Below, in pieces: positions 1 to 64,000 of a stretch of 64,000 nt of DNA (position 1 is its first letter; each line of letters opens with the position of its first letter). This DNA is from Streptococcus pyogenes (GTDB lineage Bacteria; Bacillota; Bacilli; Lactobacillales; Streptococcaceae). The position numbers and the translations under genes were made by a program. Under the pieces are notes generated by a model. That model saw only the letters and a program-made list of their open reading frames with translations, did no database searches and had not been told where the DNA came from. The stretch spans positions 496,001-560,000 of the forward strand of contig NZ_LN831034.1 in NCBI RefSeq assembly GCF_002055535.1. Direction: 5' to 3'.

Positions 1-905
1 GCGGCTAATGGGATGCGGGTTTGGCCTGTAGCGAGCTGCTCGCTTAAAATGGTTAAATCTTTTTGTAGCCGTGCAATGGTTTTTTGATTTTCTGCTACTT
101 TGCTAGGTTTACTCTTATCTGTTAATCGTGCTTGTTCTGCTAAGGCCTTGTCCAACTGTTGGATCAAGAGTTTTTTTTGTTCAGGTAAGTCTAAACTAGC
201 CATAGTAATGTAGGACTGACCAGCATAAATACCTAGTAATTTTTGATAATAGGATTTGCCTCGAAGGATAATGCCTTTTCGATTCTCGGTTTTTTTCATC
301 AAGGCTGAAAAGTCGTCTAGCAATTCACTGCCACCAATCGTGACATTAACACCTTTATTGGTAGCGGTACGAATGGATTGCTTGGCTTTTTTGGGCAGGC
401 TGTCAAAGTCAAAATCCTTGGCGTAGATGTTGGCTTGTATTCTTGGTTGAATAGTGTCTTCGAGTTCTTTTGTTCTGCCAGACCATTCGACACCGAGTTT
501 TTTTAGAAAAGCAATAATAGAGAGTGTCACATCATTTTCTTTGCTCTCTTTTCCTTCTAAAGTTTGTTTGATGACTAAACTTGGATCAATTTTGATAAAA
601 AGCGCTCGTTTGCTTTTTCCGAAAGTTTTGAGCGTTTTAATGACGAAATCAAGGAGTTCAAAATTGGCGTAGTCCATGATTGGCCCACGTGGGATATAAA
701 TCATAGTGAAACCAAGAGGAAGTTTTCTGATTAAACAAGCAGCAGCAGCAACTTGTACCCCATTTTCATAAAAGCTGATGCGTTCGTGTTTCCAGTTATC
801 TTTGACTTTTCCCCACTTTGAACTTTGAAGTAAGCCAGCTTGTGGCTGTGCTAAGACAAACTGATCATGTTCTTCAGGAGATATTCCGATTTTATATGTA
901 TACAT
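1..905 (-). CDS. FemAB-family aminoacyltransferase (MurM/MurN-like), 3' part outside window
   Basis: Leftward partial gene; about 301 codons are visible and the C-terminus lies before base 1. The translation starts MYTYKIGISPEEHDQF and carries the FemAB-type segments GFTMIYIPRGPIMDY and KRALFIKIDPS, followed by a lysine-rich coiled stretch (around residues 240-290) as in Fem and MurM proteins. The family uses aminoacyl-tRNA to add cross-bridge residues (Ala or Ser in streptococci) to the lipid II stem peptide on the cytoplasmic face. The start ATG (903-905) overlaps the stop of the HAD gene by one base (TAATG), so the two are probably translationally coupled. I cannot tell murM from murN by sight. 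Confidence 0.8.
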   Translation of the reverse strand, partial: MYTYKIGISPEEHDQFVLAQPQAGLLQSSKWGKVKDNWKHERISFYENGVQVAAAACLIRKLPLGFTMIYIPRGPIMDYANFELLDFVIKTLKTFGKSKRALFIKIDPSLVIKQTLEGKESKENDVTLSIIAFLKKLGVEWSGRTKELEDTIQPRIQANIYAKDFDFDSLPKKAKQSIRTATNKGVNVTIGGSELLDDFSALMKKTENRKGIILRGKSYYQKLLGIYAGQSYITMASLDLPEQKKLLIQQLDKALAEQARLTDKSKPSKVAENQKTIARLQKDLTILSEQLATGQTRIPLA

Positions 906-1714
906 TAGTTTAATACCCACTTGCGAATAGCATGTGCCACACCACTGTCATTGTTGGATTTGGTGATGTATTTGGCTATTTTTTTCAATTCAGGAACCCC
1001 ATTTTCCATGACAACAGGGTTGGCAACGACTTCTAACATAGCACGATCATTTTCAGCATCCCCGATGGCCATGGTTTGTGACATATCTAGCCCGAGTTTT
1101 TTAGCTAAGTGTTTGATGGCATTACCCTTGCTGACGGTTTTTGGCATGAACTCTAAATAAAAAGGGGTTGACTTGACGATGGTGTACTTATCAAAGAAAT
1201 GTTGAGGAATTTGCTTGATGGCCGCGTCCAAAAGGTCAGGTTCATCAATCATCATCATTTTGATGATTTCTTTATTGGTCATTTCTTCGGGAGTGCGATA
1301 GAAAATAGGCATGTTTACCAAAGTCGATTCATGAACTGTGTATTTTCCAATATTCCGATTGGCAGTGTAAATACCTTCTTTGGTAATGGCATGCATGTGA
1401 ACTCCTAATTTTCGGCTCAAAAATTCCGTTTCCAGATAATCGTCGTAAGTCATCAATTCTTTAACAATTTCTTCGCCGGTCTCGGCATCTTGCACCAAGC
1501 CACCATTAAAAGTGATAACGTGGTTTCCTTTGTGGTTGAGTTCTAATTGTTCGAGTAATGAAATCACTCCGGCAATAGGTCTGCCAGTAGCAATCACCAC
1601 ATGAACCCCTTGGGCTTTAGCCTCTTGGACAGCTTGAAAAACATCATCTGTAATTCGACGGTCATCAGTGAGTAATGTGCCATCAATATCGACAGCAACC
1701 AGTTTGATAGACAT
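905..1714 (-). CDS. Cof-type HAD-IIB phosphatase (YidA/YkrA-like)
   Basis: A 269-residue protein with all four HAD motifs: AVDIDGTLL near the N-terminus (nucleophile Asp), VIATGRP around residue 40, the Lys in TVSKGNAIKHL around 194, and AIGDAENDRAML around 217. The large insert between motifs II and III is the C2-type cap of the Cof subfamily, which hydrolyses sugar phosphates and other small phosphorylated metabolites in the cytoplasm. Length matches YidA-type members. It is co-transcribed with and coupled to the downstream FemAB gene. The true substrate cannot be read from sequence. Confidence 0.85.
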   Translation of the reverse strand: MSIKLVAVDIDGTLLTDDRRITDDVFQAVQEAKAQGVHVVIATGRPIAGVISLLEQLELNHKGNHVITFNGGLVQDAETGEEIVKELMTYDDYLETEFLSRKLGVHMHAITKEGIYTANRNIGKYTVHESTLVNMPIFYRTPEEMTNKEIIKMMMIDEPDLLDAAIKQIPQHFFDKYTIVKSTPFYLEFMPKTVSKGNAIKHLAKKLGLDMSQTMAIGDAENDRAMLEVVANPVVMENGVPELKKIAKYITKSNNDSGVAHAIRKWVLN

Positions 1715-1869
1715 GGCATCCTCCTTGTTTTTTTGTGGTTTATCTTAAAAATGTTCTCCCTCCTATCTTACTAAAAATAGGTGCTTTTGTCATGGGATGG
1801 GAAAGGAAACTTAAGGAAAAACGAGAGAAAACGTTTTAGTTTAGCTCAATCGCCTCTGTAGTAACTAAA

Positions 1870-1901
1870 AAGATTGAAGAAAGTACTCTTTCTTCAATCT
1901 T
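1870..1901 (-). terminator. Terminator-like perfect hairpin
   Basis: AAGATTGAAGAAAG, TACT loop, CTTTCTTCAATCTT: a perfect 14-bp stem, followed on the minus strand by a short T-run. It lies downstream of the leftward HD-domain gene. Confidence 0.55.
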
Positions 1902-2161
1902 AGAATGGAGACAAACCCAGTTTGATGCTCAAAAAGCATGAACTGCTCTGCTGATTTGACAACTGATTTCTTATTTCTGCGTGTGACGTGAGCCAAAACA
2001 GCTGCTTTTTGCTGTGGCAAAAGTGGTGTCAATACTGGCAGTGACGTTACGCGGAATTTTTGAGACCCTAGGCTCAAAAATAAAGCATAGAATTCCAAAG
2101 GAAGTCGCTGCCATAAGCATCACCTAAGAAAAGTATCAAAAAAGACTTTTTCTGCAATCTT
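1870..2161. repeat. MITE-like element with imperfect terminal inverted repeats
   Basis: The left end starts AAGATTGAAGAAAGTACT. The right end, read on the other strand, starts AAGATTGCAGAAAAAGTC, giving imperfect terminal inverted repeats of about 18 bp around a 290-bp body. The body holds a leftward 77-codon ORF (1865-2098) with no recognisable domain and a poor start context. The left end is itself a perfect 14-bp hairpin (1870-1883/1888-1901) followed by T's on the minus strand, so it probably terminates transcripts from the HD-domain gene. I believe similar short ORFs recur in streptococcal genomes, but that needs a search. Confidence 0.45.
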
Positions 2162-2169
2162 AAAGGGCT

Positions 2170-3471
2170 TTACTGACTAAAGTGAAAATGCCCATTGGAA
2201 ATATAACTCATAAAAGTTTCCTTGCTAGGAGCAAAGAGGTCATCGAGCTCTAACATTTCCTTTGGAAAATAAAAGCGACGGTCTCCGTAGGTTGTCCCTG
2301 TTAATGCTTTGACAATAGGAGATAACTGAGATAATTCAGCAAGGCTCCCGTCTTTTTGCATCATTTCAATCTGAGTTCTTGGATTTTCGAGCTCTGGTCG
2401 ATAAATATCATAAGGCAGGTCGAAGTTGATATGGATACCGGTGTAATAATCTGGATCAAAGCCAACTGATTCGACCAATTGGCGCAAGCGTTCTAACTCT
2501 CCTTGGGAATCTTGGTCAAAGGTAACAGACTTCAGAATTTTTCGATTAATAAAGCGACTGGCCAAATCTGATAAGATATGGTCTTCGCTTGCCATCCAGA
2601 CTTGGAAGTAAGTATTCATGACTCCGTCATCTAGGGCTATATAATCTGCTAAATTAGCCTTCTTTTCAAAGAAGGGGATGAGTCCAGGAGCTGTTTTTTG
2701 GAAATAAGCCTGTTGCTCAGGATATAAGTGTTGGGCTCTTTTGAGGAGATTTTGTAAGATGAGCTCAACAGCACGGCTGGCGGGATGAAAATAGACCTGC
2801 ATGTACATTTGAAAACGACTGACAATATAGTCCTCGACAGCATGCATACCACTATGTTCAAAGACAATGCCATCTTCAACAGGTCGAATCACACGTAGGA
2901 TGCGCATTAAATCAAACTGACCGTAATTGGCAGCAGAAAAATAAGAATCTCTTAAAAGGTAATCCATACGGTCGCAGTCAATCTGGCTGGAAATCAGTTG
3001 CACAACTTGCTTGTTAGGATAAGTATGATTAATCACGCTGGCAACTTTGTCTGGAAAATCAGGAGCATGACGCACCAAAATGGCATTGATTTCTGTCTCA
3101 GGATTGGTAATTATCTCCTGAGTAAAGGCCTCGTGATCCGTATGAAAAAGAACCTCAAAGGTATGAGAATAGGCTCCATGACCAATGTCATGTAAGAGGG
3201 CAGCCGTCATAGTGACCAGACTTTCATCTTTATTCCAGATATCAGCGTATTTCTCTTCAAAAATAGCTGTCACCCGACGGGCAATTTCGTAAACACCTAG
3301 GCAGTGAGAAAAACGGCTATGTTCTGCGCCGTGGAAGGTGAAAGCTGTTGTAGGGACTTGTTTGATGCGTCGTAAGCGTTGGAATTCTTTGGTATTGATA
3401 AGGTCATAAATTAATGGATTATCAATGTGGATATAGTTGTGAACAGGGTCACGAAATACTTTTTCATTCAT
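2170..3471 (-). CDS. HD-domain phosphohydrolase (YwfO-like)
   Basis: A 433-residue cytoplasmic protein with the HD metal-binding signature: His51 region HSRFSHCLGV, then ALLHDIGHGAYSH with the HD pair at 94-95, and a distal Asp in SSQIDCDRMDYLLRDS. The family (B. subtilis YwfO, E. faecalis EF1143) comprises dNTP triphosphohydrolase-like enzymes. Length fits. The ATG at 3469-3471 is the first sensible start. It is divergent from the YwiB-like gene, with 81 bp between them. Nucleotide specificity is not visible. Confidence 0.85.
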   Translation of the reverse strand: MNEKVFRDPVHNYIHIDNPLIYDLINTKEFQRLRRIKQVPTTAFTFHGAEHSRFSHCLGVYEIARRVTAIFEEKYADIWNKDESLVTMTAALLHDIGHGAYSHTFEVLFHTDHEAFTQEIITNPETEINAILVRHAPDFPDKVASVINHTYPNKQVVQLISSQIDCDRMDYLLRDSYFSAANYGQFDLMRILRVIRPVEDGIVFEHSGMHAVEDYIVSRFQMYMQVYFHPASRAVELILQNLLKRAQHLYPEQQAYFQKTAPGLIPFFEKKANLADYIALDDGVMNTYFQVWMASEDHILSDLASRFINRKILKSVTFDQDSQGELERLRQLVESVGFDPDYYTGIHINFDLPYDIYRPELENPRTQIEMMQKDGSLAELSQLSPIVKALTGTTYGDRRFYFPKEMLELDDLFAPSKETFMSYISNGHFHFSQ

Positions 3472-3552
3472 AATTTTTATTATATCAAAAATTGATAAAA
3501 TAAGGAGAAATTGATAGAATAAACAGACGAGCTTAGAATAGAAAGAAGAGTT

Positions 3553-3939
3553 ATGAAATTACAGTTAACCAACCATATTCGCTTTGGAGATGAGACAGAG
3601 ATTATTCAAGAAATTCATGATTGTGAGTGGCGAGAAAAAGGGGGCTATCAGTACCTCATCTATCAAAACACTGACAAGGAAAAGGTTGTCATCAAGTACA
3701 ATGAGACAGAACTGACCATGAGCCGTTTTTCCAACCCTCAGTCAATCATGAAATTTTTTGCGGGCAAGAAGGTCCTGATTGCTCTACCTACGCCGATGGG
3801 GGTTCAACAATTTTTGACAGATACCAGTCATTACCACTTAGATTGTTCTTGTCAAAAATTGGACCTTCATTATCATTTGCTTCAAGCTCAAACAGAAATG
3901 CTATTTGCAAGCTATCATCTTGAGCTGAGTTGGGATTAA
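3553..3939 (+). CDS. DUF1934 (YwiB-like) beta-barrel protein
   Basis: A 128-residue protein matching the DUF1934/YwiB family by its pattern: an N-terminal strand-rich segment, TEIIQEIHDCEWREKGGYQY, and the late DLHYHLLQAQTEM segment. The family is a small calycin-like barrel of unknown role found in Firmicutes. No signal peptide or membrane segment is seen. GAAGAG a few bases upstream serves as the RBS. It stands alone, divergent from the HD-domain gene and 80 bp before the promoter of the ATPase leader. Confidence 0.7.
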   Translation: MKLQLTNHIRFGDETEIIQEIHDCEWREKGGYQYLIYQNTDKEKVVIKYNETELTMSRFSNPQSIMKFFAGKKVLIALPTPMGVQQFLTDTSHYHLDCSCQKLDLHYHLLQAQTEMLFASYHLELSWD

Positions 3940-3979
3940 CTAAAAAGATAGCAGTAAATCATCTGATTAGGGATTATTC

Positions 3980-4008
3980 TTGTTTTTTAGTCAGGTTTTT
4001 ACTATAAT
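3980..4008 (+). promoter_or_regulatory. Sigma-A promoter of the riboswitch-ATPase unit
   Basis: TTGTTT (3980-3985), 17-bp spacer, TATAAT (4003-4008). Predicted start about 4015, just before the riboswitch. Confidence 0.65.
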
Positions 4009-4017
4009 GGTTATTAT

Positions 4018-4131
4018 ATCAAGGGAGTAGCAGACGGCTAGCCGTGATTGTATCGTCAATACGGAATTTCGGTTTCCGGTACAATCTTAAACAGCGAGAC
4101 TTGTTTAAGAAAAATAAACAGGTCTTTTTAT
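4018..4131 (+). promoter_or_regulatory. yybP-ykoY (Mn2+) riboswitch with intrinsic terminator
   Basis: The leader has the hallmark AAGGGAGTAGC ... GGCTAGCC and GTCAATACGG segments of the yybP-ykoY class, which bind Mn2+ with their conserved loops. It is followed by a terminator hairpin (4097-4107 pairs with 4115-4125, one G-U, then TTTTTA). The arrangement fits a transcriptional ON switch: Mn2+ stabilises the aptamer and prevents terminator formation. The gene it controls is a P-type ATPase, as for the pneumococcal Mn2+/Ca2+ exporter MgtA. Confidence 0.8.
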
Positions 4132-4169
4132 TTGAACAACTAAAATAAAAAGACCAAGGAGGTACTAAT

Positions 4170-6851
4170 TTGTCTAAAGAACAAAGACATGAAGCATTTT
4201 ACACGCAAAGTGAAGAGACCGTACTGGCTCAATTAGAGACCAGTCGCGAAGGTCTTACGTCTGCCCAAGCAAAAGAGCGCTTAGCAGAGTATGGTCGTAA
4301 TGAGCTTGATGAAGGCGAAAAACGAAGTTTATTTATGAAATTCCTTGATCAATTTAAGGATTTGATGATTATTATTTTGATTGTGGCAGCCCTTCTTTCA
4401 GTTCTTACAGAGGGGATGGAAGGTTTGACAGACGCCATTATTATCTTGGCTGTTGTTATCCTAAATGCTGCTTTTGGTGTTTACCAAGAAGGACAAGCTG
4501 AAGCTGCTATTGAAGCCTTGAAATCAATGTCAAGTCCACTGGCTCGTATTCGCCGCGATGGGCATGTGACTGAGATAGACTCTAAAGAATTGGTCCCTGG
4601 AGATATTGTCTTGCTAGAAGCGGGAGATGTTGTCCCTGCTGATCTGCGTCTTTTGGAAGCTAACTCCTTAAAAATCGAAGAAGCAGCGCTTACTGGAGAA
4701 TCTGTACCGGTTGAAAAAGACTTGTCAACGGCTGTTTCAGAAGATGCCGGTATTGGTGATCGCGTCAATATGGGATATCAAAACTCAAATGTGACATATG
4801 GTCGTGGGATTGGGGTTATCACTAACACTGGCATGTACACCGAGGTTGGGCATATTGCTGGTATGCTTGCTAATGCTGATGAGACAGATACACCATTGAA
4901 GCAAAACCTTGACAACCTTTCTAAGATTTTGACTTATGCGATCCTTGTGATTGCAGCGGTGACTTTTGCTGTTGGAGTCTTCTTGCGTGGTCAACACCCG
5001 CTTGAAGGCTTGATGACTTCAGTAGCGCTTGCTGTTGCAGCTATTCCAGAGGGACTTCCTGCGATTGTTACTGTTGTGCTTTCTCTTGGAACTCAAGTAC
5101 TTGCTAAACGTAACGCCATTATCCGTAAATTACCAGCTGTTGAAACGCTAGGATCAACTGAAATCATTGCTTCTGATAAAACGGGTACCTTGACAATGAA
5201 TCAAATGACCGTTGAAAAAGTTTATACCAACGGGACACTCCAAAGTTCATCAGCTGATATTGCTTTTGACAATACGACACTTCGTGTAATGAACTTTGCT
5301 AATGATACTAAAGTTGATCCTTCAGGGAAGTTAATTGGTGACCCAACAGAAACAGCTTTGGTAGAGTTTGGGTTAGACCACAATTTTGACGTACGTGAGG
5401 CTATGGTGGCAGAACCTCGTGTGGCAGAACTGCCATTTGATTCTGACCGTAAGTTGATGTCAACCATTCATAAACAAGCTGATGGCAAATATTTCATCGC
5501 TGTTAAAGGTGCACCAGATCAGTTATTGAAACGTGTCACACAGATTGAAGAAAATGGACAAATTCGTCCTATTACGGATGCTGATAAAAAAACCATTCTT
5601 GATACCAATAAGAGTCTTGCCAAACAAGCTCTTCGTGTCTTGATGATGGCTTACAAATATTCTGATGCCCTTCCAACACTGGAAACAGAAATTGTTGAGG
5701 CTAATCTTGTCTTCTCTGGTTTGGTAGGGATGATTGACCCTGAACGTCCTGAAGCAGCACAGGCTGTTAAAGTAGCTAAGGAAGCTGGCATTCGTCCAAT
5801 CATGATTACTGGTGACCACCAAGATACAGCAAAAGCTATTGCGAAACGTCTTGGTATTATCGAAGAAGATGGCGTTGATCATGTCTTTACAGGTGCTGAA
5901 CTCAACGAATTATCAGATGAAGAGTTCCAAAAAGTCTTTAAACAATACTCCGTGTATGCCCGTGTATCTCCTGAGCATAAAGTTCGTATCGTTAAGGCTT
6001 GGCAAAATGAAGGCAAAGTTGTTGCCATGACTGGCGATGGGGTTAACGATGCACCATCTCTTAAAACGGCAGATATTGGTATTGGTATGGGAATTACAGG
6101 TACAGAGGTTTCTAAGGGAGCTTCTGACATGGTTCTTGCCGATGATAACTTTGCAACCATTATCGTTGCGGTTGAAGAAGGACGTAAGGTCTTCTCAAAC
6201 ATTCAAAAAACAATTCAATACTTACTTTCTGCTAACATGGCAGAAGTCTTTACCATCTTCCTTGCAACCTTGTTTGGTTGGGATGTGCTTCAACCAGTTC
6301 ACTTGCTTTGGATTAACTTGGTAACTGATACCCTACCAGCTATTGCTCTTGGTGTTGAACCTGCTGAGCCTGGTGTGATGAAACACAAACCTCGTGGACG
6401 TAAGTCAAGCTTCTTTGATGGTGGGGTGAAGGAAGCCATTCTTTACCAAGGTGCCTTCCAAACCATTTTGGTGCTTGGGGTTTATGGTTTTGCCTTGATG
6501 TTCCCAGAACACACAAGCTATCATGATGTCCATGCAGATGCTTTGACCATGGCTTATGTGACCCTCGGTTTGATTCAGTTGGTACATGCCTACAACGTGA
6601 AATCTGTTTACCAATCCATCTTTACTGTTGGATTGTTCAAAAACAAATTGTTCAACTATTCTATTCCAGTGGCCTTTGTAGCATTAATGGCAACAGTTGT
6701 TGTTCCTGGATTTAATCAATTCTTTCATGTGACACACTTGACGATCACACAATGGTTAGTGGTTATTATCGGAAGTCTCTTGATGGTTGTTCTTGTTGAA
6801 TTGGTGAAAGCTGTTCAACGATCACTTGGTCAAGATGAAAAAGCAATTTAA
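4170..6851 (+). CDS. P2A-type Ca2+/Mn2+-exporting ATPase (MgtA/PacL/YloB-like)
   Basis: An 893-residue polytopic P-type ATPase. Visible motifs are LTGESVPVEKD (actuator), AIPEGLPAIV (M4 cation site with the P2A Glu), ASDKTGTLTMN with phosphorylated Asp336, KGAPDQLL (nucleotide site), TGDGVNDAPS (hinge) and NLVTDTLPAIALG (M6 Asn/Asp ligands). This is the SERCA/SPCA pattern, so Ca2+ and, given the Mn2+ riboswitch, Mn2+ export is likely. The start is TTG at 4170, placed 7 bases after AAGGAGG; no upstream ATG fits. It is a single-gene unit closed by a strong bidirectional terminator. The old MgtA name does not imply Mg2+ transport. Confidence 0.88.
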   Translation: MSKEQRHEAFYTQSEETVLAQLETSREGLTSAQAKERLAEYGRNELDEGEKRSLFMKFLDQFKDLMIIILIVAALLSVLTEGMEGLTDAIIILAVVILNAAFGVYQEGQAEAAIEALKSMSSPLARIRRDGHVTEIDSKELVPGDIVLLEAGDVVPADLRLLEANSLKIEEAALTGESVPVEKDLSTAVSEDAGIGDRVNMGYQNSNVTYGRGIGVITNTGMYTEVGHIAGMLANADETDTPLKQNLDNLSKILTYAILVIAAVTFAVGVFLRGQHPLEGLMTSVALAVAAIPEGLPAIVTVVLSLGTQVLAKRNAIIRKLPAVETLGSTEIIASDKTGTLTMNQMTVEKVYTNGTLQSSSADIAFDNTTLRVMNFANDTKVDPSGKLIGDPTETALVEFGLDHNFDVREAMVAEPRVAELPFDSDRKLMSTIHKQADGKYFIAVKGAPDQLLKRVTQIEENGQIRPITDADKKTILDTNKSLAKQALRVLMMAYKYSDALPTLETEIVEANLVFSGLVGMIDPERPEAAQAVKVAKEAGIRPIMITGDHQDTAKAIAKRLGIIEEDGVDHVFTGAELNELSDEEFQKVFKQYSVYARVSPEHKVRIVKAWQNEGKVVAMTGDGVNDAPSLKTADIGIGMGITGTEVSKGASDMVLADDNFATIIVAVEEGRKVFSNIQKTIQYLLSANMAEVFTIFLATLFGWDVLQPVHLLWINLVTDTLPAIALGVEPAEPGVMKHKPRGRKSSFFDGGVKEAILYQGAFQTILVLGVYGFALMFPEHTSYHDVHADALTMAYVTLGLIQLVHAYNVKSVYQSIFTVGLFKNKLFNYSIPVAFVALMATVVVPGFNQFFHVTHLTITQWLVVIIGSLLMVVLVELVKAVQRSLGQDEKAI

Positions 6852-6860
6852 TAGACGCTA

Positions 6861-6895
6861 AAAGGTTTGAGACAATTGTCTCAAACCTTTTTTTA
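6861..6895. terminator. Bidirectional intrinsic terminator
   Basis: AAAGGTTTGAGAC, AATT loop, GTCTCAAACCTTT: a 13-bp perfect stem with T-runs on both strands. It is shared by the convergent ATPase and regR genes. Confidence 0.85.
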
Positions 6896-6934
6896 TAATC
6901 GTTACAATGATAAGGACTATTGGTATGCCTGACA

Positions 6935-7930
6935 TTAAAAAGTTGATTCTTGCCAATTGACTTGACAGTCAAAAATTTGTTGTTTGGCTTCTTGACTGTG
7001 ACCTTCAATATCATCGATTAAAATCTTAGTAGCCTGTTCGCCTTCTTCATAGGCGGGTTGGATAATAGTTGTTAGTGTTGGTGAAGAAAATTTTGTCCAC
7101 TCAATGTTATCAAATCCTACTAGTCCAATCTCTGGTATATTAAATTTAAGAGACTTCATAGCTGTAAATACTTTTGGAAGAGCCCAACAATTGGGGACAA
7201 AAACCAAACTCTTTTTAGTCAGTGATCCTTGCAAAAACTGAGCAATTGCCTCTGAAGAAGTCTGATTTTCATCAATAATCATTTCTTGATGAGTAAGATG
7301 ATTAGCTTCTAACACATCAATGAAGCCTGAAGCGCGTTCAATACGAGTGCTAAGTAAATTGGGGTTACCCGTGATCATGATAAAATGTTCATAACCTTTA
7401 TCGATACATTGTTGAATGGTATCATAAACAGCATCATAATTATTAGTTTTGACCCAGTTTGTGCGATGTTCGTAAAGTTGGCTATCAAAAAAGACAACCT
7501 TCTTTTTTTTAATATCGATAATACGTGAATATTTTCTAAAGTTAGAAGTTGGTTGAATAATAAAACCATCAACACCAAGATTGAGCATCTTTTCAATGAG
7601 TTCATCTTCGCGAGAAGGGTCGTAGTTGCTGTTTCCGATGATAATTTGGTAACCAAATTCCTGGGCTTTGCTTTCAATTCCTTTGACAATTTGGTTTGAA
7701 AAACTGTTTGTGATGTCACCTATAACAACACCAATGAGTTTAGTTGATTTTGCATTGAGACTTCTAGCAGCAATGCTCGGTTTATAATTAGTAGCTTTGA
7801 TACTCTCGCTGATGCGGTTTTTAGTTTCTTCAGACATCTTGTCAAACCTGCCATTTAAGTAGAAAGAAACTGTTGTTTTTGAAGTTTTCGCTAATTCAGC
7901 AATATCTTTGATGGTTACTTTGCGCTGCAT
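6935..7930 (-). CDS. regR: LacI-family repressor of the hyaluronan-fragment regulon (RegR)
   Basis: A LacI/GalR regulator of 331 residues when started at MQRKVTIKDIAELAKTSK. I chose this ATG (7928-7930) because GGAG lies 8 bases upstream; a longer reading to 7966 lacks an RBS. The HTH is at residues 4-24 and the hinge near 50, followed by a periplasmic-binding-like effector domain (IGVVIGDITNSFSNQIV ... GLVGFDNIEWTKF). In streptococci the LacI regulator of this locus represses PTS, hydrolase and hyaluronate-lyase genes until uronate intermediates appear. Candidate operators lie in both divergent promoters near 13.8-14.07 kb. Confidence 0.85.
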   Translation of the reverse strand: MQRKVTIKDIAELAKTSKTTVSFYLNGRFDKMSEETKNRISESIKATNYKPSIAARSLNAKSTKLIGVVIGDITNSFSNQIVKGIESKAQEFGYQIIIGNSNYDPSREDELIEKMLNLGVDGFIIQPTSNFRKYSRIIDIKKKKVVFFDSQLYEHRTNWVKTNNYDAVYDTIQQCIDKGYEHFIMITGNPNLLSTRIERASGFIDVLEANHLTHQEMIIDENQTSSEAIAQFLQGSLTKKSLVFVPNCWALPKVFTAMKSLKFNIPEIGLVGFDNIEWTKFSSPTLTTIIQPAYEEGEQATKILIDDIEGHSQEAKQQIFDCQVNWQESTF

Positions 7931-7993
7931 TGCATACACTCCTTTAAAATAGTAATGGTTAGTCATATTATAACATAAGGACTCGTAAAAGAT

Positions 7994-9901
7994 TTAGTGT
8001 TTCAATCGAATAATCTCATTCGTGATATGGTTGATAACAACCACCTTTCCTCTGATTTTATGACTATTTAGGAGAACTAGTTTTTCTCCTTTAATTAAAT
8101 CCTCTTGGAGAACACAGATACTGTAGTCAAACTGCTTTCCTTTTAAATGCCAGGAAAGGGCAGTCTCAATTGGGTTGCGTTTGCCTGTTTGAAGTGGTGT
8201 TAAGGGAGTAACTTTGGTATCGTCAGGGACTAATAGGGTACTGGTGCAACCCTTGTCTTTAAAGGGTTTTCGTTTGATGAGTTTGTGACTAGTCAGGTAT
8301 TGGTTGTATTTTTTTGACAAAATCGTTTCTTCGATAGTGAAAGGGCAGTCACTGATTAGTCTGAGGTCACTAAGGTGATCTGTCTTTACGTCTAAGTGAT
8401 TATCAAGAATAAATTGACTGACAAGACAGTGGTTGCCTTGAGCCTGTATCGTATCAATGATAAGAAAAATTCCTGGTGGTAAGATGAGAATTTGTCGGTC
8501 ATGTTGGTAGTTGTTCCTATCAGAGAATTGCGTCTGGTAGCTACCTTCAATAAAGTAAACGTGTCCATTTTGTCGAAGGTGACAATAATTGGATTTGGGG
8601 TAAGAAAGGTAAGCCCAGGAGCTATCAATCTGCTCAGGTAATTGTTCTTCTAAGAAGGCGGTAGAATGATGGCTAGCGCTTTTTAGGGCATAGCGTAATG
8701 GTTCTTCTTTGTAAGTGTATCGCCCAGCATCACAGAAAAGTGGTTGTCCTTTATAATAGAGACAGAGACTATTTTGGTCGCTATGGGTATGGGAACTACC
8801 GATGGGCCCATTTTTGAAAAAAAGATAATAATTTTCTTGATTGATGGTAATGTGCCCGGAATGTTCAAAGTGATGCGCAAAAGTTGGTAAGGTTTGGACG
8901 GGTAACTGTTCAAAAGTGTGGACACCTTTTTCTCCTAGAAGGAGAAGACTATCGATATCAAGTGTGGGAAAAGCAGCAGCTTTTAAGTGTGGTTCTTCAA
9001 GGATAGTGGCTGCAAGCGTTAGAATATCTCTGGTATCTGTAACATCGCTATCACCAAGAGGGATTTGTTTATGATCTGGACCAGTCATTTTGAGGAGATA
9101 ATCACTCATGGCAAGCAAAGTAGGTCTAAGCTGTGGAAGATAATCAGGGACTAGAGCAGTTAATTCCAGAAGGGCTTTGAGTACTTCCACATGATACATG
9201 GTTGATTGTTCAAATTGACTGCCGTCTTCGAGAATTTGTAGTGCGATTTGTTGCGTCAATTCTTTTCTAGCGAAAGCTGTTGCTGCAGCAATATCAAGGT
9301 CAGAACCAAAGTAGGCATCAGCTAATAAAATCGCAGTGGTTTGCAAGATTCCCCAATTGCTGAGGCTGTATTTATCAAGGTAGTTGGCATGGAGAAATTG
9401 AAGTTGTTTTTCCAGGGAAGCTAGGATGAGGCTTTCCTCTTGCTTGGTTAAGGCGTTAAAAAGATTAAGGTAAATCAAACATTTGACCCAAGCAAAACAA
9501 CGGATGCCAGTATCTAAGGTTCTAGTAGCTAACCCCTTAGGGTCTAAAGGAATAGCTGATTCAATCCAATTGAGGATGAAACCTTTAGCTGTTAAGAGAT
9601 ACCGTTCATCTCTTTCAACAAGGTAGACGAGGATTAATTTTTGGAGATAGGTCTGTCGATTTAACATAAAGTTCCACTCAGGATCATCTATGACAGCCTC
9701 TTGCCAAGTAATGGGATCTAAGTGGTAAGGGATGTGGCAGGGCTCCATATCCCAATTATCTTCAAATAAAAAGGTATTGGTTAAGAGTAGGTCAGCTATT
9801 CTTTTTTGATCAGCATAGCTGTCAGTCTGATAGTCTAGCAGGTAATTCCTGCAAAAGTCTGGATTGACTGTTTCTTTAAAGCGTGCGAAGGCAAAAAACA
9901 T
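7994..9901 (-). CDS. Heparinase II/III-family oligosaccharide lyase
   Basis: About 635 residues, started at MFFAFARFKETVNPDF because AAGGAAA lies 8 bases before that ATG (9899-9901). The N-terminal half is an alpha/alpha-toroid region. The C-terminal half has the heparinase II/III signature GSSHTHSDQNSLCLYY followed by DAGRYTYKEE. There is no signal peptide, so it should act inside the cell on imported glycosaminoglycan oligosaccharides. It is the last structural gene before regR in the leftward arm, separated from the PTS by a long hairpin. Exact substrate (hyaluronan or chondroitin fragments) is inferred from context. Confidence 0.75.
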   Translation of the reverse strand: MFFAFARFKETVNPDFCRNYLLDYQTDSYADQKRIADLLLTNTFLFEDNWDMEPCHIPYHLDPITWQEAVIDDPEWNFMLNRQTYLQKLILVYLVERDERYLLTAKGFILNWIESAIPLDPKGLATRTLDTGIRCFAWVKCLIYLNLFNALTKQEESLILASLEKQLQFLHANYLDKYSLSNWGILQTTAILLADAYFGSDLDIAAATAFARKELTQQIALQILEDGSQFEQSTMYHVEVLKALLELTALVPDYLPQLRPTLLAMSDYLLKMTGPDHKQIPLGDSDVTDTRDILTLAATILEEPHLKAAAFPTLDIDSLLLLGEKGVHTFEQLPVQTLPTFAHHFEHSGHITINQENYYLFFKNGPIGSSHTHSDQNSLCLYYKGQPLFCDAGRYTYKEEPLRYALKSASHHSTAFLEEQLPEQIDSSWAYLSYPKSNYCHLRQNGHVYFIEGSYQTQFSDRNNYQHDRQILILPPGIFLIIDTIQAQGNHCLVSQFILDNHLDVKTDHLSDLRLISDCPFTIEETILSKKYNQYLTSHKLIKRKPFKDKGCTSTLLVPDDTKVTPLTPLQTGKRNPIETALSWHLKGKQFDYSICVLQEDLIKGEKLVLLNSHKIRGKVVVINHITNEIIRLKH

Positions 9902-9913
9902 AGGACATTTCCT

Positions 9914-9979
9914 TTCCAAAAGAAAAGAGACCTCATCATGTGCTTAGGAACTATTTCCCTATGCTCATAACAGGTCTCT
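9914..9979 (-). terminator. Intercistronic hairpin between IID and lyase genes
   Basis: AGAGACCT (9926-9933) pairs with AGGTCTCT (9972-9979). Internal short pairings extend the stem, and on the minus strand TTTTCTTTT follows. It probably terminates part of the PTS transcript so the lyase and regR are made at lower level. Confidence 0.55.
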
Positions 9980-9987
9980 ATGAACCA

Positions 9988-10809
9988 TTAAGCTAAAATA
10001 CCCAACCAACTGCCAATAACACCAATGATAACAGTTAAAATGACCAATTTGTAGGTTGTCCATTTTTTGTTTTTAATAAGGTAATACATGAGTAAGGTAA
10101 AGAGAGCTGGTAAAAGTGCAGGGGCAATCTTATCAAGCATTCCTTGAATAGTCACAAATTTTTGTGCTGTATTGGCCGCATCCACCTTGCCAGCGGCAAA
10201 AGTAATGGGAACAGTAATTTTAACAGAAGTAGCTGCTAGTCCAGCGATAACGGTAACGCCGACAATATTTGCCATGCGCGACACAACCGCCATTTGTTCA
10301 CTTAATTTATCAATAAAGCTTGTGCCGACCTTGTAGCCATAGAGTCCAGAACCAATTTTAATAGCGGTTAGGATAATATTCATGGCTAGGAAGAAGAGGA
10401 TTGGTCCCAAAACCAGACCATCACTAGCTAAGGAAGCTGCAATCGTTGAAAAGAGTGGCGCCAAGCAAAATTGTGATAAGGAGTCACCGATACCAGCTAA
10501 AGGCCCCATAAGTGCCATTTTGATGTTTCGGGTTTCTTCTTCAGGGCGATTATTTTCTAACATGACCAAGTGCAGACTGGTGATGAAAGGAAGGAAGTGA
10601 GGATTAGTATTGTAAAACTCACAGTTATCTTCTAAAGCTTGATATAAGCCCTTTTTATCACTGCCAAAATGTTTTTTCAAGGCAGGATAGATGACATTGG
10701 CGTATCCGATACCTTGGTAATTATTGTAATTAAACCCATTTTGTAGGAAGAAAGCTCTCAGAGCTGTTTTGAGGTAATCTTTCTTGGTTAATTTATTAGA
10801 TCCAGTCAT
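9988..10809 (-). CDS. agaD: PTS mannose-family IID component (AgaD-like)
   Basis: A 273-residue membrane component started at MTGSNKLTKKDYLKTALR; GGAGG lies 8 bases upstream and the ATG at 10807-10809 sits inside the 3' end of the IIC gene, a coupled overlap. It has the ManZ-family segments FFLQNGFNYNNYQGIGYANV and MGPLAGIGDSLSQFCLAPLF, then several hydrophobic helices. With IIC it forms the channel that imports hyaluronan disaccharide-type substrates with phosphorylation. Confidence 0.88.
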   Translation of the reverse strand: MTGSNKLTKKDYLKTALRAFFLQNGFNYNNYQGIGYANVIYPALKKHFGSDKKGLYQALEDNCEFYNTNPHFLPFITSLHLVMLENNRPEEETRNIKMALMGPLAGIGDSLSQFCLAPLFSTIAASLASDGLVLGPILFFLAMNIILTAIKIGSGLYGYKVGTSFIDKLSEQMAVVSRMANIVGVTVIAGLAATSVKITVPITFAAGKVDAANTAQKFVTIQGMLDKIAPALLPALFTLLMYYLIKNKKWTTYKLVILTVIIGVIGSWLGILA

Positions 10810-11578
10810 CTTGTTGGCCTCCTTGGACAGTTGTTGCATCGACTTGTTTAGGTTTGTTGTAAAATTCATTCAAGGCGAAAATGATACCAATAATGGCGAT
10901 ACCAATGGTTGGAATTTGGAGGTAGGCTGCACAAACATAACCAATTAGTACAAAAGGAATCAATTCTTTCTTGGCCATAACAGATAAGATCATGGCAAAT
11001 CCGATAGCAGGTAACATTTTACCAGCGACAGTCAATCCATTGAGCAAGACAGGTGGGATATAATCAACCAAGTGAAGGAGAGTATCCATTGACAAGGCAC
11101 CTAATAAACCAAGGCCTAATCCGATAAAAGCGAAAGCCCAGATAGTGCCGTTGGCAGCGAATTTGAAGCCTCTAATATTGCCTTTTTGCAATTGTTTTTT
11201 AGCGGTTTCGGGAGCGCCAGCAAAAGCTGTATAGGCGAATGTTTGAAGGAATTGGATGGCAACTGCGATTGGTGTTGATAAGGCTAGTGCCGCTTCTGGG
11301 GTGACTTTACCAGCACTGGTAATAGCCATCAAGGTACCAAAGATACCAGGGCCGATAGGATTAGGAGGAACGGTACCACCGGCACCCACTCCAAATCCCA
11401 TATAAGCTAATTCGGAGATAGCTCCCATGCTAAGTGCAGTTGGCAAGTCACCTAAGATAATCCCTACACCAAAAGACAGAATAATACAACGGTTGGTGTA
11501 GATGCCAAGTAACATTCCGCTGAAACAAAAGGCTGTCCAAAGACCAATTAAAAGTGCCTGTAACAAATTGATATCCAT
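10796..11578 (-). CDS. agaW: PTS mannose-family IIC component (AgaW-like)
   Basis: A 260-residue polytopic membrane protein of the sorbose/mannose IIC family, with LGDLPTALSMGAISELAYMG near the N-terminus and six or more hydrophobic segments. It binds and passes the sugar together with IID. It sits 18 bp after the IIB gene and overlaps the IID start by 14 bp. The family assignment is clear; sugar specificity rests on the neighbouring unsaturated glucuronyl hydrolase. Confidence 0.88.
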   Translation of the reverse strand: MDINLLQALLIGLWTAFCFSGMLLGIYTNRCIILSFGVGIILGDLPTALSMGAISELAYMGFGVGAGGTVPPNPIGPGIFGTLMAITSAGKVTPEAALALSTPIAVAIQFLQTFAYTAFAGAPETAKKQLQKGNIRGFKFAANGTIWAFAFIGLGLGLLGALSMDTLLHLVDYIPPVLLNGLTVAGKMLPAIGFAMILSVMAKKELIPFVLIGYVCAAYLQIPTIGIAIIGIIFALNEFYNKPKQVDATTVQGGQQDDWI

Positions 11579-11596
11579 ATCAATCTCCTTTATTCA

Positions 11597-12085
11597 TTAA
11601 ATATAATCTAAGATGTCAACGTCAGAGGCGCTATTGCCAGCTGGAGTTGTTTTGGTGTTAAAAACCACGTGGTGGTCATGGGCTAAGCAACGAATAGCAG
11701 ACTTGTCTGTTTCTCCCAGCGAAATAAACTGGGTAATCGCAACCTTATCATCAGTTTTATGAATATTACCGATATTGATTTCTGTGATGGGAACACCCCC
11801 TTCAACTAGGAGTTTGGCATCTTGCAAATCTTTGACCACGATGAAGATACTTTGAGCAGGACTTGCTTTATGAATGATGTCAATCACTTTTTGAATGGAG
11901 AAAAAACGAATGGCAATACTGGATGGAATAACTGTTTTCATGAGGGATTGTTGAATCTTATCTTCAGAAACCGCATCGTTAGCGACGATAACGGTGTTGC
12001 AGTTGAGGAATTTGACCCATAATTGCCCCTGTCCGTGAATCAAACGCTCATCAACTCGCGTCATGATAATGTTTGGTTGTGTCAT
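11597..12085 (-). CDS. agaV: PTS mannose-family IIB component (AgaV-like)
   Basis: A 162-residue cytoplasmic phosphotransfer protein. The motif TRVDERLIHGQGQLWVKF holds the phosphorylatable His (about residue 17) that receives phosphate from IIA and passes it to the incoming sugar. Length matches sorbose-family IIB proteins. It lies between ugl and the IIC gene in the leftward arm. Confidence 0.9.
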   Translation of the reverse strand: MTQPNIIMTRVDERLIHGQGQLWVKFLNCNTVIVANDAVSEDKIQQSLMKTVIPSSIAIRFFSIQKVIDIIHKASPAQSIFIVVKDLQDAKLLVEGGVPITEINIGNIHKTDDKVAITQFISLGETDKSAIRCLAHDHHVVFNTKTTPAGNSASDVDILDYI

Positions 12086-12120
12086 AAAATCTCCTTTTTA
12101 AATGTAGGTATCGGTGTTTG

Positions 12121-13320
12121 TTACCAGTAAGGGTTCCAGTCTTTGTAGAAACGAAGCAGAGCTTCAAGATAGTAATAGTCTCCCCAGATATTTCCCTCGT
12201 CAACCCCTTTTCCAGAGTGCCAAGAATAGACTCCGTGAAGCAGTAGAGGAGCACCAGGCTTGAGATCTTTGTTAGCATAATCCTTAATCAAGGCTCTTAG
12301 CATGCTGTGCATGGCAGCTTCATATGTTTTTTTATCAGGATCATGATCTGGTAAGGTTTTTAACATTTCATGAATACCACACACAGCAATGGCGGTTGCT
12401 GAACTATCACGAGACTGCTCGCTACCATCTCCAAAAATTAAATCCCAGTAGGACACCTGGTCTTTAGGAAGACGGTTCAAGAAATAATGGGTCATGCCCT
12501 TGAAGAGTTGAATGAGTTCAGGTTCTTTTAGGAAACGATAGGTCAAAGGAATACCATAAATGCCCCAAGCTTGCCCTCTGGCCCAAGCAGAATCATCGCT
12601 ATAACCTTGTCGGGTGACCCCTTTAACAGGATCACCTGTTTCTGGATCAAAGTAGAAGGTGTGGTAAGCAGAGGCGTCATCTCGGATGACATGATTGGCT
12701 GAGGCGTAGAAATGATTGATCGCCATGTCACGGTAACGGTTGTCTCCAGTTTCTTGGCTAGCAAAAAAGAGTAATTGGATGTTTAGGAGACAATCAATGA
12801 TTAAACGGTAATCTTCTTTTTTACCCAGTTCTCCCCAGGCCTGAATAAAGCCGCCTTTGTCTTGATAGCGTTGGACTAATTTGTCGGCTGCTTTCAAAGC
12901 AGCTTCTCTAGACTCAGGTGTTTTTAAAAGTTTCCACTCAGCCATGCAAGAAGGGGTGTAAAGAAAGCCCAAATCATGGTGATCTAGCTCAATGTCTCTT
13001 GTTACTCGATCTAGGAAAGAAAGGTCATTTGCTTGAGCCAGAGCTTTAATAGCATCATCCCCACTGTATTCGTAAGCTAACCAAAGGCAACCTGTCCAAA
13101 AGGCATTGGTCCATTCTGTATTATCCATAATGGCATATTGGTTATCTTTGGTAGCTGGCGTTGGAAAGTCTTCTTTAAAATAGTCCATATTAAGCCGAAC
13201 TTGTTTGAGGGCTAAGTCAAGGGCCTGAGTAATGTCTTCTTGGCTTAGGAAATCTTCTTTGGTAAATCGTTCAGGCTGCTTGATAGGTTCAAGAGCAATG
13301 GTTTTTAAAGGTCGTGCCAT
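12121..13320 (-). CDS. ugl: Unsaturated glucuronyl hydrolase, GH88
   Basis: A 399-residue alpha/alpha-barrel enzyme with the GH88 segments MDNTEWTNAFWTGCLWLAY, YSDDSAWARGQAWGIYG and LLHGVYSWHSGKGVDEGNIW. It removes the unsaturated uronate from lyase-generated disaccharides by a hydration mechanism that uses two Asp residues. There is no signal peptide; the enzyme is cytoplasmic and receives PTS-imported substrate. Its start codon overlaps the IIA stop by one base. Product uronate goes to DhuI and DhuD encoded on the rightward arm. Confidence 0.92.
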   Translation of the reverse strand: MARPLKTIALEPIKQPERFTKEDFLSQEDITQALDLALKQVRLNMDYFKEDFPTPATKDNQYAIMDNTEWTNAFWTGCLWLAYEYSGDDAIKALAQANDLSFLDRVTRDIELDHHDLGFLYTPSCMAEWKLLKTPESREAALKAADKLVQRYQDKGGFIQAWGELGKKEDYRLIIDCLLNIQLLFFASQETGDNRYRDMAINHFYASANHVIRDDASAYHTFYFDPETGDPVKGVTRQGYSDDSAWARGQAWGIYGIPLTYRFLKEPELIQLFKGMTHYFLNRLPKDQVSYWDLIFGDGSEQSRDSSATAIAVCGIHEMLKTLPDHDPDKKTYEAAMHSMLRALIKDYANKDLKPGAPLLLHGVYSWHSGKGVDEGNIWGDYYYLEALLRFYKDWNPYW

Positions 13321-13757
13321 TAAATGCCTCCTAACTCATCGTCTGTCGCACCGTCTTCTTGCTGAGAAAGAGTTTTCCAGTCAACAATGCCTTCTTTAGA
13401 ACATGTTATAAGTCCTGATACTAAGTCGTCAAAAGAAGCTGCTGTTTGTCTTGCAAAACTAGCTTCAATCAGCATGGCTAAGTTAAGGCCAGAAAGAACA
13501 TTACACGTCGTGTTTGGAAGAGATTCCATTAAGGTTGCAGCGACTTTAAAAGGGGTACCTCCTAGAAGGTCACAAAGAACTAAGGTTTCCTCTTCTGGGA
13601 TTAAAGCACGAGATAATTGGTCCTGCACATCAGCGGCGGTCATCTCAGTAGTAAAATCAATTGCAGTTACCTTTTCTTGTTTGCCTGCGATCAATTCTAA
13701 GGCTGAAACAATACCACTCGCAAAATGTCCATGTCCCATAACGATAATAGCAATCAT
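13320..13757 (-). CDS. agaF: PTS mannose-family IIA component (AgaF-like)
   Basis: A 145-residue IIA domain, first gene of the leftward arm. IIVMGHGHFASGI carries the likely phosphohistidine (His9), and VLCDLLGGTPFKVA is the typical second IIA segment. It takes phosphate from HPr. A GGAG box lies upstream of the ATG, which sits about 33 bp from the predicted transcription start, just downstream of an operator-like palindrome. Confidence 0.9.
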   Translation of the reverse strand: MIAIIVMGHGHFASGIVSALELIAGKQEKVTAIDFTTEMTAADVQDQLSRALIPEEETLVLCDLLGGTPFKVAATLMESLPNTTCNVLSGLNLAMLIEASFARQTAASFDDLVSGLITCSKEGIVDWKTLSQQEDGATDDELGGI

Positions 13758-13772
13758 AAATAAATCTCCTTC

Positions 13773-13825
13773 GGTTTACCGGTTTACTCAAAAAATATTG
13801 TAGCGCTTTCAAAATTCTTTGTCAA
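13773..13825 (-). promoter_or_regulatory. Promoter, operator-like site and cre box of the PTS-ugl arm
   Basis: On the minus strand: TTGACA (13820-13825), 17-bp spacer, TACAAT (13797-13802). A cre-like box TGAAAGCGCTACAA (13798-13811; 13 of 14 to TGWAARCGYTWNCW) overlaps the -10. AGTAAACCGGTAAACC (13773-13788) covers the start site and shares its AGTAAACC half with the sites in the opposite promoter, as expected for RegR. Confidence 0.65.
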
Positions 13826-13995
13826 TACTTTTTTAAAAAGATTTTTGAAAAAGAAAAAGTGAACGGTTGTGCTAAAAAAGAATCAAAAATGGTCTTTTTT
13901 TGTCACTATTTAATGTAGAAAAGTCTTAATGGCTATTAAGTATAGGAGAAGACTAAACAAGAATGGCAGTTTGGATAAGAGCACTCTTTTAAATT

Positions 13996-14067
13996 TTGAA
14001 CCGTTTTCATTAAAATGATTGACAAAACTAGTTTACTTTGTTATAGTCTTGGTAAACAGGTTTACTT
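13996..14067 (+). promoter_or_regulatory. Promoter with two operator-like palindromes, uronate arm
   Basis: TTGACA (14019-14024), 17-bp spacer, TATAGT (14042-14047). CAAAACTAGTTTACTTTG (14023-14040) fills the spacer. GTAAACAGGTTTAC (14052-14065) covers the start site. Both end in GTTTACTT. A weaker cre-like sequence (TTGAACCGTTTTCA) lies just upstream of the -35. RegR and CcpA control is inferred. Confidence 0.6.
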
Positions 14068-14093
14068 AATTTAATAACAAAAAGGAGAATCCT

Positions 14094-14888
14094 ATGGAAA
14101 ATATGTTTTCGTTACAAGGTAAGATTGCCTTGATTACCGGAGCATCTTACGGTATTGGTTTTGAAATTGCCAAAGCCTATGCTCAAGCGGGTGCAACTAT
14201 TGTGTTTAATGACATCAAACAAGAGTTAGTTGATAAGGGGTTGGCTGCCTATCGAGAGTTAGGGATAGAAGCGCATGGCTATGTTTGTGACGTGACTGAT
14301 GAAGCTGGTATCCAACAGATGGTTAGTCAAATTGAAGATGAAGTAGGTGCTATTGATATTTTGGTCAACAATGCAGGTATTATTAGGCGTACGCCGATGC
14401 TTGAAATGGCCGCAGAAGATTTTCGTCAAGTTATTGATATTGATTTAAATGCTCCTTTTATTGTGTCAAAAGCTGTATTACCATCAATGATTGCAAAGGG
14501 ACATGGTAAAATTATAAATATCTGTTCTATGATGAGCGAATTGGGGCGTGAAACAGTTAGTGCCTACGCGGCGGCTAAAGGTGGCTTGAAAATGTTAACC
14601 AAAAATATAGCCTCTGAGTTTGGAGAAGCCAACATTCAATGTAATGGGATTGGTCCTGGCTACATTGCGACGCCCCAAACAGCTCCGTTGAGAGAGCGAC
14701 AAGCAGATGGTAGTCGTCATCCTTTTGATCAATTTATCATTGCTAAAACACCAGCAGCACGTTGGGGGACAACAGAAGACTTAGCTGGTCCAGCTGTTTT
14801 TCTAGCTAGCGATGCCAGTAATTTTGTCAACGGCCATATTCTTTATGTCGACGGTGGCATTTTAGCTTATATTGGAAAACAACCTTAA
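14094..14888 (+). CDS. dhuD: SDR dehydrogenase for unsaturated-uronate catabolism (DhuD; gluconate 5-dehydrogenase-like)
   Basis: A 264-residue classical short-chain dehydrogenase: cofactor loop TGASYGIGFEIAK at 16-28, NNAGIIRR near 91, and the catalytic YAAAKGG. In streptococci the SDR of this locus (DhuD) reduces the diketo acid made by DhuI to 2-keto-3-deoxygluconate. It is often annotated gno/idnO or kduD. It is the first gene of the rightward arm, with AAAGGAG 7 bases before the ATG. Confidence 0.85.
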   Translation: MENMFSLQGKIALITGASYGIGFEIAKAYAQAGATIVFNDIKQELVDKGLAAYRELGIEAHGYVCDVTDEAGIQQMVSQIEDEVGAIDILVNNAGIIRRTPMLEMAAEDFRQVIDIDLNAPFIVSKAVLPSMIAKGHGKIINICSMMSELGRETVSAYAAAKGGLKMLTKNIASEFGEANIQCNGIGPGYIATPQTAPLRERQADGSRHPFDQFIIAKTPAARWGTTEDLAGPAVFLASDASNFVNGHILYVDGGILAYIGKQP

Positions 14889-14912
14889 TCACACACTAGA
14901 AAGAGATTTTAT

Positions 14913-15554
14913 ATGAAAATTGCATTAATTAATGAAAATAGCCAAGCGGCTAAAAATGGTATCATTTACGATGCCCTTACCACAGTGACAGATAAACACG
15001 GCTACCAAGTCTTTAACTATGGTATGTATGGCACAGAAGGTGAAAGCCAGTTGACCTATGTTCAAAATGGACTCTTAGCTTCTATTTTATTGACCACTAA
15101 GGCGGCTGATTTTGTGGTGACTGGTTGTGGGACAGGTGTTGGAGCTATGTTGGCCTTGAACAGCTTCCCAGGTGTTACCTGTGGTTTTGCGAGTGAGCCA
15201 ACAGAAGCTTATCTCTTTTCTCAAATCAATGGTGGTAATGCCTTGTCCATTCCTTTTGCCAAAGGTTTTGGTTGGGGAGCAGAGTTGAATTTGACCTTAA
15301 TATTTGAACGCCTCTTTGCAGAACCAATGGGTGGTGGTTACCCTAAAGAGCGAGCTATTCCTGAACAGCGGAATGCACGTATTTTAAGTGATCTGAAAAA
15401 AATTACTTACAGAGATTTGTTGGCAATTGTCAAAGACATCGACCAAGATTTCCTCAAAGAAACGATTTCTGGCGCTCATTTCCAAGAGTACTTCTTTGCC
15501 AATGCGGAGCCGTCAGAATTAGTCACTTATTTGAAATCAGTACTTGAACAGTAA
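14913..15554 (+). CDS. dhuI: RpiB/LacAB-family isomerase (DhuI)
   Basis: A 213-residue protein of the sugar-phosphate isomerase RpiB/LacA/LacB fold, longer than RpiB by a C-terminal extension. VTGCGTGVGAMLALN is the typical phosphate/anion-loop region. The characterised streptococcal homologue (DhuI) isomerises 4-deoxy-5-keto-uronate from GAG disaccharides for DhuD. It lies 24 bp after dhuD and is followed closely by kdgK. Confidence 0.82.
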   Translation: MKIALINENSQAAKNGIIYDALTTVTDKHGYQVFNYGMYGTEGESQLTYVQNGLLASILLTTKAADFVVTGCGTGVGAMLALNSFPGVTCGFASEPTEAYLFSQINGGNALSIPFAKGFGWGAELNLTLIFERLFAEPMGGGYPKERAIPEQRNARILSDLKKITYRDLLAIVKDIDQDFLKETISGAHFQEYFFANAEPSELVTYLKSVLEQ

Positions 15555-15582
15555 TTCCATTTTGACGAGGAAAGGAGGTCAC

Positions 15583-16584
15583 ATGTCTAAGTTATTATTG
15601 GTTGGTGAACCGCTGATTCGCGTTAGCCCCAATCAGTTTCAGCCTTTGACCAATGCCTGCGAGGCTCAGCTTTTTTTCGGCGGTTCAGAAGTTAATATTG
15701 CAAGAACTCTAGGCGGTTTTGGCTTAGAAGCAAGGCTATTTACGGCCCTACCAGATAATCCTGTTGGTCACGCTTTTCATCAGTTTTTGAAGCAAAGCGG
15801 CGTGGATATGTCCTTGACGGCTTGGCAAGGTCATCGCGTTGGGCTATATTACCTTGAAAATGGCTTTGGCTGTCGGGCTAGTCAGGTTTATTATGACCGC
15901 TGTGGCTCTAGCTTTTCGGCCTTAGATAAGGATAGTCTTGATTTAGCTGCCATTTTTGAAGGCATTAGTCACTTTCATTTTAGTGGGATCAGTTTGGCGT
16001 TGGGCAAAAAAACTCAGGACCTGATTGAGGTACTTGTGAGAGAAGCTAAGAAAAGGGATATTTGTATTTCCTTTGACCTTAACTTTAGATCTAGTATGAT
16101 TGCCGTAGCTGATGCTAAACGACTCTTTTCTCACTTTGCTCAATACGCGGATATTATTTTTGGCATGGAACCTTTGCTGTTAGACAGTGACGATTTTGAC
16201 ATGTTTGATAGAAAAAAGGCAGATACTACGACGATTAGAGAACGTCTGGCAGGACTTTATCAGCGCTATCAGTTACAAGCTATTTACCATACGGAGCGTT
16301 CAAATGATGCCCAAGGCAGTAATCATTTCAAAGCTTATGCCTATGATAGGCAGTTTTACGAATCCTGTGAAGTGACGACCCCAGTCTTGCAACGGGTTGG
16401 AAGTGGAGATGCTTTTGTGGCGGGTTTACTTTATCAGTTGTTAGAAGGTAACGAAAAGCAGCGCAACCTTGATTTTGCTGTGGCAACAGCTAGCCTAAAA
16501 TGTACAGTAGCTGAAGATCAGCTCTATCACAGTGTCCAACAAGTAGAAGCAGTCTTAGCTAATCAACGAGATATCCAGAGGTGA
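15583..16584 (+). CDS. kdgK: 2-keto-3-deoxygluconate kinase
   Basis: A PfkB-family kinase of 333 residues started at MSKLLLVGEPLIRVSP; AAAGGAGG is 4 bases upstream (an in-frame ATG at 15544 lacks an RBS and overlaps dhuI). The signature is RVGSGDAFVAGLLYQ with the catalytic Asp; the N-terminal GGSEVNIARTLGGFG is the substrate-side PfkB motif. It phosphorylates KDG to KDPG with ATP in the cytoplasm. Confidence 0.9.
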   Translation: MSKLLLVGEPLIRVSPNQFQPLTNACEAQLFFGGSEVNIARTLGGFGLEARLFTALPDNPVGHAFHQFLKQSGVDMSLTAWQGHRVGLYYLENGFGCRASQVYYDRCGSSFSALDKDSLDLAAIFEGISHFHFSGISLALGKKTQDLIEVLVREAKKRDICISFDLNFRSSMIAVADAKRLFSHFAQYADIIFGMEPLLLDSDDFDMFDRKKADTTTIRERLAGLYQRYQLQAIYHTERSNDAQGSNHFKAYAYDRQFYESCEVTTPVLQRVGSGDAFVAGLLYQLLEGNEKQRNLDFAVATASLKCTVAEDQLYHSVQQVEAVLANQRDIQR

Positions 16585-16588
16585 TGAT

Positions 16589-17224
16589 ATGGGAAAAATA
16601 GAAATCTTAACCAAACTTAAGGCTAATCGGCTTGTCCTAGTTGTACGAGGAGAGTCTAGTGAGGAAGCTTTAGCTTGCAGCCTGGCCAGTATTGAAGGTG
16701 GCATTAAGACAATTGAAGTCACCTATACTAACCCCTTTGCTAGTGAGGTTATCGGTCAATTAGCTGAACGCTTCAAAGAAGATCCTGAGGTATTGATAGG
16801 TGCTGGGACAGTTTTGGATGATGTCACTGCCCGCCAAGCTATTTTAGCAGGAGCACAGTTTATTGTTGGTCCTAATTTCAATCGAGCAGTGGCTTTGATT
16901 TGTCATCGTTATAGCATACCTTATTTACCAGGTTGTATGACGGTTAATGAAGTGGTTACAGCATTAGAATCAGGGGTTGATATGGTCAAAATTTTTCCTG
17001 GTTCTACTGTAGGGATATCCTTTATTCGGGCAATCAAATCTCCTTTGCCACAAGTAGAGGTTATGGTTACAGGCGGAGTTTCTTCAGATAATCTCAAAGA
17101 CTGGCTAGCTGCTGGAGTAGATGTTCTAGGCATAGGAGGCGAGTTTAATCAGTTAGCGAGCCAAAAACAATATAACCTAATCACTAAGAAAGCCGCTCAT
17201 TATATCAAAAGTTTGCGACAATAA
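16589..17224 (+). CDS. kdgA: KDPG/KHG aldolase
   Basis: A 211-residue class I aldolase barrel. TIEVTYTNPFA has the catalytic Glu, GAGTVLDD the loop, and DMVKIFPGS the Schiff-base Lys. It cleaves KDPG to pyruvate and glyceraldehyde-3-phosphate. It is the last gene of the rightward arm, 4 bp after kdgK, and is followed by a strong terminator. Confidence 0.92.
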   Translation: MGKIEILTKLKANRLVLVVRGESSEEALACSLASIEGGIKTIEVTYTNPFASEVIGQLAERFKEDPEVLIGAGTVLDDVTARQAILAGAQFIVGPNFNRAVALICHRYSIPYLPGCMTVNEVVTALESGVDMVKIFPGSTVGISFIRAIKSPLPQVEVMVTGGVSSDNLKDWLAAGVDVLGIGGEFNQLASQKQYNLITKKAAHYIKSLRQ

Positions 17225-17227
17225 TCT

Positions 17228-17274
17228 AAAAAACGTTTTTACCTTGGCTTTAGTGCTAGTAAAAACGTTTTTTT
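17228..17274 (+). terminator. Intrinsic terminator of the uronate arm
   Basis: The stem AAAAACGTTTTTAC/GTAAAAACGTTTTT encloses a 16-base loop and runs into T's. The rest of the 295-bp gap up to the next gene is AT-rich, with no other structure I can support. Confidence 0.8.
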
Positions 17275-17519
17275 ATCATTCATTCAATTAATATGCTTCT
17301 GCTCATGTTTTTCCAGATAGTATAGATATAAGAGCAGCTAATTTAACAAGATGAGCCTGTCGTTTGATATATAGGATATAAACTTTTTATGATCAAACAA
17401 AAGTAATACCTTTTGAATTCGTTAGTATTGATCTGATCTAAAGTGATATCACTTAGAATGGACTAGCTGTACAGCTTTTACAGCAACTTATGCTAAAATA
17501 GAAAAAAGGAGAAATGTTG

Positions 17520-18170
17520 ATGATTAAAGGAATTATTTTTGATATGGACGGTGTTTTATTTGATACAGAACCTTTTTATCTGAGGCGACGAGAAGATTTT
17601 TTTAAGACAAAGGGAATTCCCATTGATCATTTGAACTCTAAAGATTTTATTGGGGGCAATCTTCAAGAATTATGGAAAGAGTTGTTAGGTAAAAATAGGG
17701 ATGATGCTATCGTTAAGGCAATTACAACTGACTATGACGCTTACAAACAAGCGCATAAGCCTCCTTATCAAAAACTGTTGATTACAGAAGTGAACTCTTG
17801 TCTTGAACAGTTGGAAAAACAAGGTATTAAACTGGCTGTGGCATCAAACTCGAAGCGTCAGGATGTTTTGTTGGCGTTGGAGACAACGCAAATAAAAGAT
17901 TATTTTGAAATAATCCTAGCGCGTGAAGATGTTTCTAGAGGCAAACCTTATCCAGATATTTATAATAAAGCAGTACAAAAACTAGGATTACAAAAAAAAC
18001 AACTGCTTGTAGTAGAGGACAGCCAAAAAGGCATTGCTGCCGCCAAAGCAGCCAATCTGACAGTTTTTGCCATTACCGACTACCGATATGGCATTGATCA
18101 GAGTCAAGCTGATCACAAGATAGATCATTTAGGACAACTGTGTGTAAAAATCGGTTGTTTTGGATCGTGA
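17520..18170 (+). CDS. HAD-IA hydrolase, beta-phosphoglucomutase-like
   Basis: A 216-residue HAD protein: IIFDMDGVLFDTEPFY (nucleophile and acid Asp), a helical C1 cap, VASNSKRQD (motif II), RGKPYPDIY (motif III Lys) and VVEDSQKGIAAA (motif IV). I place the start at the ATG at 17520, 8 bases after GGAG; another ATG 6 bases earlier is too close. Members include phosphoglucomutases and phosphatases, and the substrate here is unknown. It is a stand-alone gene. Confidence 0.85.
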   Translation: MIKGIIFDMDGVLFDTEPFYLRRREDFFKTKGIPIDHLNSKDFIGGNLQELWKELLGKNRDDAIVKAITTDYDAYKQAHKPPYQKLLITEVNSCLEQLEKQGIKLAVASNSKRQDVLLALETTQIKDYFEIILAREDVSRGKPYPDIYNKAVQKLGLQKKQLLVVEDSQKGIAAAKAANLTVFAITDYRYGIDQSQADHKIDHLGQLCVKIGCFGS

Positions 18171-18861
18171 AGTAACGCAACTAACTGATCATGATACTTC
18201 AAGACAGTTAAGAATACGTCTAGGACTTTCTACAGACCAATAACAAGAATATGTTTATGTGTTTTTACTGTTTTTTAGCTACCTATTTACAATATGACAC
18301 TGAAAAGAGTACTATGTTTAAGTTATTATCAAAAAAAACGTCGCATAAGATCACCTAGAAAAGGATTATGATTTTTGTGATTTGGATGCGATCATTAGTC
18401 GTCGACCATCTTCATTTGGCAGGAGGTATGTTTAACCGTGGTCATTATTTGGATTTGTTTTTAGATTGGCTAGTGAGTAAATATAGAAGGATCATAATAC
18501 TGCTTTGACAAAGGCAGTATCTGAGTCCATGAGTTGCACGGGTAATGTGACTCGGTTTTGGTTAGGTATAATAATATTTGGAAGTGTTATGCTGCTTGTC
18601 TTCGTAGGTCCATTGATTATAGTCAGACTTACTTTAGAGCTGAGCTGACTGTCTAGACAAGACGTGATGGAGATGTGATTTCTGACCAAGTAGAGGTAAC
18701 CAGAAAAGGGACTTTTACGATGGAATTGAATTTACTTGTTGCATTCTTGTGCATGTTAAGAGAGAAAACCCAGATAAATCAGGAAGTAAAATGGTTATGT
18801 TTGATTAGAATTGTCCTTCTTTTTCCTTGAAGTCTTAACTTATTTTGATTATGATAGTAGT
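18171..18861. other. Gene-less, apparently decayed stretch
   Basis: About 690 bp with no intact gene. Short open pieces in shifting frames read like former coding DNA, for example a rightward piece around 18360-18480 with stops and a hydrophobic piece (TRFWLGIIIFGSVMLLVFVG) around 18542-18601. I could not name the parent family. No terminator or IS end is evident. Confidence 0.4.
18827..18855 (+). promoter_or_regulatory. queG promoter, leaderless arrangement
   Basis: TTGAAG (18827-18832), 17-bp spacer, TATGAT (18850-18855). Only 6 bases separate the -10 from the queG ATG, so the A of ATG is the likely transcription start. Confidence 0.55.
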
Positions 18862-19986
18862 ATGACTATTAAGGCAGAAATTAAGGCGCTCGCCAAAGAA
18901 ATTGGTATCTCTAAAATTGGTTTTACGACGGCAGATAACTTTGATTATTTGGAAAAGTCATTGCGTGCTTCTGTGGAAGAGGGGCGCAATTCAGGATTTG
19001 AACATAAAGTCATAGAGGATCGTATCTACACTGAAAGGCTTTTAGAATCGGCTAAAACGATTATTTCAATTGGCGTTGCTTATCCTCACAAACTTCCTCA
19101 GCAACCTCAAAAAACACCTTATAAACGTGGAAAAATTACACCTAGTTCGTGGGGGCTTGATTATCATTATGTGGTCGGCGAAAAGTTAGACAGACTATCA
19201 AAAGGCATTGAAGAGCTGTGTCGAGATTTTCCTTTGCAACAAAAAGCAATGGTCGATACTGGAGCTTTAGTTGATACTGCAGTTGCCCAAAGAGCGGGTA
19301 TTGGTTTTATAGGAAAAAATGGTCTAGTTATTTCTAAAGAATATGGCTCTTATATGTTTTTGGGAGAATTAATTACCAATTTAGAGATCGAGCCAGACAA
19401 GCCTGTCGATTATGATTGTGGTGACTGTCGTCGTTGTCTAGATGCCTGTCCAACTTCTTGTTTAATTGGTGATGGCTCAATGAATGCCAAGCGTTGTCTA
19501 TCATTTCAAACCCAAGATAAGGGAATGATGGACATAGAGTTTCGAAAAAAGATTAAAACAGTTATCTATGGTTGTGATATTTGCCAAATTTGCTGTCCTT
19601 ATAACAAGGGTATAAACAATTCACCAGCTACAGAGATTGATCCTGAGTTGGCTCAACCAGAATTAATACCATTTTTGAGTTTATCAAATGGAAAATTTAA
19701 AGAAAAATTTGGTATGATTGCTGGAAGTTGGCGAGGTAAAAATATTTTACAGCGTAATGCCATTATTGCGCTAGCAAATGCTCATGATAAAACTGCAGTG
19801 GTCAAATTAATAGAGATTATTGATAAAAATAATAACCCTATTCATACTGCAACAGCTATATGGGCATTGGGAGAAATTGTCAAAAAACCAAACGATGAGA
19901 TACTGGCGTTTATGAGTCATTTAACCTTAAAAGATGAAGATAGCCGAAAAGAGTTGGAATTAATCCGTCATAAATGGCAATTTTAA
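18862..19986 (+). CDS. queG: Epoxyqueuosine reductase
   Basis: Started at MTIKAEIKALAKEIGI, 374 residues. It has the DUF1730 N-terminal region, the cobalamin/substrate segment MVDTGALVDTAVAQRAGIGF, and two [4Fe-4S] cysteine sets (CGDCRRCLDACPTSC and CDICQICCPYNKG). A HEAT-like C-terminus follows. It performs the last step of queuosine synthesis in tRNA, reducing epoxyqueuosine to queuosine. An in-frame upstream extension to 18811 has no RBS; I prefer the leaderless start set by the promoter. Confidence 0.9.
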   Translation: MTIKAEIKALAKEIGISKIGFTTADNFDYLEKSLRASVEEGRNSGFEHKVIEDRIYTERLLESAKTIISIGVAYPHKLPQQPQKTPYKRGKITPSSWGLDYHYVVGEKLDRLSKGIEELCRDFPLQQKAMVDTGALVDTAVAQRAGIGFIGKNGLVISKEYGSYMFLGELITNLEIEPDKPVDYDCGDCRRCLDACPTSCLIGDGSMNAKRCLSFQTQDKGMMDIEFRKKIKTVIYGCDICQICCPYNKGINNSPATEIDPELAQPELIPFLSLSNGKFKEKFGMIAGSWRGKNILQRNAIIALANAHDKTAVVKLIEIIDKNNNPIHTATAIWALGEIVKKPNDEILAFMSHLTLKDEDSRKELELIRHKWQF

Positions 19987-20054
19987 GCCTTTTATGGTAT
20001 TTTTAAGAACCTTATGATAAAATAAAACAGATTAACAAAGATTGGAGAAATCTC

Positions 20055-21153
20055 ATGGAAGTGGCTGAAATTCGCCAAAAAATAGTAGAAAATAAAGAGA
20101 AGTTGACTAGCTTCAGGAGGTCTCTTTGACTTAGATCGTTTGGAAGAGGAGATTGCTCTTCTTGAAAATCACATGACTGAGCCAGACTTTTGGAATGACA
20201 ATATTGCAGCGCAAAAGACATCTCAAGAACTAAATGAGTTAAAAGGTAAGTATGATACTTTCCATAATATGCAAGAATTATCTGACGAAACAGAACTCTT
20301 ACTTGAGATGCTTGACGAAGATGATTCTTTGAAAGAAGAATTAGAAGAAAATCTAATGCAGCTAGATAAGATAATGGGTGCTTATGAAATGACGCTTCTC
20401 TTATCTGAACCCTATGACCACAATAATGCTATCTTAGAAATCCATCCTGGTTCAGGAGGAACTGAAGCGCAAGATTGGGGAGATTTACTCTTACGAATGT
20501 ATACCCGTTTTGGCAATGCTAATGGTTTCAAAATAGAAGTATTGGATTATCAAGCAGGAGATGAAGCTGGTATTAAATCGGTTACCCTCTCTTTTGAAGG
20601 CCCCAATGCTTATGGTTTGTTGAAATCAGAAATGGGAGTTCATCGCCTCGTTCGTATATCACCTTTTGATTCGGCTAAACGTCGTCATACCTCATTTGCT
20701 TCAGTTGAAGTGATGCCAGAGTTAGATGATACGATTGAAGTAGAAGTACGTGATGATGACATTAAAATGGATACTTTCCGTTCCGGAGGAGCTGGTGGTC
20801 AGAATGTCAATAAAGTATCAACAGGTGTTCGTTTGACGCATATTCCAACTGGAATTGTGGTATCGTCTACCGTTGACCGTACTCAATATGGAAACCGCGA
20901 TCGCGCTATGAAGATGTTGCAGGCTAAGCTATATCAGTTAGAACAAGAAAAGAAAGCACAAGAAGTAGATGCTCTCAAGGGTGATAAAAAAGAAATCACT
21001 TGGGGAAGTCAGATTCGTTCTTATGTTTTCACCCCTTATACGATGGTGAAGGATCATCGTACTAACTTTGAGCTTGCTCAGGTAGATAAGGTTATGGATG
21101 GAGAGATCAATGGCTTTATTGATGCCTACCTTAAGTGGCGCATTGAAGACTAA
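20055..21153 (+). CDS. prfB: Peptide chain release factor 2, programmed +1 frameshift
   Basis: The reading starts at ATG 20055 and runs 24 codons to CTT TGA (stop 20127-20129), then continues in the +1 frame from GAC at 20128 to 21153, giving 365 residues. The internal AGGAGG (20115-20120) lies three bases before CTT, the standard RF2 autoregulatory arrangement: scarce RF2 lets the ribosome pause at UGA and slip +1. The product has [10 protein letters not shown] (GGQ, peptidyl hydrolysis); the UGA-recognition loop appears as the RF2-typical SPF motif ([10 protein letters not shown]). It frees peptides at UGA and UAA. Confidence 0.97.
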
Positions 21154-21171
21154 AAATAATAAAGGAGAAAC

Positions 21172-21864
21172 ATGGCACTAATAGAAATGTCTGGTGTTAC
21201 TAAAAAATACCGCCGCTCAACGACCGCCCTCAGAGACGTCAATGTTTCTGTTAACCAAGGTGAGTTTGTTTATCTCGTAGGCCCATCAGGTGCTGGTAAA
21301 TCAACTTTTATCAAACTCCTTTACCGTGAAGAACAACTGACAACTGGTAAGCTATATGTGGGTGAATTCAATTTAACTAAGCTAAAAGCACGTGATGTTC
21401 CGATTCTTCGTCGTCACATCGGAGTAGTTTTTCAAGATTACAAACTGCTACCAAGAAAAACAGTCTTTGAAAATGTAGCTTACGCCATGGAAGTTATTGG
21501 TGAAAAGCGCCGCCACATTAAAAAACGCGTGCCAGAGGTACTCGATTTAGTTGGCTTGAAACATAAGATGCGTTCTTTTCCAAGTCAGCTATCAGGAGGG
21601 GAGCAGCAACGTGTGGCCATTGCGCGTGCGATTGTTAACAACCCTAAATTATTGATTGCAGATGAACCGACAGGGAATTTAGATCCTGAGATTTCATGGG
21701 AAATTATGCAGTTACTTGAACGTATTAATGTTCAGGGAACAACTATCTTAATGGCGACACACAACAGTCATATTGTGAATACATTCCGTCATCGTGTTGT
21801 TGCTATTGAAGATGGTCGCATAGTACGTGATGAAGAAAAAGGAGATTATGGTTACGATGATTAG
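21172..21864 (+). CDS. ftsE: Cell-division ABC ATPase
   Basis: A 230-residue ABC ATPase: Walker [11 protein letters not shown]-loop VFQDYKLL, signature LSGGEQQR, Walker [13 protein letters not shown]. With FtsX it couples ATP hydrolysis to activation of a peptidoglycan hydrolase (PcsB in streptococci) at the septum. It lies 18 bp after prfB and overlaps the ftsX start. Confidence 0.96.
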
Positions 21865-22786
21865 ATACTTTTTCCGTCATATTTGGGAATCCATTAAAAA
21901 TCTTAAACGCAACTTTTGGATGACATTTGCTTCAGTTAGTATGGTGGCTGTTACATTGACTTTAGTTGGTGTTTTTGCGGCGACATTGTTGAATATACAG
22001 CGTGTTGCTTCGGGTGTTGAAAATAATGTCCATATCAATACCTACTTACAAGTTGATTCAACTGATGCTGCAAAAGTTATTCAAAATACTGCCGGTGAAC
22101 CTGTTAATAACGATAACTACCACAGTGTTTACGACAAAATTGCTCAGATAAAAGGTGTCAAAAAGATTACATTTTCTAGCAAGGATGAACAATTGAAAAA
22201 ATTGCAAGAAACCTTAGGTGATGTTTGGAATATGTATGACCAAGACACTAATCCGCTCCAAGATATCTATCTTATTGAGACCCAGACGCCTAAACAAGTT
22301 AAGGCGATCACTAAAAAGATCAGAACGATTGAAGGCGTAGAAGCCGCAGATTATGGAGGGATTAACTCCGATAAACTATTTAAGTTTTCAACATTAATTC
22401 AAACTTGGGGGCTGATCGGAACAGCAATGCTATTATTTGTAGCTGTCTTTCTCATTTCAAACACTATTCGTATGACTATTATGTCTCGTAAACGTGACAT
22501 TGAAATTATGCGGTTAGTTGGTGCTAAAAATTCTTATATTCGAGGGCCTTTCTTTTTTGAAGGGGCTTGGGTTGGCTTGTTAGGAGCTGTTTTACCATCT
22601 CTTCTGATTTATTATGGATATGATCTTGTTTATAAGCATTTTGCACAAGAATTACAACGTAATAATCTCTCGATGTATCCGCTTGATCCTTATGTATATT
22701 ACCTGATTGGTGCTTTGTTTGTCATAGGTATTATGATTGGTTCGCTTGGTTCAGTGCTTTCTATGAGACGTTATTTAAAATTCTAA
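21857..22786 (+). CDS. ftsX: Cell-division membrane protein
   Basis: A 309-residue membrane protein: N-terminal cytoplasmic tail, TM1 (MTFASVSMVAVTLTLVGVF), a large extracellular loop, then three TM segments with FtsX/MacB-type ISNTIRMTIMSRKRDIEIMR. I start at [15 protein letters not shown] (21857), overlapping ftsE by 8 bp. An ATG at 21848 is only 3 bases from GGAG and is less likely. It forms the FtsEX complex. Confidence 0.93.
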   Translation: MIRYFFRHIWESIKNLKRNFWMTFASVSMVAVTLTLVGVFAATLLNIQRVASGVENNVHINTYLQVDSTDAAKVIQNTAGEPVNNDNYHSVYDKIAQIKGVKKITFSSKDEQLKKLQETLGDVWNMYDQDTNPLQDIYLIETQTPKQVKAITKKIRTIEGVEAADYGGINSDKLFKFSTLIQTWGLIGTAMLLFVAVFLISNTIRMTIMSRKRDIEIMRLVGAKNSYIRGPFFFEGAWVGLLGAVLPSLLIYYGYDLVYKHFAQELQRNNLSMYPLDPYVYYLIGALFVIGIMIGSLGSVLSMRRYLKF

Positions 22787-23095
22787 AAAAAGCGCTGCTG
22801 ACGAAACGTAGCGACCCTCAAAAGTTGGACCTCTTATGTTATTCCAAGGACCTCGTTTTGTATTGCACAGGACTGGTCCTTTTCATTTTGTTTTGATTCA
22901 TTTGTTTATTTGTAATAGGCAATACAGTTTAAAATAGCAGTTTCTAAGGTTTCAAGAGAAGAAAAGCACCCCAAAAGTTAGATGTTTGATGTATCTAACT
23001 TTTGGGGTGTCATTCAAAATTTAGTGGCTCTTTTTTAGTAAAATACTATGATTTCAGTTTTAGGATAACCTCAAACAGTATCTAAAATAGCTATG
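22787..23095. other. Intergenic segment with insertion-sequence-like ends
   Basis: This holds a perfect 17-bp inverted repeat (22967-22983/22993-23009, CACCCCAAAAGTTAGAT and its complement). A related CTCAAAAGTTGGACC lies near 22815. Such AAAAGTTRGA ends resemble those of IS3-family elements, so this may be a relic; the inverted repeat could also end ftsX transcripts. No coding capacity is seen. Confidence 0.4.
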
Positions 23096-23731
23096 TCAAT
23101 GAAAAAAGGGGTTAGCATTTTTTTCGTGACAAATGGTAGTAGAAGGACCATGCCCAGGATAAACTCGGTAATGATTAGGTAAGGTGAATAGTTCTTGGCG
23201 AATACCAGTAATGAGGTCCTCAAAGTTACTGGTAGGTAAGTCAGTACGACCGATAGTTTCACGAAATAGAGCATCGCCAGTAACGACTAATTCATCTGAG
23301 TGGAAAACAAATGAGACTCCTCCCCAAGAATGACCAGATGTTGGTAAAACTGTGAATTCAAAACCATTTAGTTGATAGGGTTGCTTTAATTTAAAAAAGT
23401 TCTCTGCCGGTCTTGCTATAACAGTAATGATATCATCATGACGGCCTAAGCCAGATAAATTATCATCTGGGGAAGATAGCCAAGCGGCTTCTTTTTCTGA
23501 AACATAAACAGGTGGATGATCAAAAGCATCTCTGACCAAATCTAAACTAAAAATATGATCATAGTGAGTATGCGTTAAGAGGATAGCCACTAAAGGTTTT
23601 TCAAAGGATTTAATTTTAGCAATGATTTCTTGGCCGTTACTTCCTGGATCAATGAGGATAACAGCTTGATCATTAACGAGGTAATAAGTATTTTCACCAG
23701 CAATGTGGTTTATTGTTTTATAGATTTTCAT
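23096..23731 (-). CDS. Metallo-beta-lactamase-fold hydrolase (glyoxalase II-like)
   Basis: A 211-residue MBL-fold protein with THTHYDHIFSLD (zinc ligands), TSGHSWGGVSF, GDALFRETIGRTDLP and YPGHGPSTT. It resembles the YcbL/GloB-type hydrolases of Firmicutes, whose substrates are mostly unproven. The start at MKIYKTINHIAGENTY has no RBS but sits 6 bases after TACACT, with TTAACA 17 bases further upstream, so the mRNA is probably leaderless. It is convergent with ftsX. Confidence 0.85.
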   Translation of the reverse strand: MKIYKTINHIAGENTYYLVNDQAVILIDPGSNGQEIIAKIKSFEKPLVAILLTHTHYDHIFSLDLVRDAFDHPPVYVSEKEAAWLSSPDDNLSGLGRHDDIITVIARPAENFFKLKQPYQLNGFEFTVLPTSGHSWGGVSFVFHSDELVVTGDALFRETIGRTDLPTSNFEDLITGIRQELFTLPNHYRVYPGHGPSTTICHEKNANPFFH

Positions 23732-23830
23732 AAGGATAGTGTACCAAAAAATCAAGACTTTGTTAAAAAAAGAGTAGCGGAAAATAAATGGCAATTAGTT
23801 TCAGAAAATATGAGATCTCACAGCAATTTC

Positions 23831-23859
23831 TTGACACCGTTTTCATAAAGGTGTATCAT
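23831..23859 (+). promoter_or_regulatory. Promoter of the acetoin-reductase-like pseudogene
   Basis: TTGACA (23831-23836), 17-bp spacer, TATCAT (23854-23859). The start of the promoter reads, on the reverse strand, TGAAAACGGTGTCA, a cre-like box (12 of 14), so catabolite control is possible. Confidence 0.6.
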
Positions 23860-23961
23860 AAAAGTAATCAATAAGCCAAGCCTAAAGCTGAACTTAGTTT
23901 AAGAACACTGACTTTTTGAGAGCAACCTAATCGGTTGACTAAAAAATATGAGGTGGAAGAT

Positions 23962-24726
<765 letters not shown>

Positions 24727-24741
24727 AAATGATTAATACTG

Positions 24742-24771
24742 ACACTGTGGGTTTCACTCACAGTGTTTTTT
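24742..24771 (+). terminator. Intrinsic terminator
   Basis: The stem ACACTGTG/CACAGTGT is followed by TTTTTT, downstream of the acetoin-reductase-like pseudogene. Confidence 0.8.
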
Positions 24772-24875
24772 AAGAAGTATAAAAAATTATCCTATCTTGG
24801 TTATTGGAGTGATGGCACCTTTGAGGTATAGTCATGTTTTGTTTTATAGATATAGCGTGCTATAATAGACTTACT

Positions 24876-27335
24876 ATGACCCAGAAAAAACTTAGAAAAT
24901 ATGCAGTAGTTGACTTGGAGGCTACTGGAGCAGGTCCCAATGCTTCTATTATTCAGGTTGGGATTGTTATTATCCAAGGAAATAAAATTATTGATAGTTA
25001 TGAAACAGATGTTAATCCTCATGAATCTTTGGATGAGCATATTGTTCATTTGACAGGTATTACGGATAAGCAGTTGGCTAAAGCTCCGGATTTTGGTCAA
25101 GTGGCGCATCACATTTATCAATTGATTGAAGATTGTATTTTTGTTGCCCACAATGTAAAGTTCGATGCAAATTTATTGGCAGAAGCTCTTTTTTTAGAAG
25201 GATATGAGTTAACAATACCACGTGTTGATACTGTTGAATTAGCCCAACTATTTTTCCCTCGCTTTGAAAAGTATAACCTTAGTCACCTATCTAGGCAGCT
25301 CAATATTGATTTGGCAGAAGCTCATACTGCTATTGCAGATGCAAGAGCTACAGCTATACTGTTTTTAAGACTTTTACAAAAAATTGAGAGCCTTCCAATT
25401 GAGTGCTTAGAAAGCTTATTAGTCTATTCAGATAGCCTGCTATTTGAAACAGCAATGGTCATTCAAGAAGGATTAGCCAAAGCCAAACCTTATGATCCCA
25501 ACAAATACATTAAAATCAGACAGATTCTCTTACCAAAGGGCTCAAAAGCTCTCAAGCCTTATCAAATATCAAAAAGCTTCCCTATTAATATGGCACTATT
25601 AGGTCTGGAAGAAAGGCCTAAACAGACTCAATTTGCTCAGTTAATTGACGAAGATTACCATCAGGGAGTAGCTAGTTTTATTGAAGCTCAGACAGGTATT
25701 GGAAAAACCTACGGCTACCTGCTACCCCTTTTGGCAAAAGAAGATCAAAACCAAATCATTGTCAGTGTGCCCACCAAACTTCTTCAAGACCAATTAATGG
25801 CTGGTGAAGTAGCTGCTATTCAAGAACAATTTCACATCGCCTGCCATAGTTTAAAAGGGCCCGCCAATTACCTAAAGCTAGATAGCTTTGCAGATAGTTT
25901 GGACCAAAATGACCAGAACCGTTTGGTGAATCGTTATAAAATGCAATTATTGGTTTGGCTCTTAGAAACTAAGACAGGAGACCTTGACGAAATCAAACAA
26001 AAGCAGCGCTTTGCAGCTTATTTTGAGCAGCTTAAGCACGATGGAGACATTAAGCAGTCTTCTGAATTTTACGATTACGATTTTTGGAGAGTTAGTTATG
26101 AAAAAGCCAAAACAGCCCGTCTCCTGATTACCAACCATGCTTATTTTTTACACCGTGTTCAAGATGACAAGGACTTTGCTAGAAACAAGGTCTTGGTCTT
26201 TGATGAGGCCCAAAAGCTGATGCTCCAATTAGATCAATTATCACGTCATCAGCTTAACCTGACGGTTTTTTTACAAACAATACAGGCCAAGTTAAGCAAC
26301 CCTTTACCTCTTTTAGAAAAACGCTTATTGGAAAGCTTGTCGTTTGAACTGGGACAAGTGTCAAGTGATTACTATCAAAATAAAGAGCACCAGCTTGCTC
26401 ATGATTGGTCTCGTATAGCTGGCTACGCCAAAGAATTAACAGGAGCAGATTATCAAGAGTTACAAGCCTTTTTTGCTACCTCAGATGGTGACTACTGGCT
26501 TAGTAGCGAAAAGCAAGAGGAGAAGCGAGTGACTTATCTAAACAGTGCTAGTAAGGCATTTATTCATTTCCAACAGCTCTTACCAGAAACGGTGAAAACT
26601 TATTTTGTTTCTGCCACTTTAACCATCAGCTCAGAAGTAACCTTGGCAGACCTATTAGGTTTTGAAGAGTATCTCTATCATGTCATTGAAAAGGATAAAA
26701 AGCAAGACCAGTTGGTGCTTGTTGATCAAGAGGCGCCTATCGTGACAGAAGTCAGTGACCAAATCTATGTGGAAGCAATTGCAAAACGAATCGAAAGCTT
26801 GAAGCAAGAGGGTTATCCTATTTTAGTGCTTTTTAATTCTAAAAAACACTTGCTGTTGGTTTCAGACTATCTAGACCAATGGCAGGTGCCTCACTTAGCG
26901 CAGGAAAAGAATGGAACAGCTTATAATATTAAAAAACGGTTTGATCAAGGAGAGCAAACTATTTTGCTTGGTTTAGGTTCTTTTTGGGAAGGAGTTGATT
27001 TTATTCAAGCGGATCGTATGATTACCCTTATCGCACGATTGCCCTTTGATAACCCAGAGGATTTCTTTGTTAAGAAAATGAGTCATTATCTATTGGAAAA
27101 AGGTAAAAATCCTTTCAGAGATTACTTCTTGCCAATGACTATTTTGCGATTAAAACAGGCTATTGGTCGCACGATGCGTCGACAAGATCAAAAGTCAGTG
27201 GTTATTATTTTGGATCGTCGTCTCCTTACAAAGTCCTATGGACAAGTTATTTTGGAAGGTCTCGGTCAGGAATTTTTGATTTCTCAACAAAATTTTCACG
27301 ATTGTCTAGTAGAAACGGACTGTTTTCTGATATAA
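24876..27335 (+). CDS. dinG: DinG-family helicase with N-terminal exonuclease domain
   Basis: 819 residues from MTQKKLRKYAVVDLEATG. Residues 1-165 are a DEDDh exonuclease like DNA polymerase III epsilon (VVDLEATGAGP; HTAIADARAT). The rest is an XPD/DinG superfamily 2 helicase: Walker A AQTGIGKTYGY, DEAQ box VFDEAQKL, GLGSFWEGVDF and QAIGRTMRR. The Firmicute DinG lacks the Fe-S cluster and mainly shows 3'-5' exonuclease activity. The ATG lies only 9 bases after a TATAAT with no RBS. The stop codon lies inside a strong hairpin. Confidence 0.9.
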   Translation: MTQKKLRKYAVVDLEATGAGPNASIIQVGIVIIQGNKIIDSYETDVNPHESLDEHIVHLTGITDKQLAKAPDFGQVAHHIYQLIEDCIFVAHNVKFDANLLAEALFLEGYELTIPRVDTVELAQLFFPRFEKYNLSHLSRQLNIDLAEAHTAIADARATAILFLRLLQKIESLPIECLESLLVYSDSLLFETAMVIQEGLAKAKPYDPNKYIKIRQILLPKGSKALKPYQISKSFPINMALLGLEERPKQTQFAQLIDEDYHQGVASFIEAQTGIGKTYGYLLPLLAKEDQNQIIVSVPTKLLQDQLMAGEVAAIQEQFHIACHSLKGPANYLKLDSFADSLDQNDQNRLVNRYKMQLLVWLLETKTGDLDEIKQKQRFAAYFEQLKHDGDIKQSSEFYDYDFWRVSYEKAKTARLLITNHAYFLHRVQDDKDFARNKVLVFDEAQKLMLQLDQLSRHQLNLTVFLQTIQAKLSNPLPLLEKRLLESLSFELGQVSSDYYQNKEHQLAHDWSRIAGYAKELTGADYQELQAFFATSDGDYWLSSEKQEEKRVTYLNSASKAFIHFQQLLPETVKTYFVSATLTISSEVTLADLLGFEEYLYHVIEKDKKQDQLVLVDQEAPIVTEVSDQIYVEAIAKRIESLKQEGYPILVLFNSKKHLLLVSDYLDQWQVPHLAQEKNGTAYNIKKRFDQGEQTILLGLGSFWEGVDFIQADRMITLIARLPFDNPEDFFVKKMSHYLLEKGKNPFRDYFLPMTILRLKQAIGRTMRRQDQKSVVIILDRRLLTKSYGQVILEGLGQEFLISQQNFHDCLVETDCFLI

Positions 27336-27361
27336 TGGAAAGGATCTATTATATCAGAAAA
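27323..27361. terminator. Strong hairpin across the dinG stop codon
   Basis: TTTTCTGATATAAT, an 11-base loop, then ATTATATCAGAAAA: a perfect 14-bp stem followed by ATTTTT. It is probably a bidirectional terminator. Confidence 0.6.
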
Positions 27362-27669
27362 ATTTTTAATGGCGTTAAGCACAATCAACTAACATTTAAA
27401 TTAGTTTGAACTTTTATTATGCTCTTTTAGACAACTGTTCAAATGTTTTCGAATTGTTTTTTTGATAAGGACAATAAATGAACAAATTTTTGGTTTTAGT
27501 AAACCCAATTACTGTTCTTTTCATTAGTGTCAGTTGCTATCAAAACAGCTTGTCATAGTTCGTGCGATCAGTAGCGAGTATTGGTAAAACTGAAACCGTA
27601 GATTATGAAAAAATGATCTGTTGAGCATTAATTAATCTGAAGATAAGAAGTCGATAAAAAGGAGATACG
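27362..27669. other. Gap where ypmB is expected
   Basis: Firmicutes often have ypmB between dinG and aspB. Here a 27-codon ORF (27478-27561, MNKFLVLVNPITVLFISVSC) starts like a secreted or membrane protein and then stops. The following DNA keeps short open pieces in other frames. It may be a ypmB remnant; this is a weak call. Confidence 0.3.
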
Positions 27670-28863
27670 ATGCCCAAACTATCAAAGCGAGTTTTAGAAA
27701 TGAAAGAGAGTGTTACTCTGGCTGCAGGTGCTAGAGCTAAGGCTTTGAAAGCGCAGGGCCGCGATGTACTGAATTTAACTTTAGGAGAACCAGATTTTTT
27801 TACACCTAAGCACATTCAAGACAAGGCGATTGAATCTATTCAAAATGGTACGGCTAGCTTTTATACAAATGCTTCTGGGCTTCCAGAATTAAAAGCTGCG
27901 ATTGCCACATACCTGAAAAATCAGTATGGGTATCACTTGTCTCCTGATCAGATTGTGGCAGGAACAGGTGCCAAGTTCATCCTTTATGCCTTTTTTATGG
28001 CTGTTTTAAATCCTGGTGACCAAGTTCTCATTCCAACACCATATTGGGTATCTTATTCTGACCAAGTAAAAATGGCAGAAGGTCAGCCGATCTTCGTTCA
28101 AGGACTAGAAGAAAATCAATTCAAGGTAACTGTTGACCAGCTGGAAAGAGCAAGGACAAGTAAGACTAAAGTTGTCCTTATCAATTCTCCTTCCAATCCA
28201 ACAGGCATGATTTATGGTGCTGAGGAATTAAGGGCCATTGGAGAATGGGCGGTGCACAACGATATTCTTATTCTGGCAGATGATATTTACGGGTCCTTAG
28301 TCTATAACGGCAATCAGTTTGTTCCTATTTCAACACTCTCAGAAGCGATTCGGCGTCAAACCATTACGGTCAATGGCGTGGCTAAAAGTTATGCCATGAC
28401 AGGCTGGCGGGTTGGTTTTGCAGCAGGTGAACCAGAGATCATTTCGGCAATGAGTAAGATCATCGGGCAGACTACCTCTAACCTGACAACCGTTTCACAA
28501 TATGCTGCTATCGAGGCTTTCTGTGGTAGTCAGTCATCACTTGAAGAGATGCGATTAGCATTTGAAGAGCGCCTTAATATCACTTATCCATTGTTGTGTC
28601 AGGTCCCTGGGTTTGAGGTTGTTAAACCACAAGGAGCTTTTTACTTCTTTCCAAACGTTAAGAAAGCCATGGAAATGACAGGTTTTTCCGATGTGACAAG
28701 CTTTGCTAATGCTATTTTAGAGGAAGTCGGATTAGCTGTTGTGAGTGGAGCAGGCTTTGGCGCACCGGAAAATGTTCGTCTGAGTTATGCTACAGATATC
28801 GAAACCCTTAAAGAAGCTGTTCGTAGACTGCATGTCTTTATGGAAAGTAATGAAATTAATTAA
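27670..28863 (+). CDS. aspB: Aspartate aminotransferase, class I
   Basis: A 397-residue PLP enzyme of fold type [34 protein letters not shown], the PLP Lys in [14 protein letters not shown], and the C-terminal [10 protein letters not shown]. It converts aspartate and 2-oxoglutarate to oxaloacetate and glutamate. AAAAGGAG precedes the ATG. The gene lies 20 bp before asnS, the conserved aspB-asnS pairing of Firmicutes. Confidence 0.92.
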
Positions 28864-28883
28864 ATAAAAATAGAGAGAAACTT

Positions 28884-30230
28884 ATGTCAAAAAAACTTAT
28901 TTCAATTGTTGATGTTAAAGATTATGTTGGTCAAGAAGTTACTATTGGTGCTTGGGTTGCTAACAAATCAGGTAAAGGTAAGATTGCGTTTGTACAGTTA
29001 CGCGATGGTTCTGCTTTTTTCCAAGGTGTCGCTTTTAAACCAAACTTCATTGAAAAATATGGTGAAGAATCAGGTCTTGAAAAATTTGACGTTATTAAAC
29101 GTCTCAACCAAGAAACATCTGTTTATGTAACAGGGATTGTTAAAGAGGATGAGCGTTCTAAATTTGGCTATGAACTTGATATTACTGACCTTGAAATCAT
29201 TGGAGAGTCACATGAATATCCTATAACTCCTAAAGAGCATGGGACAGACTTCTTGATGGACAACCGTCATCTTTGGTTGCGTTCTCGTAAACAAATGGCT
29301 GTTATGCAAATTCGTAACGCTATTATTTATGCAACTTATGAATTCTTTGACCAAAATGGTTTTATCAAATTTGATAGCCCAATTTTATCAGAAAATGCAG
29401 CAGAAGATTCAACAGAGTTATTCGAAACAGACTATTTTGGGAAACCAGCATTTCTTAGCCAATCTGGTCAATTATACCTTGAAGCTGGAGCAATGGCTCT
29501 AGGCCGAGTTTTCGACTTTGGTCCAGTCTTTCGTGCTGAAAAATCTAAAACACGTCGCCATTTAACAGAATTTTGGATGATGGATGCTGAGTATTCTTTC
29601 TTATCACATGAGGAATCACTTGACCTTCAAGAAGCTTATGTTAAAGCATTGATCCAAGGCGTTCTAGATCGTGCGCCTCAAGCACTTGATATTTTAGAAC
29701 GTGATGTTGAGGCTCTCAAACGTTATATCACAGAGCCATTCAAGCGTGTTTCTTATGATGATGCTATTACACTTCTTCAAGAGCATGAAGCAGATGAAGA
29801 TACAGATTATGAACATTTAGAGCATGGTGATGACTTTGGTTCCCCACATGAAACTTGGATTTCTAATTACTTTGGAGTACCGACATTTGTAGTGAATTAC
29901 CCAGCAAGCTTTAAAGCATTTTATATGAAACCAGTTCCTGGAAATCCAGAACGCGTTCTTTGTGCTGATCTTTTAGCTCCAGAAGGTTATGGAGAGATCA
30001 TTGGCGGCTCAATGCGTGAAGACAACTACGATGCTCTTGTGGCTAAAATGGATGAACTAGGTATGGATAAATCAGAATATGACTTTTACCTTGACCTTCG
30101 TAAATATGGCTCTGTTCCTCATGGCGGTTTTGGTATAGGTATTGAACGTATGGTAACTTTTGTTGCTGGTACCAAACATATTCGCGAAGCTATTCCATTC
30201 CCACGTATGTTACATCGGATTAGACCCTAA
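28884..30230 (+). CDS. asnS: Asparaginyl-tRNA synthetase
   Basis: A 448-residue class IIb synthetase. The N-terminal OB-fold anticodon domain includes [20 protein letters not shown]. The class II core carries motif 2 ([20 protein letters not shown]) and motif 3 ([15 protein letters not shown]). It charges tRNA-Asn in the cytoplasm. Co-transcribed with aspB and ended by a strong terminator. Confidence 0.96.
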
Positions 30231-30231
30231 T

Positions 30232-30270
30232 AATACAAAAAGTTCATGTCATCTATGAACTTTTTGTATT
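30232..30270. terminator. Terminator after asnS
   Basis: AATACAAAAAGTTCAT pairs with ATGAACTTTTTGTATT around a 7-base loop. The stem is 16 bp and A/T-rich at its base, usable in both directions. Confidence 0.75.
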
Positions 30271-30643
30271 GGTAAGAAGTGAGTGTGTTATAAAAACATC
30301 AATATGTCCTAAAGGAGAGATAAGAAATAGTAGAGTTTGAACCTACATCCTTTGTGAAGATAAATTTTGGAAGTTTAGTAGATCAGTTAGCAGATAAGAC
30401 AATATAGCTTTGCTCAAGGGATATTTTATAGACAAGTATTTGGACTACGATTATCAAATAGACACTCTCATTTGATACTAAAAAGGTCTCGTCTATTCAT
30501 ATAATAGGAGAGCTACGGGAGTTATTATTAAAATTAGCTGATTTTTACAGTTCAAAATGTGTTACCACTTTTTCACTTCTTAGCTTTCTTATGTATGTGG
30601 TATAATGAAGGTGGACGGTTCGATAGAGAAAGGGAAATTGTAA
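30271..30643. promoter_or_regulatory. Gene-less stretch ending in the rapZ promoter
   Basis: About 370 bp with no coding region I can support. Just before rapZ is an extended -10 promoter (TGG then TATAAT at 30601-30606). A weak TTCTTA-type -35 lies about 17 bases upstream. Predicted start about 30613. Confidence 0.5.
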
Positions 30644-31534
30644 ATGTCAGACAAACACATTAATTTAGTTATTGTGACAGGAATGAGCGGCGCTGGAAAA
30701 ACAGTTGCCATTCAGTCTTTTGAGGATCTAGGCTACTTTACCATTGATAATATGCCCCCAGCCTTGGTTCCAAAATTTTTAGAATTAATTGAACAAACCA
30801 ATGAAAATCGTAGGGTGGCTTTGGTTGTCGATATGAGAAGTCGTTTGTTTTTCAAGGAAATTAATTCTACCTTAGATAGTATTGAAAGCAATCCTAGCAT
30901 TGATTTTCGGATTCTTTTTTTGGATGCAACGGATGGAGAATTGGTGTCACGCTATAAAGAAACCAGACGGAGCCACCCTTTGGCTGCGGACGGTCGTGTG
31001 CTTGATGGTATTCGATTGGAAAGAGAACTCCTATCTCCTTTGAAAAGCATGAGCCAACATGTGGTGGATACAACAAAATTGACCCCTAGACAATTGCGTA
31101 AAACCATTTCAGACCAGTTTTCTGAAGGGTCTAATCAAGCCTCTTTCCGTATTGAAGTGATGAGCTTTGGGTTCAAATATGGTCTTCCTTTGGATGCGGA
31201 TTTGGTTTTTGATGTGCGTTTTCTACCCAATCCTTATTATCAGGTAGAGCTTCGTGAAAAAACAGGACTAGATGAGGACGTTTTTAATTATGTGATGTCT
31301 CACCCAGAATCAGAGGTGTTTTACAAGCATTTGTTAAACCTTATTGTCCCTATCTTACCGGCTTACCAAAAAGAAGGGAAGTCTGTCTTGACGGTGGCTA
31401 TTGGCTGCACAGGAGGCCAACACCGCAGCGTTGCCTTTGCCCATTGCTTGGCAGAAAGTCTGGCAACAGATTGGTCGGTTAATGAAAGCCATCGTGATCA
31501 AAATCGTCGTAAGGAAACGGTGAATCGTTCATGA
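30644..31534 (+). CDS. rapZ: RapZ/YvcJ nucleotide-binding protein
   Basis: A 296-residue P-loop protein: Walker [10 protein letters not shown] near residue 13, then [21 protein letters not shown] and a C-terminal [12 protein letters not shown]. The family binds nucleotides and, in enterobacteria, the GlmZ RNA; in Firmicutes YvcJ affects competence. First gene of the rapZ-yvcK-whiA operon, its stop overlapping the next ATG by 4 bases. Confidence 0.94.
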
Positions 31535-32508
31535 AAAATCCTAAAATGACTGTTATAGGTGGGGGTACTGGCATCTCCATTATCCTAAAAAGCCTTCGTA
31601 ATGAAGCAGTTGATATTACTGCTGTGGTCACTGTTGCAGATGATGGTGGTTCCTCAGGAGAACTTCGTAATGCCATGCAATTAGCTCCGCCAGGAGACTT
31701 ACGGAATGTCTTGTTAGCGATGAGTGACATGCCAAAATTTTATGAGCGGGTTTTCCAATACCGTTTTAACGAGAGTGATGGAGCCTTGGCTGGTCACCCT
31801 CTAGGCAATCTCATTATTGCTGGTATCTCTGAAATGCAAGGCTCAACCTACAATGCCATTCAAATTTTAACCAAATTTTTCCATATTACAGGTAAAATTT
31901 ACCCCTCTAGCGAGCAGGCCTTGACCCTTCATGCTGTTTTTAAAGATGGGCATGAAGTAGCAGGAGAAAGTTCTATTGCCAAATACCCAGGCATGATTGA
32001 CCATGTCTATGTGACCAACACCTACAACGACCAAAAGCCTCAGGCCAGTCGTAAGGTGGTTGAGGCTATTCTAGAAAGTGACATGATTGTCTTGGGACCA
32101 GGCTCACTGTTTACCTCTATTTTACCTAATTTGGTCATTCCAGAAATTAAAGAAGCTTTGCGCCAGACTAAAGCAGAAGTGGTGTATATTTGTAATATCA
32201 TGACCCAGTATGGTGAAACAGAACAATTTTCAGATGCAGACCATGTGGCTGTTTTAAATCAGCACTTAGGAAGAGATTTGATTGATACGGTTTTGGTAAA
32301 TGTGGCTAAGGTGCCGCAGGCTTACATGAATTCTAACAAATTTGATGAATACCTCGTTCAGGTTGATCACGACTTTGCTGGCCTTTGCAGGGCTGCTAAG
32401 CGTGTGATTTCGTCTTATTTTTTACGGTTGGAGAATGGCGGAGCTTTTCACGATGGTAACTTAGTGGTGGAAGAATTAATGAATTTAGTGAGGATAGTCA
32501 AGCAATGA
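31531..32508 (+). CDS. yvcK: YvcK/GlmR gluconeogenesis and cell-wall factor
   Basis: A 325-residue CofD/YvcK-fold protein with [14 protein letters not shown] near the N-terminus, [12 protein letters not shown], and [14 protein letters not shown]. It binds UDP-GlcNAc and in B. subtilis steers carbon to cell-wall precursors through GlmS. ATGA overlaps on both sides show translational coupling with rapZ and whiA. Confidence 0.93.
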
Positions 32509-33416
32509 GTTTTACAACCAAGGTCAAAGAGGAATTAATTCACTTGTCCACAGGTGACAACAATGAATTGGCCGCCATTATCAAATTATCAGGCAGCTTG
32601 GGCTTAGCTCACCAAAGCCTTCATTTATCCATTACCACTGAAAATGCTAAAATTGCCCGCTACATTTATTCTCTTATTGAAGACGCCTATGTTATCGTGC
32701 CAGAAATCAGGTATCATCAAAAGACGAACCTGCGCAAAAACCGTGTTTACACCGTCTATGTTGAGCAAGGTGTGGAAACCATTTTAGCCGATTTGAAATT
32801 AGCGGACTCCTTTTTTGGTCTGGAAACAGGCATCGAACCTCAGGTTTTATCAGACGATAATGCTGGCCGTTCTTATCTTAAAGGGGCTTTTCTAGCGGCA
32901 GGTAGCATCAGAGATCCTGAGTCAGGCAAGTATCAGTTAGAAATCTATTCAGTTTATCTTGATCATGCTCAAGATTTAGCTCAACTCATGCAAAAATTTA
33001 TGCTAGATGCCAAAACCATCGAGCATAAAAGCGGTGCAGTTACTTATTTGCAAAAGGCAGAAGATATCATGGACTTTTTAATTATAATTGGTGCCATGTC
33101 CTGCAAAGAAGACTTTGAAGCCATCAAATTACTTCGAGAAGCTCGAAATGATATTAACCGTGCCAATAATGCAGAAACAGCTAATATTGCCAAAACTATC
33201 AGTGCTAGCATGAAAACCATTAATAATATTATTAAAATCATGGACACAATTGGTTTAGAAAGTTTACCGATTGAATTGCAACAGGTAGCCCAGCTTCGGG
33301 TTAAGCATCCAGACTATTCCATTCAACAAGTTGCTGATGCTCTTGAGTTCCCAATCACCAAGAGCGGGGTCAACCATCGCTTGCGTAAAATCAATAAAAT
33401 TGCAGATGACTTATAG
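32505..33416 (+). CDS. whiA: WhiA sporulation/division regulator family
   Basis: A 303-residue protein with the WhiA N-terminal LAGLIDADG-like domain (including [15 protein letters not shown]) and a C-terminal HTH ([26 protein letters not shown]). It binds DNA and affects division and growth in Firmicutes, with no endonuclease activity. Last gene of the operon. Confidence 0.94.
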
Positions 33417-33425
33417 AACATTTTT

Positions 33426-33457
33426 ATCGTATGAGCCTTTGTTCATACGATTTTTTT
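33426..33457 (+). terminator. Terminator after whiA
   Basis: ATCGTATGA, an 8-base loop, TCATACGAT, then TTTTTT. It closes the rapZ-yvcK-whiA operon. Confidence 0.85.
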
Positions 33458-33484
33458 GTCTAAAAGTCGTTTTCCATTGTTTTT

Positions 33485-33513
33485 TTGAAGTGTCTGATGT
33501 TCTGTGATATGAT
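33485..33513 (+). promoter_or_regulatory. pepD promoter, now facing the prophage
   Basis: TTGAAG (33485-33490), 17-bp spacer, TATGAT (33508-33513). It should make RNA starting near 33520 that runs through the pepD stump into the antisense strand of the recombinase gene. Confidence 0.6.
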
Positions 33514-33548
33514 AAAAGGGATAATAACGTTTGTAAAGGAGACTGATA

Positions 33549-33587
33549 ATGGCATGTACAACTATACTAGTTGTAGTGCCTAAATAA
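33549..33587 (+). pseudogene. pepD: 5' stump of pepD dipeptidase cut by prophage insertion
   Basis: AAAGGAG precedes ATG; the stump reads Met-Ala-Cys-Thr-Thr-Ile-Leu-Val, the N-terminus of streptococcal C69 dipeptidase PepD, with the autoprocessed Cys at position 3. After eight codons the sequence diverges (Val-Val-Pro-Lys, then TAA), and the serine recombinase ends 6 bp further on. The rest of pepD should lie at the right end of the prophage, outside the window. A 12-residue peptide could still be made. Confidence 0.75.
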
Positions 33588-33590
33588 TGC
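33556..33590. other. Prophage left attachment site (approximate)
   Basis: The host-phage junction lies where the pepD reading stops matching the family, within about ACAACTATACTAGTTG (33558-33573). Large serine recombinases exchange a 2-bp core inside about 40-50 bp sites next to their own gene, which fits. The core cannot be fixed without the right junction. Confidence 0.55.
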
Positions 33591-33592
33591 TT

Positions 33593-35008
33593 TTAAAACT
33601 TAAAAATAATATCGATGTTATCCATAGTAACCTCGACTCTATCTATCAATTGCTTAACTATCCTAGATTGAACATCATACGAAGATTTTCTAATGTCAAG
33701 GTTATCCATCAGCATTCCAAGAGAGTCTTCGTTTTTCTTGTCTAAATAATTCAATTTAATTGCTTTGTTATAATCATCTTTTAAATGATTGAGTTCTTCG
33801 ATGTCTTTTTTTAGTTTTGGTAGGTCAATCAAATCATTAATATATAAATCGTTTAGACGATTGATTTTTTTATCGATTATCTCTATTTCTTTTTTTAAAG
33901 GTGTAATATCAATTATATTGTCATCTTTTTTTATTTTTTTAAGATATTCTTTATCGTGTTGAAGTTTATAAAGAACATCAATAACATATTTTTCGATGTG
34001 TTTTTTTTCATATCGACCAGTGTTACAAATCTTTTGGTTATTATAATTATTAACACTTCGTCTAGCCAAACTTTCTGTTTTATTAACACAAACGTAAGTT
34101 TGCCTTCTCGTACCATCGTTCTTAGCTCTTCCTGTGCATACTTTTAAAGGGGCACCACAATAACCGCATTTTGCTATGTGAGAAAGCATATATTTCCCTT
34201 GAAAAGGTCTAGTATTTGTTTTCGTATCTGTCCTATGTGCTAAAGCTATTTGCGCTTTATTATATGTTTTTTCGTCGATAATGGCTTGATGATCACCTGA
34301 GAAAGTTTGTTCCCTATACTTCACTAATCCTTTATATGTTTCATTTTCTAATATTCTTTTTACTTTTACATGTGTCCACGTATTCCCGACGAAATTGTCT
34401 CTCGCGTAATTTGTAATTGACATGATTGAGCAGCCAGAGATTATCATATTAAACATTTGTCTGACATTGGCAGCCTCTAACTCATTGACTGACAATGTTT
34501 TTTCATCTTTATTGTATCTATAACCATAAGGTGGTGTTTTCCAAGCCGTTGTTTTTCCAGATTTTGCTCTATTCATAACACCAAACTGCATTCTCTCTTT
34601 AATCTGTTCTCTTTCAAACTCTGCAATAGCTGATAAGAGAGTGAGAAAGAGATTTCCCATTGCTGAAGAAGTGTCGATATTTTCTTTTAAGCTGACAAAG
34701 TGGATATTGTTAGCAGTAAATACATCTTTGACTAAGTAAAGCGTGTCTTTTACATTTCTTGATAGCCTGTCTAGTTTATAGACTAAAATAGTATCAAATT
34801 TATTGTTTTTACCATCTTCAATCAATTCTGTTATTGCTGGTCGTTCAAGTTTTCCGCCTGAAAATCCTGCATCAGAGTAATTCTTATAAATTTTCCATTC
34901 CATTGCCTCACAATACTTTGTCAAAGCTTCAATCTGTCCTTGAATAGAATATCCTTCTTCGGCTTGATTTATTGTTGATACTCTAGAGTAAATAGCTACT
35001 TTCCTCAT
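33593..35008 (-). CDS. Large serine recombinase (phage integrase)
   Basis: 471 residues. The N-terminal resolvase domain has YSRVST (catalytic Ser about residue 11) and LVYKLDRLSRN. A recombinase domain follows (GYRYNKDEKTLSVNE ... YKGLVKYREQ), then a zinc ribbon (CGYCGAPLKVC and a later Cys pair) and a C-terminal coiled coil (residues about 370-440). The family integrates DNA unidirectionally between attP and attB, and needs a directionality factor for excision; none is recognisable here. The gene lies beside the attachment site and points toward it. Confidence 0.95.
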   Translation of the reverse strand: MRKVAIYSRVSTINQAEEGYSIQGQIEALTKYCEAMEWKIYKNYSDAGFSGGKLERPAITELIEDGKNNKFDTILVYKLDRLSRNVKDTLYLVKDVFTANNIHFVSLKENIDTSSAMGNLFLTLLSAIAEFEREQIKERMQFGVMNRAKSGKTTAWKTPPYGYRYNKDEKTLSVNELEAANVRQMFNMIISGCSIMSITNYARDNFVGNTWTHVKVKRILENETYKGLVKYREQTFSGDHQAIIDEKTYNKAQIALAHRTDTKTNTRPFQGKYMLSHIAKCGYCGAPLKVCTGRAKNDGTRRQTYVCVNKTESLARRSVNNYNNQKICNTGRYEKKHIEKYVIDVLYKLQHDKEYLKKIKKDDNIIDITPLKKEIEIIDKKINRLNDLYINDLIDLPKLKKDIEELNHLKDDYNKAIKLNYLDKKNEDSLGMLMDNLDIRKSSYDVQSRIVKQLIDRVEVTMDNIDIIFKF

Positions 35009-35133
35009 TGTTTTTTACCTCATTTTCTGTTAAAATAGGTATAGTAAAGAGACCTACGGCAAAGCAGGTTTTTACTATACTAGATTCGCCTCACGCTCAG
35101 AGTCGCCAAACTTTGAGAGCGTGGGGTTTTTTT
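35008..35133 (+). ncRNA. Candidate phage small RNA, divergent from the recombinase
   Basis: Rightward TTGTTT (35008-35013), 17-bp spacer, TAAAAT (35031-35036). Then a long hairpin (GTATAGTAAA 35039-35048 with TTTACTATAC 35071-35080, plus inner ACCT/AGGT), then a terminator (CTCACGCTC 35090-35098 with GAGCGTGGG 35117-35125, then seven T's). Predicted RNA is about 90 nt (35043-35133) with no ORF. It points away from the recombinase and ends against the convergent zinc-ribbon gene. Confidence 0.45.
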
Positions 35134-35437
35134 AGTTAAACGCCGAAATAAGCTGGAACAAAATGTACACTATAGGAATAAGCATGATAATGCAACCTAT
35201 TTGTTGTATTGTGTTACCTGTCTTTTCCATCCCCTCGCCTGCACTTGTCATTTTTTCTCCAACTTTTGTAAAAGTAGAATTTGCTACGTTTGATTCATAA
35301 TCATAAAAAATTCGCTTCACATAATCTTCTTTAAAATCTAAAAAACATTTAGGGCATCTTCTAGTGTGAAAAGTAAGAATAATAGACTTGCCGCAACTCG
35401 GACATTTTGTTCTTAGTTTTGTATTTTCTAAATTCAT
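35132..35437 (-). CDS. Zinc-ribbon, C-terminally anchored membrane protein
   Basis: 101 residues. The N-terminal CPSCGKSIILTFHTRRCPKC makes a zinc ribbon; a polar middle follows; the C-terminus is one hydrophobic helix (IGCIIMLIPIVYILFQLI), so it is a tail-anchored protein with the ribbon in the cytoplasm. It lies between repressor and recombinase, so it is probably expressed in the lysogen. I do not recognise a named function. Confidence 0.75.
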   Translation of the reverse strand: MNLENTKLRTKCPSCGKSIILTFHTRRCPKCFLDFKEDYVKRIFYDYESNVANSTFTKVGEKMTSAGEGMEKTGNTIQQIGCIIMLIPIVYILFQLISAFN

Positions 35438-35446
35438 TTATCTACC

Positions 35447-36211
35447 TCAGTACTCTTTAGGCATAAAGTTACCGACAATTTCCCCTATTATACGAGGGCC
35501 TTCACTAAAAGGAGCAAACTTGTCATTGTATTTTTTATTTAAAGACACAAGGCGCAAGCCATCCTTTTCTCTGTAAACTTTCTTAATATAGGTTTGTCCG
35601 TCCCATTCTACGGCATAGATACCACCTTCATAATCAAAGCCAGTTTGTTTGATAAGCACAACCTCACCATTCAGATAAGTTGGTTCCATAGAATCACCAA
35701 AAACCCAAGAGGCGAAGTCGTAATCTAATTCTTCGTCGTAAAAAACAGTATCATAGTTCCCATCACCAAAATATCCATAACCTGTACCTGCGGAAAGTTT
35801 CTCATAGACTTTGTATTCATATAGTTTTTTCTCTATTGAAGTAATTTTATTTTTTTGCTCTTTCAATTGTTCTGTTGCAAAGTCTAAAACTTTTTGCTTA
35901 CGAGGAACATTTAATTCTACGACTGTTGTGGTTATTTTTTTGACAAGTGGAGAAGTAGGGATTTTGAGTTCGTGACTAGTTTTGTCACTTTTTTTAATAG
36001 GTGGGAAAAGATCATCGATAGTAACAGATAATGCGTTTGCTAACTTAAATAGAGTATTTTTCTTAGGTGTTCTGAACCCCTTTTCGTAATTAGCAATTGT
36101 AGTATCTCCCATATTAACTAGGATCGCTAACTCTTTCTGAGTTAGCCCTTTATTTTTTCGCAATTCCTTAATTTTAGAACCAATATATAAAGCTAGCTCT
36201 TTATCATTCAT
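35447..36211 (-). CDS. CI-like phage repressor with S24 peptidase domain
   Basis: 254 residues. An XRE helix-turn-helix occupies residues 7-65 (GLTQKELAILVNMGDTTIANYEKG); the C-terminal LexA/S24 domain has the Ala-Gly cleavage context SAGTGYG, catalytic Ser in FGDSMEPTYLNG and Lys in TYIKKVY. It should hold the lytic promoter off and self-cleave after RecA activation. Its own promoter overlaps an operator-like site (36257-36272). Confidence 0.9.
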   Translation of the reverse strand: MNDKELALYIGSKIKELRKNKGLTQKELAILVNMGDTTIANYEKGFRTPKKNTLFKLANALSVTIDDLFPPIKKSDKTSHELKIPTSPLVKKITTTVVELNVPRKQKVLDFATEQLKEQKNKITSIEKKLYEYKVYEKLSAGTGYGYFGDGNYDTVFYDEELDYDFASWVFGDSMEPTYLNGEVVLIKQTGFDYEGGIYAVEWDGQTYIKKVYREKDGLRLVSLNKKYNDKFAPFSEGPRIIGEIVGNFMPKEY

Positions 36212-36256
36212 CAGATTTCTTCTTTCTTTTTATCTAATAAGAGTATAACACATAAA

Positions 36257-36328
36257 TTCACGTTTTGAAAAGTTTTTTTGTCAAACAACAAAAAAATAGT
36301 TGACACTTCACGAAAAGTGAAGTATACT
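36257..36328. promoter_or_regulatory. Lysogenic switch: two operators and the early rightward promoter
   Basis: Rightward TTGACA (36300-36305), 17-bp spacer, TATACT (36323-36328). The spacer is exactly the palindrome CTTCACGAAAAGTGAAG (36306-36322). A second, weaker site TTCACGTTTTGAAAAG (36257-36272) sits in the leftward repressor promoter (TATACT on the minus strand near 36241). This fits CI repression of early genes and autoregulation. Confidence 0.75.
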
Positions 36329-36334
36329 ATAATC

Positions 36335-36570
36335 AAGCTTAAGGAATTAAGCAAAAATGAAAGTAGGTGCAGCCGGTGGAGTCTAGGCTAAACAAAAAGC
36401 CTAAACACAAAGAACTAGAAGTCGAAATCAAGATTCTTTGGTTTAAGCTTAGGGTTCACTACAATAGAGTGGTGACAATATCAAGAGGGCTAAGAAGCCC
36501 TCTCCCCTAACGGGGTAAGTTTAGTTTAGCACATTGGCTGTATCTCCGCAAGAATGAAAGGAGAGGTTGC
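36335..36570 (+). ncRNA. Structured 5' leader of the early transcript
   Basis: About 235 nt before the first clear gene, with five hairpins in a row: GCTTAA/TTAAGC (36337-36352), TAGGCT/AGCCTA (36384-36403), TCACTAC/GTGGTGA (36456-36475), AGAGGGCT/AGCCCTCT (about 36484-36503) and a CCCC/GGGG hairpin (near 36505-36516). A 9-codon ORF (36357-36386) lies in it. None is followed by a T-run, so they are not ordinary terminators. Confidence 0.45.
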
Positions 36571-36729
36571 ATGAATTGGAAAAAACTAATGTTTGGCGAT
36601 CTAGAATACACGTTTGCCAGTCGTGACGGCAAAGAAAAAACAAGCATCGAATTTGAAGGCGGCGTATTACCAGCGCTGTTAGTGCTATGCGGTATCACTT
36701 GGCTGATTGCTTGGTTTATTACAAAATAA
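36571..36729 (+). CDS. Small phage membrane protein, 52 aa
   Basis: Starts MNWKKLMFGDLEYTFASRD with AAGGAG a few bases upstream and ends in a hydrophobic helix (LPALLVLCGITWLIAWFIT). Single-span membrane protein of unknown function, first gene after the leader of the early rightward transcript. Confidence 0.65.
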   Translation: MNWKKLMFGDLEYTFASRDGKEKTSIEFEGGVLPALLVLCGITWLIAWFITK

Positions 36730-36763
36730 AAACTCCCCAAAAGGAGTGGAAAGGAGGGAAGGC

Positions 36764-36922
36764 ATGGAAAAAATTAAATACGGTGTACTAGGTTCTTCCA
36801 AGATATTTCACACAAGAAAATCTGCTCTCACTCATGCAAATCTTTTAGGATATCCTCGTAGTGCGGTTTTTTTGATAATTCCACAGGGAATGACGCAGAA
36901 AATGATTGATAAGGTGAATTAA
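36764..36922 (+). CDS. Small phage protein, 52 aa
   Basis: ATG at 36764, 7 bases after AAGGAGGG; sequence MEKIKYGVLGSSKIFHTRKS. Basic and soluble, no known domain. Its 3' two-thirds overlaps the 3' end of the leftward 36828-37469 gene on the opposite strand. Confidence 0.55.
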   Translation: MEKIKYGVLGSSKIFHTRKSALTHANLLGYPRSAVFLIIPQGMTQKMIDKVN

Positions 36923-37469
36923 CATATCCTGCTTTATTAGCTTTAAATAGTTTTTTCTTTTTAGCTACTTTAAAAGCAACAAAGAGTCTATCTGTGATTT
37001 CAGACGTTTGTATGATTAAATCCATCCTTGTCATACTGTGGGCTTTTAATACTCCACAATCTGCCTCTGGAACCTCGATAAGGATTGTATTGCCATCAGG
37101 CTGTACTGCGGCTATAGCCTCTCTACCTGTTAAATCGTTAATTATATTATTTTGCTTTTGGTAATAATGCTGATATTTTCTGTTTTTATCAAAAACAATC
37201 AAGTCGAAGTAGCTTACATCAACATTAGAAGGATTGATGATTTTAATGTTAGCTCTTAATGTACCATTTGGATTATATATGCTTTCACCGTTGTCTAAAA
37301 TAACGCTCAAAATCCAATCTGAAACAGGAGCAGCAATTAACTCGACTTGTAAGTTATTTCTTCGGTAGTTTGAATAAGATAGAAACAGAGCTATTAAAGC
37401 TATCCAATTTTTTATTAGATATTCACTTGTAAACTTAAAAACACACAATAAAAAATTAAAAAAATTCAT
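36828..37469 (-). CDS. Lysogeny-module membrane-anchored protein, 213 aa
   Basis: N-terminal hydrophobic segments (FFNFLLCVFKFTSEYLI; NWIALIALFLSY) anchor a predominantly beta, soluble remainder with no recognised domain. It is the only leftward gene between the early promoter and the Cro-like gene, so it is read with the repressor side or on its own in the lysogen. That position is often used by superinfection-exclusion or other lysogenic-conversion genes; that role is inference only. Confidence 0.65.
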   Translation of the reverse strand: MNFFNFLLCVFKFTSEYLIKNWIALIALFLSYSNYRRNNLQVELIAAPVSDWILSVILDNGESIYNPNGTLRANIKIINPSNVDVSYFDLIVFDKNRKYQHYYQKQNNIINDLTGREAIAAVQPDGNTILIEVPEADCGVLKAHSMTRMDLIIQTSEITDRLFVAFKVAKKKKLFKANKAGYVNSPYQSFSASFPVELSKKPHYEDILKDLHE

Positions 37470-37520
37470 TTCAACCTCACAATTTTTATTTAAATTATAC
37501 CACAGAAAGGAGGTGGGGGA

Positions 37521-37709
37521 ATGCAGATTCTTCTGTATAAATTGCGAAAAGAAAAAGGAATTTCACAAGAAGAGATGTCCAAAGTTATTAATAAGTCTTC
37601 TAACACTTACCGAGATAAAGAATTAGGTAAAAGAGACTTTACTCAAAGCGAAATGTTCAAAATCGCCAGCTTTTTCAACAAAGATTTAGGCGAAATTTTT
37701 ACACCTTGA
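37521..37709 (+). CDS. Cro-like XRE regulator
   Basis: 62 residues, almost entirely one helix-turn-helix (KEKGISQEEMSKVINKSSNT). AAGGAGGTGGG precedes the ATG. As a small HTH protein downstream of the repressor-controlled promoter it is the likely Cro counterpart. Its stop lies one base from the third operator. Confidence 0.75.
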   Translation: MQILLYKLRKEKGISQEEMSKVINKSSNTYRDKELGKRDFTQSEMFKIASFFNKDLGEIFTP

Positions 37710-37734
37710 ACTTCACGAAACGTGAAATAAAAAT
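37706..37734 (+). promoter_or_regulatory. Third operator and weak promoter before the antirepressor
   Basis: CTTCACGAAACGTGAA (37711-37726) contains the perfect palindrome TTCACG-AAA-CGTGAA. It lies in a 17-bp spacer between TTGAAC (37706-37711) and a poor -10, AAAAAT (37729-37734), the same layout as the main early promoter. Confidence 0.55.
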
Positions 37735-37757
37735 AACACAAAACTAGAAAGGACAGT

Positions 37758-38519
37758 ATGCAAGAGATTTTTAACTTTAAAGGACAAGAAGTCCGAACAG
37801 TAACCATTGACGATGAACCTTACTTTGTAGGGAAAGATGTCGCAGAGATTTTGGGGTATGCAAAAGCAAGAAATGCAATTGCTAGTCATGTTGACGATGA
37901 AGACAAAAAGGACGCCCCAATTCAGGGCACCCTCGGCGGAACTCAAACGATGACCATCATCAACGAGTCAGGTCTCTACTCTCTCATCTTATCTAGCAAG
38001 TTGCCACAAGCCAAAGAGTTTAAACGGTGGGTCACATCAGAAGTATTACCAACAATACGTAAACACGGCATGTATGCAACTGATGAACTACTTGACAATC
38101 CAGATTTTGCCATTGCTACGCTACAAAAGCTAAAAGAGGAGCGTGAGGCTAAGAAGTTGCTAGAGTCTCAGATTGAGGCGGACCGTCCCAAAGTACTATT
38201 TGCTGATGCCGTAAGTGCTAGCCATACCTCTATCTTAGTCGGAGAACTTGCAAAGTTACTCAAGCAGAATGGGGTAAATATTGGAGCGACTCGTCTCTTC
38301 ACTTGGCTTCGTAAACACGGCTATCTTATCAAGCGTAATGGCCGAGATTGGAATATGCCTACTCAGAAAAGCGTAGAGCTTGGACTTATAAGGGTCAAGG
38401 AAACTAGCATCACCCATTCTGATGGCCATATTACAGTAAGCAAGACACCCCTTGTAACCGGAAAAGGTCAACAATACTTTATTAATAAATTCCTTAATCA
38501 GGAATATCTACCAGTTTAA
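37758..38519 (+). CDS. Phage antirepressor (BRO-N and KilAC domains)
   Basis: 253 residues. BRO-N domain at residues about 5-110 (YFVGKDVAEILGYAKARNAI, then TVTIDDEP-type and FKRWVTSEVLPTIRKHG segments), then a short coil and a C-terminal KilAC/ANT domain (LVGELAKLLKQNGVNIGATR). Antirepressors of this class bind CI-type repressors or DNA to favour lytic growth. The adjacent CI-like operator suggests direct repression in the lysogen. Confidence 0.9.
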   Translation: MQEIFNFKGQEVRTVTIDDEPYFVGKDVAEILGYAKARNAIASHVDDEDKKDAPIQGTLGGTQTMTIINESGLYSLILSSKLPQAKEFKRWVTSEVLPTIRKHGMYATDELLDNPDFAIATLQKLKEEREAKKLLESQIEADRPKVLFADAVSASHTSILVGELAKLLKQNGVNIGATRLFTWLRKHGYLIKRNGRDWNMPTQKSVELGLIRVKETSITHSDGHITVSKTPLVTGKGQQYFINKFLNQEYLPV

Positions 38520-38531
38520 AAAGGAGATAGC

Positions 38532-38663
38532 ATGAACGAAATAACATTTACCCTATATTGCACAACATCTGAAGAAGCAATCACGGAAGTAAAGAAACTA
38601 AAAGAAGCCCATCCAAAGGATAGACTTCAATTCAATGTAAACATTAAGTCTGAGTTTTACTAG
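38532..38663 (+). CDS. Small phage protein, 43 aa
   Basis: MNEITFTLYCTTSEEAITEV to a TAG at 38661; AAGGAG lies 7 bases before the ATG. Acidic-basic mixed, soluble, no known domain. Its stop overlaps the stop of the leftward 38660-38842 gene. Confidence 0.5.
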   Translation: MNEITFTLYCTTSEEAITEVKKLKEAHPKDRLQFNVNIKSEFY

Positions 38664-38842
38664 TCAATAGAATTGACGTTAGAAACGTATTGATAAAGTT
38701 TCTTATACTCAAGACCTAAGTATTCCGCAAAAGTAGCATCCTTAATTTTACCTTCGTTTTTTGCAGCTCTAAATTCACGATAAAAACTTTCGTGATTTCC
38801 GATGATAATTTCTGATGTTACTTCCAACAAATCTTTAGCCAT
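38660..38842 (-). CDS. Small leftward phage protein, 60 aa
   Basis: MAKDLLEVTSEIIIGNHESF, with GGGAGGTG a few bases before the ATG (38840-38842) and TATAAT about 25 bases upstream on the minus strand. That -10 follows a minus-strand terminator hairpin (GTCCGA/TCGGAC plus T-run, 38870-38896). An autonomously transcribed gene against the early operon; possibly an antagonist or antisense control. No domain recognised. Confidence 0.6.
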   Translation of the reverse strand: MAKDLLEVTSEIIIGNHESFYREFRAAKNEGKIKDATFAEYLGLEYKKLYQYVSNVNSID

Positions 38843-38928
38843 ATAATCACCTCCCTTCGAGATGATTATAACAAAAAAGTCCGACGGCAATCGGACTCTG
38901 AACAAAAATATTACAAAGGAATTATACC

Positions 38929-39066
38929 ATGAAACGACAAAAAGAACAATGGACCCCAAAGGTTCGCTGTTTTAGGAAAGATGGTTCACAATGTGAGCCA
39001 GAAAATATAACAGTGCCAATTTCTTTTGCAGGTTACTATCAAATTTTATTAGAAGTAGGGGCATAA
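38929..39066 (+). CDS. Small phage protein, 45 aa
   Basis: MKRQKEQWTPKVRCFRKDGS with AAAGGA 8 bases upstream. Basic, one Cys pair (RCFRKDGSQCE), no known domain. Stop is 1 base from the next ATG. Confidence 0.5.
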   Translation: MKRQKEQWTPKVRCFRKDGSQCEPENITVPISFAGYYQILLEVGA

Positions 39067-39067
39067 C

Positions 39068-39253
39068 ATGAACAAATTAGAACTATTTTTATTAGTAACA
39101 ACCGTCGTCTTAGCGGTCATTGCTAAGGTGCAACACGAAGTCATCAAAGAACACAATTCGCCAGAGAATAAACGCAGAATTTTTAGGGAAGTGGCTATGG
39201 AAAACAGCAAAGGATGGGGCGAGAAGCGCTCTAGAGGAGAGGTGGTCAGCTAA
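39068..39253 (+). CDS. Small membrane protein, 61 aa
   Basis: MNKLELFLLVTTVVLAVIAK: an N-terminal hydrophobic helix followed by a charged cytoplasmic tail. No known family. Tightly packed between neighbours, its last base overlapping the next ATG. Confidence 0.55.
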   Translation: MNKLELFLLVTTVVLAVIAKVQHEVIKEHNSPENKRRIFREVAMENSKGWGEKRSRGEVVS

Positions 39254-39592
39254 TGCAGTACATTTTTCAAAAATACGACAAGTAGCTATACATCCGTTAG
39301 CAACGAATTTATAGATGATTGTGAATTATCCCTAAAATCAAAAGGCCTGCTTATGGTAATTCTTAGAAATAAAGAAGATTGGAGAGTATATCCAGAGGAA
39401 TTGGCTAGAAGGTCCAGAGATAGCGTGAGAGTTGTAAGGACTTGCTTAGAAGAATTAGAGAGGGTCGGATATGTGAGAACTTACAGAAAATCTTTAGGGC
39501 GAGGGAAAGGCATACAATATTATAGATTTTGCTCAGATAAAAAGATATCCGAACAAGCATTTAAAAAAATGATTAGTGATTTTACAACTTAA
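39253..39592 (+). pseudogene. Phage HTH replication-module protein, frameshifted near the start
   Basis: ATG at 39253 reads MQYIFQKYDK and stops at 39283. In the +1 frame the DNA is open from 39254 to 39592 and encodes TSSYTSVSNEFIDDCELSLK, then SKGLLMVILRNKEDWRVYPE and a winged helix (VRVVRTCLEELERVGYVRTY). Removing one T near 39276 would join MQYIFQK to TTSSYTS, the usual N-terminus of this helix-turn-helix family. It is therefore a one-base insertion, a sequencing error or a +1 shift; a shorter product from ATG 39353 is possible. Confidence 0.6.
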
Positions 39593-39594
39593 CG

Positions 39595-39639
39595 TTTTAC
39601 AAAGTTGTATTTTACAAAGTTGTATTTTACAAAGTTGTA
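39595..39639. repeat. Three tandem 15-bp iterons
   Basis: TTTTACAAAGTTGTA repeated exactly three times without spacer. Each unit contains the palindrome TACAA-AG-TTGTA. ACGTTTTACAA at the left and TTGTAAAACGT at the right make the block a larger inverted repeat. An AT-rich tract (39640-39710) follows, before the DnaD-domain gene. This looks like a phage replication origin. Confidence 0.6.
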
Positions 39640-39735
39640 AAACGTAACACTAATAATTACTAACTTATAAATAAATACTAAATAACAATAAATACTAACA
39701 GATAATAAGCATCATCATCAACATCAGGAGGAGCT

Positions 39736-40122
39736 ATGGACGAAAAAAAGCTTTTTGAAAATTTCCAATTAACTTTTGGACGGATGATATCGCCATTTGA
39801 AATCGAAGATATTCAAAAGTGGATTCACGAAGATAACATGCCAATTGAAGTTGTCAACCTTGCATTAAGAGAAGCGGTAGAAAACAACAAAATCAGTTGG
39901 AAGTATATCAATAAAATCTTAGTTGATTGGTATAAATCTGGAGATACGACAGTAGAAAAGGTCAGAGACAGGTTGCAACGGTTTGACGATAGTAAAAAAC
40001 AACGAAGTGTAACTACCTCAAACGTCCCAAGCTGGTCGAATCCAGACTACAAAGAACCAGATTTAGAAGAATTTGCTCTAGGAAGCATGGACGGTATAGA
40101 AGATGGATCAGGAGATTTTTAA
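39736..40122 (+). CDS. DnaD-domain replisome organiser
   Basis: 128 residues. The DnaD domain spans about residues 5-75 (FENFQLTFGRMISPFEIEDI ... SWKYINKILVDWYKSG), with a disordered acidic tail. Such phage proteins bind single-stranded DNA and recruit the host DnaC-type helicase at the origin. AGGAGG precedes the ATG. The adjacent iterons upstream support an initiation role. The N-terminal winged-helix half usual in larger homologues is encoded separately by the preceding gene. Confidence 0.85.
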   Translation: MDEKKLFENFQLTFGRMISPFEIEDIQKWIHEDNMPIEVVNLALREAVENNKISWKYINKILVDWYKSGDTTVEKVRDRLQRFDDSKKQRSVTTSNVPSWSNPDYKEPDLEEFALGSMDGIEDGSGDF

Positions 40123-40336
40123 TTTTTTTAACAAACAAATCAAAAAAGATTTTGGTAAAACGGCGAGTAAAGAGACTTTTGCTAAGTTTGCTAGTTACTG
40201 CGCCGAAGGAATCGAAAAAAATGGAGTTAAGCCAATTTTTAATTGGATAAACCTATACGCTTTTGGAACTGGTATGACAACAGCAGAAGCAGACCGGTTG
40301 AGAATAGAGCGATATAAACAGGAGAATGCGTTATGA
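40103..40336 (+). CDS. Phage protein, 77 aa, next to the DnaD protein
   Basis: MDQEIFNFFNKQIKKDFGKT, overlapping the DnaD-domain gene by 20 bp and ending in an ATGA overlap with the next gene. Helical, soluble, no firm family. Its place after the replisome organiser suggests a helicase-loader-type accessory, but nothing in it proves this. Confidence 0.6.
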   Translation: MDQEIFNFFNKQIKKDFGKTASKETFAKFASYCAEGIEKNGVKPIFNWINLYAFGTGMTTAEADRLRIERYKQENAL

Positions 40337-40473
40337 CAAAACAACATAGAGAAACGCTTATCTGGTACCGAGCAAGTCATCAAGAGCGTGAGAGATTGCT
40401 TGATTTTGGACTAGTTGATAAAGCACGGTACGTGACACTATTGCGGCAATTGCGTAAGAAATATGCGATTTAG
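40333..40473 (+). CDS. Small phage protein, 46 aa
   Basis: MTKQHRETLIWYRASHQERE; ATGA overlap with the preceding gene. Very basic, helical. Unknown function. Confidence 0.5.
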   Translation: MTKQHRETLIWYRASHQERERLLDFGLVDKARYVTLLRQLRKKYAI

Positions 40474-40481
40474 GAGGAAAT

Positions 40482-40688
40482 ATGACACCAGAACAAGCAG
40501 AAAAAGCAAAAATCAGAGCTAAACAAGAACTTGAAACGTTTAGCATATACCTTGATCAGGCAATTGATGATCTCGGTGGAGTTCTAACTTCACGAGAAGT
40601 CTTTTTAGCAGCGGGAATAACATATCTTGGCGCAGGTCAGACAGATATACATGCTGCAGTCGAGGGATTATGTGAGCAAATCCAATGA
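40482..40688 (+). CDS. Small phage protein, 68 aa
   Basis: MTPEQAEKAKIRAKQELETF with AGGAGG 5 bases upstream. Acidic, helical, ends EGLCEQIQ. No recognised domain. Confidence 0.6.
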   Translation: MTPEQAEKAKIRAKQELETFSIYLDQAIDDLGGVLTSREVFLAAGITYLGAGQTDIHAAVEGLCEQIQ

Positions 40689-40747
40689 TTTTAAATTTAG
40701 TGAAGACTGGGAGAGCAACTAAAACACAAAAAGAGGAAATGAAATGA
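40685..40747 (+). CDS. Possible 20-aa coupling peptide
   Basis: MILNLVKTGRATKTQKEEMK, joined by ATGA overlaps to the genes on both sides. It may only pass ribosomes to the next start. No RBS of its own. Confidence 0.3.
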   Translation: MILNLVKTGRATKTQKEEMK

Positions 40748-41076
40748 ACATCAAAGAAAAAATTGTAGTGCTAAGAAACACTGAAGACGGAAGTTTTTTA
40801 AAGAGTTTCAAAAACAAAAAAGATGTACTTGCTTATAATGTGGAACTTACAGATAGCATTCAACTGGCATCATTTTTACCAGAAGAAGCTTACAACATAC
40901 AAAAAGAAAAAATTGATAATTTGGCAGAAACGCTTGGGTGTGATGTTGTAGTTATCGAAGCATCATATGACCTAAAATTTATTGATGGCGAGGATGTTCC
41001 AGAGTTAACAAAAGAGCAAAAAGTTAAAAGTATGGTAAACGGAATGTTTGACGAAATTTTAAGAGGTAGTATCTAA
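40744..41076 (+). CDS. Phage protein preceding recT, 110 aa
   Basis: MNIKEKIVVLRNTEDGSFLK, GAGGAAA upstream, stop overlapping the recT start. Soluble, mixed alpha/beta, acidic. No domain recognised; the position suggests a recombination accessory. Confidence 0.6.
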   Translation: MNIKEKIVVLRNTEDGSFLKSFKNKKDVLAYNVELTDSIQLASFLPEEAYNIQKEKIDNLAETLGCDVVVIEASYDLKFIDGEDVPELTKEQKVKSMVNGMFDEILRGSI

Positions 41077-42065
41077 TGACAAATCAATTAGCACAAAACA
41101 ACCACAACAGCTTTTTTAAATCGCCAGCAGTAAAAAACAGGATTGAGCAGGTTGTCGGCGCACGAGCCGAACAATTTACAACTAGCTTATTATCAATCAT
41201 CAGCAATAATAACCTTCTAGCCAAAGCAACATCTGAGTCAATTATGGGAGCGGCTATGAAAGCAGCAGTGCTTAATTTACCAATCGAGCCTAGTCTTGGT
41301 TTTGCTTACGTGGTGCCGTACAACCGAAATTACAAGGATGGAAATCGTTGGATCACAGTAAACGAAGCGCAATTTCAAATCGGATATAGAGGACTTATAC
41401 AGCTAGCTCAAAGAAGTGGACAAGTCCGAAATATTGAACACGGAATCATATACGAAGAGGAATTCCTTGGTTATGACAAGATTAGAGGGCAGTTGAAGCT
41501 AACGGGCGACTACGTTGACTCTGGTGTTGTAAAAGGCTACTTTGCAAGTTTAGAACTAATCAGCGGCTTTTACAAGATGATTTTCTGGCCGAAAGAAAAA
41601 GTGTACGAACATGCCAAAAAGTATTCTAAAACTTTTGATAAGAAAACAGGAGATTTTAAACCAGGAACGCCTTGGGCGACAGAATTTGATCCAATGGCTA
41701 TCAAGACATTACTCAAGGAATTACTGAGCAAGTATGCCCCTCTTTCTGTTGAAATGCAGGATGCTCTAGAAGCGGATAACGCAGATTCAACGATTGTCAT
41801 TCCAAAAGATGTCACACCACAAGAAACAAACAGCCTTGATGACTTAATCGGCACGCAGAACGAAAAAAAGGACGCTCCTAGCAATTTAAAAGATGTAATT
41901 AAAGATTTACATTCAGAACCAGAAAAAACGCTCACAGACGAAAATAAGACGGTTTTAGAAGACACCTCTTATCCAGCAGATGAGATTCCTGATTTTGACC
42001 AAGAAACAGGGGAAATTAAAGCTAGCGAAGGCAACTTATTTGATAACCTCGGAGACTTAATATGA
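41076..42065 (+). CDS. recT: RecT single-strand annealing protein
   Basis: 329 residues. Core about 20-230 with the RecT signatures ATSESIMGAAMKAAVLNLPI, LGFAYVVPYNR and EAQFQIGYRGLIQLAQRSGQ; acidic disordered C-terminus (about 235-329). It pairs complementary single strands exposed by a 5'-3' exonuclease. The partner nuclease follows two genes later (42255-43052). Confidence 0.93.
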   Translation: MTNQLAQNNHNSFFKSPAVKNRIEQVVGARAEQFTTSLLSIISNNNLLAKATSESIMGAAMKAAVLNLPIEPSLGFAYVVPYNRNYKDGNRWITVNEAQFQIGYRGLIQLAQRSGQVRNIEHGIIYEEEFLGYDKIRGQLKLTGDYVDSGVVKGYFASLELISGFYKMIFWPKEKVYEHAKKYSKTFDKKTGDFKPGTPWATEFDPMAIKTLLKELLSKYAPLSVEMQDALEADNADSTIVIPKDVTPQETNSLDDLIGTQNEKKDAPSNLKDVIKDLHSEPEKTLTDENKTVLEDTSYPADEIPDFDQETGEIKASEGNLFDNLGDLI

Positions 42066-42262
42066 TTAAACTTGTAAAAATCGAAGGATATTATATTAAT
42101 CCAGAATATGTTGTTGGCGTTTGGGAAAGATCTGCTTTAAATTTTGACAATTTAGATGAAAAAGTAGTGGTTGTTCAATTCGTTGGAGATAGGGAAAGAG
42201 AAGAGTTTGTCTTTTGCGATACACCTATTGATGAAGTAATTAAGAGGTTGCTAGATGACTAG
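42062..42262 (+). CDS. Small phage protein, 66 aa
   Basis: MIKLVKIEGYYINPEYVVGV, ATGA overlap with recT and 8-bp overlap with the nuclease gene. Beta-rich, acidic. Unknown, but locked between the two recombination genes. Confidence 0.6.
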   Translation: MIKLVKIEGYYINPEYVVGVWERSALNFDNLDEKVVVVQFVGDREREEFVFCDTPIDEVIKRLLDD

Positions 42263-43052
42263 TTTAGATTTACTCGGAAAGGATTATTATAGTCGTGAAT
42301 CAGCTATCAGATACTGGTCTATTAGTCAGTACAAGCGTTTTAGAGAGTGCGAAGCGAGGGGGCTTGCTGAATTACAAGGGAATTGGACAGATACCAGAGA
42401 TAACACTGCGCTGCTCGTCGGGAACTATGTCCACTCTTACTTTGAGAGTAAAGAAGCTCATGAAGAATTCAAAGCCCAAAACGGCTCTGAAATGATTTCG
42501 ACCAGAGGAACGACAAAAGGTCAATTAAAAAAGGACTACTTAGTCGCTGAACAAATGATTGGCGCTCTTAAAAGTGACAGTAACTTTATGGCTATCTACC
42601 AAGGGGAAAAGGAGGCGGCAATCACAGGATTTCTTGGCGGTGTGGAATTTAAAGGTAAAATCGACTGCCTAAACGTCAAGCGTGGCTATTTTGTAGATAT
42701 CAAAACAACAAAAGGGCCGATTGACGACACGATTTGGAATGGCGAAGAGCGTGTCAGATGGTTCGAGGCCTACGGATATATCTTGCAGATGGCCGCTTAC
42801 AAAACCATGTTAGAAGCCAAATACAATAAACCGTTTGAACCGATTATTTACGCAGTTACTAAAGAGACACCACCAGATACAAGAGCCATCAGGATCCAAA
42901 ATGTAGATGCTATGCAGATAGAGTTAGATAGCCTAGCACAAAGCATTAAGCGATTAGATGACGTTAAAAAAGGCATAGAAAAGCCTAAGCCTTGTGGAAA
43001 ATGCGAATATTGCAGACAAAATAAATTGTCTGTAAGGGTAGAGATTTTTTAA
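42255..43052 (+). CDS. PD-(D/E)XK exonuclease partner of RecT
   Basis: 265 residues of the PDDEXK/YqaJ/Cas4-like group. Visible are WSISQYKRFRECEARGLAEL near the N-terminus, the active-site Asp in FKGKIDCLN, then VDIKTTKG (D-x-K), a QMAAY helix, and a C-terminal CGKCEYC cluster that could bind Fe-S or zinc. It likely resects double-strand ends to feed RecT. Confidence 0.8.
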   Translation: MTSLDLLGKDYYSRESAIRYWSISQYKRFRECEARGLAELQGNWTDTRDNTALLVGNYVHSYFESKEAHEEFKAQNGSEMISTRGTTKGQLKKDYLVAEQMIGALKSDSNFMAIYQGEKEAAITGFLGGVEFKGKIDCLNVKRGYFVDIKTTKGPIDDTIWNGEERVRWFEAYGYILQMAAYKTMLEAKYNKPFEPIIYAVTKETPPDTRAIRIQNVDAMQIELDSLAQSIKRLDDVKKGIEKPKPCGKCEYCRQNKLSVRVEIF

Positions 43053-43059
43053 TAACCTA

Positions 43060-43103
43060 TTGCAAAGTGAAGCTCGGCCTTTGCAAGTTTAAATTTTCCG
43101 AGC
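43060..43103 (+). promoter_or_regulatory. H-type RNA pseudoknot candidate
   Basis: TTGCAAAG (43060-43067) pairs with CTTTGCAA (43079-43086), and GCTCGG (43072-43077) pairs with CCGAGC (43098-43103), interleaved. Loops of 4, 1 and 11 nt are sterically suitable. It lies in the gap between the exonuclease and the next gene. Confidence 0.5.
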
Positions 43104-43148
43104 GAGAAAGGAAAGTTGGAATATCGTCAAGTCAACAGGATTGATGAT

Positions 43149-43223
43149 ATGAAGAATTGCTACACTCGTCCTTGCCAATGCTCACACACAATTTTAGGGC
43201 GAGTGTGGATTTTAAAAAGGTGA
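43149..43223 (+). CDS. Possible 24-aa leader peptide
   Basis: MKNCYTRPCQCSHTILGRVW. It follows GGAAAG/TTGG with no strong RBS and ends just before the next RBS. Listed because the pseudoknot sits upstream; weak. Confidence 0.25.
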   Translation: MKNCYTRPCQCSHTILGRVWILKR

Positions 43224-43228
43224 AAAAT

Positions 43229-43570
43229 ATGGAACAAATCAAAATTACAGGAACAGGAACAGCACTAATTTTAGATAGAGTAAACCGAATCTTTGCCATC
43301 TCTGGCAGTTTGACTATGCAATGGGATTTTATTAGTGATTTTAAAAAGATTGACGACGAACCGTCACTTGATGAAGATGGAGAGTTATTCGAAACAGCCT
43401 ACGACCTCATTCTTGCAGCTAAACCCAAAACTAAAATCAATCTAACATCTTCATACTTTGCTAAAGAGCACAAGAAAGACATAGACGAAATCATAAAAGT
43501 ATTCTCATTTATCGAAGATAACAAGAGAAATATCTTTGAAACCCTTGGCATTCGCGGGGTGCTTGAATGA
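43229..43570 (+). CDS. Phage protein, 113 aa
   Basis: Start MEQIKITGTGTALILDRVNR chosen at 43229 because AAAAGGTG lies upstream; a longer frame exists but covers the leader. No recognised family. ATGA overlap with the RuvC-like gene points to recombination or replication service. Confidence 0.6.
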   Translation: MEQIKITGTGTALILDRVNRIFAISGSLTMQWDFISDFKKIDDEPSLDEDGELFETAYDLILAAKPKTKINLTSSYFAKEHKKDIDEIIKVFSFIEDNKRNIFETLGIRGVLE

Positions 43571-44079
43571 GCAATCTAGTTTTATCGTTAGACATCTCAA
43601 CATCTGGAACAGGGTGGGCCTTATTTAAAGGCTCAGATCTTATCCAGAGTGGTGTCTTAAAACATAAGAGTAAATCCTACTTTGAGCGCGGCCGCTATAT
43701 GGCTAGTCAATTAAGGCTAATTCAGTCACGAGCATTAAAAAAATACGATTGCTGTTTTAGTACAATCGCAGTCGAAAAAAATTCAGTTATGGGACCTAAC
43801 CAGCAATCCATGCTTAAAATCGGTATTGTTACAGGAATTATCTTAGGAAGATTAATAGCTGATAACGTCGCCTTTATAAATGTATCAACGTGGCGTAAGC
43901 ACTGGAAGTTTAGCTACAAAGACCGCTCTAAAAAAGCGATGAAAGCACAATCGAAAGAAAAAGCTCTCGAATATTGCGGAAAAACAGTAAAAGATGATGA
44001 AGCGGATGCTATTTTGATTGGCTCATACTATGTCAATCAAGGCTATCTTGATGAATTGGAGACACATGACTACTACTAA
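43567..44079 (+). CDS. RuvC-like Holliday-junction resolvase
   Basis: 170 residues with the RNase H-fold pattern of RuvC: LSLDISTSGTGWALF (first Asp), STIAVEKNSVMGPNQQS (Glu) and a final KDDEADAILIG (two Asp). A basic segment SYKDRSKKAMKAQSKEK precedes it. It should resolve four-way junctions in phage DNA before packaging. Confidence 0.85.
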   Translation: MSNLVLSLDISTSGTGWALFKGSDLIQSGVLKHKSKSYFERGRYMASQLRLIQSRALKKYDCCFSTIAVEKNSVMGPNQQSMLKIGIVTGIILGRLIADNVAFINVSTWRKHWKFSYKDRSKKAMKAQSKEKALEYCGKTVKDDEADAILIGSYYVNQGYLDELETHDYY

Positions 44080-44260
44080 AAAACACGTTGTGAGAGTTTA
44101 CAACAAAGGTATTACAGCGACTTACGCGATCTATGACAAAAAACTGTTTAAGGAGCACGAGTTCGCAACCAAAAACGAAGCGATGCGGTTTATTAGACAG
44201 CTAGAGTTAGCTAATGATAAGCGAGCGACAGAATATTATTTGAGAGAGGTAGAGAAATGA
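44066..44260 (+). CDS. Small phage protein, 64 aa
   Basis: Start MTTTKKHVVRVYNKGITATY at 44066, inside the 3' end of the resolvase gene; an in-frame earlier ATG would overlap far more. Basic, alpha/beta. Unknown. ATGA overlap with the YopX gene. Confidence 0.5.
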   Translation: MTTTKKHVVRVYNKGITATYAIYDKKLFKEHEFATKNEAMRFIRQLELANDKRATEYYLREVEK

Positions 44261-44670
44261 TACCAAATTTTAGAGGGTTTAACAAAAAAACTAAAAAAAT
44301 GTATAGCATTGATGGCTTTAAATCAAGTGAACGCAAAATATACAGATGCAGCTTAGCAGATGATGAGTTTCGCTCTGGTCGCTTAGAGACGTTTCATTTT
44401 GTCGAGGATAACCTTGATGATTATATTCTCAGGCAATCAACAGGACTGTTTGATAAAAACGGCGTGGAGATTTTTGAGGGAGACGTCGTGAAATTACAAT
44501 ATACAATTACTAGTGATTTAGAATTTTTTAAAGTGAATCAATTCAGAGGTGGTTCTTGGCGCATTGACAATAGACGACGCGGATCAGATTTGTGGTTAAG
44601 AAACGAGGACTGCGAAGTTATCGGGAATATATATCAGAACAGCGACCTGATAGAAAGTGTGGAAGAATGA
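44257..44670 (+). CDS. YopX family protein
   Basis: 137 residues with the YopX pattern: NFRGFNKKTKKMYSI at the start, then RQSTGLFDKNGVEIFEGDVV and a C-terminal EVIGNIYQN. The family is common in phages and phage islands of Firmicutes; its function is unknown. The beta-barrel-like domain is preceded by a variable segment. Confidence 0.85.
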   Translation: MIPNFRGFNKKTKKMYSIDGFKSSERKIYRCSLADDEFRSGRLETFHFVEDNLDDYILRQSTGLFDKNGVEIFEGDVVKLQYTITSDLEFFKVNQFRGGSWRIDNRRRGSDLWLRNEDCEVIGNIYQNSDLIESVEE

Positions 44671-44951
44671 CAACAGATGAATTATTGCAAAATTTACGTG
44701 ATGACTTGAATAAAATAATTAATGTCCTAAAAAACGATTGGAAAGCACTATTGTTTCTTGCAATCGCAATATTTGGGATGATGGTAACCGTGTCGTATTT
44801 TAGCTATCGCGACGCACGACAATATTACGAGTCGCAAATCACAGGACTACGTACACAGCTAAGCAGGACACAAAAGCAGCTTAAACGTGCGAGTGAGCAA
44901 AATCAGAGACAGACAAAGCGGATTGCGGATTTAACGAATAACGGAGGGTAG
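44667..44951 (+). CDS. Small membrane protein with coiled coil, 94 aa
   Basis: Start MTTDELLQNLRDDLNKIINV at 44667 (ATGA overlap with YopX). One transmembrane helix (ALLFLAIAIFGMMVTVSYF, about residues 26-44) and a long C-terminal coiled coil (YESQITGLRTQLSRTQKQLK). It looks like a spanin-like layout but lies in the early region; function unknown. Confidence 0.6.
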   Translation: MTTDELLQNLRDDLNKIINVLKNDWKALLFLAIAIFGMMVTVSYFSYRDARQYYESQITGLRTQLSRTQKQLKRASEQNQRQTKRIADLTNNGG

Positions 44952-44954
44952 GGT

Positions 44955-45182
44955 ATGGATGAATTACACTGGCAGAACCCGATGGAAAGCTACGAAAATA
45001 ACAGCACAGGTTATATCCACGGCAATGCTAAAGTTCATCTGTTTTTTGAATATGGCACTTCGGCTTGCAAAAGATACCTTCAAGATGTTGACTATTTTAA
45101 TGATGTAGAAGTCGACGATGAAAATGAATGCTGCAAGAAATGCTGGAAGAAGTACATTGCACTTACTGGAAATGGGGGATAA
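44955..45182 (+). CDS. Small Cys-rich phage protein, 75 aa
   Basis: MDELHWQNPMESYENNSTGY, ending with ECCKKCWKKY, which could bind a metal together with the SACKR Cys. No known family. Confidence 0.55.
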   Translation: MDELHWQNPMESYENNSTGYIHGNAKVHLFFEYGTSACKRYLQDVDYFNDVEVDDENECCKKCWKKYIALTGNGG

Positions 45183-45184
45183 GG

Positions 45185-45343
45185 ATGAAAGTTAAGGATT
45201 TACATAAAGCGTTAGCTAAAGTTGACCCTGAGCTTGAAATTTGGATAAATGAAAAAGATGAAGGTGTTATCACCAAAGCCAAAAACGTGATGACTTGGAA
45301 TAAGCATCCAAATAAGTTTTTTATAAATGCAGAAACACAATAG
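45185..45343 (+). CDS. Small phage protein, 52 aa
   Basis: Start MKVKDLHKALAKVDPELEIW at 45185, a few bases after GGGGATAAGG. Resembles short phage proteins of the pattern LxxALxxxDPExEIxI; function unknown. Confidence 0.55.
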   Translation: MKVKDLHKALAKVDPELEIWINEKDEGVITKAKNVMTWNKHPNKFFINAETQ

Positions 45344-45361
45344 TGTTAACAGAGGTACAAA

Positions 45362-45565
45362 ATGACAGAGCAAGAAATTAAAAATCTGCTTAATGATGGC
45401 AGAAACCTAGTGTCAGACGCAATTAGCAAGTGTTCCTTAACGACAAGCGAAGCTCCTTTATCTGCGGATGATAGCTTGATTGACAGTGCTTACGATTATA
45501 TCATTCACGGCATCGGTGACGTTGATAAAATAGCTAAAAAAATAAGTGAGGTAGGTACAAAATGA
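45362..45565 (+). CDS. Small phage protein, 67 aa
   Basis: MTEQEIKNLLNDGRNLVSDA, GAGGT upstream, acidic and helical. ATGA-type overlap with the next frame. Unknown. Confidence 0.55.
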   Translation: MTEQEIKNLLNDGRNLVSDAISKCSLTTSEAPLSADDSLIDSAYDYIIHGIGDVDKIAKKISEVGTK

Positions 45566-45963
45566 AAAACGAAAATTTTTTAGGTTATGATCTAGCTGAA
45601 CTATTAGAAGAAAAATTAGTAGGGAAACGACTTAAATCAATAGACGACGAAAAGATTGTACTTGCCGATGGGACAGTAATTAAAATTGAATTAAACGAGG
45701 GTTGCTGAGGTTGTGATAGCGGTTGGTCAGAATTAAACATCACGACAGAAAATCCCAACTTGGAATCAGCTGTAATGGGCGTTGAATACACAGAAAAATA
45801 TCGTGCAAGCGATGATGAATTTAAAATTTTTGTCTACATGACAGACAATTCTGTTATTGAGATTTACGGATGTGATGGTGTTGGCAACGGATGTTATGGA
45901 TATGGTTTCTGGGTTACTGTTAAGAATCCTGGTGATCTAATAGAATCTGAATTGGAGGACTAA
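45562..45963 (+). pseudogene. Phage protein (DUF7448-like) with in-frame TGA
   Basis: One frame from MKNENFLGYDLAELLEEKLV through DGTVIKIELNEGC, a TGA at 45706-45708, then GCDSGWSELNITTENPNLES to the stop at 45963 (134 codons). Homologous phage proteins carry a continuous Gly-Cys-rich loop followed by GW, so the TGA most simply replaces TGG (Trp). A 48-residue N-terminal piece and a C-terminal restart at ATG 45760 are the products expected without readthrough. Confidence 0.6.
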
Positions 45964-46598
45964 TGCTAACTACAAATCAAATACACAAACTGCTGGGAGT
46001 AAAAGAAGTCTACAAAGCGCCTGACACGTTGATAAAAATAATTTTAGACAAGGAAAAGCGCGAGGACTTATTCAGACAGTTTTTGAAATATGAAACAGAT
46101 GTATCTTACGACTGGTTTATGCAATATTTTGAGGAAGAACAAGCTGACCGCAAAAATAAAAAGCAAGACTTTACTCCGCTAAGTGTATCTAAGTTACTGA
46201 CTGGATTGGTAAGCGGGCACACATACCATGAGAGTGCAGTAGGCACAGGAGGAATCCTCATACAAGCATGGCAAAGACATAGGATATCATCAAATCCTTT
46301 TACCTATAAACCAAGCGATTATTGGTATCAAGTAGAGGAGTTATCTGATAGAGCATTACCGTTTTTACTCTTTAATATGTCTATAAGAGGGATAAATGGT
46401 GTGGTGGTGCATGGCGACTCTTTAACAAGACAAGTTAAAAACATTTATTTTTTGCAAAATACAAAAGACGACATGCTGAGTTTTAGTGATATTAACGTTA
46501 TGCCAAGGACTCAAGATATTGAGCGAGAATTTAATGTCAAAGAGTGGATTGGTGATGGGATAGAACACATTGAAAATCCACTAATTGAATGGATATAA
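45963..46598 (+). CDS. N6-adenine methyltransferase-fold protein lacking the (N/D)PPY motif
   Basis: 211 residues. KKQDFTPLSVSKLL and HESAVGTGGILIQAWQRH are the N-terminal and SAM-binding motifs of HsdM/N6-Mtase proteins, followed by QVEELSDRALPFLLFNMSIRG. The expected NPPF/DPPY catalytic motif is absent; the C-terminal 70 residues (FSDINVMPRTQDIEREFN) look conserved for another purpose. It may bind SAM or restriction-modification partners, but catalysis is doubtful. Confidence 0.65.
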   Translation: MLTTNQIHKLLGVKEVYKAPDTLIKIILDKEKREDLFRQFLKYETDVSYDWFMQYFEEEQADRKNKKQDFTPLSVSKLLTGLVSGHTYHESAVGTGGILIQAWQRHRISSNPFTYKPSDYWYQVEELSDRALPFLLFNMSIRGINGVVVHGDSLTRQVKNIYFLQNTKDDMLSFSDINVMPRTQDIEREFNVKEWIGDGIEHIENPLIEWI

Positions 46599-46638
46599 CC
46601 AATAACGGTATCACGCACGTTCGACTCGTGCGGTTGGT
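46598..46638 (+). ncRNA. tRNA-like minihelix 1 (acceptor/T-arm only)
   Basis: Acceptor-like ACCAAT (46598-46603) pairs with GTTGGT (46633-46638, one G-U). The T-arm is CGCACG (46614-46619), loop TTCGACT, CGTGCG (46627-46632). Stacked 6+6 bp equals the 12 bp of a tRNA top half. Linker AACGGTATCA replaces the D and anticodon arms. No CCA. Confidence 0.45.
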
Positions 46639-46870
46639 ATTGACCGAAATTGAAAAATAGAAACGAGGACCTCCTTACACCAAAACAAAATCTAACGCTG
46701 GTTATCGGTCACTGGCTATTATTTAAGGTGCTAATACTGACATCGTACGCCTGTGTCAAAATAAAAAAAGGAAGAGAGGGCTTTTCTCCACAAAACAAAA
46801 AGACGTCCACACGGAACGCCCCCTTGGTTAAATTTAAGCTTAAATAAATTATACCATATTGGGGGCTTTC
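46599..46870. other. Intergenic region between methylase-fold gene and arpU
   Basis: Holds minihelix 1, then AT-rich DNA. A TTG-initiated 65-codon frame (46650-46847) is possible but has no RBS or domain. GCCCCC (46819-46824 region) can pair with GGGGGC just before arpU, which would mask the arpU RBS. Confidence 0.35.
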
Positions 46871-47311
46871 ATGACGTTTTTTCCTGAGATTGATATCCAA
46901 AAAACAAAATCCAATGCCAAGCGTAAATTGAGAGAGTATCCACGCTGGCGAAGGATAGCTAATGACGTAGATACTCAAAAAGTTACAGCTACTTACTCAT
47001 TTGAGCCAAGACAACCGCATGGAGTTCCTAGCAAACCAGTTGAGAGACTAGCGCTAAATCGTGTGTCAGCAGAACAAGAGCTGGATGCGATTGAGAGAGC
47101 AGTCAACGGGATATTTGATCCAGAGTATAGATTGATACTGATTGACAAGTATTTGCTCACATATCCAAAGACTGATTGTGATATTTATACAAAACTTGGT
47201 TATGAAAAAAGCCAGTATTACAACATGCTAGATAATGCTTTATTGTCGTTCTCAGAGCTATATAAAGAGGGAATGTTGCTTGTCGAGAAATTGGAAAAAA
47301 GCTGGAATTAA
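46871..47311 (+). CDS. arpU: ArpU-family late transcription regulator
   Basis: 146 residues from MTFFPEIDIQKTKSNAKRKL. The family (ArpU/RinA-like) has a C-terminal sigma-like helix-turn-helix (LLTYPKTDCDIYTKLGYEKSQ split over 160-215 bp before the end). It activates late promoters for packaging and structural genes. Its place directly before the late block fits. An upstream TTG (46859) is a possible alternative start. Confidence 0.8.
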   Translation: MTFFPEIDIQKTKSNAKRKLREYPRWRRIANDVDTQKVTATYSFEPRQPHGVPSKPVERLALNRVSAEQELDAIERAVNGIFDPEYRLILIDKYLLTYPKTDCDIYTKLGYEKSQYYNMLDNALLSFSELYKEGMLLVEKLEKSWN

Positions 47312-47455
47312 TATGGAATAATTATGTACTTTATATATAATTATTCATGTTATTATAGTACTATCAAAATAACAAGAAGAGATAACCTTTTAACCACTGG
47401 CTATTCATTTAGTCGCCAACTTTAACTACGATCAAACTTGTTATTTTATGGTATG

Positions 47456-47487
47456 TGGGACGTGCAGGTTCGAATCCTGCCGTCTCA
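47456..47487 (+). ncRNA. tRNA-like minihelix 2
   Basis: TGGGACG (47456-47462) pairs with CGTCTCA (47481-47487, one G-U). A single T joins it to GCAGG, loop TTCGAAT, CCTGC (47464-47480). It has 7+5 bp and a perfect T-loop, and the 3' flank is ATCA. It has no D or anticodon arm. Confidence 0.5.
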
Positions 47488-47511
47488 ATCAGCGCCCAGA
47501 AGAGGCGCGAC

Positions 47512-47554
47512 CCAGTATCCCGAAAGGCAGTCACGCACTGATATACTGGTTTTT
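47512..47554 (+). terminator. Terminator inside the structured block
   Basis: CCAGTAT (47512-47518) pairs with ATACTGG (47543-47549). An inner CAGT/ACTG helix lies between, and TTTTT follows. It would end an RNA containing minihelix 2. Confidence 0.6.
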
Positions 47555-47704
47555 ACTTGGTTGATAGTCATATTCCTACCAATGACGATTGGTAAAAAAG
47601 ATACATAGATCGGCTGTATAGTCTACGTGTACGTATTCACAACAGATTGACTCATTTGATTAACCACAAGTAAAACAAGGGTCGCAACCTTGCTTGTGGT
47701 TAGT

Positions 47705-47745
47705 AGGGACAACGGTTGTAAGTCGGTTCGATTCCGACTGTTCCT
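47705..47745 (+). ncRNA. tRNA-like minihelix 3
   Basis: AGGGACA (47705-47711) pairs with TGTTCCT (47739-47745, one G-U). The T-arm is GTCGG, loop TTCGATT, CCGAC (47722-47738). It has exactly 7+5 bp. The 10-nt linker ACGGTTGTAA resembles the linker of minihelix 1. Confidence 0.5.
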
Positions 47746-47749
47746 GTTT

Positions 47750-47811
47750 GATAAATAGAAGTGTCCCAGAATGGGCTAGGCAATAGGCTTAGCATTCATT
47801 TGCTATTTATC
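47750..47811 (+). ncRNA. Three-way-junction RNA motif
   Basis: P1 GATAAATAG (47750-47758) pairs with CTATTTATC (47803-47811). Inside are CCCA-GAA-TGGG (47765-47775) and CTAGGC/GCTTAG (47776-47792, one G-U), with joining strands of 6, 0 and 10 nt. The layout is riboswitch-like, but I match it to no known class. Confidence 0.4.
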
Positions 47812-47826
47812 TATGGCTAACCAATT

Positions 47827-47853
47827 AGTCATCACATTGTGGTGGCTTTTTAT
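47827..47853 (+). terminator. Terminator before the methylase gene
   Basis: AGTCATCAC, ATT loop, GTGGTGGCT (two G-U), then TTTTT. It is nearly the same sequence as the terminator after the methylase gene. Confidence 0.65.
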
Positions 47854-47865
47854 TGTGGGGTGAAA

Positions 47866-48777
47866 ATGCTTAAATTAGACGAAAAGAAAATACGAAAAGG
47901 GAAACCAGTTGGACTTCCGTATCAAGGTAGTAAAAAGAAAATTAGTAAGAAAATAGTCGAAATTATTAAACAAAACTTTGATGCAGATAAACCCATATAC
48001 GACGTTTTCGGCGGAGGCGGAGCGATTACTGCTGAGTGTGTGCTAAATGGTTTAGAAGTGCATTATAACGACTTAGACAACGATATAACAGATATGTTTC
48101 AGCGTGTGATTAGTCAAGATAGAGAATGGATAAAAACACTCATTATCAGTCGTGATGAATTTAACAAAATTAGGCAAAAAGAACCTAAGTCAGTTGATGA
48201 TAATTTAAAATTGTTAGTAAATAGTTTTGGGAATGAATTAAGCAGTTATTTATACGGCGCAGACTGGTCTGATACGAAGTATGACTTAGCGGTTGAAATA
48301 ATTAATAAGCACGATGTGTTTAGCGGGTACAAACAAACCGAAACGTATAAAAAAGCTGACAAGCCTTACGATGAAGGAGAGCTTGAAAAAAATAAAAAAC
48401 TAACACAGTTAGAACAGTTACAACAGTTAGGACGGTTACAACAGTTAGAACAGTTACAACAGTTAGGACGGTTACAACAGTTAGAACCAACAAATTATAG
48501 TTACGAAGCATTTTCAGATATTGAAGGCGCTATTTTTTATCTTGATCCTCCATACGAAAATACCACGCAAAAAAGTTATAAAGGTGATTTTAACAGTCAA
48601 GCATTTTATGATTGGGCGTTTGGGATGTCTAAAAACAACATTGTTTTAATTTCTAGTTACGATATATCAGATGAACGTTTTGAATGCGTATATGAGTTTA
48701 AGACTGCAAGAAGCACCATGCAAGGTGGCGGAGCGGGTAAGAGAACTGAAAAACTGTTTATGGCAGTCATCACATAG
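47866..48777 (+). CDS. D12-class N6-adenine DNA methyltransferase with minisatellite
   Basis: 303 residues from MLKLDEKKIRKGKPVGLPYQ (GGGGTGA upstream). N-terminal FGGGGAITAECVLNG is the SAM motif, with the catalytic YLDPPYENTTQKSY about residue 226, the Dam/DpnM arrangement. Between them, in the target-recognition region (residues about 181-207), lie nine in-frame 9-bp units coding Gln/Arg-Leu-Glu/Gln/Gly. The gene is flanked by near-identical terminators, like a self-contained cassette. It may protect phage DNA from restriction. Sequence specificity (such as GATC) is not provable here. Confidence 0.85.
   Translation: MLKLDEKKIRKGKPVGLPYQGSKKKISKKIVEIIKQNFDADKPIYDVFGGGGAITAECVLNGLEVHYNDLDNDITDMFQRVISQDREWIKTLIISRDEFNKIRQKEPKSVDDNLKLLVNSFGNELSSYLYGADWSDTKYDLAVEIINKHDVFSGYKQTETYKKADKPYDEGELEKNKKLTQLEQLQQLGRLQQLEQLQQLGRLQQLEPTNYSYEAFSDIEGAIFYLDPPYENTTQKSYKGDFNSQAFYDWAFGMSKNNIVLISSYDISDERFECVYEFKTARSTMQGGGAGKRTEKLFMAVIT
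48406..48486 (+). repeat. 9-bp coding minisatellite in the methylase gene
   Basis: Nine 9-bp units (CAGTTAGAA, CAGTTACAA, CAGTTAGGA, CGGTTACAA, repeated in order, plus one CAGTTAGAA). This gives two copies of a 36-bp higher unit. Copy-number change stays in frame. Confidence 0.9.
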
Positions 48778-48790
48778 TGGTGATTTTTTT
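48764..48790 (+). terminator. Terminator overlapping the methylase stop
   Basis: CATCAC, ATAGT, GGTGA-type stem, then TTTTTTT. It matches the terminator upstream of the same gene (AGTCATCACAT.GTGGTG in both). Confidence 0.6.
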
Positions 48791-48797
48791 GTTATGG

Positions 48798-48875
48798 TCC
48801 GCGACATGGTTACTTATTAGTTACAAACGTTGAAATTACAATGTTTCGATAGGTCAACGTCGTGGTTTTTTATTA
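48798..48875 (+). terminator. Second rightward hairpin with T-run
   Basis: CCGCGAC (48798-48804 region) pairs with GTCGTGG (48858-48865 region), and an alternative inner ACGTTGA/TCAACGT helix competes with it. TTTTTTATT follows. It may be a back-up terminator against the leftward hicAB genes. Confidence 0.4.
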
Positions 48876-48878
48876 TGT

Positions 48879-48902
48879 AAAAAAGAACCACAACAGTGGC
48901 TC
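48879..48902 (-). terminator. hicAB terminator
   Basis: On the minus strand GAGCCAC, TGTT loop, GTGGTTC, then TTTTTT, just after the hicB stop. Confidence 0.7.
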
Positions 48903-49280
48903 TTATGCTTGTAATTTTAATTCAAGCGCTTCAGTAAGAACTTGAGAAAAGTTGAGGTTTTTATCTTCTGCTGCGTCGTTTAACCATTCAGGGATAGTCA
49001 CGTTTTTGCGGACTTTTTTGGAGTGATATTTTTTCATATAGGCAACCATATCGATGCCAATTAAAGCAATGTCGGAATCAGGATACTGTTCTTTTAAATC
49101 AGAAACGGCGCTAGCCTTTGGATAGTCAGTATAGTCTTCAAGGGCAAAACCTAAGACTTCGACAGCCATTTCATAAGCCTCTTGAAAGTCTTCACCTTGA
49201 GTAATTGCTTCAGGTACATCTGGAAATGTAACCATGATATAGTCTGTGTCTTGTGTAAATGTAGCTGGATAAATTAACAT
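48903..49280 (-). CDS. hicB: HicB antitoxin
   Basis: 125 residues from MLIYPATFTQDTDYIMVTFP (GGAGG 8 bases upstream). The N-terminal partial RNase H fold (FPDVPEAITQGEDFQEAYEM) and C-terminal ribbon-helix-helix (VTIPEWLNDAAEDKNLNFSQ) are typical of HicB. It neutralises HicA and represses the module's promoter. Confidence 0.92.
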   Translation of the reverse strand: MLIYPATFTQDTDYIMVTFPDVPEAITQGEDFQEAYEMAVEVLGFALEDYTDYPKASAVSDLKEQYPDSDIALIGIDMVAYMKKYHSKKVRKNVTIPEWLNDAAEDKNLNFSQVLTEALELKLQA

Positions 49281-49331
49281 AATGATCCTCCTTTGATTAC
49301 TGTGAGATAAGCACACCATCTGGCAAGCGGA

Positions 49332-49517
49332 TTATTTTAAACCCGCCTGCTTTAGAATGGTATCTTCAAGACCTTTTCCGAGGTCTTTATTGTGCATTGG
49401 AACAATGGTTTGATGTCCGTTATTGTCTCGGAATTTTTTGTGACTTCCGTTTTGACTGACTTCGTAGAACCCATTCTTTTTTAGCAGTTTTATCATCTGC
49501 TTTGGGGTCATTGGCAT
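49332..49517 (-). CDS. hicA: HicA mRNA-interferase toxin
   Basis: 61 residues from MPMTPKQMIKLLKKNGFYEV, with the dsRBD-like fold and catalytic His in QNGSHKKFRDNNG, then TIVPMHNKDLGKGLEDTILK. HicA cleaves mRNA. I start at 49515-49517, where GAGGT lies upstream; longer readings include the promoter. Toxin precedes antitoxin, the usual hicAB order. Confidence 0.92.
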   Translation of the reverse strand: MPMTPKQMIKLLKKNGFYEVSQNGSHKKFRDNNGHQTIVPMHNKDLGKGLEDTILKQAGLK

Positions 49518-49544
49518 ATTGCTTACCTCACTTTCTATACTTAT

Positions 49545-49573
49545 ATTATACACATAAACAATGTAGATGTCAA
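49545..49573 (-). promoter_or_regulatory. hicAB promoter
   Basis: On the minus strand TTGACA (49568-49573), 17-bp spacer, TATAAT (49545-49550): a consensus promoter independent of the late phage transcript. Confidence 0.8.
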
Positions 49574-49615
49574 TGCAAAATACGCATAAAATACGCAAAA
49601 ATTAGGAGATAACAA

Positions 49616-49756
49616 ATGAGACCAAATAAGTATCCGTATAGTAAACCACAATGGGAAAAAGAAGTAAGTAATATATACGTTGATAACGGCTACACTATTC
49701 CATACACAACATTAGTTCATTATATTAATAGGCTAACTGGTGAGGTCAGGGTATGA
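49616..49756 (+). CDS. Small phage protein before HNH, 46 aa
   Basis: MRPNKYPYSKPQWEKEVSNI, AGGAGAT upstream, ATGA overlap with the HNH gene. Short proteins like this often precede the HNH gene in cos-type phages; function unknown. Confidence 0.6.
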   Translation: MRPNKYPYSKPQWEKEVSNIYVDNGYTIPYTTLVHYINRLTGEVRV

Positions 49757-50094
49757 GGCCACAGAAGTTAACTATCGCAGGTGGTAGACGTACAACAGTT
49801 GACTACGATGACAGATCAGCAGAGTATCGTGACTATAATCGTAATCGCTGGAAGTACGATAAACAAGCCAAACAGTTTTATAACTCAAGGATATGGAGAG
49901 AGACAAGTAAGCAAGTATTACTTCAGAACGATTACATCTGTGCTATGTGTGGTGGCGAAGCGACTATGACTGACCACATTGTATCAGTCAAACAAGATTG
50001 GAACAAAAGATTAGATTTGAATAACTTGCAAGCAAGCTGTAAAGCATGTAATGATAGCAAAGCGATAAGGGAAAGACGTAAAAACAATTACTAG
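49753..50094 (+). CDS. HNH endonuclease of the packaging module
   Basis: 113 residues. CAMCGGEATMTDHIVSVKQ and LDLNNLQASCKACNDSK give the HNH core with two zinc Cys pairs. In HK97-like cos phages the HNH protein next to the terminase is needed for cos cleavage together with TerL. Followed by the likely cos region. Confidence 0.9.
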   Translation: MRPQKLTIAGGRRTTVDYDDRSAEYRDYNRNRWKYDKQAKQFYNSRIWRETSKQVLLQNDYICAMCGGEATMTDHIVSVKQDWNKRLDLNNLQASCKACNDSKAIRERRKNNY

Positions 50095-50261
50095 AAAAAC
50101 GGGTGTAAAAATTAACAACAGCACGTTAATATTCGGAAAATACCCCCTTCATTTTTAAACGGGGCTATATTGTTCGGAAACTTAAGAACGCGCCCTTTTC
50201 CGTGCAAAAAATTCCCTTTTTGAAATTTTTAAAACTGTAAAGTTCGTGTAAAGGAGGTCTT
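50095..50261. other. Candidate cos region
   Basis: 167 bp without a gene between HNH and TerS, the usual place of cos in such phages. It has GC-rich patches in AT-rich DNA (ACCCCCTTC ... AAACGGGGC around 50140-50165; GAACGCGCCC near 50187) and a TTCGGAAA-type sequence twice (TATTCGGAAAAT and TGTTCGGAAAC). The nick positions cannot be read. Confidence 0.4.
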
Positions 50262-50729
50262 ATGGGAAGAAATTTAAAGCTAGTCGAAACGACAAAAAAG
50301 CATCTTACGAAAGAAGAAAAAATAGTGCGAGAAACCGCGCAAAATAAGGCGTCTGACGGTCTTAAAAAGTTGCAAAAGACACCTCCTGAACACTTTAATA
50401 ATGTAGCTAAGTACGAGTATAGGAGAATCATAGAAGACCTCCAAAACCTACCCCTAAGAAATCTCGATAGAGGGCTATTAGAGTTATATTGCACATGGTA
50501 TGCTATCTACAAAGAAACAAGTAGAAAACTAGATGAGGTTGGTTATTTTACGAATGATCCAGACAAGGGCATTATTCCTAGTCCGCTTATTTTAACACTA
50601 GAAAAAGCCACAGCGAATATTAGAAGTAGCGCAAGTCAGCTTGGGTTGACTGTGGATAGTCGGATGAAAATGTTTATTCCTAAAGAAGAGGAAAAGCCTA
50701 AGAGTATTTTTGATAAATTTGGAGGATAA
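50262..50729 (+). CDS. Terminase small subunit, P27 family
   Basis: 155 residues: basic N-terminus (TTKKHLTKEEKIVRETAQNK), then the P27 core (RRIIEDLQNLPLRNLDRGLL ... IIPSPLILTLEKATANIRSS). It recognises cos/pac DNA and delivers it to TerL. AAAGGAGG precedes the ATG. It lies directly after the cos-like gap. Confidence 0.88.
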   Translation: MGRNLKLVETTKKHLTKEEKIVRETAQNKASDGLKKLQKTPPEHFNNVAKYEYRRIIEDLQNLPLRNLDRGLLELYCTWYAIYKETSRKLDEVGYFTNDPDKGIIPSPLILTLEKATANIRSSASQLGLTVDSRMKMFIPKEEEKPKSIFDKFGG

Positions 50730-50731
50730 AA

Positions 50732-50962
50732 ATGGAACGAGTTAAAGAATTTTCTGTTAAGCTATTAGAAAATGGTAAGTTTCCAATTGTTGAAATCAAC
50801 GGTGAGAAAATAAATGGTATCACTAAATTAATTGTTAAGTATGATTCAGATGACGCCCAAAACAATCCGTTGGATAATGGTTTTTTAGTGGAGTATATTA
50901 GCGAAGAAGGTGGTCGGTATTATATGCAAACGATAGGCCAATCATTCCGTATAGGTTTGTAG
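50732..50962 (+). CDS. Small phage protein between TerS and TerL, 76 aa
   Basis: MERVKEFSVKLLENGKFPIV, beta-rich and acidic. 2 bp after TerS and immediately before TerL. No named family; the position suggests a packaging accessory. Confidence 0.6.
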   Translation: MERVKEFSVKLLENGKFPIVEINGEKINGITKLIVKYDSDDAQNNPLDNGFLVEYISEEGGRYYMQTIGQSFRIGL

Positions 50963-52720
50963 GTGATAAAAGTGGAATACGATTATTCAGCAATCAGCGA
51001 CATCTATAAAGATGACGCTTTTTATTATGCAAAAATGGTCGTTGACGAACAGATAAAATCAAGTAAGAAGGTATTTAGAGCTTGTTTAAGACATTTGAAT
51101 GACCTCAAAAAAATAGATGGTGATAATTTTAAATTCATCTATTTACCAGAAAAAGCAGCTGATCCGATTAACTTTATTGAGATTTTGCCAGATGTAAAAA
51201 CGGGGAAACCTTACCCGTTGGCGATGTTCCAGAAGTTTATTATTGGGAATTTATATGGATGGCGAAAGAAAACAGATCATTCCTTGAGACGTTTTAGAAA
51301 AGCTATGATTTCTGTTGCTCGTAAAAACGGTAAAACAATTCTGATAGCTGGTATCTTGCTTTACGAATTTTTGTTTGGCCATAACCCATCTATGAGCAGA
51401 CAATTGTTTTGTACTGCAAATGATAGAACGCAGGCTAAAATCGCTTGGGATATGGCAAAGAAGCAGTTATCATCTCTCAGAGCGAAGGACGCTGATGTCA
51501 GAAAGGCTACAAAAATTGTCCGTGATGAGCTTAAAAACTTACATGACGAATCATATATCAGAGCACTTAGTCGAGATACTGGGGCTGTAGATGGATTTGA
51601 GCCTTATGTTGGCGTTTTGGATGAATTTGCAGCATCGAAGACGAATGAAATGTTAGAACTTTTAGAATCTGGTCAAGGTCAGCTTGATAACCCGTTTATC
51701 TTGATTATTTCGACGGCAGGGATGGATTTGAATGTCCCTATGCACACAATTGAGTATCCATACATCACTAAAATACTAGACGGAGAAATCACAGACGAGG
51801 GTTATTTTGGATATGTTGCAGAACAGGACAACGAAGAGGAAATTAAAGACGAATCAAACTGGATAAAATCAAATCCAATCCTTGAGGTTGAAGCTTTACA
51901 TGATAAGCTAATGGATTACCTGAGAACGCGCCGTAGAGTGTCCCTTGAAACTGGTGAAATCAATAAAGTATTAATCAAAAACTTTAACATGTGGCGTCAG
52001 TCTAGCGAGGAATCTTACATTGATAAAACGACTTGGGAACTTGCTCGGATTGATAAGCCAGATACTAATAAGCGGAGAGTTTGGTTAGGTGTTGACGTTG
52101 GTCGTGTTAGCGACTTATTTGCTATCACACCAGTTGTTATGATGGATGATTTTTGGTATATCGACAGCTTTTCTTTTGTGGCTACCAAATATGGTTTAAC
52201 TGCTAAAGAAAAGCGGGATGGCGTATCTTATAGCAATCTTGAACGCCAAGGTTATTGCGAGATAACCACCCTAGAAAGTGGTGTCATCGATGATGAACGT
52301 GTACTCGAAAAAATTGAAGAGATGGTCTACTCAAACGACTGGGAAATTAGTGGAATTTGTTTTGACCCTTATCAATTTGGAACATTACTTACAATGATTG
52401 AAAAAAGGCATCCAGAGTGGCCTCTGATTGAGGTTTCGCAGACGACAATGGTTTTGAACATGCCGACAAAACAATTTCGTGACGACCTCAAAAAAGGCAA
52501 AATAAAGCACTCTGGTAACCCTTTGCTAACCATGGCTGTTAACAATGCTTATATTAAAACTGATAATAATGGTATGAGGATTGATAAGAATAAGAATAGC
52601 AATAAGATTGACCCGCTTGATGCTGCTCTTGATGGCTACGCTGTTTGTTACTTAGAACCGTTCGATGGTTCTGGCTACTGGACAAATGAAAAAATAATAG
52701 GAGGAGAATCGCTGTTTTGA
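50963..52720 (+). CDS. Terminase large subunit
   Basis: About 585 residues. The ATPase half shows a variant Walker A (SVARKNGKTILIAG) and Walker B (YVGVLDEFAASK); the nuclease half has GVDVGRVSDLFAITP and a late DPLDAALDGYAV. It powers DNA translocation into the prohead and cuts cos. Start is GTG at 50963, or GTG at 50972, which is better spaced from AGGTG. Confidence 0.92.
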   Translation: MIKVEYDYSAISDIYKDDAFYYAKMVVDEQIKSSKKVFRACLRHLNDLKKIDGDNFKFIYLPEKAADPINFIEILPDVKTGKPYPLAMFQKFIIGNLYGWRKKTDHSLRRFRKAMISVARKNGKTILIAGILLYEFLFGHNPSMSRQLFCTANDRTQAKIAWDMAKKQLSSLRAKDADVRKATKIVRDELKNLHDESYIRALSRDTGAVDGFEPYVGVLDEFAASKTNEMLELLESGQGQLDNPFILIISTAGMDLNVPMHTIEYPYITKILDGEITDEGYFGYVAEQDNEEEIKDESNWIKSNPILEVEALHDKLMDYLRTRRRVSLETGEINKVLIKNFNMWRQSSEESYIDKTTWELARIDKPDTNKRRVWLGVDVGRVSDLFAITPVVMMDDFWYIDSFSFVATKYGLTAKEKRDGVSYSNLERQGYCEITTLESGVIDDERVLEKIEEMVYSNDWEISGICFDPYQFGTLLTMIEKRHPEWPLIEVSQTTMVLNMPTKQFRDDLKKGKIKHSGNPLLTMAVNNAYIKTDNNGMRIDKNKNSNKIDPLDAALDGYAVCYLEPFDGSGYWTNEKIIGGESLF

Positions 52721-52887
52721 TTGATTTTATTTTAAAAAACATACACACATTAATCTTGTTAGCTGGACTAGGTTTATTGATGTATGGGTTGTTTTTGTTT
52801 GGTGATAAAGTCGGTTTTATTGCCAGTGGTCTTATTTTAATTGTTTTAGCTATCTATGTAGATAGCGTAGGAGGAAAACGTGAATAA
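52717..52887 (+). CDS. Small two-helix membrane protein, 56 aa
   Basis: TTG start overlapping the TerL stop (GGAGGAG about 10 bases upstream). Two hydrophobic helices (LILLAGLGLLMYGLFLF; GFIASGLILIVLAIYV). Small membrane proteins occur here in related phages; function unknown. Confidence 0.55.
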   Translation: MIDFILKNIHTLILLAGLGLLMYGLFLFGDKVGFIASGLILIVLAIYVDSVGGKRE

Positions 52888-53104
52888 ACGCATTAAGAAA
52901 AAACGAAAATTGGAAACAGCTATTGTGTTGCTAATTAAAGAAGTCGCCGAATTACGATCCATCGTGTCAGCAAATGCCAAAGCTACAAATAACGAGCTTG
53001 CAGCAGTTAAATCAGCGATACTAGACAATCAAGTAGCCATCAAGTCAATTGGTGATGAGGTTGGTCACATCAAGCAAAATTATAAGCGCAAGTGGCGGAA
53101 ATAG
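52880..53104 (+). CDS. Small basic coiled-coil protein, 74 aa
   Basis: GTG start with AGGAGG 5 bases upstream. Very basic N-terminus (NKRIKKKRKLE), then a coiled coil (VAELRSIVSANAKATNNELA) and a basic end. Unknown, in the packaging operon. Confidence 0.55.
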   Translation: MNKRIKKKRKLETAIVLLIKEVAELRSIVSANAKATNNELAAVKSAILDNQVAIKSIGDEVGHIKQNYKRKWRK

Positions 53105-53137
53105 ATGTTAATGGTTTAGAAAGGAGGTGAGAAATCG

Positions 53138-54358
53138 ATGAGTTTTTTCCGACCTTTGGGCAGTTCAAAGGTGTCCTACGATGACTATATATCATCTGTT
53201 TTAGCTGGTGATGTCTCTCAAAAATACTTAGGGGTGTCGGCTTTGAAGAATAGCGATATTTTAACAGCAACGTCTATTATAGCTGGGGATATTGCTAGGT
53301 TCCCGCTTGTTAAAAAGGATGTTAATGGGGACATTATCCATGATGAGGATATTAATTATCTTTTAAATGTTAAATCTACAAAAAATGCGAGCGCCAGGAC
53401 ATGGAAATTTGCTATGGCAGTAAATGCCATTTTGACTGGTAATTCTTTTTCGCGTATTTTGAGAGATCCAAAGACTAATCAAGCTTTGCAATTCCAATTT
53501 TACAGGCCATCAGAAACAACAGTAGAGGAAACGGATAGTCACGAAATCATCTACACTTTTACTGATACGTTAACAGCAAAACAGGTTAAATGCTTTGCTC
53601 ATGATGTTGTACACTGGAAGTTTTTTAGCCACGACACAATCCTTGGCAGGTCTCCGCTATTGTCTTTAGGAGATGAGATTGATTTGCAAACAGGTGGTAT
53701 CAATACCTTAATTAAATTCTTTAAAGATGGATTTTCTAGCGGTATCTTAACTATGAAAGGTGCTCAATTAAGCGGAGACGCACGGCAGCGAGCACGTCAA
53801 GAGTTTGAGAAAATGCGCGAGGGTTCGGTCGGTGGCAGTCCATTGGTGTTTGATAGTACCATGGAATACACGCCGCTTGAAATTGATACTAACGTATTGC
53901 AATTAATCACTAGTAACAATTTTTCCACGGCCCAAATCGCAAAAGCTTTGCGGGTTCCTAGTTACAAGCTTGGTGTTAATAGCCCTAATCAATCTGTAGC
54001 TCAACTGATGGAGGACTATGTCACAAACGACTTGCCTTTTTATTTTGACGCGATTACAAGCGAATTAGGTCTTAAAACGTTAAATGATAAAGATAGACGT
54101 CTCTATCGTATTGAATTTGATACACGTAGCGTTACAGGCCGTAATGTTGATGAGATTGTCAAATTGGTTAACAATCAAATACTGACACCTAACCAAGGCC
54201 TTATTGAGTTAGGTAAGCAGAAATCTACAGATCCTAATATGGATAGGTACCAATCGAGTCTAAACTATGTCTTTTTGGATAAAAAAGAAGAATATCAGGA
54301 CAAGGTTGGTATCAAAGGGAAAGGAGGTGAGGTAAATGCCAAAGAGGATAAATCTTAA
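53138..54358 (+). CDS. HK97-type portal protein
   Basis: 406 residues with portal features: SIIAGDIARFPLVKKDVNGD, ILTGNSFSRILRD, GRSPLLSLGDEIDLQTG, and QIAKALRVPSYKLGVN. The dodecamer forms the DNA channel at one capsid vertex. AAAGGAGGTGAG precedes the ATG. It overlaps the protease gene by 23 bp. Confidence 0.92.
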   Translation: MSFFRPLGSSKVSYDDYISSVLAGDVSQKYLGVSALKNSDILTATSIIAGDIARFPLVKKDVNGDIIHDEDINYLLNVKSTKNASARTWKFAMAVNAILTGNSFSRILRDPKTNQALQFQFYRPSETTVEETDSHEIIYTFTDTLTAKQVKCFAHDVVHWKFFSHDTILGRSPLLSLGDEIDLQTGGINTLIKFFKDGFSSGILTMKGAQLSGDARQRARQEFEKMREGSVGGSPLVFDSTMEYTPLEIDTNVLQLITSNNFSTAQIAKALRVPSYKLGVNSPNQSVAQLMEDYVTNDLPFYFDAITSELGLKTLNDKDRRLYRIEFDTRSVTGRNVDEIVKLVNNQILTPNQGLIELGKQKSTDPNMDRYQSSLNYVFLDKKEEYQDKVGIKGKGGEVNAKEDKS

Positions 54359-55001
54359 AGGCCCACTTATTGCAAATAATTCGCAAGAAGTTTATGACTA
54401 CTATGGAATGGAAGCGACTAGTGCCAAAAGCATTATTAACCAATTGCCAGAAGATAGCAGTGATATTATTTTGGAAGTTAATTCAAACGGTGGTCTTGTT
54501 ACAGTAGGGAGTGAAGTCTATACCGCTTTGCGAAATTACAAAGGAAAAGTAACTGCAGAAATTACTGGCATGGCTGCAAGTGCAGCATCCGTTGCAGTTA
54601 TGGGAGCAGATAAAGTTGTCATGAGTCCAACAGCACAGATGATGGTACACAAGGCATTGTTTAATTGGGTAGCTGGTAATAGCGATGACTTAGATAAGGC
54701 TTCTAATGCTTTGAAATCAAGCGATAAAGCTATTGTTAATGCTTACGTTGCGAAAACAGGCTTACCAGAAGACGAAATCATGGAACTAATGAAAAATGAA
54801 ACCTTTATGTCGGCTCAAGACGCTGTTGAAAAAGGTTTTGCTGATGAAGTGATGTCTTTTGAAGCGGTGGCCAGCATCGATAACCAAATGTTGCCACAAG
54901 CTGTTATTGACGACTATTACGCAAACAGAAGTAAGCGCAAGCAAGAGATTGGCAATATGTTGCTAGAAATTGAAAAAGAAGAAATTTTACAAGGGCTATG
55001 A
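54336..55001 (+). CDS. ClpP-like prohead protease
   Basis: 221 residues of the S14-type capsid maturation proteases. The catalytic Ser is in GMAASAASVAVMG and the His in AQMMVHKALFNW; an Asp follows. It removes the scaffold (delta) part of the capsid protein during head maturation. AAAGGAGGTGAGG precedes ATG 54336. Confidence 0.9.
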   Translation: MPKRINLKGPLIANNSQEVYDYYGMEATSAKSIINQLPEDSSDIILEVNSNGGLVTVGSEVYTALRNYKGKVTAEITGMAASAASVAVMGADKVVMSPTAQMMVHKALFNWVAGNSDDLDKASNALKSSDKAIVNAYVAKTGLPEDEIMELMKNETFMSAQDAVEKGFADEVMSFEAVASIDNQMLPQAVIDDYYANRSKRKQEIGNMLLEIEKEEILQGL

Positions 55002-55024
55002 GCTCTTTTTTATTGGAGGAATTT

Positions 55025-56209
55025 ATGTTCGAAGAAAAAATCAAAGAAATTAAAGCGACTATCGCTAGTTTAAACCAAGCGATTGCTACGAAAACAACAG
55101 AAGTAAAAAATGCTTTGGAATCAGATGACCTTGAAACTGCTCGCTCAATTAAAGCAGAAATTGAAGAAGCTAAAGCAAACCTAGCAGAAGCAGAAAATGA
55201 CTTGAAATTGTATGAAGCTAGCATTGAAAAAGGCGGTGCAGAAAATACTGGAGGAAAAGAAGTGCCACAAGAAACTAAAACATACCGCGAAAGCGTTAAT
55301 GAGTTTATCCGTTCAAAAGGAACAGTAACTAACGAAGCTTTGCGTTTCGAAGGGAAAGACGAGGTTCTTATCCCACTTAACCAAACGACTCCTGTAAATC
55401 CTAAAACGGACGGTGTTAAGAAAACAGATGTGAAACCTGTTTCTAGTGAAGAAATCTTATACACACCAGCTCGTGAGATTAAAACAGTCGTTGATTTGAA
55501 GCAATTTACTAGCATTCACCTAGCTAAAAAAGCATCAGGTAAATGGCCAGTGTTACAACGTGCGACTGAAAAAATGATTAGCGTTGAAGAATTGGAAAAA
55601 AATCCAAAGCTTGCTAAACCAAAATTTAAAGACGTAGAGTGGAAAGTCGAGACTTACCGCGGAGCTATCCCGTTGTCTCAAGAGTCAATTGACGATGCAG
55701 ATGTTGATTTAGTTGGAATTGTTGCCGAGACAATCGGTCAAATGAAAGTTAATACAACAAACGACGCTATCGCAACAGTTCTCAAAAAATTTGAAGCTAA
55801 GACAGTAAAAAACTTGGATGAAATCAAGAAGCTTCTCAACGTTGAATTAGATCCTGCTTACAATGTGTCATTTATTGTATCTCAAAGCTTTTATCAAACA
55901 ATGGATACACTAAAAGATAAGAATGGTCGTTATCTACTCCAAGACTCAATCACTTCTGTTTCTGGGAAAGTATTCCTTGGAAAACCTGTTTTTGTACTAG
56001 CTGATGAAGTTTTAGGTAAAGACACAGCCTTTATTGGAGATTTTAAGCGTGGTGTATTATTCGCAGATCGCAAAGACTTAGGTTTGCGTTGGGTCGATAA
56101 TGACATTTACGGTCAATTCTTGCAAGCAGTACTTCGATTTGGTGTCGCTAAGGTAGATGACAAAGCTGGCTACTATGTGACATTCAAGCCAGAACAATTG
56201 CCCTTATAA
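55025..56209 (+). CDS. HK97-type major capsid protein
   Basis: 394 residues from MFEEKIKEIKATIASLNQAI (GGAGG upstream). The N-terminal 75 residues are a coiled-coil delta/scaffold domain (AIATKTTEVKNALESDD ...), cut off during maturation. The rest is the HK97 fold, including TYRGAIPLSQESIDDADVDL, VGIVAETIGQMKV, and RYLLQDSITSVSGKVFLGKP. The gene may be extended by a +1 frameshift at its end. Confidence 0.92.
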   Translation: MFEEKIKEIKATIASLNQAIATKTTEVKNALESDDLETARSIKAEIEEAKANLAEAENDLKLYEASIEKGGAENTGGKEVPQETKTYRESVNEFIRSKGTVTNEALRFEGKDEVLIPLNQTTPVNPKTDGVKKTDVKPVSSEEILYTPAREIKTVVDLKQFTSIHLAKKASGKWPVLQRATEKMISVEELEKNPKLAKPKFKDVEWKVETYRGAIPLSQESIDDADVDLVGIVAETIGQMKVNTTNDAIATVLKKFEAKTVKNLDEIKKLLNVELDPAYNVSFIVSQSFYQTMDTLKDKNGRYLLQDSITSVSGKVFLGKPVFVLADEVLGKDTAFIGDFKRGVLFADRKDLGLRWVDNDIYGQFLQAVLRFGVAKVDDKAGYYVTFKPEQLPL

Positions 56210-56210
56210 G

Positions 56211-56351
56211 GCCACTGAAGAAGTGGCGAAACCAACTAGTAAGAGCACTGTCGAGGACATTAAGCGCTATTTAACAAGCAAGGGAATTGACTTTAGTGGC
56301 AAGACCTTGAAATCAGATTTGCTTGCATTAGCAGGCGTTGAAGAGGTATAG
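56211..56351 (+). other. HeH/LEM-like tail after the capsid gene, possible +1 extension
   Basis: Open in the +1 frame relative to the capsid gene for 46 codons to TAG 56349-56351: ATEEVAKPTSKSTVEDIKRY and GIDFSGKTLKSDLLALAGVE. This helix-extended-helix pattern is common at capsid C-termini or in tiny neighbours. There is no ATG or RBS (only GTG at 56226). The capsid frame ends TTG CCC TTA TAA, where CCC-T could allow +1 slippage. Confidence 0.5.
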
Positions 56352-56353
56352 CT

Positions 56354-56656
56354 ATGGCTGTATCGAAAGAGCTATTAGACAGTGTAAAACTCTATTGTAA
56401 AATTGACTTTGATTTTGAAGACGACATCATCAAAGAAATGATTGAATCTGCTCAAGAACAAATCTGTTTTGCAATAGAAGATGAGTCAACTCCTAAAATG
56501 TTTGAAGGTCACGCTAAATTTGCTTTAGCTGTCAAAAAGCAAGTCAAGGAGGAGTACGACCATCGCGGTTTGTCTGCGGATAGTTTTCGCTATCCGTTGG
56601 CAAATGGCGTTTTAAATATCATCCATCAATTACGATTGCGGGGTGATGATTCATGA
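56354..56656 (+). CDS. Head-tail connector, gp6-like
   Basis: 100 residues, alpha-helical, with the gp6/gp15-type pattern LLDSVKLYCKIDFDFEDDII and YDHRGLSADS near the end. Ring protein joining portal and tail. ATGA overlap with the next gene. Confidence 0.85.
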   Translation: MAVSKELLDSVKLYCKIDFDFEDDIIKEMIESAQEQICFAIEDESTPKMFEGHAKFALAVKKQVKEEYDHRGLSADSFRYPLANGVLNIIHQLRLRGDDS

Positions 56657-57000
56657 TTACACGCAAAATGAACACAAGGATAACGATTTTCAGCCAGTCG
56701 GGTGGTCAGAATGACGATGGCGAAGTTGTATCTGCTATCAGAAAAGACTTATATACCTGTTGGGCAGAAGTATTGAAAACGCAGTTAAGAGACTTTAATT
56801 ACCAATCAAAGTTTCAAAACGCTAGCAATCTGCCGACAAATAAGGATACAAAAGTTTTTTTAATTAGGTATAACCCTGAATTATCCATAGATAACACGAT
56901 GTTTGTTGAGTTTGACAAGCGCATTTATAAGATAGATAAAATCGAATCTGACGAATCTGGCAAAGATATCACCATGATAAGTGGAGTAAGCATGTCATGA
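56653..57000 (+). CDS. Head closure (head-tail joining) protein
   Basis: 115 residues of the SPP1 gp16/HK97 closure family: NTRITIFSQSGGQNDDGEVV, CWAEVLKTQLRDF, YNPELSIDNTMFVEFDKRIY and IDKIESDESGKDI. Small beta-barrel ring that seals the head. Confidence 0.85.
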   Translation: MITRKMNTRITIFSQSGGQNDDGEVVSAIRKDLYTCWAEVLKTQLRDFNYQSKFQNASNLPTNKDTKVFLIRYNPELSIDNTMFVEFDKRIYKIDKIESDESGKDITMISGVSMS

Positions 57001-57374
57001 CAAAGGGTTTAGATGAAATATTAGCTAATCTGACAAAGCTTGAAGTAAAAGCCCCAAAAACCGCAAAAGCTGCCGTGACTAAGGTTGCGAAAGAATTTGA
57101 GAAGACCCTCAAATCAAATACCCCTGTTTATGAGATTGAAACAGATGAGCGGCTACAAGAAGATACAGTTATCAGCGGTTTTAAAGGCGCTAATGCTGGG
57201 ATTGTATCTAAGGAAATCGGTTACGGTAAAGCCACAGGTTGGCGTGCGCATTATCCAAATGATGGTACGATTTACCAACAAGGACAAGACTTTAAGGAAA
57301 AGACGATTAATCAGATGACATCAAGGGCTAGACAAATCTATGCTGAAAAAGTCAAGGAGGGACTAGGACTTTGA
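56997..57374 (+). CDS. HK97 gp10-family tail-completion protein
   Basis: 125 residues: GLDEILANLTKLEVKAPKTA at the start, EIGYGKATGWRAHYPNDGTI and a helical C-terminus, the gp10-like pattern. Joins tail to head. ATGA overlaps both sides. Confidence 0.85.
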   Translation: MTKGLDEILANLTKLEVKAPKTAKAAVTKVAKEFEKTLKSNTPVYEIETDERLQEDTVISGFKGANAGIVSKEIGYGKATGWRAHYPNDGTIYQQGQDFKEKTINQMTSRARQIYAEKVKEGLGL

Positions 57375-57796
57375 TTGCTGAAACAGCAGCTTATAAATTA
57401 TTAAGTAACGATAAGACGCTAAATGAGCTGTTGGATAGGCTCAGAGGCGGTACTTTTAAAAATGGATTTAAACAAGGAATATTTACATATGATATCCCAG
57501 ATAATCCAGTTGACTTGCGAAAGGTAGAACTAGCACCGTTTATGCGTATCAAAACAACGTTAGATGGTCCTACCGATTATGCTGATGACGAGATACTTTG
57601 TAATGAGCAACGTATCACCATCAATTTTTGGTGCAAAACAGCTTCAGAAGCTGACCAAATTAGCAAATGTATAGATGATATTTTAAAAAAAGGCGGTTTT
57701 GAAAGATACACCGCAAACGAAAAACCAAGGTATAAAGATAGCGATATTGACTTACTCATGAATGTAAGGAAATACCGCTATTTTGATTTTTATTAA
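57371..57796 (+). CDS. Tail terminator/completion protein
   Basis: 141 residues from a TTG start overlapping the gp10-like gene. DIPDNPVDLRKVELAPFMRI and ITINFWCKTASEADQISKCI match the minor tail (DUF806/gp11-like) protein at this position in lactococcal and streptococcal phages. It probably caps the tail tube. Confidence 0.75.
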   Translation: MIAETAAYKLLSNDKTLNELLDRLRGGTFKNGFKQGIFTYDIPDNPVDLRKVELAPFMRIKTTLDGPTDYADDEILCNEQRITINFWCKTASEADQISKCIDDILKKGGFERYTANEKPRYKDSDIDLLMNVRKYRYFDFY

Positions 57797-57812
57797 AAAG
57801 AAAGAGGACAAA

Positions 57813-58421
57813 ATGGGAAAAGTAAAATTTGGACTACGTGATTTTTACTATGGAGTACTAGACGGAAATGACAAGGTTACAAAAGCAGAGAGTATAAAGC
57901 ATTTGCCGGGAATGAAATCCGCAAAACTTGATATTACCAATGAATTGGTCACTGTGCCAGCAGACGATGGACCTTACGTTGTATTATCAGGTGGAATCAG
58001 CGAGACAAAACTTGAAATCGAGTTGTTAGATTTAACATCAGATGCACGCAAAGATTTCTTTGGAATCACAGTAGAAAAAGGTGTTGAGAAGTACAACAAA
58101 AACCTAACGCCAAATGACATTGTTTGTTTATTTAGGACTAGCGATGAAAACGGTAAGGCGATTTGGATTGCGTTGCTTAAAGGGAAATTTAATCTTCCGG
58201 GAATGGAGGCACAAACAAAAGAAGGCGCACCTGATCCGAAACCAGATACTACAACGGGTAACTTTGTTGCCCGCGGACCAAAAGAAGAAGTGCTTTTAGT
58301 TGGACGCGAGGGTAATAGCGGTTTTGATTTGAATGAATTTTTAAAATGTGTATTTGTCGGCTGCGTTGATACAGAAATCAAAAAAATACCAATTGCGAAA
58401 CAAGCAGGTGAGGTTATGTAA
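57813..58421 (+). CDS. Major tail (tube) protein
   Basis: 202 residues from MGKVKFGLRDFYYGVLDGND (GAGGA upstream), phi13-type major tail family: LPGMKSAKLDITNELVTVPA, SGGISETKLEIELLDLTSD and GNFVARGPKEEVLLVG. Hexameric rings build the flexible siphovirus tail tube. The gene start lies inside the 5' overlap region with the terminator gene frame by a few bases only. Confidence 0.9.
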   Translation: MGKVKFGLRDFYYGVLDGNDKVTKAESIKHLPGMKSAKLDITNELVTVPADDGPYVVLSGGISETKLEIELLDLTSDARKDFFGITVEKGVEKYNKNLTPNDIVCLFRTSDENGKAIWIALLKGKFNLPGMEAQTKEGAPDPKPDTTTGNFVARGPKEEVLLVGREGNSGFDLNEFLKCVFVGCVDTEIKKIPIAKQAGEVM

Positions 58422-58473
58422 TTTTTAAGGTCGCAGCTTAAATGTGACCTTTTATTTTTGATAAGGAGTAGAT

Positions 58474-58800
58474 ATGTACGAAATTACCTTAAAAAAAGGC
58501 GGTGTTGATAAGGAATTTAAAAAAGACTTCATCAACGTCGAAGATAATTTGTTGGCTGTTGAGCATCAAGTTAGACAAAGCGCTGTGTTTAGCGATGAGA
58601 AAAGACGCTTAGATTCTAAAGCGCATAGAAAACTTAACGAATCTTACTTGCAAATGTTTGTTGATATGTACGCAGGTCAATTTACAGTCGATGATCTTAA
58701 GCTATCCGACATGAGTGTTTTAGACACGCTTAACGACCTTTATATTGCCGCGCTCGGAGGAGAAGAAGAGGAAGGTGAAACCGAAAAAAAGGAACAATAA
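58474..58800 (+). CDS. Tail assembly chaperone gpG
   Basis: 108 residues, acidic C-terminus. It coats the tape measure during tail assembly. Near its end, A AAA AAG (58785-58791) is a -1 slippery heptamer; normal decoding stops at 58798-58800, and shifted ribosomes make gpGT. Confidence 0.85.
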   Translation: MYEITLKKGGVDKEFKKDFINVEDNLLAVEHQVRQSAVFSDEKRRLDSKAHRKLNESYLQMFVDMYAGQFTVDDLKLSDMSVLDTLNDLYIAALGGEEEEGETEKKEQ

Positions 58801-58997
58801 CCCCTCAAGAAGCCAAAGATAATTTGCTGATGTGGGTACAAAGTCTATTAAAGAATGGCTATACGATTTTAGATATTAAAAAAATGCGCTTATCAGACAT
58901 CGAATTGATGGTACAAGCACTAGAAATTGAAACTGTCGAAAAAGAAGAAGTGATTGAAACGACCTTGGATAAGGCATTCCCATTCCTTTTCGGCTAG
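58474..58997 (+). CDS. Tail assembly chaperone gpGT (-1 frameshift product)
   Basis: After the slip at A AAA AAG, reading resumes at GGA (58791-58793) and runs 68 codons to TAG 58995-58997 (GTITPQEAKDNLLMWVQSLL ... TTLDKAFPFLFG). Total about 174 residues. The T part recruits the tube protein. This G/GT pair is conserved in long-tailed phages. The T part has no plausible start of its own. Confidence 0.85.
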
Positions 58998-59009
58998 AAA
59001 GGAGACTAA

Positions 59010-62000
59010 ATGGGGAATATAGGTGATTTGGTAGCAACAGCTACATTAGACATATCGCCCTTTATGTCAAACACAAGAAACCTAAAAACCTACATGAAAG
59101 GCTTAGATAACTCGTTAAAAGCAGTTGAAAAGAGCTTTCAAGGGCATGGCGGGCGGATTAAAGGTCTTAAAGCGGTCTATGCTGAAACAGGTAGTGCATT
59201 AAAAGGTTACCAAGAATTACTAAAAACTCAGTCACAAAAATATAGCGACCTAAAAAAAGAGATAGGTGATGTTAATAACGCTACTGCTGAGCAAAAACAA
59301 AAATTAATTGGCGCTAAATCAGCCATGCTAGAAACAGCAGCGCAAGTGGCGGAATTGCAAAACAGATTACGAGCTTTAGCCACTGAAACTAGCGTCTTTA
59401 CAAGATTTGGTAAAGCTGCTGAAAGAATTGGCGGGAAGATGAAGTCATTCGGCGATTCTGTCGCCGGTGTAGGTGCTGCATTTACAAGAGGAGTTACAGC
59501 TCCGATTGTTGCAGGAGCTGGTTATGCTATTAAAGCGGCTGTCGATTATGAATCTGCTTTTGCCGGTGTCAAGAAAACCGTGGATGAAACGGCGACGGTA
59601 TCCTATGCTAAGTTGTCGCAAGGCATTAGACAAATGGCCAAAGAGTTGCCAGCCAGTGCTGTTGAAATCGCTCACGTTGCAGAAGCAGCAGGTCAATTAG
59701 GAGTTAAGACAGGAGATATTCTTAGTTTCTCTCGTACAATGATTGATTTAGGAGAATCTACCAATTTATCCGCAGAAGAAGCGGCGACGTCTATTGCTAA
59801 AATTGCAAACATTACAGGTCTGGCTTCATCGGAGTATTCTCGCTTTGGTAGTGCTGTTGTCGCGTTGGGTAATAACTTCGCAACAACTGAACGAGACATC
59901 GTAGCGATGACAAACCGTATCGCCGCGTCTGGTAAGCTTGCAGGCTTAACAAACCAAGAAATGCTTGCCTTAGCAACTGCTATGTCAAGCGTTGGTATCG
60001 AGGCGGAAGCTGGTGGTACAGCAATGACTCAATCATTATCAGCTATTGAACGTGCAGTCGCATCTGGAGGCGATAATTTAAATAAATTTGCTCAGATAGC
60101 TAACATGTCCTCAGCCGATTTTGCTAGAGCGTGGAAAGAAAAGCCAATTGTCGCATTGCAAGAGTTTATTAAGGGGCTTGGTCAACTTGATAAAAAAGGC
60201 GAAAGTGCCACAAAAGTACTTGATGAGTTAGGATTAAGCGGTATTCGCCAGTCTAACATGTTGAAATCATTAGGTTTAGCATCTGAAACATTAGGCAAGG
60301 CACTTGGAATTTCCAATAAGGCTTGGAAAGAAAACACGGCGTTGACTGACGAAGCTAACAAACGTTACGAGACAACAGAGTCTAAGCTGAAAATGCTTAA
60401 AAACGAAGTCAATGATGTAGCCATAGAATTTGGTGGTCCTTTGGTTGACGCTCTGAGAAACGGGCTCGAAGCAGGGAAGCCAATCATCCAAATGGCGGCT
60501 GACTTAGCTAAACAATTTAACTCGCTCGACAAAGAGCAACAACAGCAAATTATCAAGTGGGGACTTATTGCAGCCGCCGCTGGGCCGGCTTTATCTATTT
60601 TGGGTAAGGGTATTGGTGTTATCGGCGGAACCATTCAAGCTATCGGCAAGATGAGCAAAGGAATTGGTGCTTTATCTGGTTGGCTACGCACGTTTAAAGC
60701 CGGTGCAGTAGCAGCAAGTGTTGGAGCTGAAGCTGCCACAGCTTCTATGGGCAGTTTGACTGGCGCGGTTGCCTTATTAAGCAACCCGGTAACGTGGGGT
60801 GTTTTGCTAGGTGGCGCAGCTGTTATTGGTATTGGTTTAATTGCTGATAGCATGTATAAAGCCCAAAAACGCACGGAAGAGTGGGGAACCGCTGTTTCCG
60901 CGACAGAAGCAACTGCACTAAGTAACTTTAAGAAAAAAGTTGACGAAACTAACACTTCTTTGCAAATGTTCGAGGCAGGCGCAGGTAGCGTTAAGAAAGT
61001 GACTGAAGCTTTTGATGATTTGGTCGGAAGTATTGAAAAGTTAGCTCAATCAAAATTAGATAAGAATATAAACTTAGCTAAAAAATTAGGATTGTCAGAA
61101 GAAACCATAAATGCTTTGAAATCCAAAACTGAATCAGTAGTTAACAATGTTAAAAGCATGAACACCCAGATTAAAGCAATCATGGAGAAGCACAATGGTG
61201 ACATGAGCCAGTTGTCAAGCGCTGAAAAAGAACTTGTTTTGCGAAATCAGAGAGAAATGATTATTGCTCAACTTGATTTAATGAAGTTTTCTGCATCAGA
61301 AAAGAAAGCTTTAACAGCAGCTTTGAATAACGAGTTAGATGCGCTAAATGCAAGGCAGTTGGAAAAAGTATCTGAAAACACTGTTAAGATGCTCGATAAA
61401 GAAAATTCTGCATATAAAACAAAAAAAGCAGAGTTAAAAGAGATTTTGAAGCAATTTGGCAGCGACACTAGTAAATTGAGTGCTGAAGAGTTGGCTGCTA
61501 GACAGGAAGTTTTGAATAGACTTACCGAACTTAATATGCAGCACAACCTAAAAACCAAAGCTTTGAATGATCAGTATCTTGCTATTCAGAGGGAGCGTGT
61601 CCAACGGTTAAAAGAATCTGGCAAAAGTCAAGAAGAAATCCACCAAGGGATAAGCCAAATGGCATCAGATATGGCACAAAAGCTTGGTATTAGCTACGAT
61701 GATGCTTATCGTAAACTAGCCTATTACACCGAAAAATCTGGCGAAACGTTGAAAGTTTTATCACGTAATACCGCTAATGCCACGGCAGAGGTTGCAGCTG
61801 CTAACGCTCAATGGGATAGTTTGTTTACGAGCGACAACCCACAACAAAGTTTAAATGAATTGTTATCAACGGCAGAAGGTTGGAACAGTTTTGAAATCAT
61901 GGTTAAGAACGCTGATGTTGAACCGACGGGGAGAGCCGCACTTGCTGAAATGCTAGTAGCTGGTGGCCAATGGCAAAACATGACGTTAGAACAGAAAAAA

Positions 62001-62933
62001 TTGGTTGTGGATGGTCAACAGGCTATGCTTGAAATCTTTGATAGCAAAGAATTACTAGCACAATGGCAAGCGTTGACACCGGAAGAAAAAGTTCTGTTAG
62101 CGAAAAACTTAACACAAGAACCAACTATGTCCGCTCAACAAGCTCTTGATAGCGTTAAACAAACAGTACCTGCTGATGTGAATGCTACGGATAAAACAGC
62201 TGGTGATACTCAGTCGGCGCAAAGTAAGATTGATAATGTCAAGCAGAAAGCGCCAGCCGATGTGAAGGCATCGGATAAGACTGGACCAGATGTTGCAAGC
62301 GCCAATAGGGCAGTCAATAGTCCTAAACAAAATAGTCCAGCTGTTATCAGAGCACAAGATAACGCAAGCGGCGTTGCAGAAAATGTTATATGGTCACTGG
62401 CTAGAATCCCAAGAAGTGTTACAACAACCATTACAACGTTTGTCCGTAAGATTTTCGGACATGAAAAAGGAACTGATTTCCACCCCGGCGGTCTAGCTAT
62501 GGTCAATGACCAAAAAGGGGCGCTATATAGAGAGTTAGTTACCTTACCGACTGGAGAATCATTTATCCCAACTGGTCGAAACGTTATCCTCCCTCTACCG
62601 AGAGGGTCAAAAGTTTTAAAGGCCAGCCGAACAAAACAGTTATTCCCGCACTATGCAAATGGAATAGGTTTTGATGATACAAAAATCGCTAGCTTAACAA
62701 CTCGTCTTAAATCTGTGCAAGATAAAGGAACTGTAGTCGTTAACGCTGATCCACAACTTGCCGAGTTGATTAAGCTGCTTAAAGACAGAGATGACAGAAA
62801 TGTCACAAACAACTATACACTAAACGCTACTAATAGCAGTAGTTCAGAAGATATGTTTAGTCAAGAAAACATGAGACGGCTACTCAGAGAATTAGCTTAC
62901 TACACAAAAGGTGAAGAAGGGAGGTTAGCTTAG
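59010..62933 (+). CDS. Tape measure protein
   Basis: 1307 residues. N-terminal coiled coil (about 20-135), then the TMP core (VDETATVSYAKLSQGIRQMA ... VAEAAGQLGVKTGDILSFSR), two glycine/alanine-rich hydrophobic stretches near 540-580 and 600-630, a long coiled coil, repeats of the DVxAxDKT type near 1050-1110, and a C-terminal basic end. At about 0.15 nm per residue it predicts a tail near 195 nm. It also probably helps DNA cross the host membrane. Confidence 0.95.
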   Translation: MGNIGDLVATATLDISPFMSNTRNLKTYMKGLDNSLKAVEKSFQGHGGRIKGLKAVYAETGSALKGYQELLKTQSQKYSDLKKEIGDVNNATAEQKQKLIGAKSAMLETAAQVAELQNRLRALATETSVFTRFGKAAERIGGKMKSFGDSVAGVGAAFTRGVTAPIVAGAGYAIKAAVDYESAFAGVKKTVDETATVSYAKLSQGIRQMAKELPASAVEIAHVAEAAGQLGVKTGDILSFSRTMIDLGESTNLSAEEAATSIAKIANITGLASSEYSRFGSAVVALGNNFATTERDIVAMTNRIAASGKLAGLTNQEMLALATAMSSVGIEAEAGGTAMTQSLSAIERAVASGGDNLNKFAQIANMSSADFARAWKEKPIVALQEFIKGLGQLDKKGESATKVLDELGLSGIRQSNMLKSLGLASETLGKALGISNKAWKENTALTDEANKRYETTESKLKMLKNEVNDVAIEFGGPLVDALRNGLEAGKPIIQMAADLAKQFNSLDKEQQQQIIKWGLIAAAAGPALSILGKGIGVIGGTIQAIGKMSKGIGALSGWLRTFKAGAVAASVGAEAATASMGSLTGAVALLSNPVTWGVLLGGAAVIGIGLIADSMYKAQKRTEEWGTAVSATEATALSNFKKKVDETNTSLQMFEAGAGSVKKVTEAFDDLVGSIEKLAQSKLDKNINLAKKLGLSEETINALKSKTESVVNNVKSMNTQIKAIMEKHNGDMSQLSSAEKELVLRNQREMIIAQLDLMKFSASEKKALTAALNNELDALNARQLEKVSENTVKMLDKENSAYKTKKAELKEILKQFGSDTSKLSAEELAARQEVLNRLTELNMQHNLKTKALNDQYLAIQRERVQRLKESGKSQEEIHQGISQMASDMAQKLGISYDDAYRKLAYYTEKSGETLKVLSRNTANATAEVAAANAQWDSLFTSDNPQQSLNELLSTAEGWNSFEIMVKNADVEPTGRAALAEMLVAGGQWQNMTLEQKKLVVDGQQAMLEIFDSKELLAQWQALTPEEKVLLAKNLTQEPTMSAQQALDSVKQTVPADVNATDKTAGDTQSAQSKIDNVKQKAPADVKASDKTGPDVASANRAVNSPKQNSPAVIRAQDNASGVAENVIWSLARIPRSVTTTITTFVRKIFGHEKGTDFHPGGLAMVNDQKGALYRELVTLPTGESFIPTGRNVILPLPRGSKVLKASRTKQLFPHYANGIGFDDTKIASLTTRLKSVQDKGTVVVNADPQLAELIKLLKDRDDRNVTNNYTLNATNSSSSEDMFSQENMRRLLRELAYYTKGEEGRLA

Positions 62934-63640
62934 TGAGATACATTGAGTTTAACGGCACTAAAAGCGATAGTCTAGGTTTGTTACTAGAACGCGAGCGGTC
63001 TATTAAGTCAACGAGCAACGATGTCAATTTAATAGAAGTCGATGGTCGTGACGGTGTACTTATTAAAGACAACGAACGCTTAAAAGCGGTTGAGCAAGAC
63101 TTTCCTTTTTCGCTGGTTGGTGACGTGACTGCCAATCAACAAAAAATAAGTGAATGGTTGCACGTCAAAGGTTGGCATGACTTAGCTTTGTCTTGGGACA
63201 AGGACTATATCTATCGGGCTAGTGTTGTCAATCTTTTTGAGATAGACGAGATTCTAAAACAATTCGGCAGACTGAAAATCAACTTCTTAATCCACCCTAT
63301 CAAATACTTAAAAACGGGTAAGCAAGAGGTGTCTCTCGTTAATGGTAGTACTCTACAAAATCCCGGCAATGTTCAGGCTAAACCTATCTTAAAAATCAAA
63401 GGTATAGGCAATGGGGTTTTAACCATTAATGGCTTTAAGACAGGGCTGGAAAATGTGCAAGGAGAACTCGTCATAGATATGGAGAGGCATCTGGTCTATA
63501 AAGATGTCTTGTCGGCTTGGGATAATATCGTGCGGACAGAGCGCCACCGCATGCCGTTATTTGACGTTGGACAAAATAAAATCTCGTGGACTGGTAGCTT
63601 TACAATTACCGCAGTGCCAAACTGGGGGGTTAAAGTATGA
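62933..63640 (+). CDS. Distal tail protein (Dit)
   Basis: 235 residues from a GTG overlapping the TMP stop. Start RYIEFNGTKSDSLGLLLERE and EVDGRDGVLIKDNERLKAVE match siphovirus Dit N-domains. It forms the hexameric hub between tube and receptor-binding parts. Confidence 0.88.
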   Translation: MRYIEFNGTKSDSLGLLLERERSIKSTSNDVNLIEVDGRDGVLIKDNERLKAVEQDFPFSLVGDVTANQQKISEWLHVKGWHDLALSWDKDYIYRASVVNLFEIDEILKQFGRLKINFLIHPIKYLKTGKQEVSLVNGSTLQNPGNVQAKPILKIKGIGNGVLTINGFKTGLENVQGELVIDMERHLVYKDVLSAWDNIVRTERHRMPLFDVGQNKISWTGSFTITAVPNWGVKV

Positions 63641-64000
63641 TACCAGTTTTGTATGAGTCTAAGGAAACCAAGTTTAGGACTTTTGGTCTCGGTGAGATTG
63701 CGGATGCTTATGAGGTTAAAGCCACTCGTGAGCGCAATGGTAATTACTCACTGTACATCAAATATCCGCTAGATGGTGTCTTTGCCTCAGTTTTTAAAGA
63801 GGAAATGAAGATTAAGTCTGACGCTGGTCGTAGAACCAAATGGCAGACTTTTGAGATTAATCGGGTACTACGAAATAGTAAAGACCACATCGAGATTTTT
63901 GCGCGTCATATCTCTATGCGCACACAGGATATTGCTTTAAAACCGTTTGTAAACGGTGCGAGCGTAGGAGCCGAATCAGCTTTAGAAATCTGGAAGAAAA
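63637..64000 (+). CDS. Tail-associated lysin/endopeptidase (Tal), 5' part
   Basis: ATGA overlap with Dit; 121 codons visible (MIPVLYESKETKFRTFGLGE ... KDHIEIFARHISMRTQDIAL) before the window ends. This is the gp44-like N-terminal domain of prophage endopeptidase tail proteins. The lytic and receptor-binding parts lie outside. Confidence 0.85.
   Translation, partial: MIPVLYESKETKFRTFGLGEIADAYEVKATRERNGNYSLYIKYPLDGVFASVFKEEMKIKSDAGRRTKWQTFEINRVLRNSKDHIEIFARHISMRTQDIALKPFVNGASVGAESALEIWKK

Follow-up and report, generated by a model that had tools for sequence, protein, structure and literature searches.

The noncoding unit around arpU

The DNA analysed here, a 64-kb stretch of Streptococcus pyogenes (the window), carries a prophage; the host genome is 1.91 Mb in size. 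Rfam sRNAs typical of Streptococcus, together with the phage matches, likewise point to this genus. A noncoding stretch of ~0.5 kb separates an ArpU-family late transcription regulator gene (arpU) from the next gene, which encodes a DNA methyltransferase and is followed by HNH endonuclease and terminase genes. Three short elements with the architecture of a tRNA top half, hereafter marks 0, 1 and 2, lie on the forward strand around arpU. Marks 1 and 2 lie within the noncoding stretch, while mark 0 shares its first base with the end of the stop codon of a DNA methyltransferase gene that precedes the arpU leader. The features of the region are:

46598..46638, + strand: mark 0, a 6-bp acceptor-like stem, 10-nt linker AACGGTATCA and 6-bp T-stem, loop TTCGACT
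46871..47311, + strand: ArpU-family late transcription regulator gene (TIGR01637, 137.5 bits; phrog_248)
47330..47359, + strand: promoter-like box TTTATA-18-TATAGT, a consensus match only
47362..47447, + strand: leader hairpin TAACAAG/CTTGTTA, presumed 5' end of the noncoding transcript (fold z -3.44)
47456..47487, + strand: mark 1, a minimal tRNA top half of 7 bp, 1-nt linker and 5 bp, loop TTCGAAT
47488..47704, + strand: putative cargo noncoding RNA of 217 nt between marks 1 and 2 (fold z -2.04)
47655..47704, + strand: hairpin at the cargo 3' end, loop GTCGCAA (fold z -4.63 for 47655-47705)
47705..47745, + strand: mark 2, 6+6 bp (or 7+5), 10-nt linker AACGGTTGTA, loop TTCGATT
47746..47815, + strand: putative second cargo, a small noncoding RNA with core TCCCAGAATGGG..TAGGCA.TAGGCTTAG and a closing stem that appears to covary (fold z -3.24)
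47827..47852, + strand: intrinsic terminator-like hairpin and T-run (sequence pattern) closing the noncoding unit ahead of the next gene

A first-pass annotation of the sequence had proposed three T-loop minihelices of 12 bp each, and all three are found exactly where it placed them. With a T-arm defined as a TTCRANY loop on 5 bp, the window holds three on the + strand, which are the three marks, and one on the - strand. Requiring an acceptor strand within 20 nt leaves three T-arms over both strands of the 64 kb; 300 dinucleotide shuffles gave 0.077 on average and never more than 2. Both 10-nt linkers do start alike, AACGGTATCA and AACGGTTGTA opening with AACGGT in the 6+6 partition, although the second linker had been written one base out of place.

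Neither ARAGORN nor Rfam found a tRNA in the window, nor the anticodon-arm cloverleaf needed for a translating tRNA, and a full tRNA was therefore rejected. Rfam likewise returned no match to the noncoding RNA GOLLD (RF02032) over the window, and GOLLD was accordingly rejected as the cargo here. Mark 1 is the sole element matched by Rfam at a lax threshold, to the acceptor/T end of tmRNA (18.2 bits, E 5.7e-5). An actual tmRNA (RF00023) was discarded, as the gathering score is 47, 328 model positions are missing and there is no messenger part. Mark 1 is also the only one of the three that is exceptional in folding (z -3.90). For mark 2 folded alone, the best structure is the minihelix, at an unexceptional z of -1.31 that 18 of 200 shuffles match; for mark 0 the minimum-energy fold differs, with linker bases competing with the 5' acceptor strand (z -2.26).

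Candidate signals for a separate transcript frame marks 1 and 2. Promoter-consensus matches as such are not above chance (3 found against a shuffle mean of 4.0); of 121 loci examined, 70 share the TATAGT box and the sequence that follows it. The leader hairpin stem takes three forms over 70 loci: TAACAAG/CTTGTTA in 22, TAGCAAG/CTTGCTA in 37 and the G-U form TAGCAAG/CTTGTTA in 11. Between 46500 and 48000, terminator-like sites of all kinds number 8 against a shuffle mean of 1.0, and a loose terminator pattern lies downstream in 84 of 113 related loci, a raw count without a chance rate. The 217-nt cargo matched no Rfam family; it is found in 35 of 50,697 phage records, all Streptococcus, with coverage of at least 80% in only 6. 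Small RNA candidates encoded by S. pyogenes prophages have been published (PMC2765633, PMC6431027); prophage candidates were removed in another study (PMC3675131).

Mark 0 stands apart in its position. Over the 113 loci, only four T-arms lie within 1.5 kb upstream of arpU, four on the transcribed strand and none on the other. The mark 0 pattern is matched by 9 stretches in viral contigs, and a covarying relative is present in one related locus (L026). No cargo was recognised after mark 0, where the following 122 nt fold with a z of -0.24.

Short and tRNA-length forms in related loci

Related loci were drawn from arpU relatives and phage records, 120 with arpU and 113 with at least 900 nt after the arpU stop codon. 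Many are near copies and a few places were fetched twice, which the locus counts include; distinct elements were therefore counted as well (79). At least one T-arm is present in 90 of the 113 loci and none in 23, and in 83 a T-arm with a findable acceptor strand lies in the slot between arpU and the terminase genes. Such elements occur in 71 of 79 loci whose arpU identity is ~74% or more, in 4 of 12 at 58-65% and in 8 of 22 below. T-arms downstream of arpU are confined to the transcribed strand, 226 to 0. Among 26 listed loci of other genera with arpU, no T-arm lies within 1.5 kb of the gene. The window elements belong to a class of phage elements in the arpU-terminase slot, where the sequence between marks ranges from 3 to 701 nt.

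Across the 79 distinct marks, the linker from the acceptor 5' strand to the T-stem varies in length between 1 and 94 nt, the long ones being less certain: 29 marks have 0-20 nt, 4 have 21-37 nt, 17 have 38-62 nt and 29 have at least 63 nt. Over 94 distinct T-arm contexts, an acceptor strand was found within 20 nt in 43 against a control mean of 9, within 60 nt in 64 against 26 and within 100 nt in 86 against 40. Because this chance background rises with linker length, individual long-linker assignments are uncertain. With the acceptor 3' strand shifted by one base, the 20-nt limit still gave 35 (+1) and 24 (-1), and other shifts gave 16-18.

Alignment of the short-linker forms with a slid-register control is the stronger test. 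In 17 distinct elements with 10-12-nt linkers, read as 6+6 bp, 99.5% of 204 cells are paired, and 51 two-sided changes are spread over 10 of the 12 pairs. The covariation score of 0.807 exceeds that of shuffles (0.245) and of every slid register (0.167 or less), and the pair-count and pair-type measures were each reached by 2 of 500 shuffles; a 7+5-bp version is 95.1% paired with a score of 0.740. The sequences had been picked for having an acceptor strand, a choice that favours pairing; two-sided changes that match at a single register would not arise from it alone. The compensatory changes in homologous phages that the first-pass annotation had proposed to look for are thus abundant.

In the same slots stand longer forms, up to ordinary tRNAs. 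In relatives, the tRNAs that ARAGORN reports at the locus are for Ser, His, Lys and Arg, with a single one for Thr, and an Rfam tRNA above the gathering score is present in 12 of the 20 loci given to the program. The first slot after arpU carries the same top half with linkers of 1, 6, 12, 15 or 47 nt. The 47-nt form scores 43.9 bits as an Rfam tRNA (three loci) and is mostly left without an amino acid assignment by ARAGORN. Mark 1 shares both slot and top half with this form, whereas marks 0 and 2 have no scored tRNA relative. Among host tRNAs, the best top-half similarity over 31 positions is 18 for mark 0, 25 for mark 1 and 24 for mark 2, which is too modest to name a parent. Together, the aligned forms indicate that the top half is kept and the D/anticodon part is free to vary in length.

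A GG at linker positions 3-4 (7+5 reading) is found in 11 of 12 distinct 10-12-nt linkers, and may be what is left of the GG by which a D-loop docks on the T-loop. The 10-12-nt linkers fall into a few related groups. Forms with 1-nt and 3-nt linkers have no D-loop-like sequence of any kind. Descent of the marks from phage tRNAs is probable, and is best seen for mark 1.

Noncoding RNAs bordered by the marks

The small core RNA downstream of mark 2, TCCCAGAATGGG(N)TAGGCA(N)TAGGCTTAG, was located in viral contigs (52 stretches); a 106-nt stretch, or part of it, has similar sequences in 77 phage records. Its closing stem is 100% paired over nine sequences of two main types, with two-sided changes in 3 of 6 pairs. 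As 124 of 500 shuffles reach the two-sided pairs and 500 of 500 the pair types, this is modest evidence that the stem covaries. In 27 of 28 distinct upstream contexts the acceptor 3' end of a mark lies 13, 14 or 17 nt before the core RNA, for one of these with no 5' acceptor strand found. The marks concerned comprise 15 combinations of acceptor, T-stem and linker, and the one context outside this pattern (L174) has mismatched halves. At -17 (n=9) stand minihelices with 10-13-nt linkers or 69-92-nt forms; at -13/-14 (n=18) the linkers are 30-70 nt and include an ARAGORN tRNA-Ser (L125). The first core-RNA type has the longer closing stem, in keeping with the difference in offset. Since minihelices occur only at -17 and canonical-length tRNAs only at -13/-14, the exchange of minihelix for tRNA at this border spans two RNA types.

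The border between cargo and mark 2 is similarly constant. Of 21 distinct contexts of the GTCGCAA-loop hairpin, 17 have a mark that starts exactly 13 nt beyond the hairpin core; these marks carry linkers of 10, 12, 13 or 83 nt and several acceptor sequences. The other 4 contexts have no mark after the hairpin. The slot bordered by the marks, with its structured noncoding RNAs and, in some relatives, GOLLD, had been missed in the first-pass annotation.

GOLLD itself was detected by Rfam in four of 20 loci tested (L006, L039, L054 and L065), as a match of ~376 nt that ends ~10 nt before a tRNA-Ser. In seven loci the cargo between marks measures 700-701 nt, and the linker of the first mark is either 1 nt or 47 nt. 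Rfam was run on four of the seven, and the 3' part of the cargo was called GOLLD in each. The ~320-nt 5' part lies outside the Rfam GOLLD model and is taken here as the variable 5' region of GOLLD, which is described as less conserved (PMC12286853). The same GOLLD-type cargo after a 1-nt or a 47-nt linker is the cleanest swap of a minihelix for a tRNA-length form in these sequence comparisons. In pneumococcal phage IPP9 (L124, one of 20), GOLLD is present at the locus with another RNA between it and the first mark.

A 23-nt GOLLD motif gave 30 distinct contexts. A T-arm follows within 800 nt downstream in 30 of 30, one of them without an acceptor, and these T-arms belong to tRNA-length forms, oversize forms or a hairpin with a 3-nt linker. 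Upstream, a T-arm lies within 1.2 kb in 20 of the 30 contexts and is absent in 10. A GOLLD survey of 97 genomes of the family gave no match, but its controls gave none either.

Proposed processing by host tRNA enzymes and alternative readings

Tagged to the edges of structured RNAs, the marks resemble the t-elements known from Haloferax and plant mitochondria. These tRNA-like structures likewise stand where RNAs meet and act as cutting marks, not as adaptors. A Haloferax t-element sets the 5' end of 5S rRNA, an RNA flanked by t-elements is released, and the cuts are made by RNase P and RNase Z (PMC4326828, PMC11658184). The phage marks appear to share two properties of t-elements, a tRNA-like structure that includes at least the acceptor/T half and a position where the sequence of a structured RNA begins or ends. 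They differ in being phage elements in bacteria with a 12-bp top half, 1-15-nt linkers and a cleavage that is predicted, in sharing their slot with tRNA-length forms, and in having phage noncoding RNAs as cargo. The first-pass annotation had found no described element to match; in their working, the marks are best explained as reduced, t-element-like structures that border phage noncoding RNAs including GOLLD.

We consider it probable that the elements are minimal t-elements, with acceptor and T-stem stacked coaxially below a T-loop, punctuating a phage noncoding transcription unit and cut by host RNase P and RNase Z. This proposal builds on the observed architecture, covariation, strand bias, fixed borders, multiple forms per slot and presence of both host enzymes, and would add to them transcription of the unit, cleavage at the marks and roles for the cargo RNAs. 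A primary transcript would start downstream of arpU and end at the terminator near 47847. Host RNase P would cut 5' of each mark, creating the 3' end of the preceding RNA, and host RNase Z would cut after the discriminator base, creating the 5' end of the following one. Cuts at both mark ends would free 47488-47704 (217 nt) and a small core RNA from 47746; in some phages the freed cargo would be GOLLD. Because only the top half would be needed, the D/anticodon part could lengthen or be reduced to a single nucleotide, and a tRNA and a minihelix could stand in for each other.

The host genome carries RNase Z (359 bits) and the RNase P RNA (372 bits). For bacterial RNase P, the elbow is the point from which the acceptor/T stack is measured, and the loop required is a T-loop or one like it, not a D-loop (PMC4919913). 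Hairpins of the acceptor/T type are also substrates and heavy shortening is tolerated, though the E. coli enzyme miscuts simple hairpins more often (PMC4919922). CCA is encoded in none of 131 T-arm-plus-acceptor elements and in none of 25 host tRNAs examined. As neither encodes CCA, marks and host tRNAs would both be expected in the RNase Z route, and absence of CCA was rejected as a means of telling them apart. Of the roles that the first-pass annotation had suggested, that of processing signals is now the best supported, through the RNase P/RNase Z geometry and the covariation, with the cleavage itself a prediction.

Other tRNA-like RNAs offer partial parallels. mascRNA and menRNA, at the 3' ends of MALAT1 and Menbeta, are tRNA-like structures whose cutting by RNase P makes the end of a long noncoding RNA; they are eukaryotic and larger, with reduced D and anticodon arms, in all of which they are unlike the phage marks. 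Both are among the non-tRNA substrates of RNase P (PMC4919913). The tmRNA acceptor/T domain likewise combines acceptor stem and T-arm without an anticodon arm; in contrast to it, the marks have no messenger part and no encoded CCA. The RNase P-processed phage RNAs C4 of P1/P7 and CI of P4 are immunity antisense RNAs and not tRNA-shaped marks. Phage-induced RNAs are named as RNase P substrates (PMC4919922).

GOLLD offers a likeness in company, as it occurs in the slot of relatives and near tRNAs, although the window cargo itself is not GOLLD according to Rfam. GOLLD is present in S. agalactiae genomes (PMC6064168), and tRNAs lie near it and at times in its linker region (PMC12286853). Mycobacterial GOLLD is accompanied by a tRNA array and a pseudo-tRNA; the pseudo-tRNA, inside the GOLLD gene, gave no detectable RNA, which counts against the processing reading (PMC6582537). 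Truncated tRNA top halves as border marks go unmentioned in the parts of this literature considered here (PMC12286853, PMC6582537, PMC6064168). The titles and abstract openings surveyed, mainly of the open literature, contain no description of such minihelices at phage noncoding RNA borders.

It is unlikely that the marks are functionless leftovers of a decaying phage tRNA cluster from which the D and anticodon arms were deleted. Decay should break stems, yet the 17 short-linker sequences pair almost throughout and change on both sides, the T-loop is intact and the borders to neighbouring RNAs are fixed; on covariation and border placement this reading was rejected, despite the lack of an amino acid in most 47-nt forms as reported by ARAGORN and the existence of broken chimeras. 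The full or near-full tRNAs at the same locus in relatives, which the first-pass annotation had named as a sign of such leftovers, support a tRNA origin and not a loss of function. In our reading the decayed tRNA cluster is the history of the marks and punctuation their present use.

The acceptor/T half of tRNA is the part read by EF-Tu, the CCA-adding enzyme, tRNA-modifying enzymes and nucleases that attack tRNAs. Mimics or decoys that bind such proteins during infection, including tRNA-attacking defence nucleases, would need just this half, and the GG in 11 of 12 distinct linkers would permit a D-loop/T-loop elbow. This role, also raised in the first-pass annotation, is quite improbable: it leaves unexplained why marks stand at RNA borders and why tRNA-length and 1-nt forms share a slot, and no positive evidence for it emerged here. 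Proteins that act as tRNA rulers, among them the CCA enzyme, have been described (PMC4919913).

Some loci (L023/L024, L030/L031, L042 and L056) have chimeras made of the 5' half of one element and the 3' half of a second. Their junction falls exactly at the T-loop, and the intervening RNA and the stem pairing are lost, which makes the T-loop sequence a place of recombination. It is nevertheless highly improbable that the T-loop is kept as a short DNA homology for module recombination, with the RNA structure incidental. Recombination would not keep stems paired that vary widely in sequence, chimeras are a minority, and the strand bias is 226 to 0. As sole cause, recombination joints were rejected on covariation, strand bias and border placement; they may be a side effect of repeated T-loops. 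Alternatively, the region could serve packaging (cos) or binding of the late regulator, its inverted repeats working as DNA or as structure in the leader RNA. This would suit the position between arpU and the HNH/terminase genes and the terminator-like site at the leader end; it is extremely improbable, given a tRNA geometry and T-loop consensus unexpected for a DNA site, occurrence on one strand only and a between-mark sequence that varies from 3 to 701 nt.

The reading of the marks as t-element-like punctuation bears on the biology of streptococcal phages. Because mini-tRNAs stand where relatives have ordinary tRNAs, host tRNA-trimming enzymes may cut the RNAs out. The chances seem to us about even that these phages maintain an interchangeable cassette slot for noncoding RNAs in which tRNAs and their reduced top halves are the same punctuation, that the company of GOLLD-type nanocage RNAs and tRNAs serves maturation and not translation, and that a 32-nt hairpin is an extremely small natural t-element. 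GOLLD and ROOL RNAs assemble into nanocages and are often found near tRNAs; GOLLD forms a 14-mer nanocage whose expression increases during lysis, and the parts of that report considered here offer no processing reason for the tRNA association (PMC12286853). If tRNA-like marks excise such RNAs, the association of GOLLD and ROOL with tRNAs would be explained, the real ends of these RNAs would be predictable from sequence, and the 1-nt linker would show how little tRNA processing may need. The marks also point to phage noncoding RNAs that are absent from Rfam, and would reveal their borders.

Small noncoding RNAs, genes and further copies of the locus

Many Streptococcus phages share a small, conserved noncoding RNA whose core is fixed and whose closing stem covaries; it is present, among others, in the pneumococcal phage IPP9 (L124) and the relative loci L125 and L108. 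The features concerned are as follows.

Window 47746-47815: small noncoding RNA, fixed core and covarying closing stem
Window 1898-2164: Streptococcus sRNA SSRC8_2 (Rfam)
Window 4018-4131: Streptococcus sRNA SSRC10 (Rfam)
Window 35044-35132: Streptococcus sRNA Spy779816 (Rfam)
G000:C1:1084064-1084363 and 1387920-1388305: the same locus at two more places in the genome

An Rfam search of the window returned no match for the RNA at 47746-47815, and its counterparts in L124 and L125 had none at gathering level. The two further copies of the locus differ from that in the window in their marks (the tRNA top-half minihelices) or cargo RNA.

A HicA/HicB toxin-antitoxin pair (48903-49598, - strand; Pfam) sits between the methyltransferase and HNH genes, on the opposite strand to them. 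The methyltransferase gene contains an in-frame 36-bp repeat (48405-48487; 2.3 copies, 9-bp units), which differs in the L042 relative.

Alternative acceptor strands in the 47-nt-linker form

In the first-slot tRNA form with a 47-nt linker (L037, L054, L072), another candidate acceptor strand, TGGAACG or TGAAACG, lies closer and gives a 3-nt linker. Because of this second strand, two folds could compete. In IPP9, the best form found is the 3-nt-linker one.

Chimeric tRNA-like elements

Chimeric tRNA-like elements lie 3' of arpU at the relative loci L023, L024, L030, L031, L042 and L056. Their junction is the T-loop, and the RNA between the two joined elements has been lost. The chimeras point to recombination at the T-loop sequence that the elements have in common.
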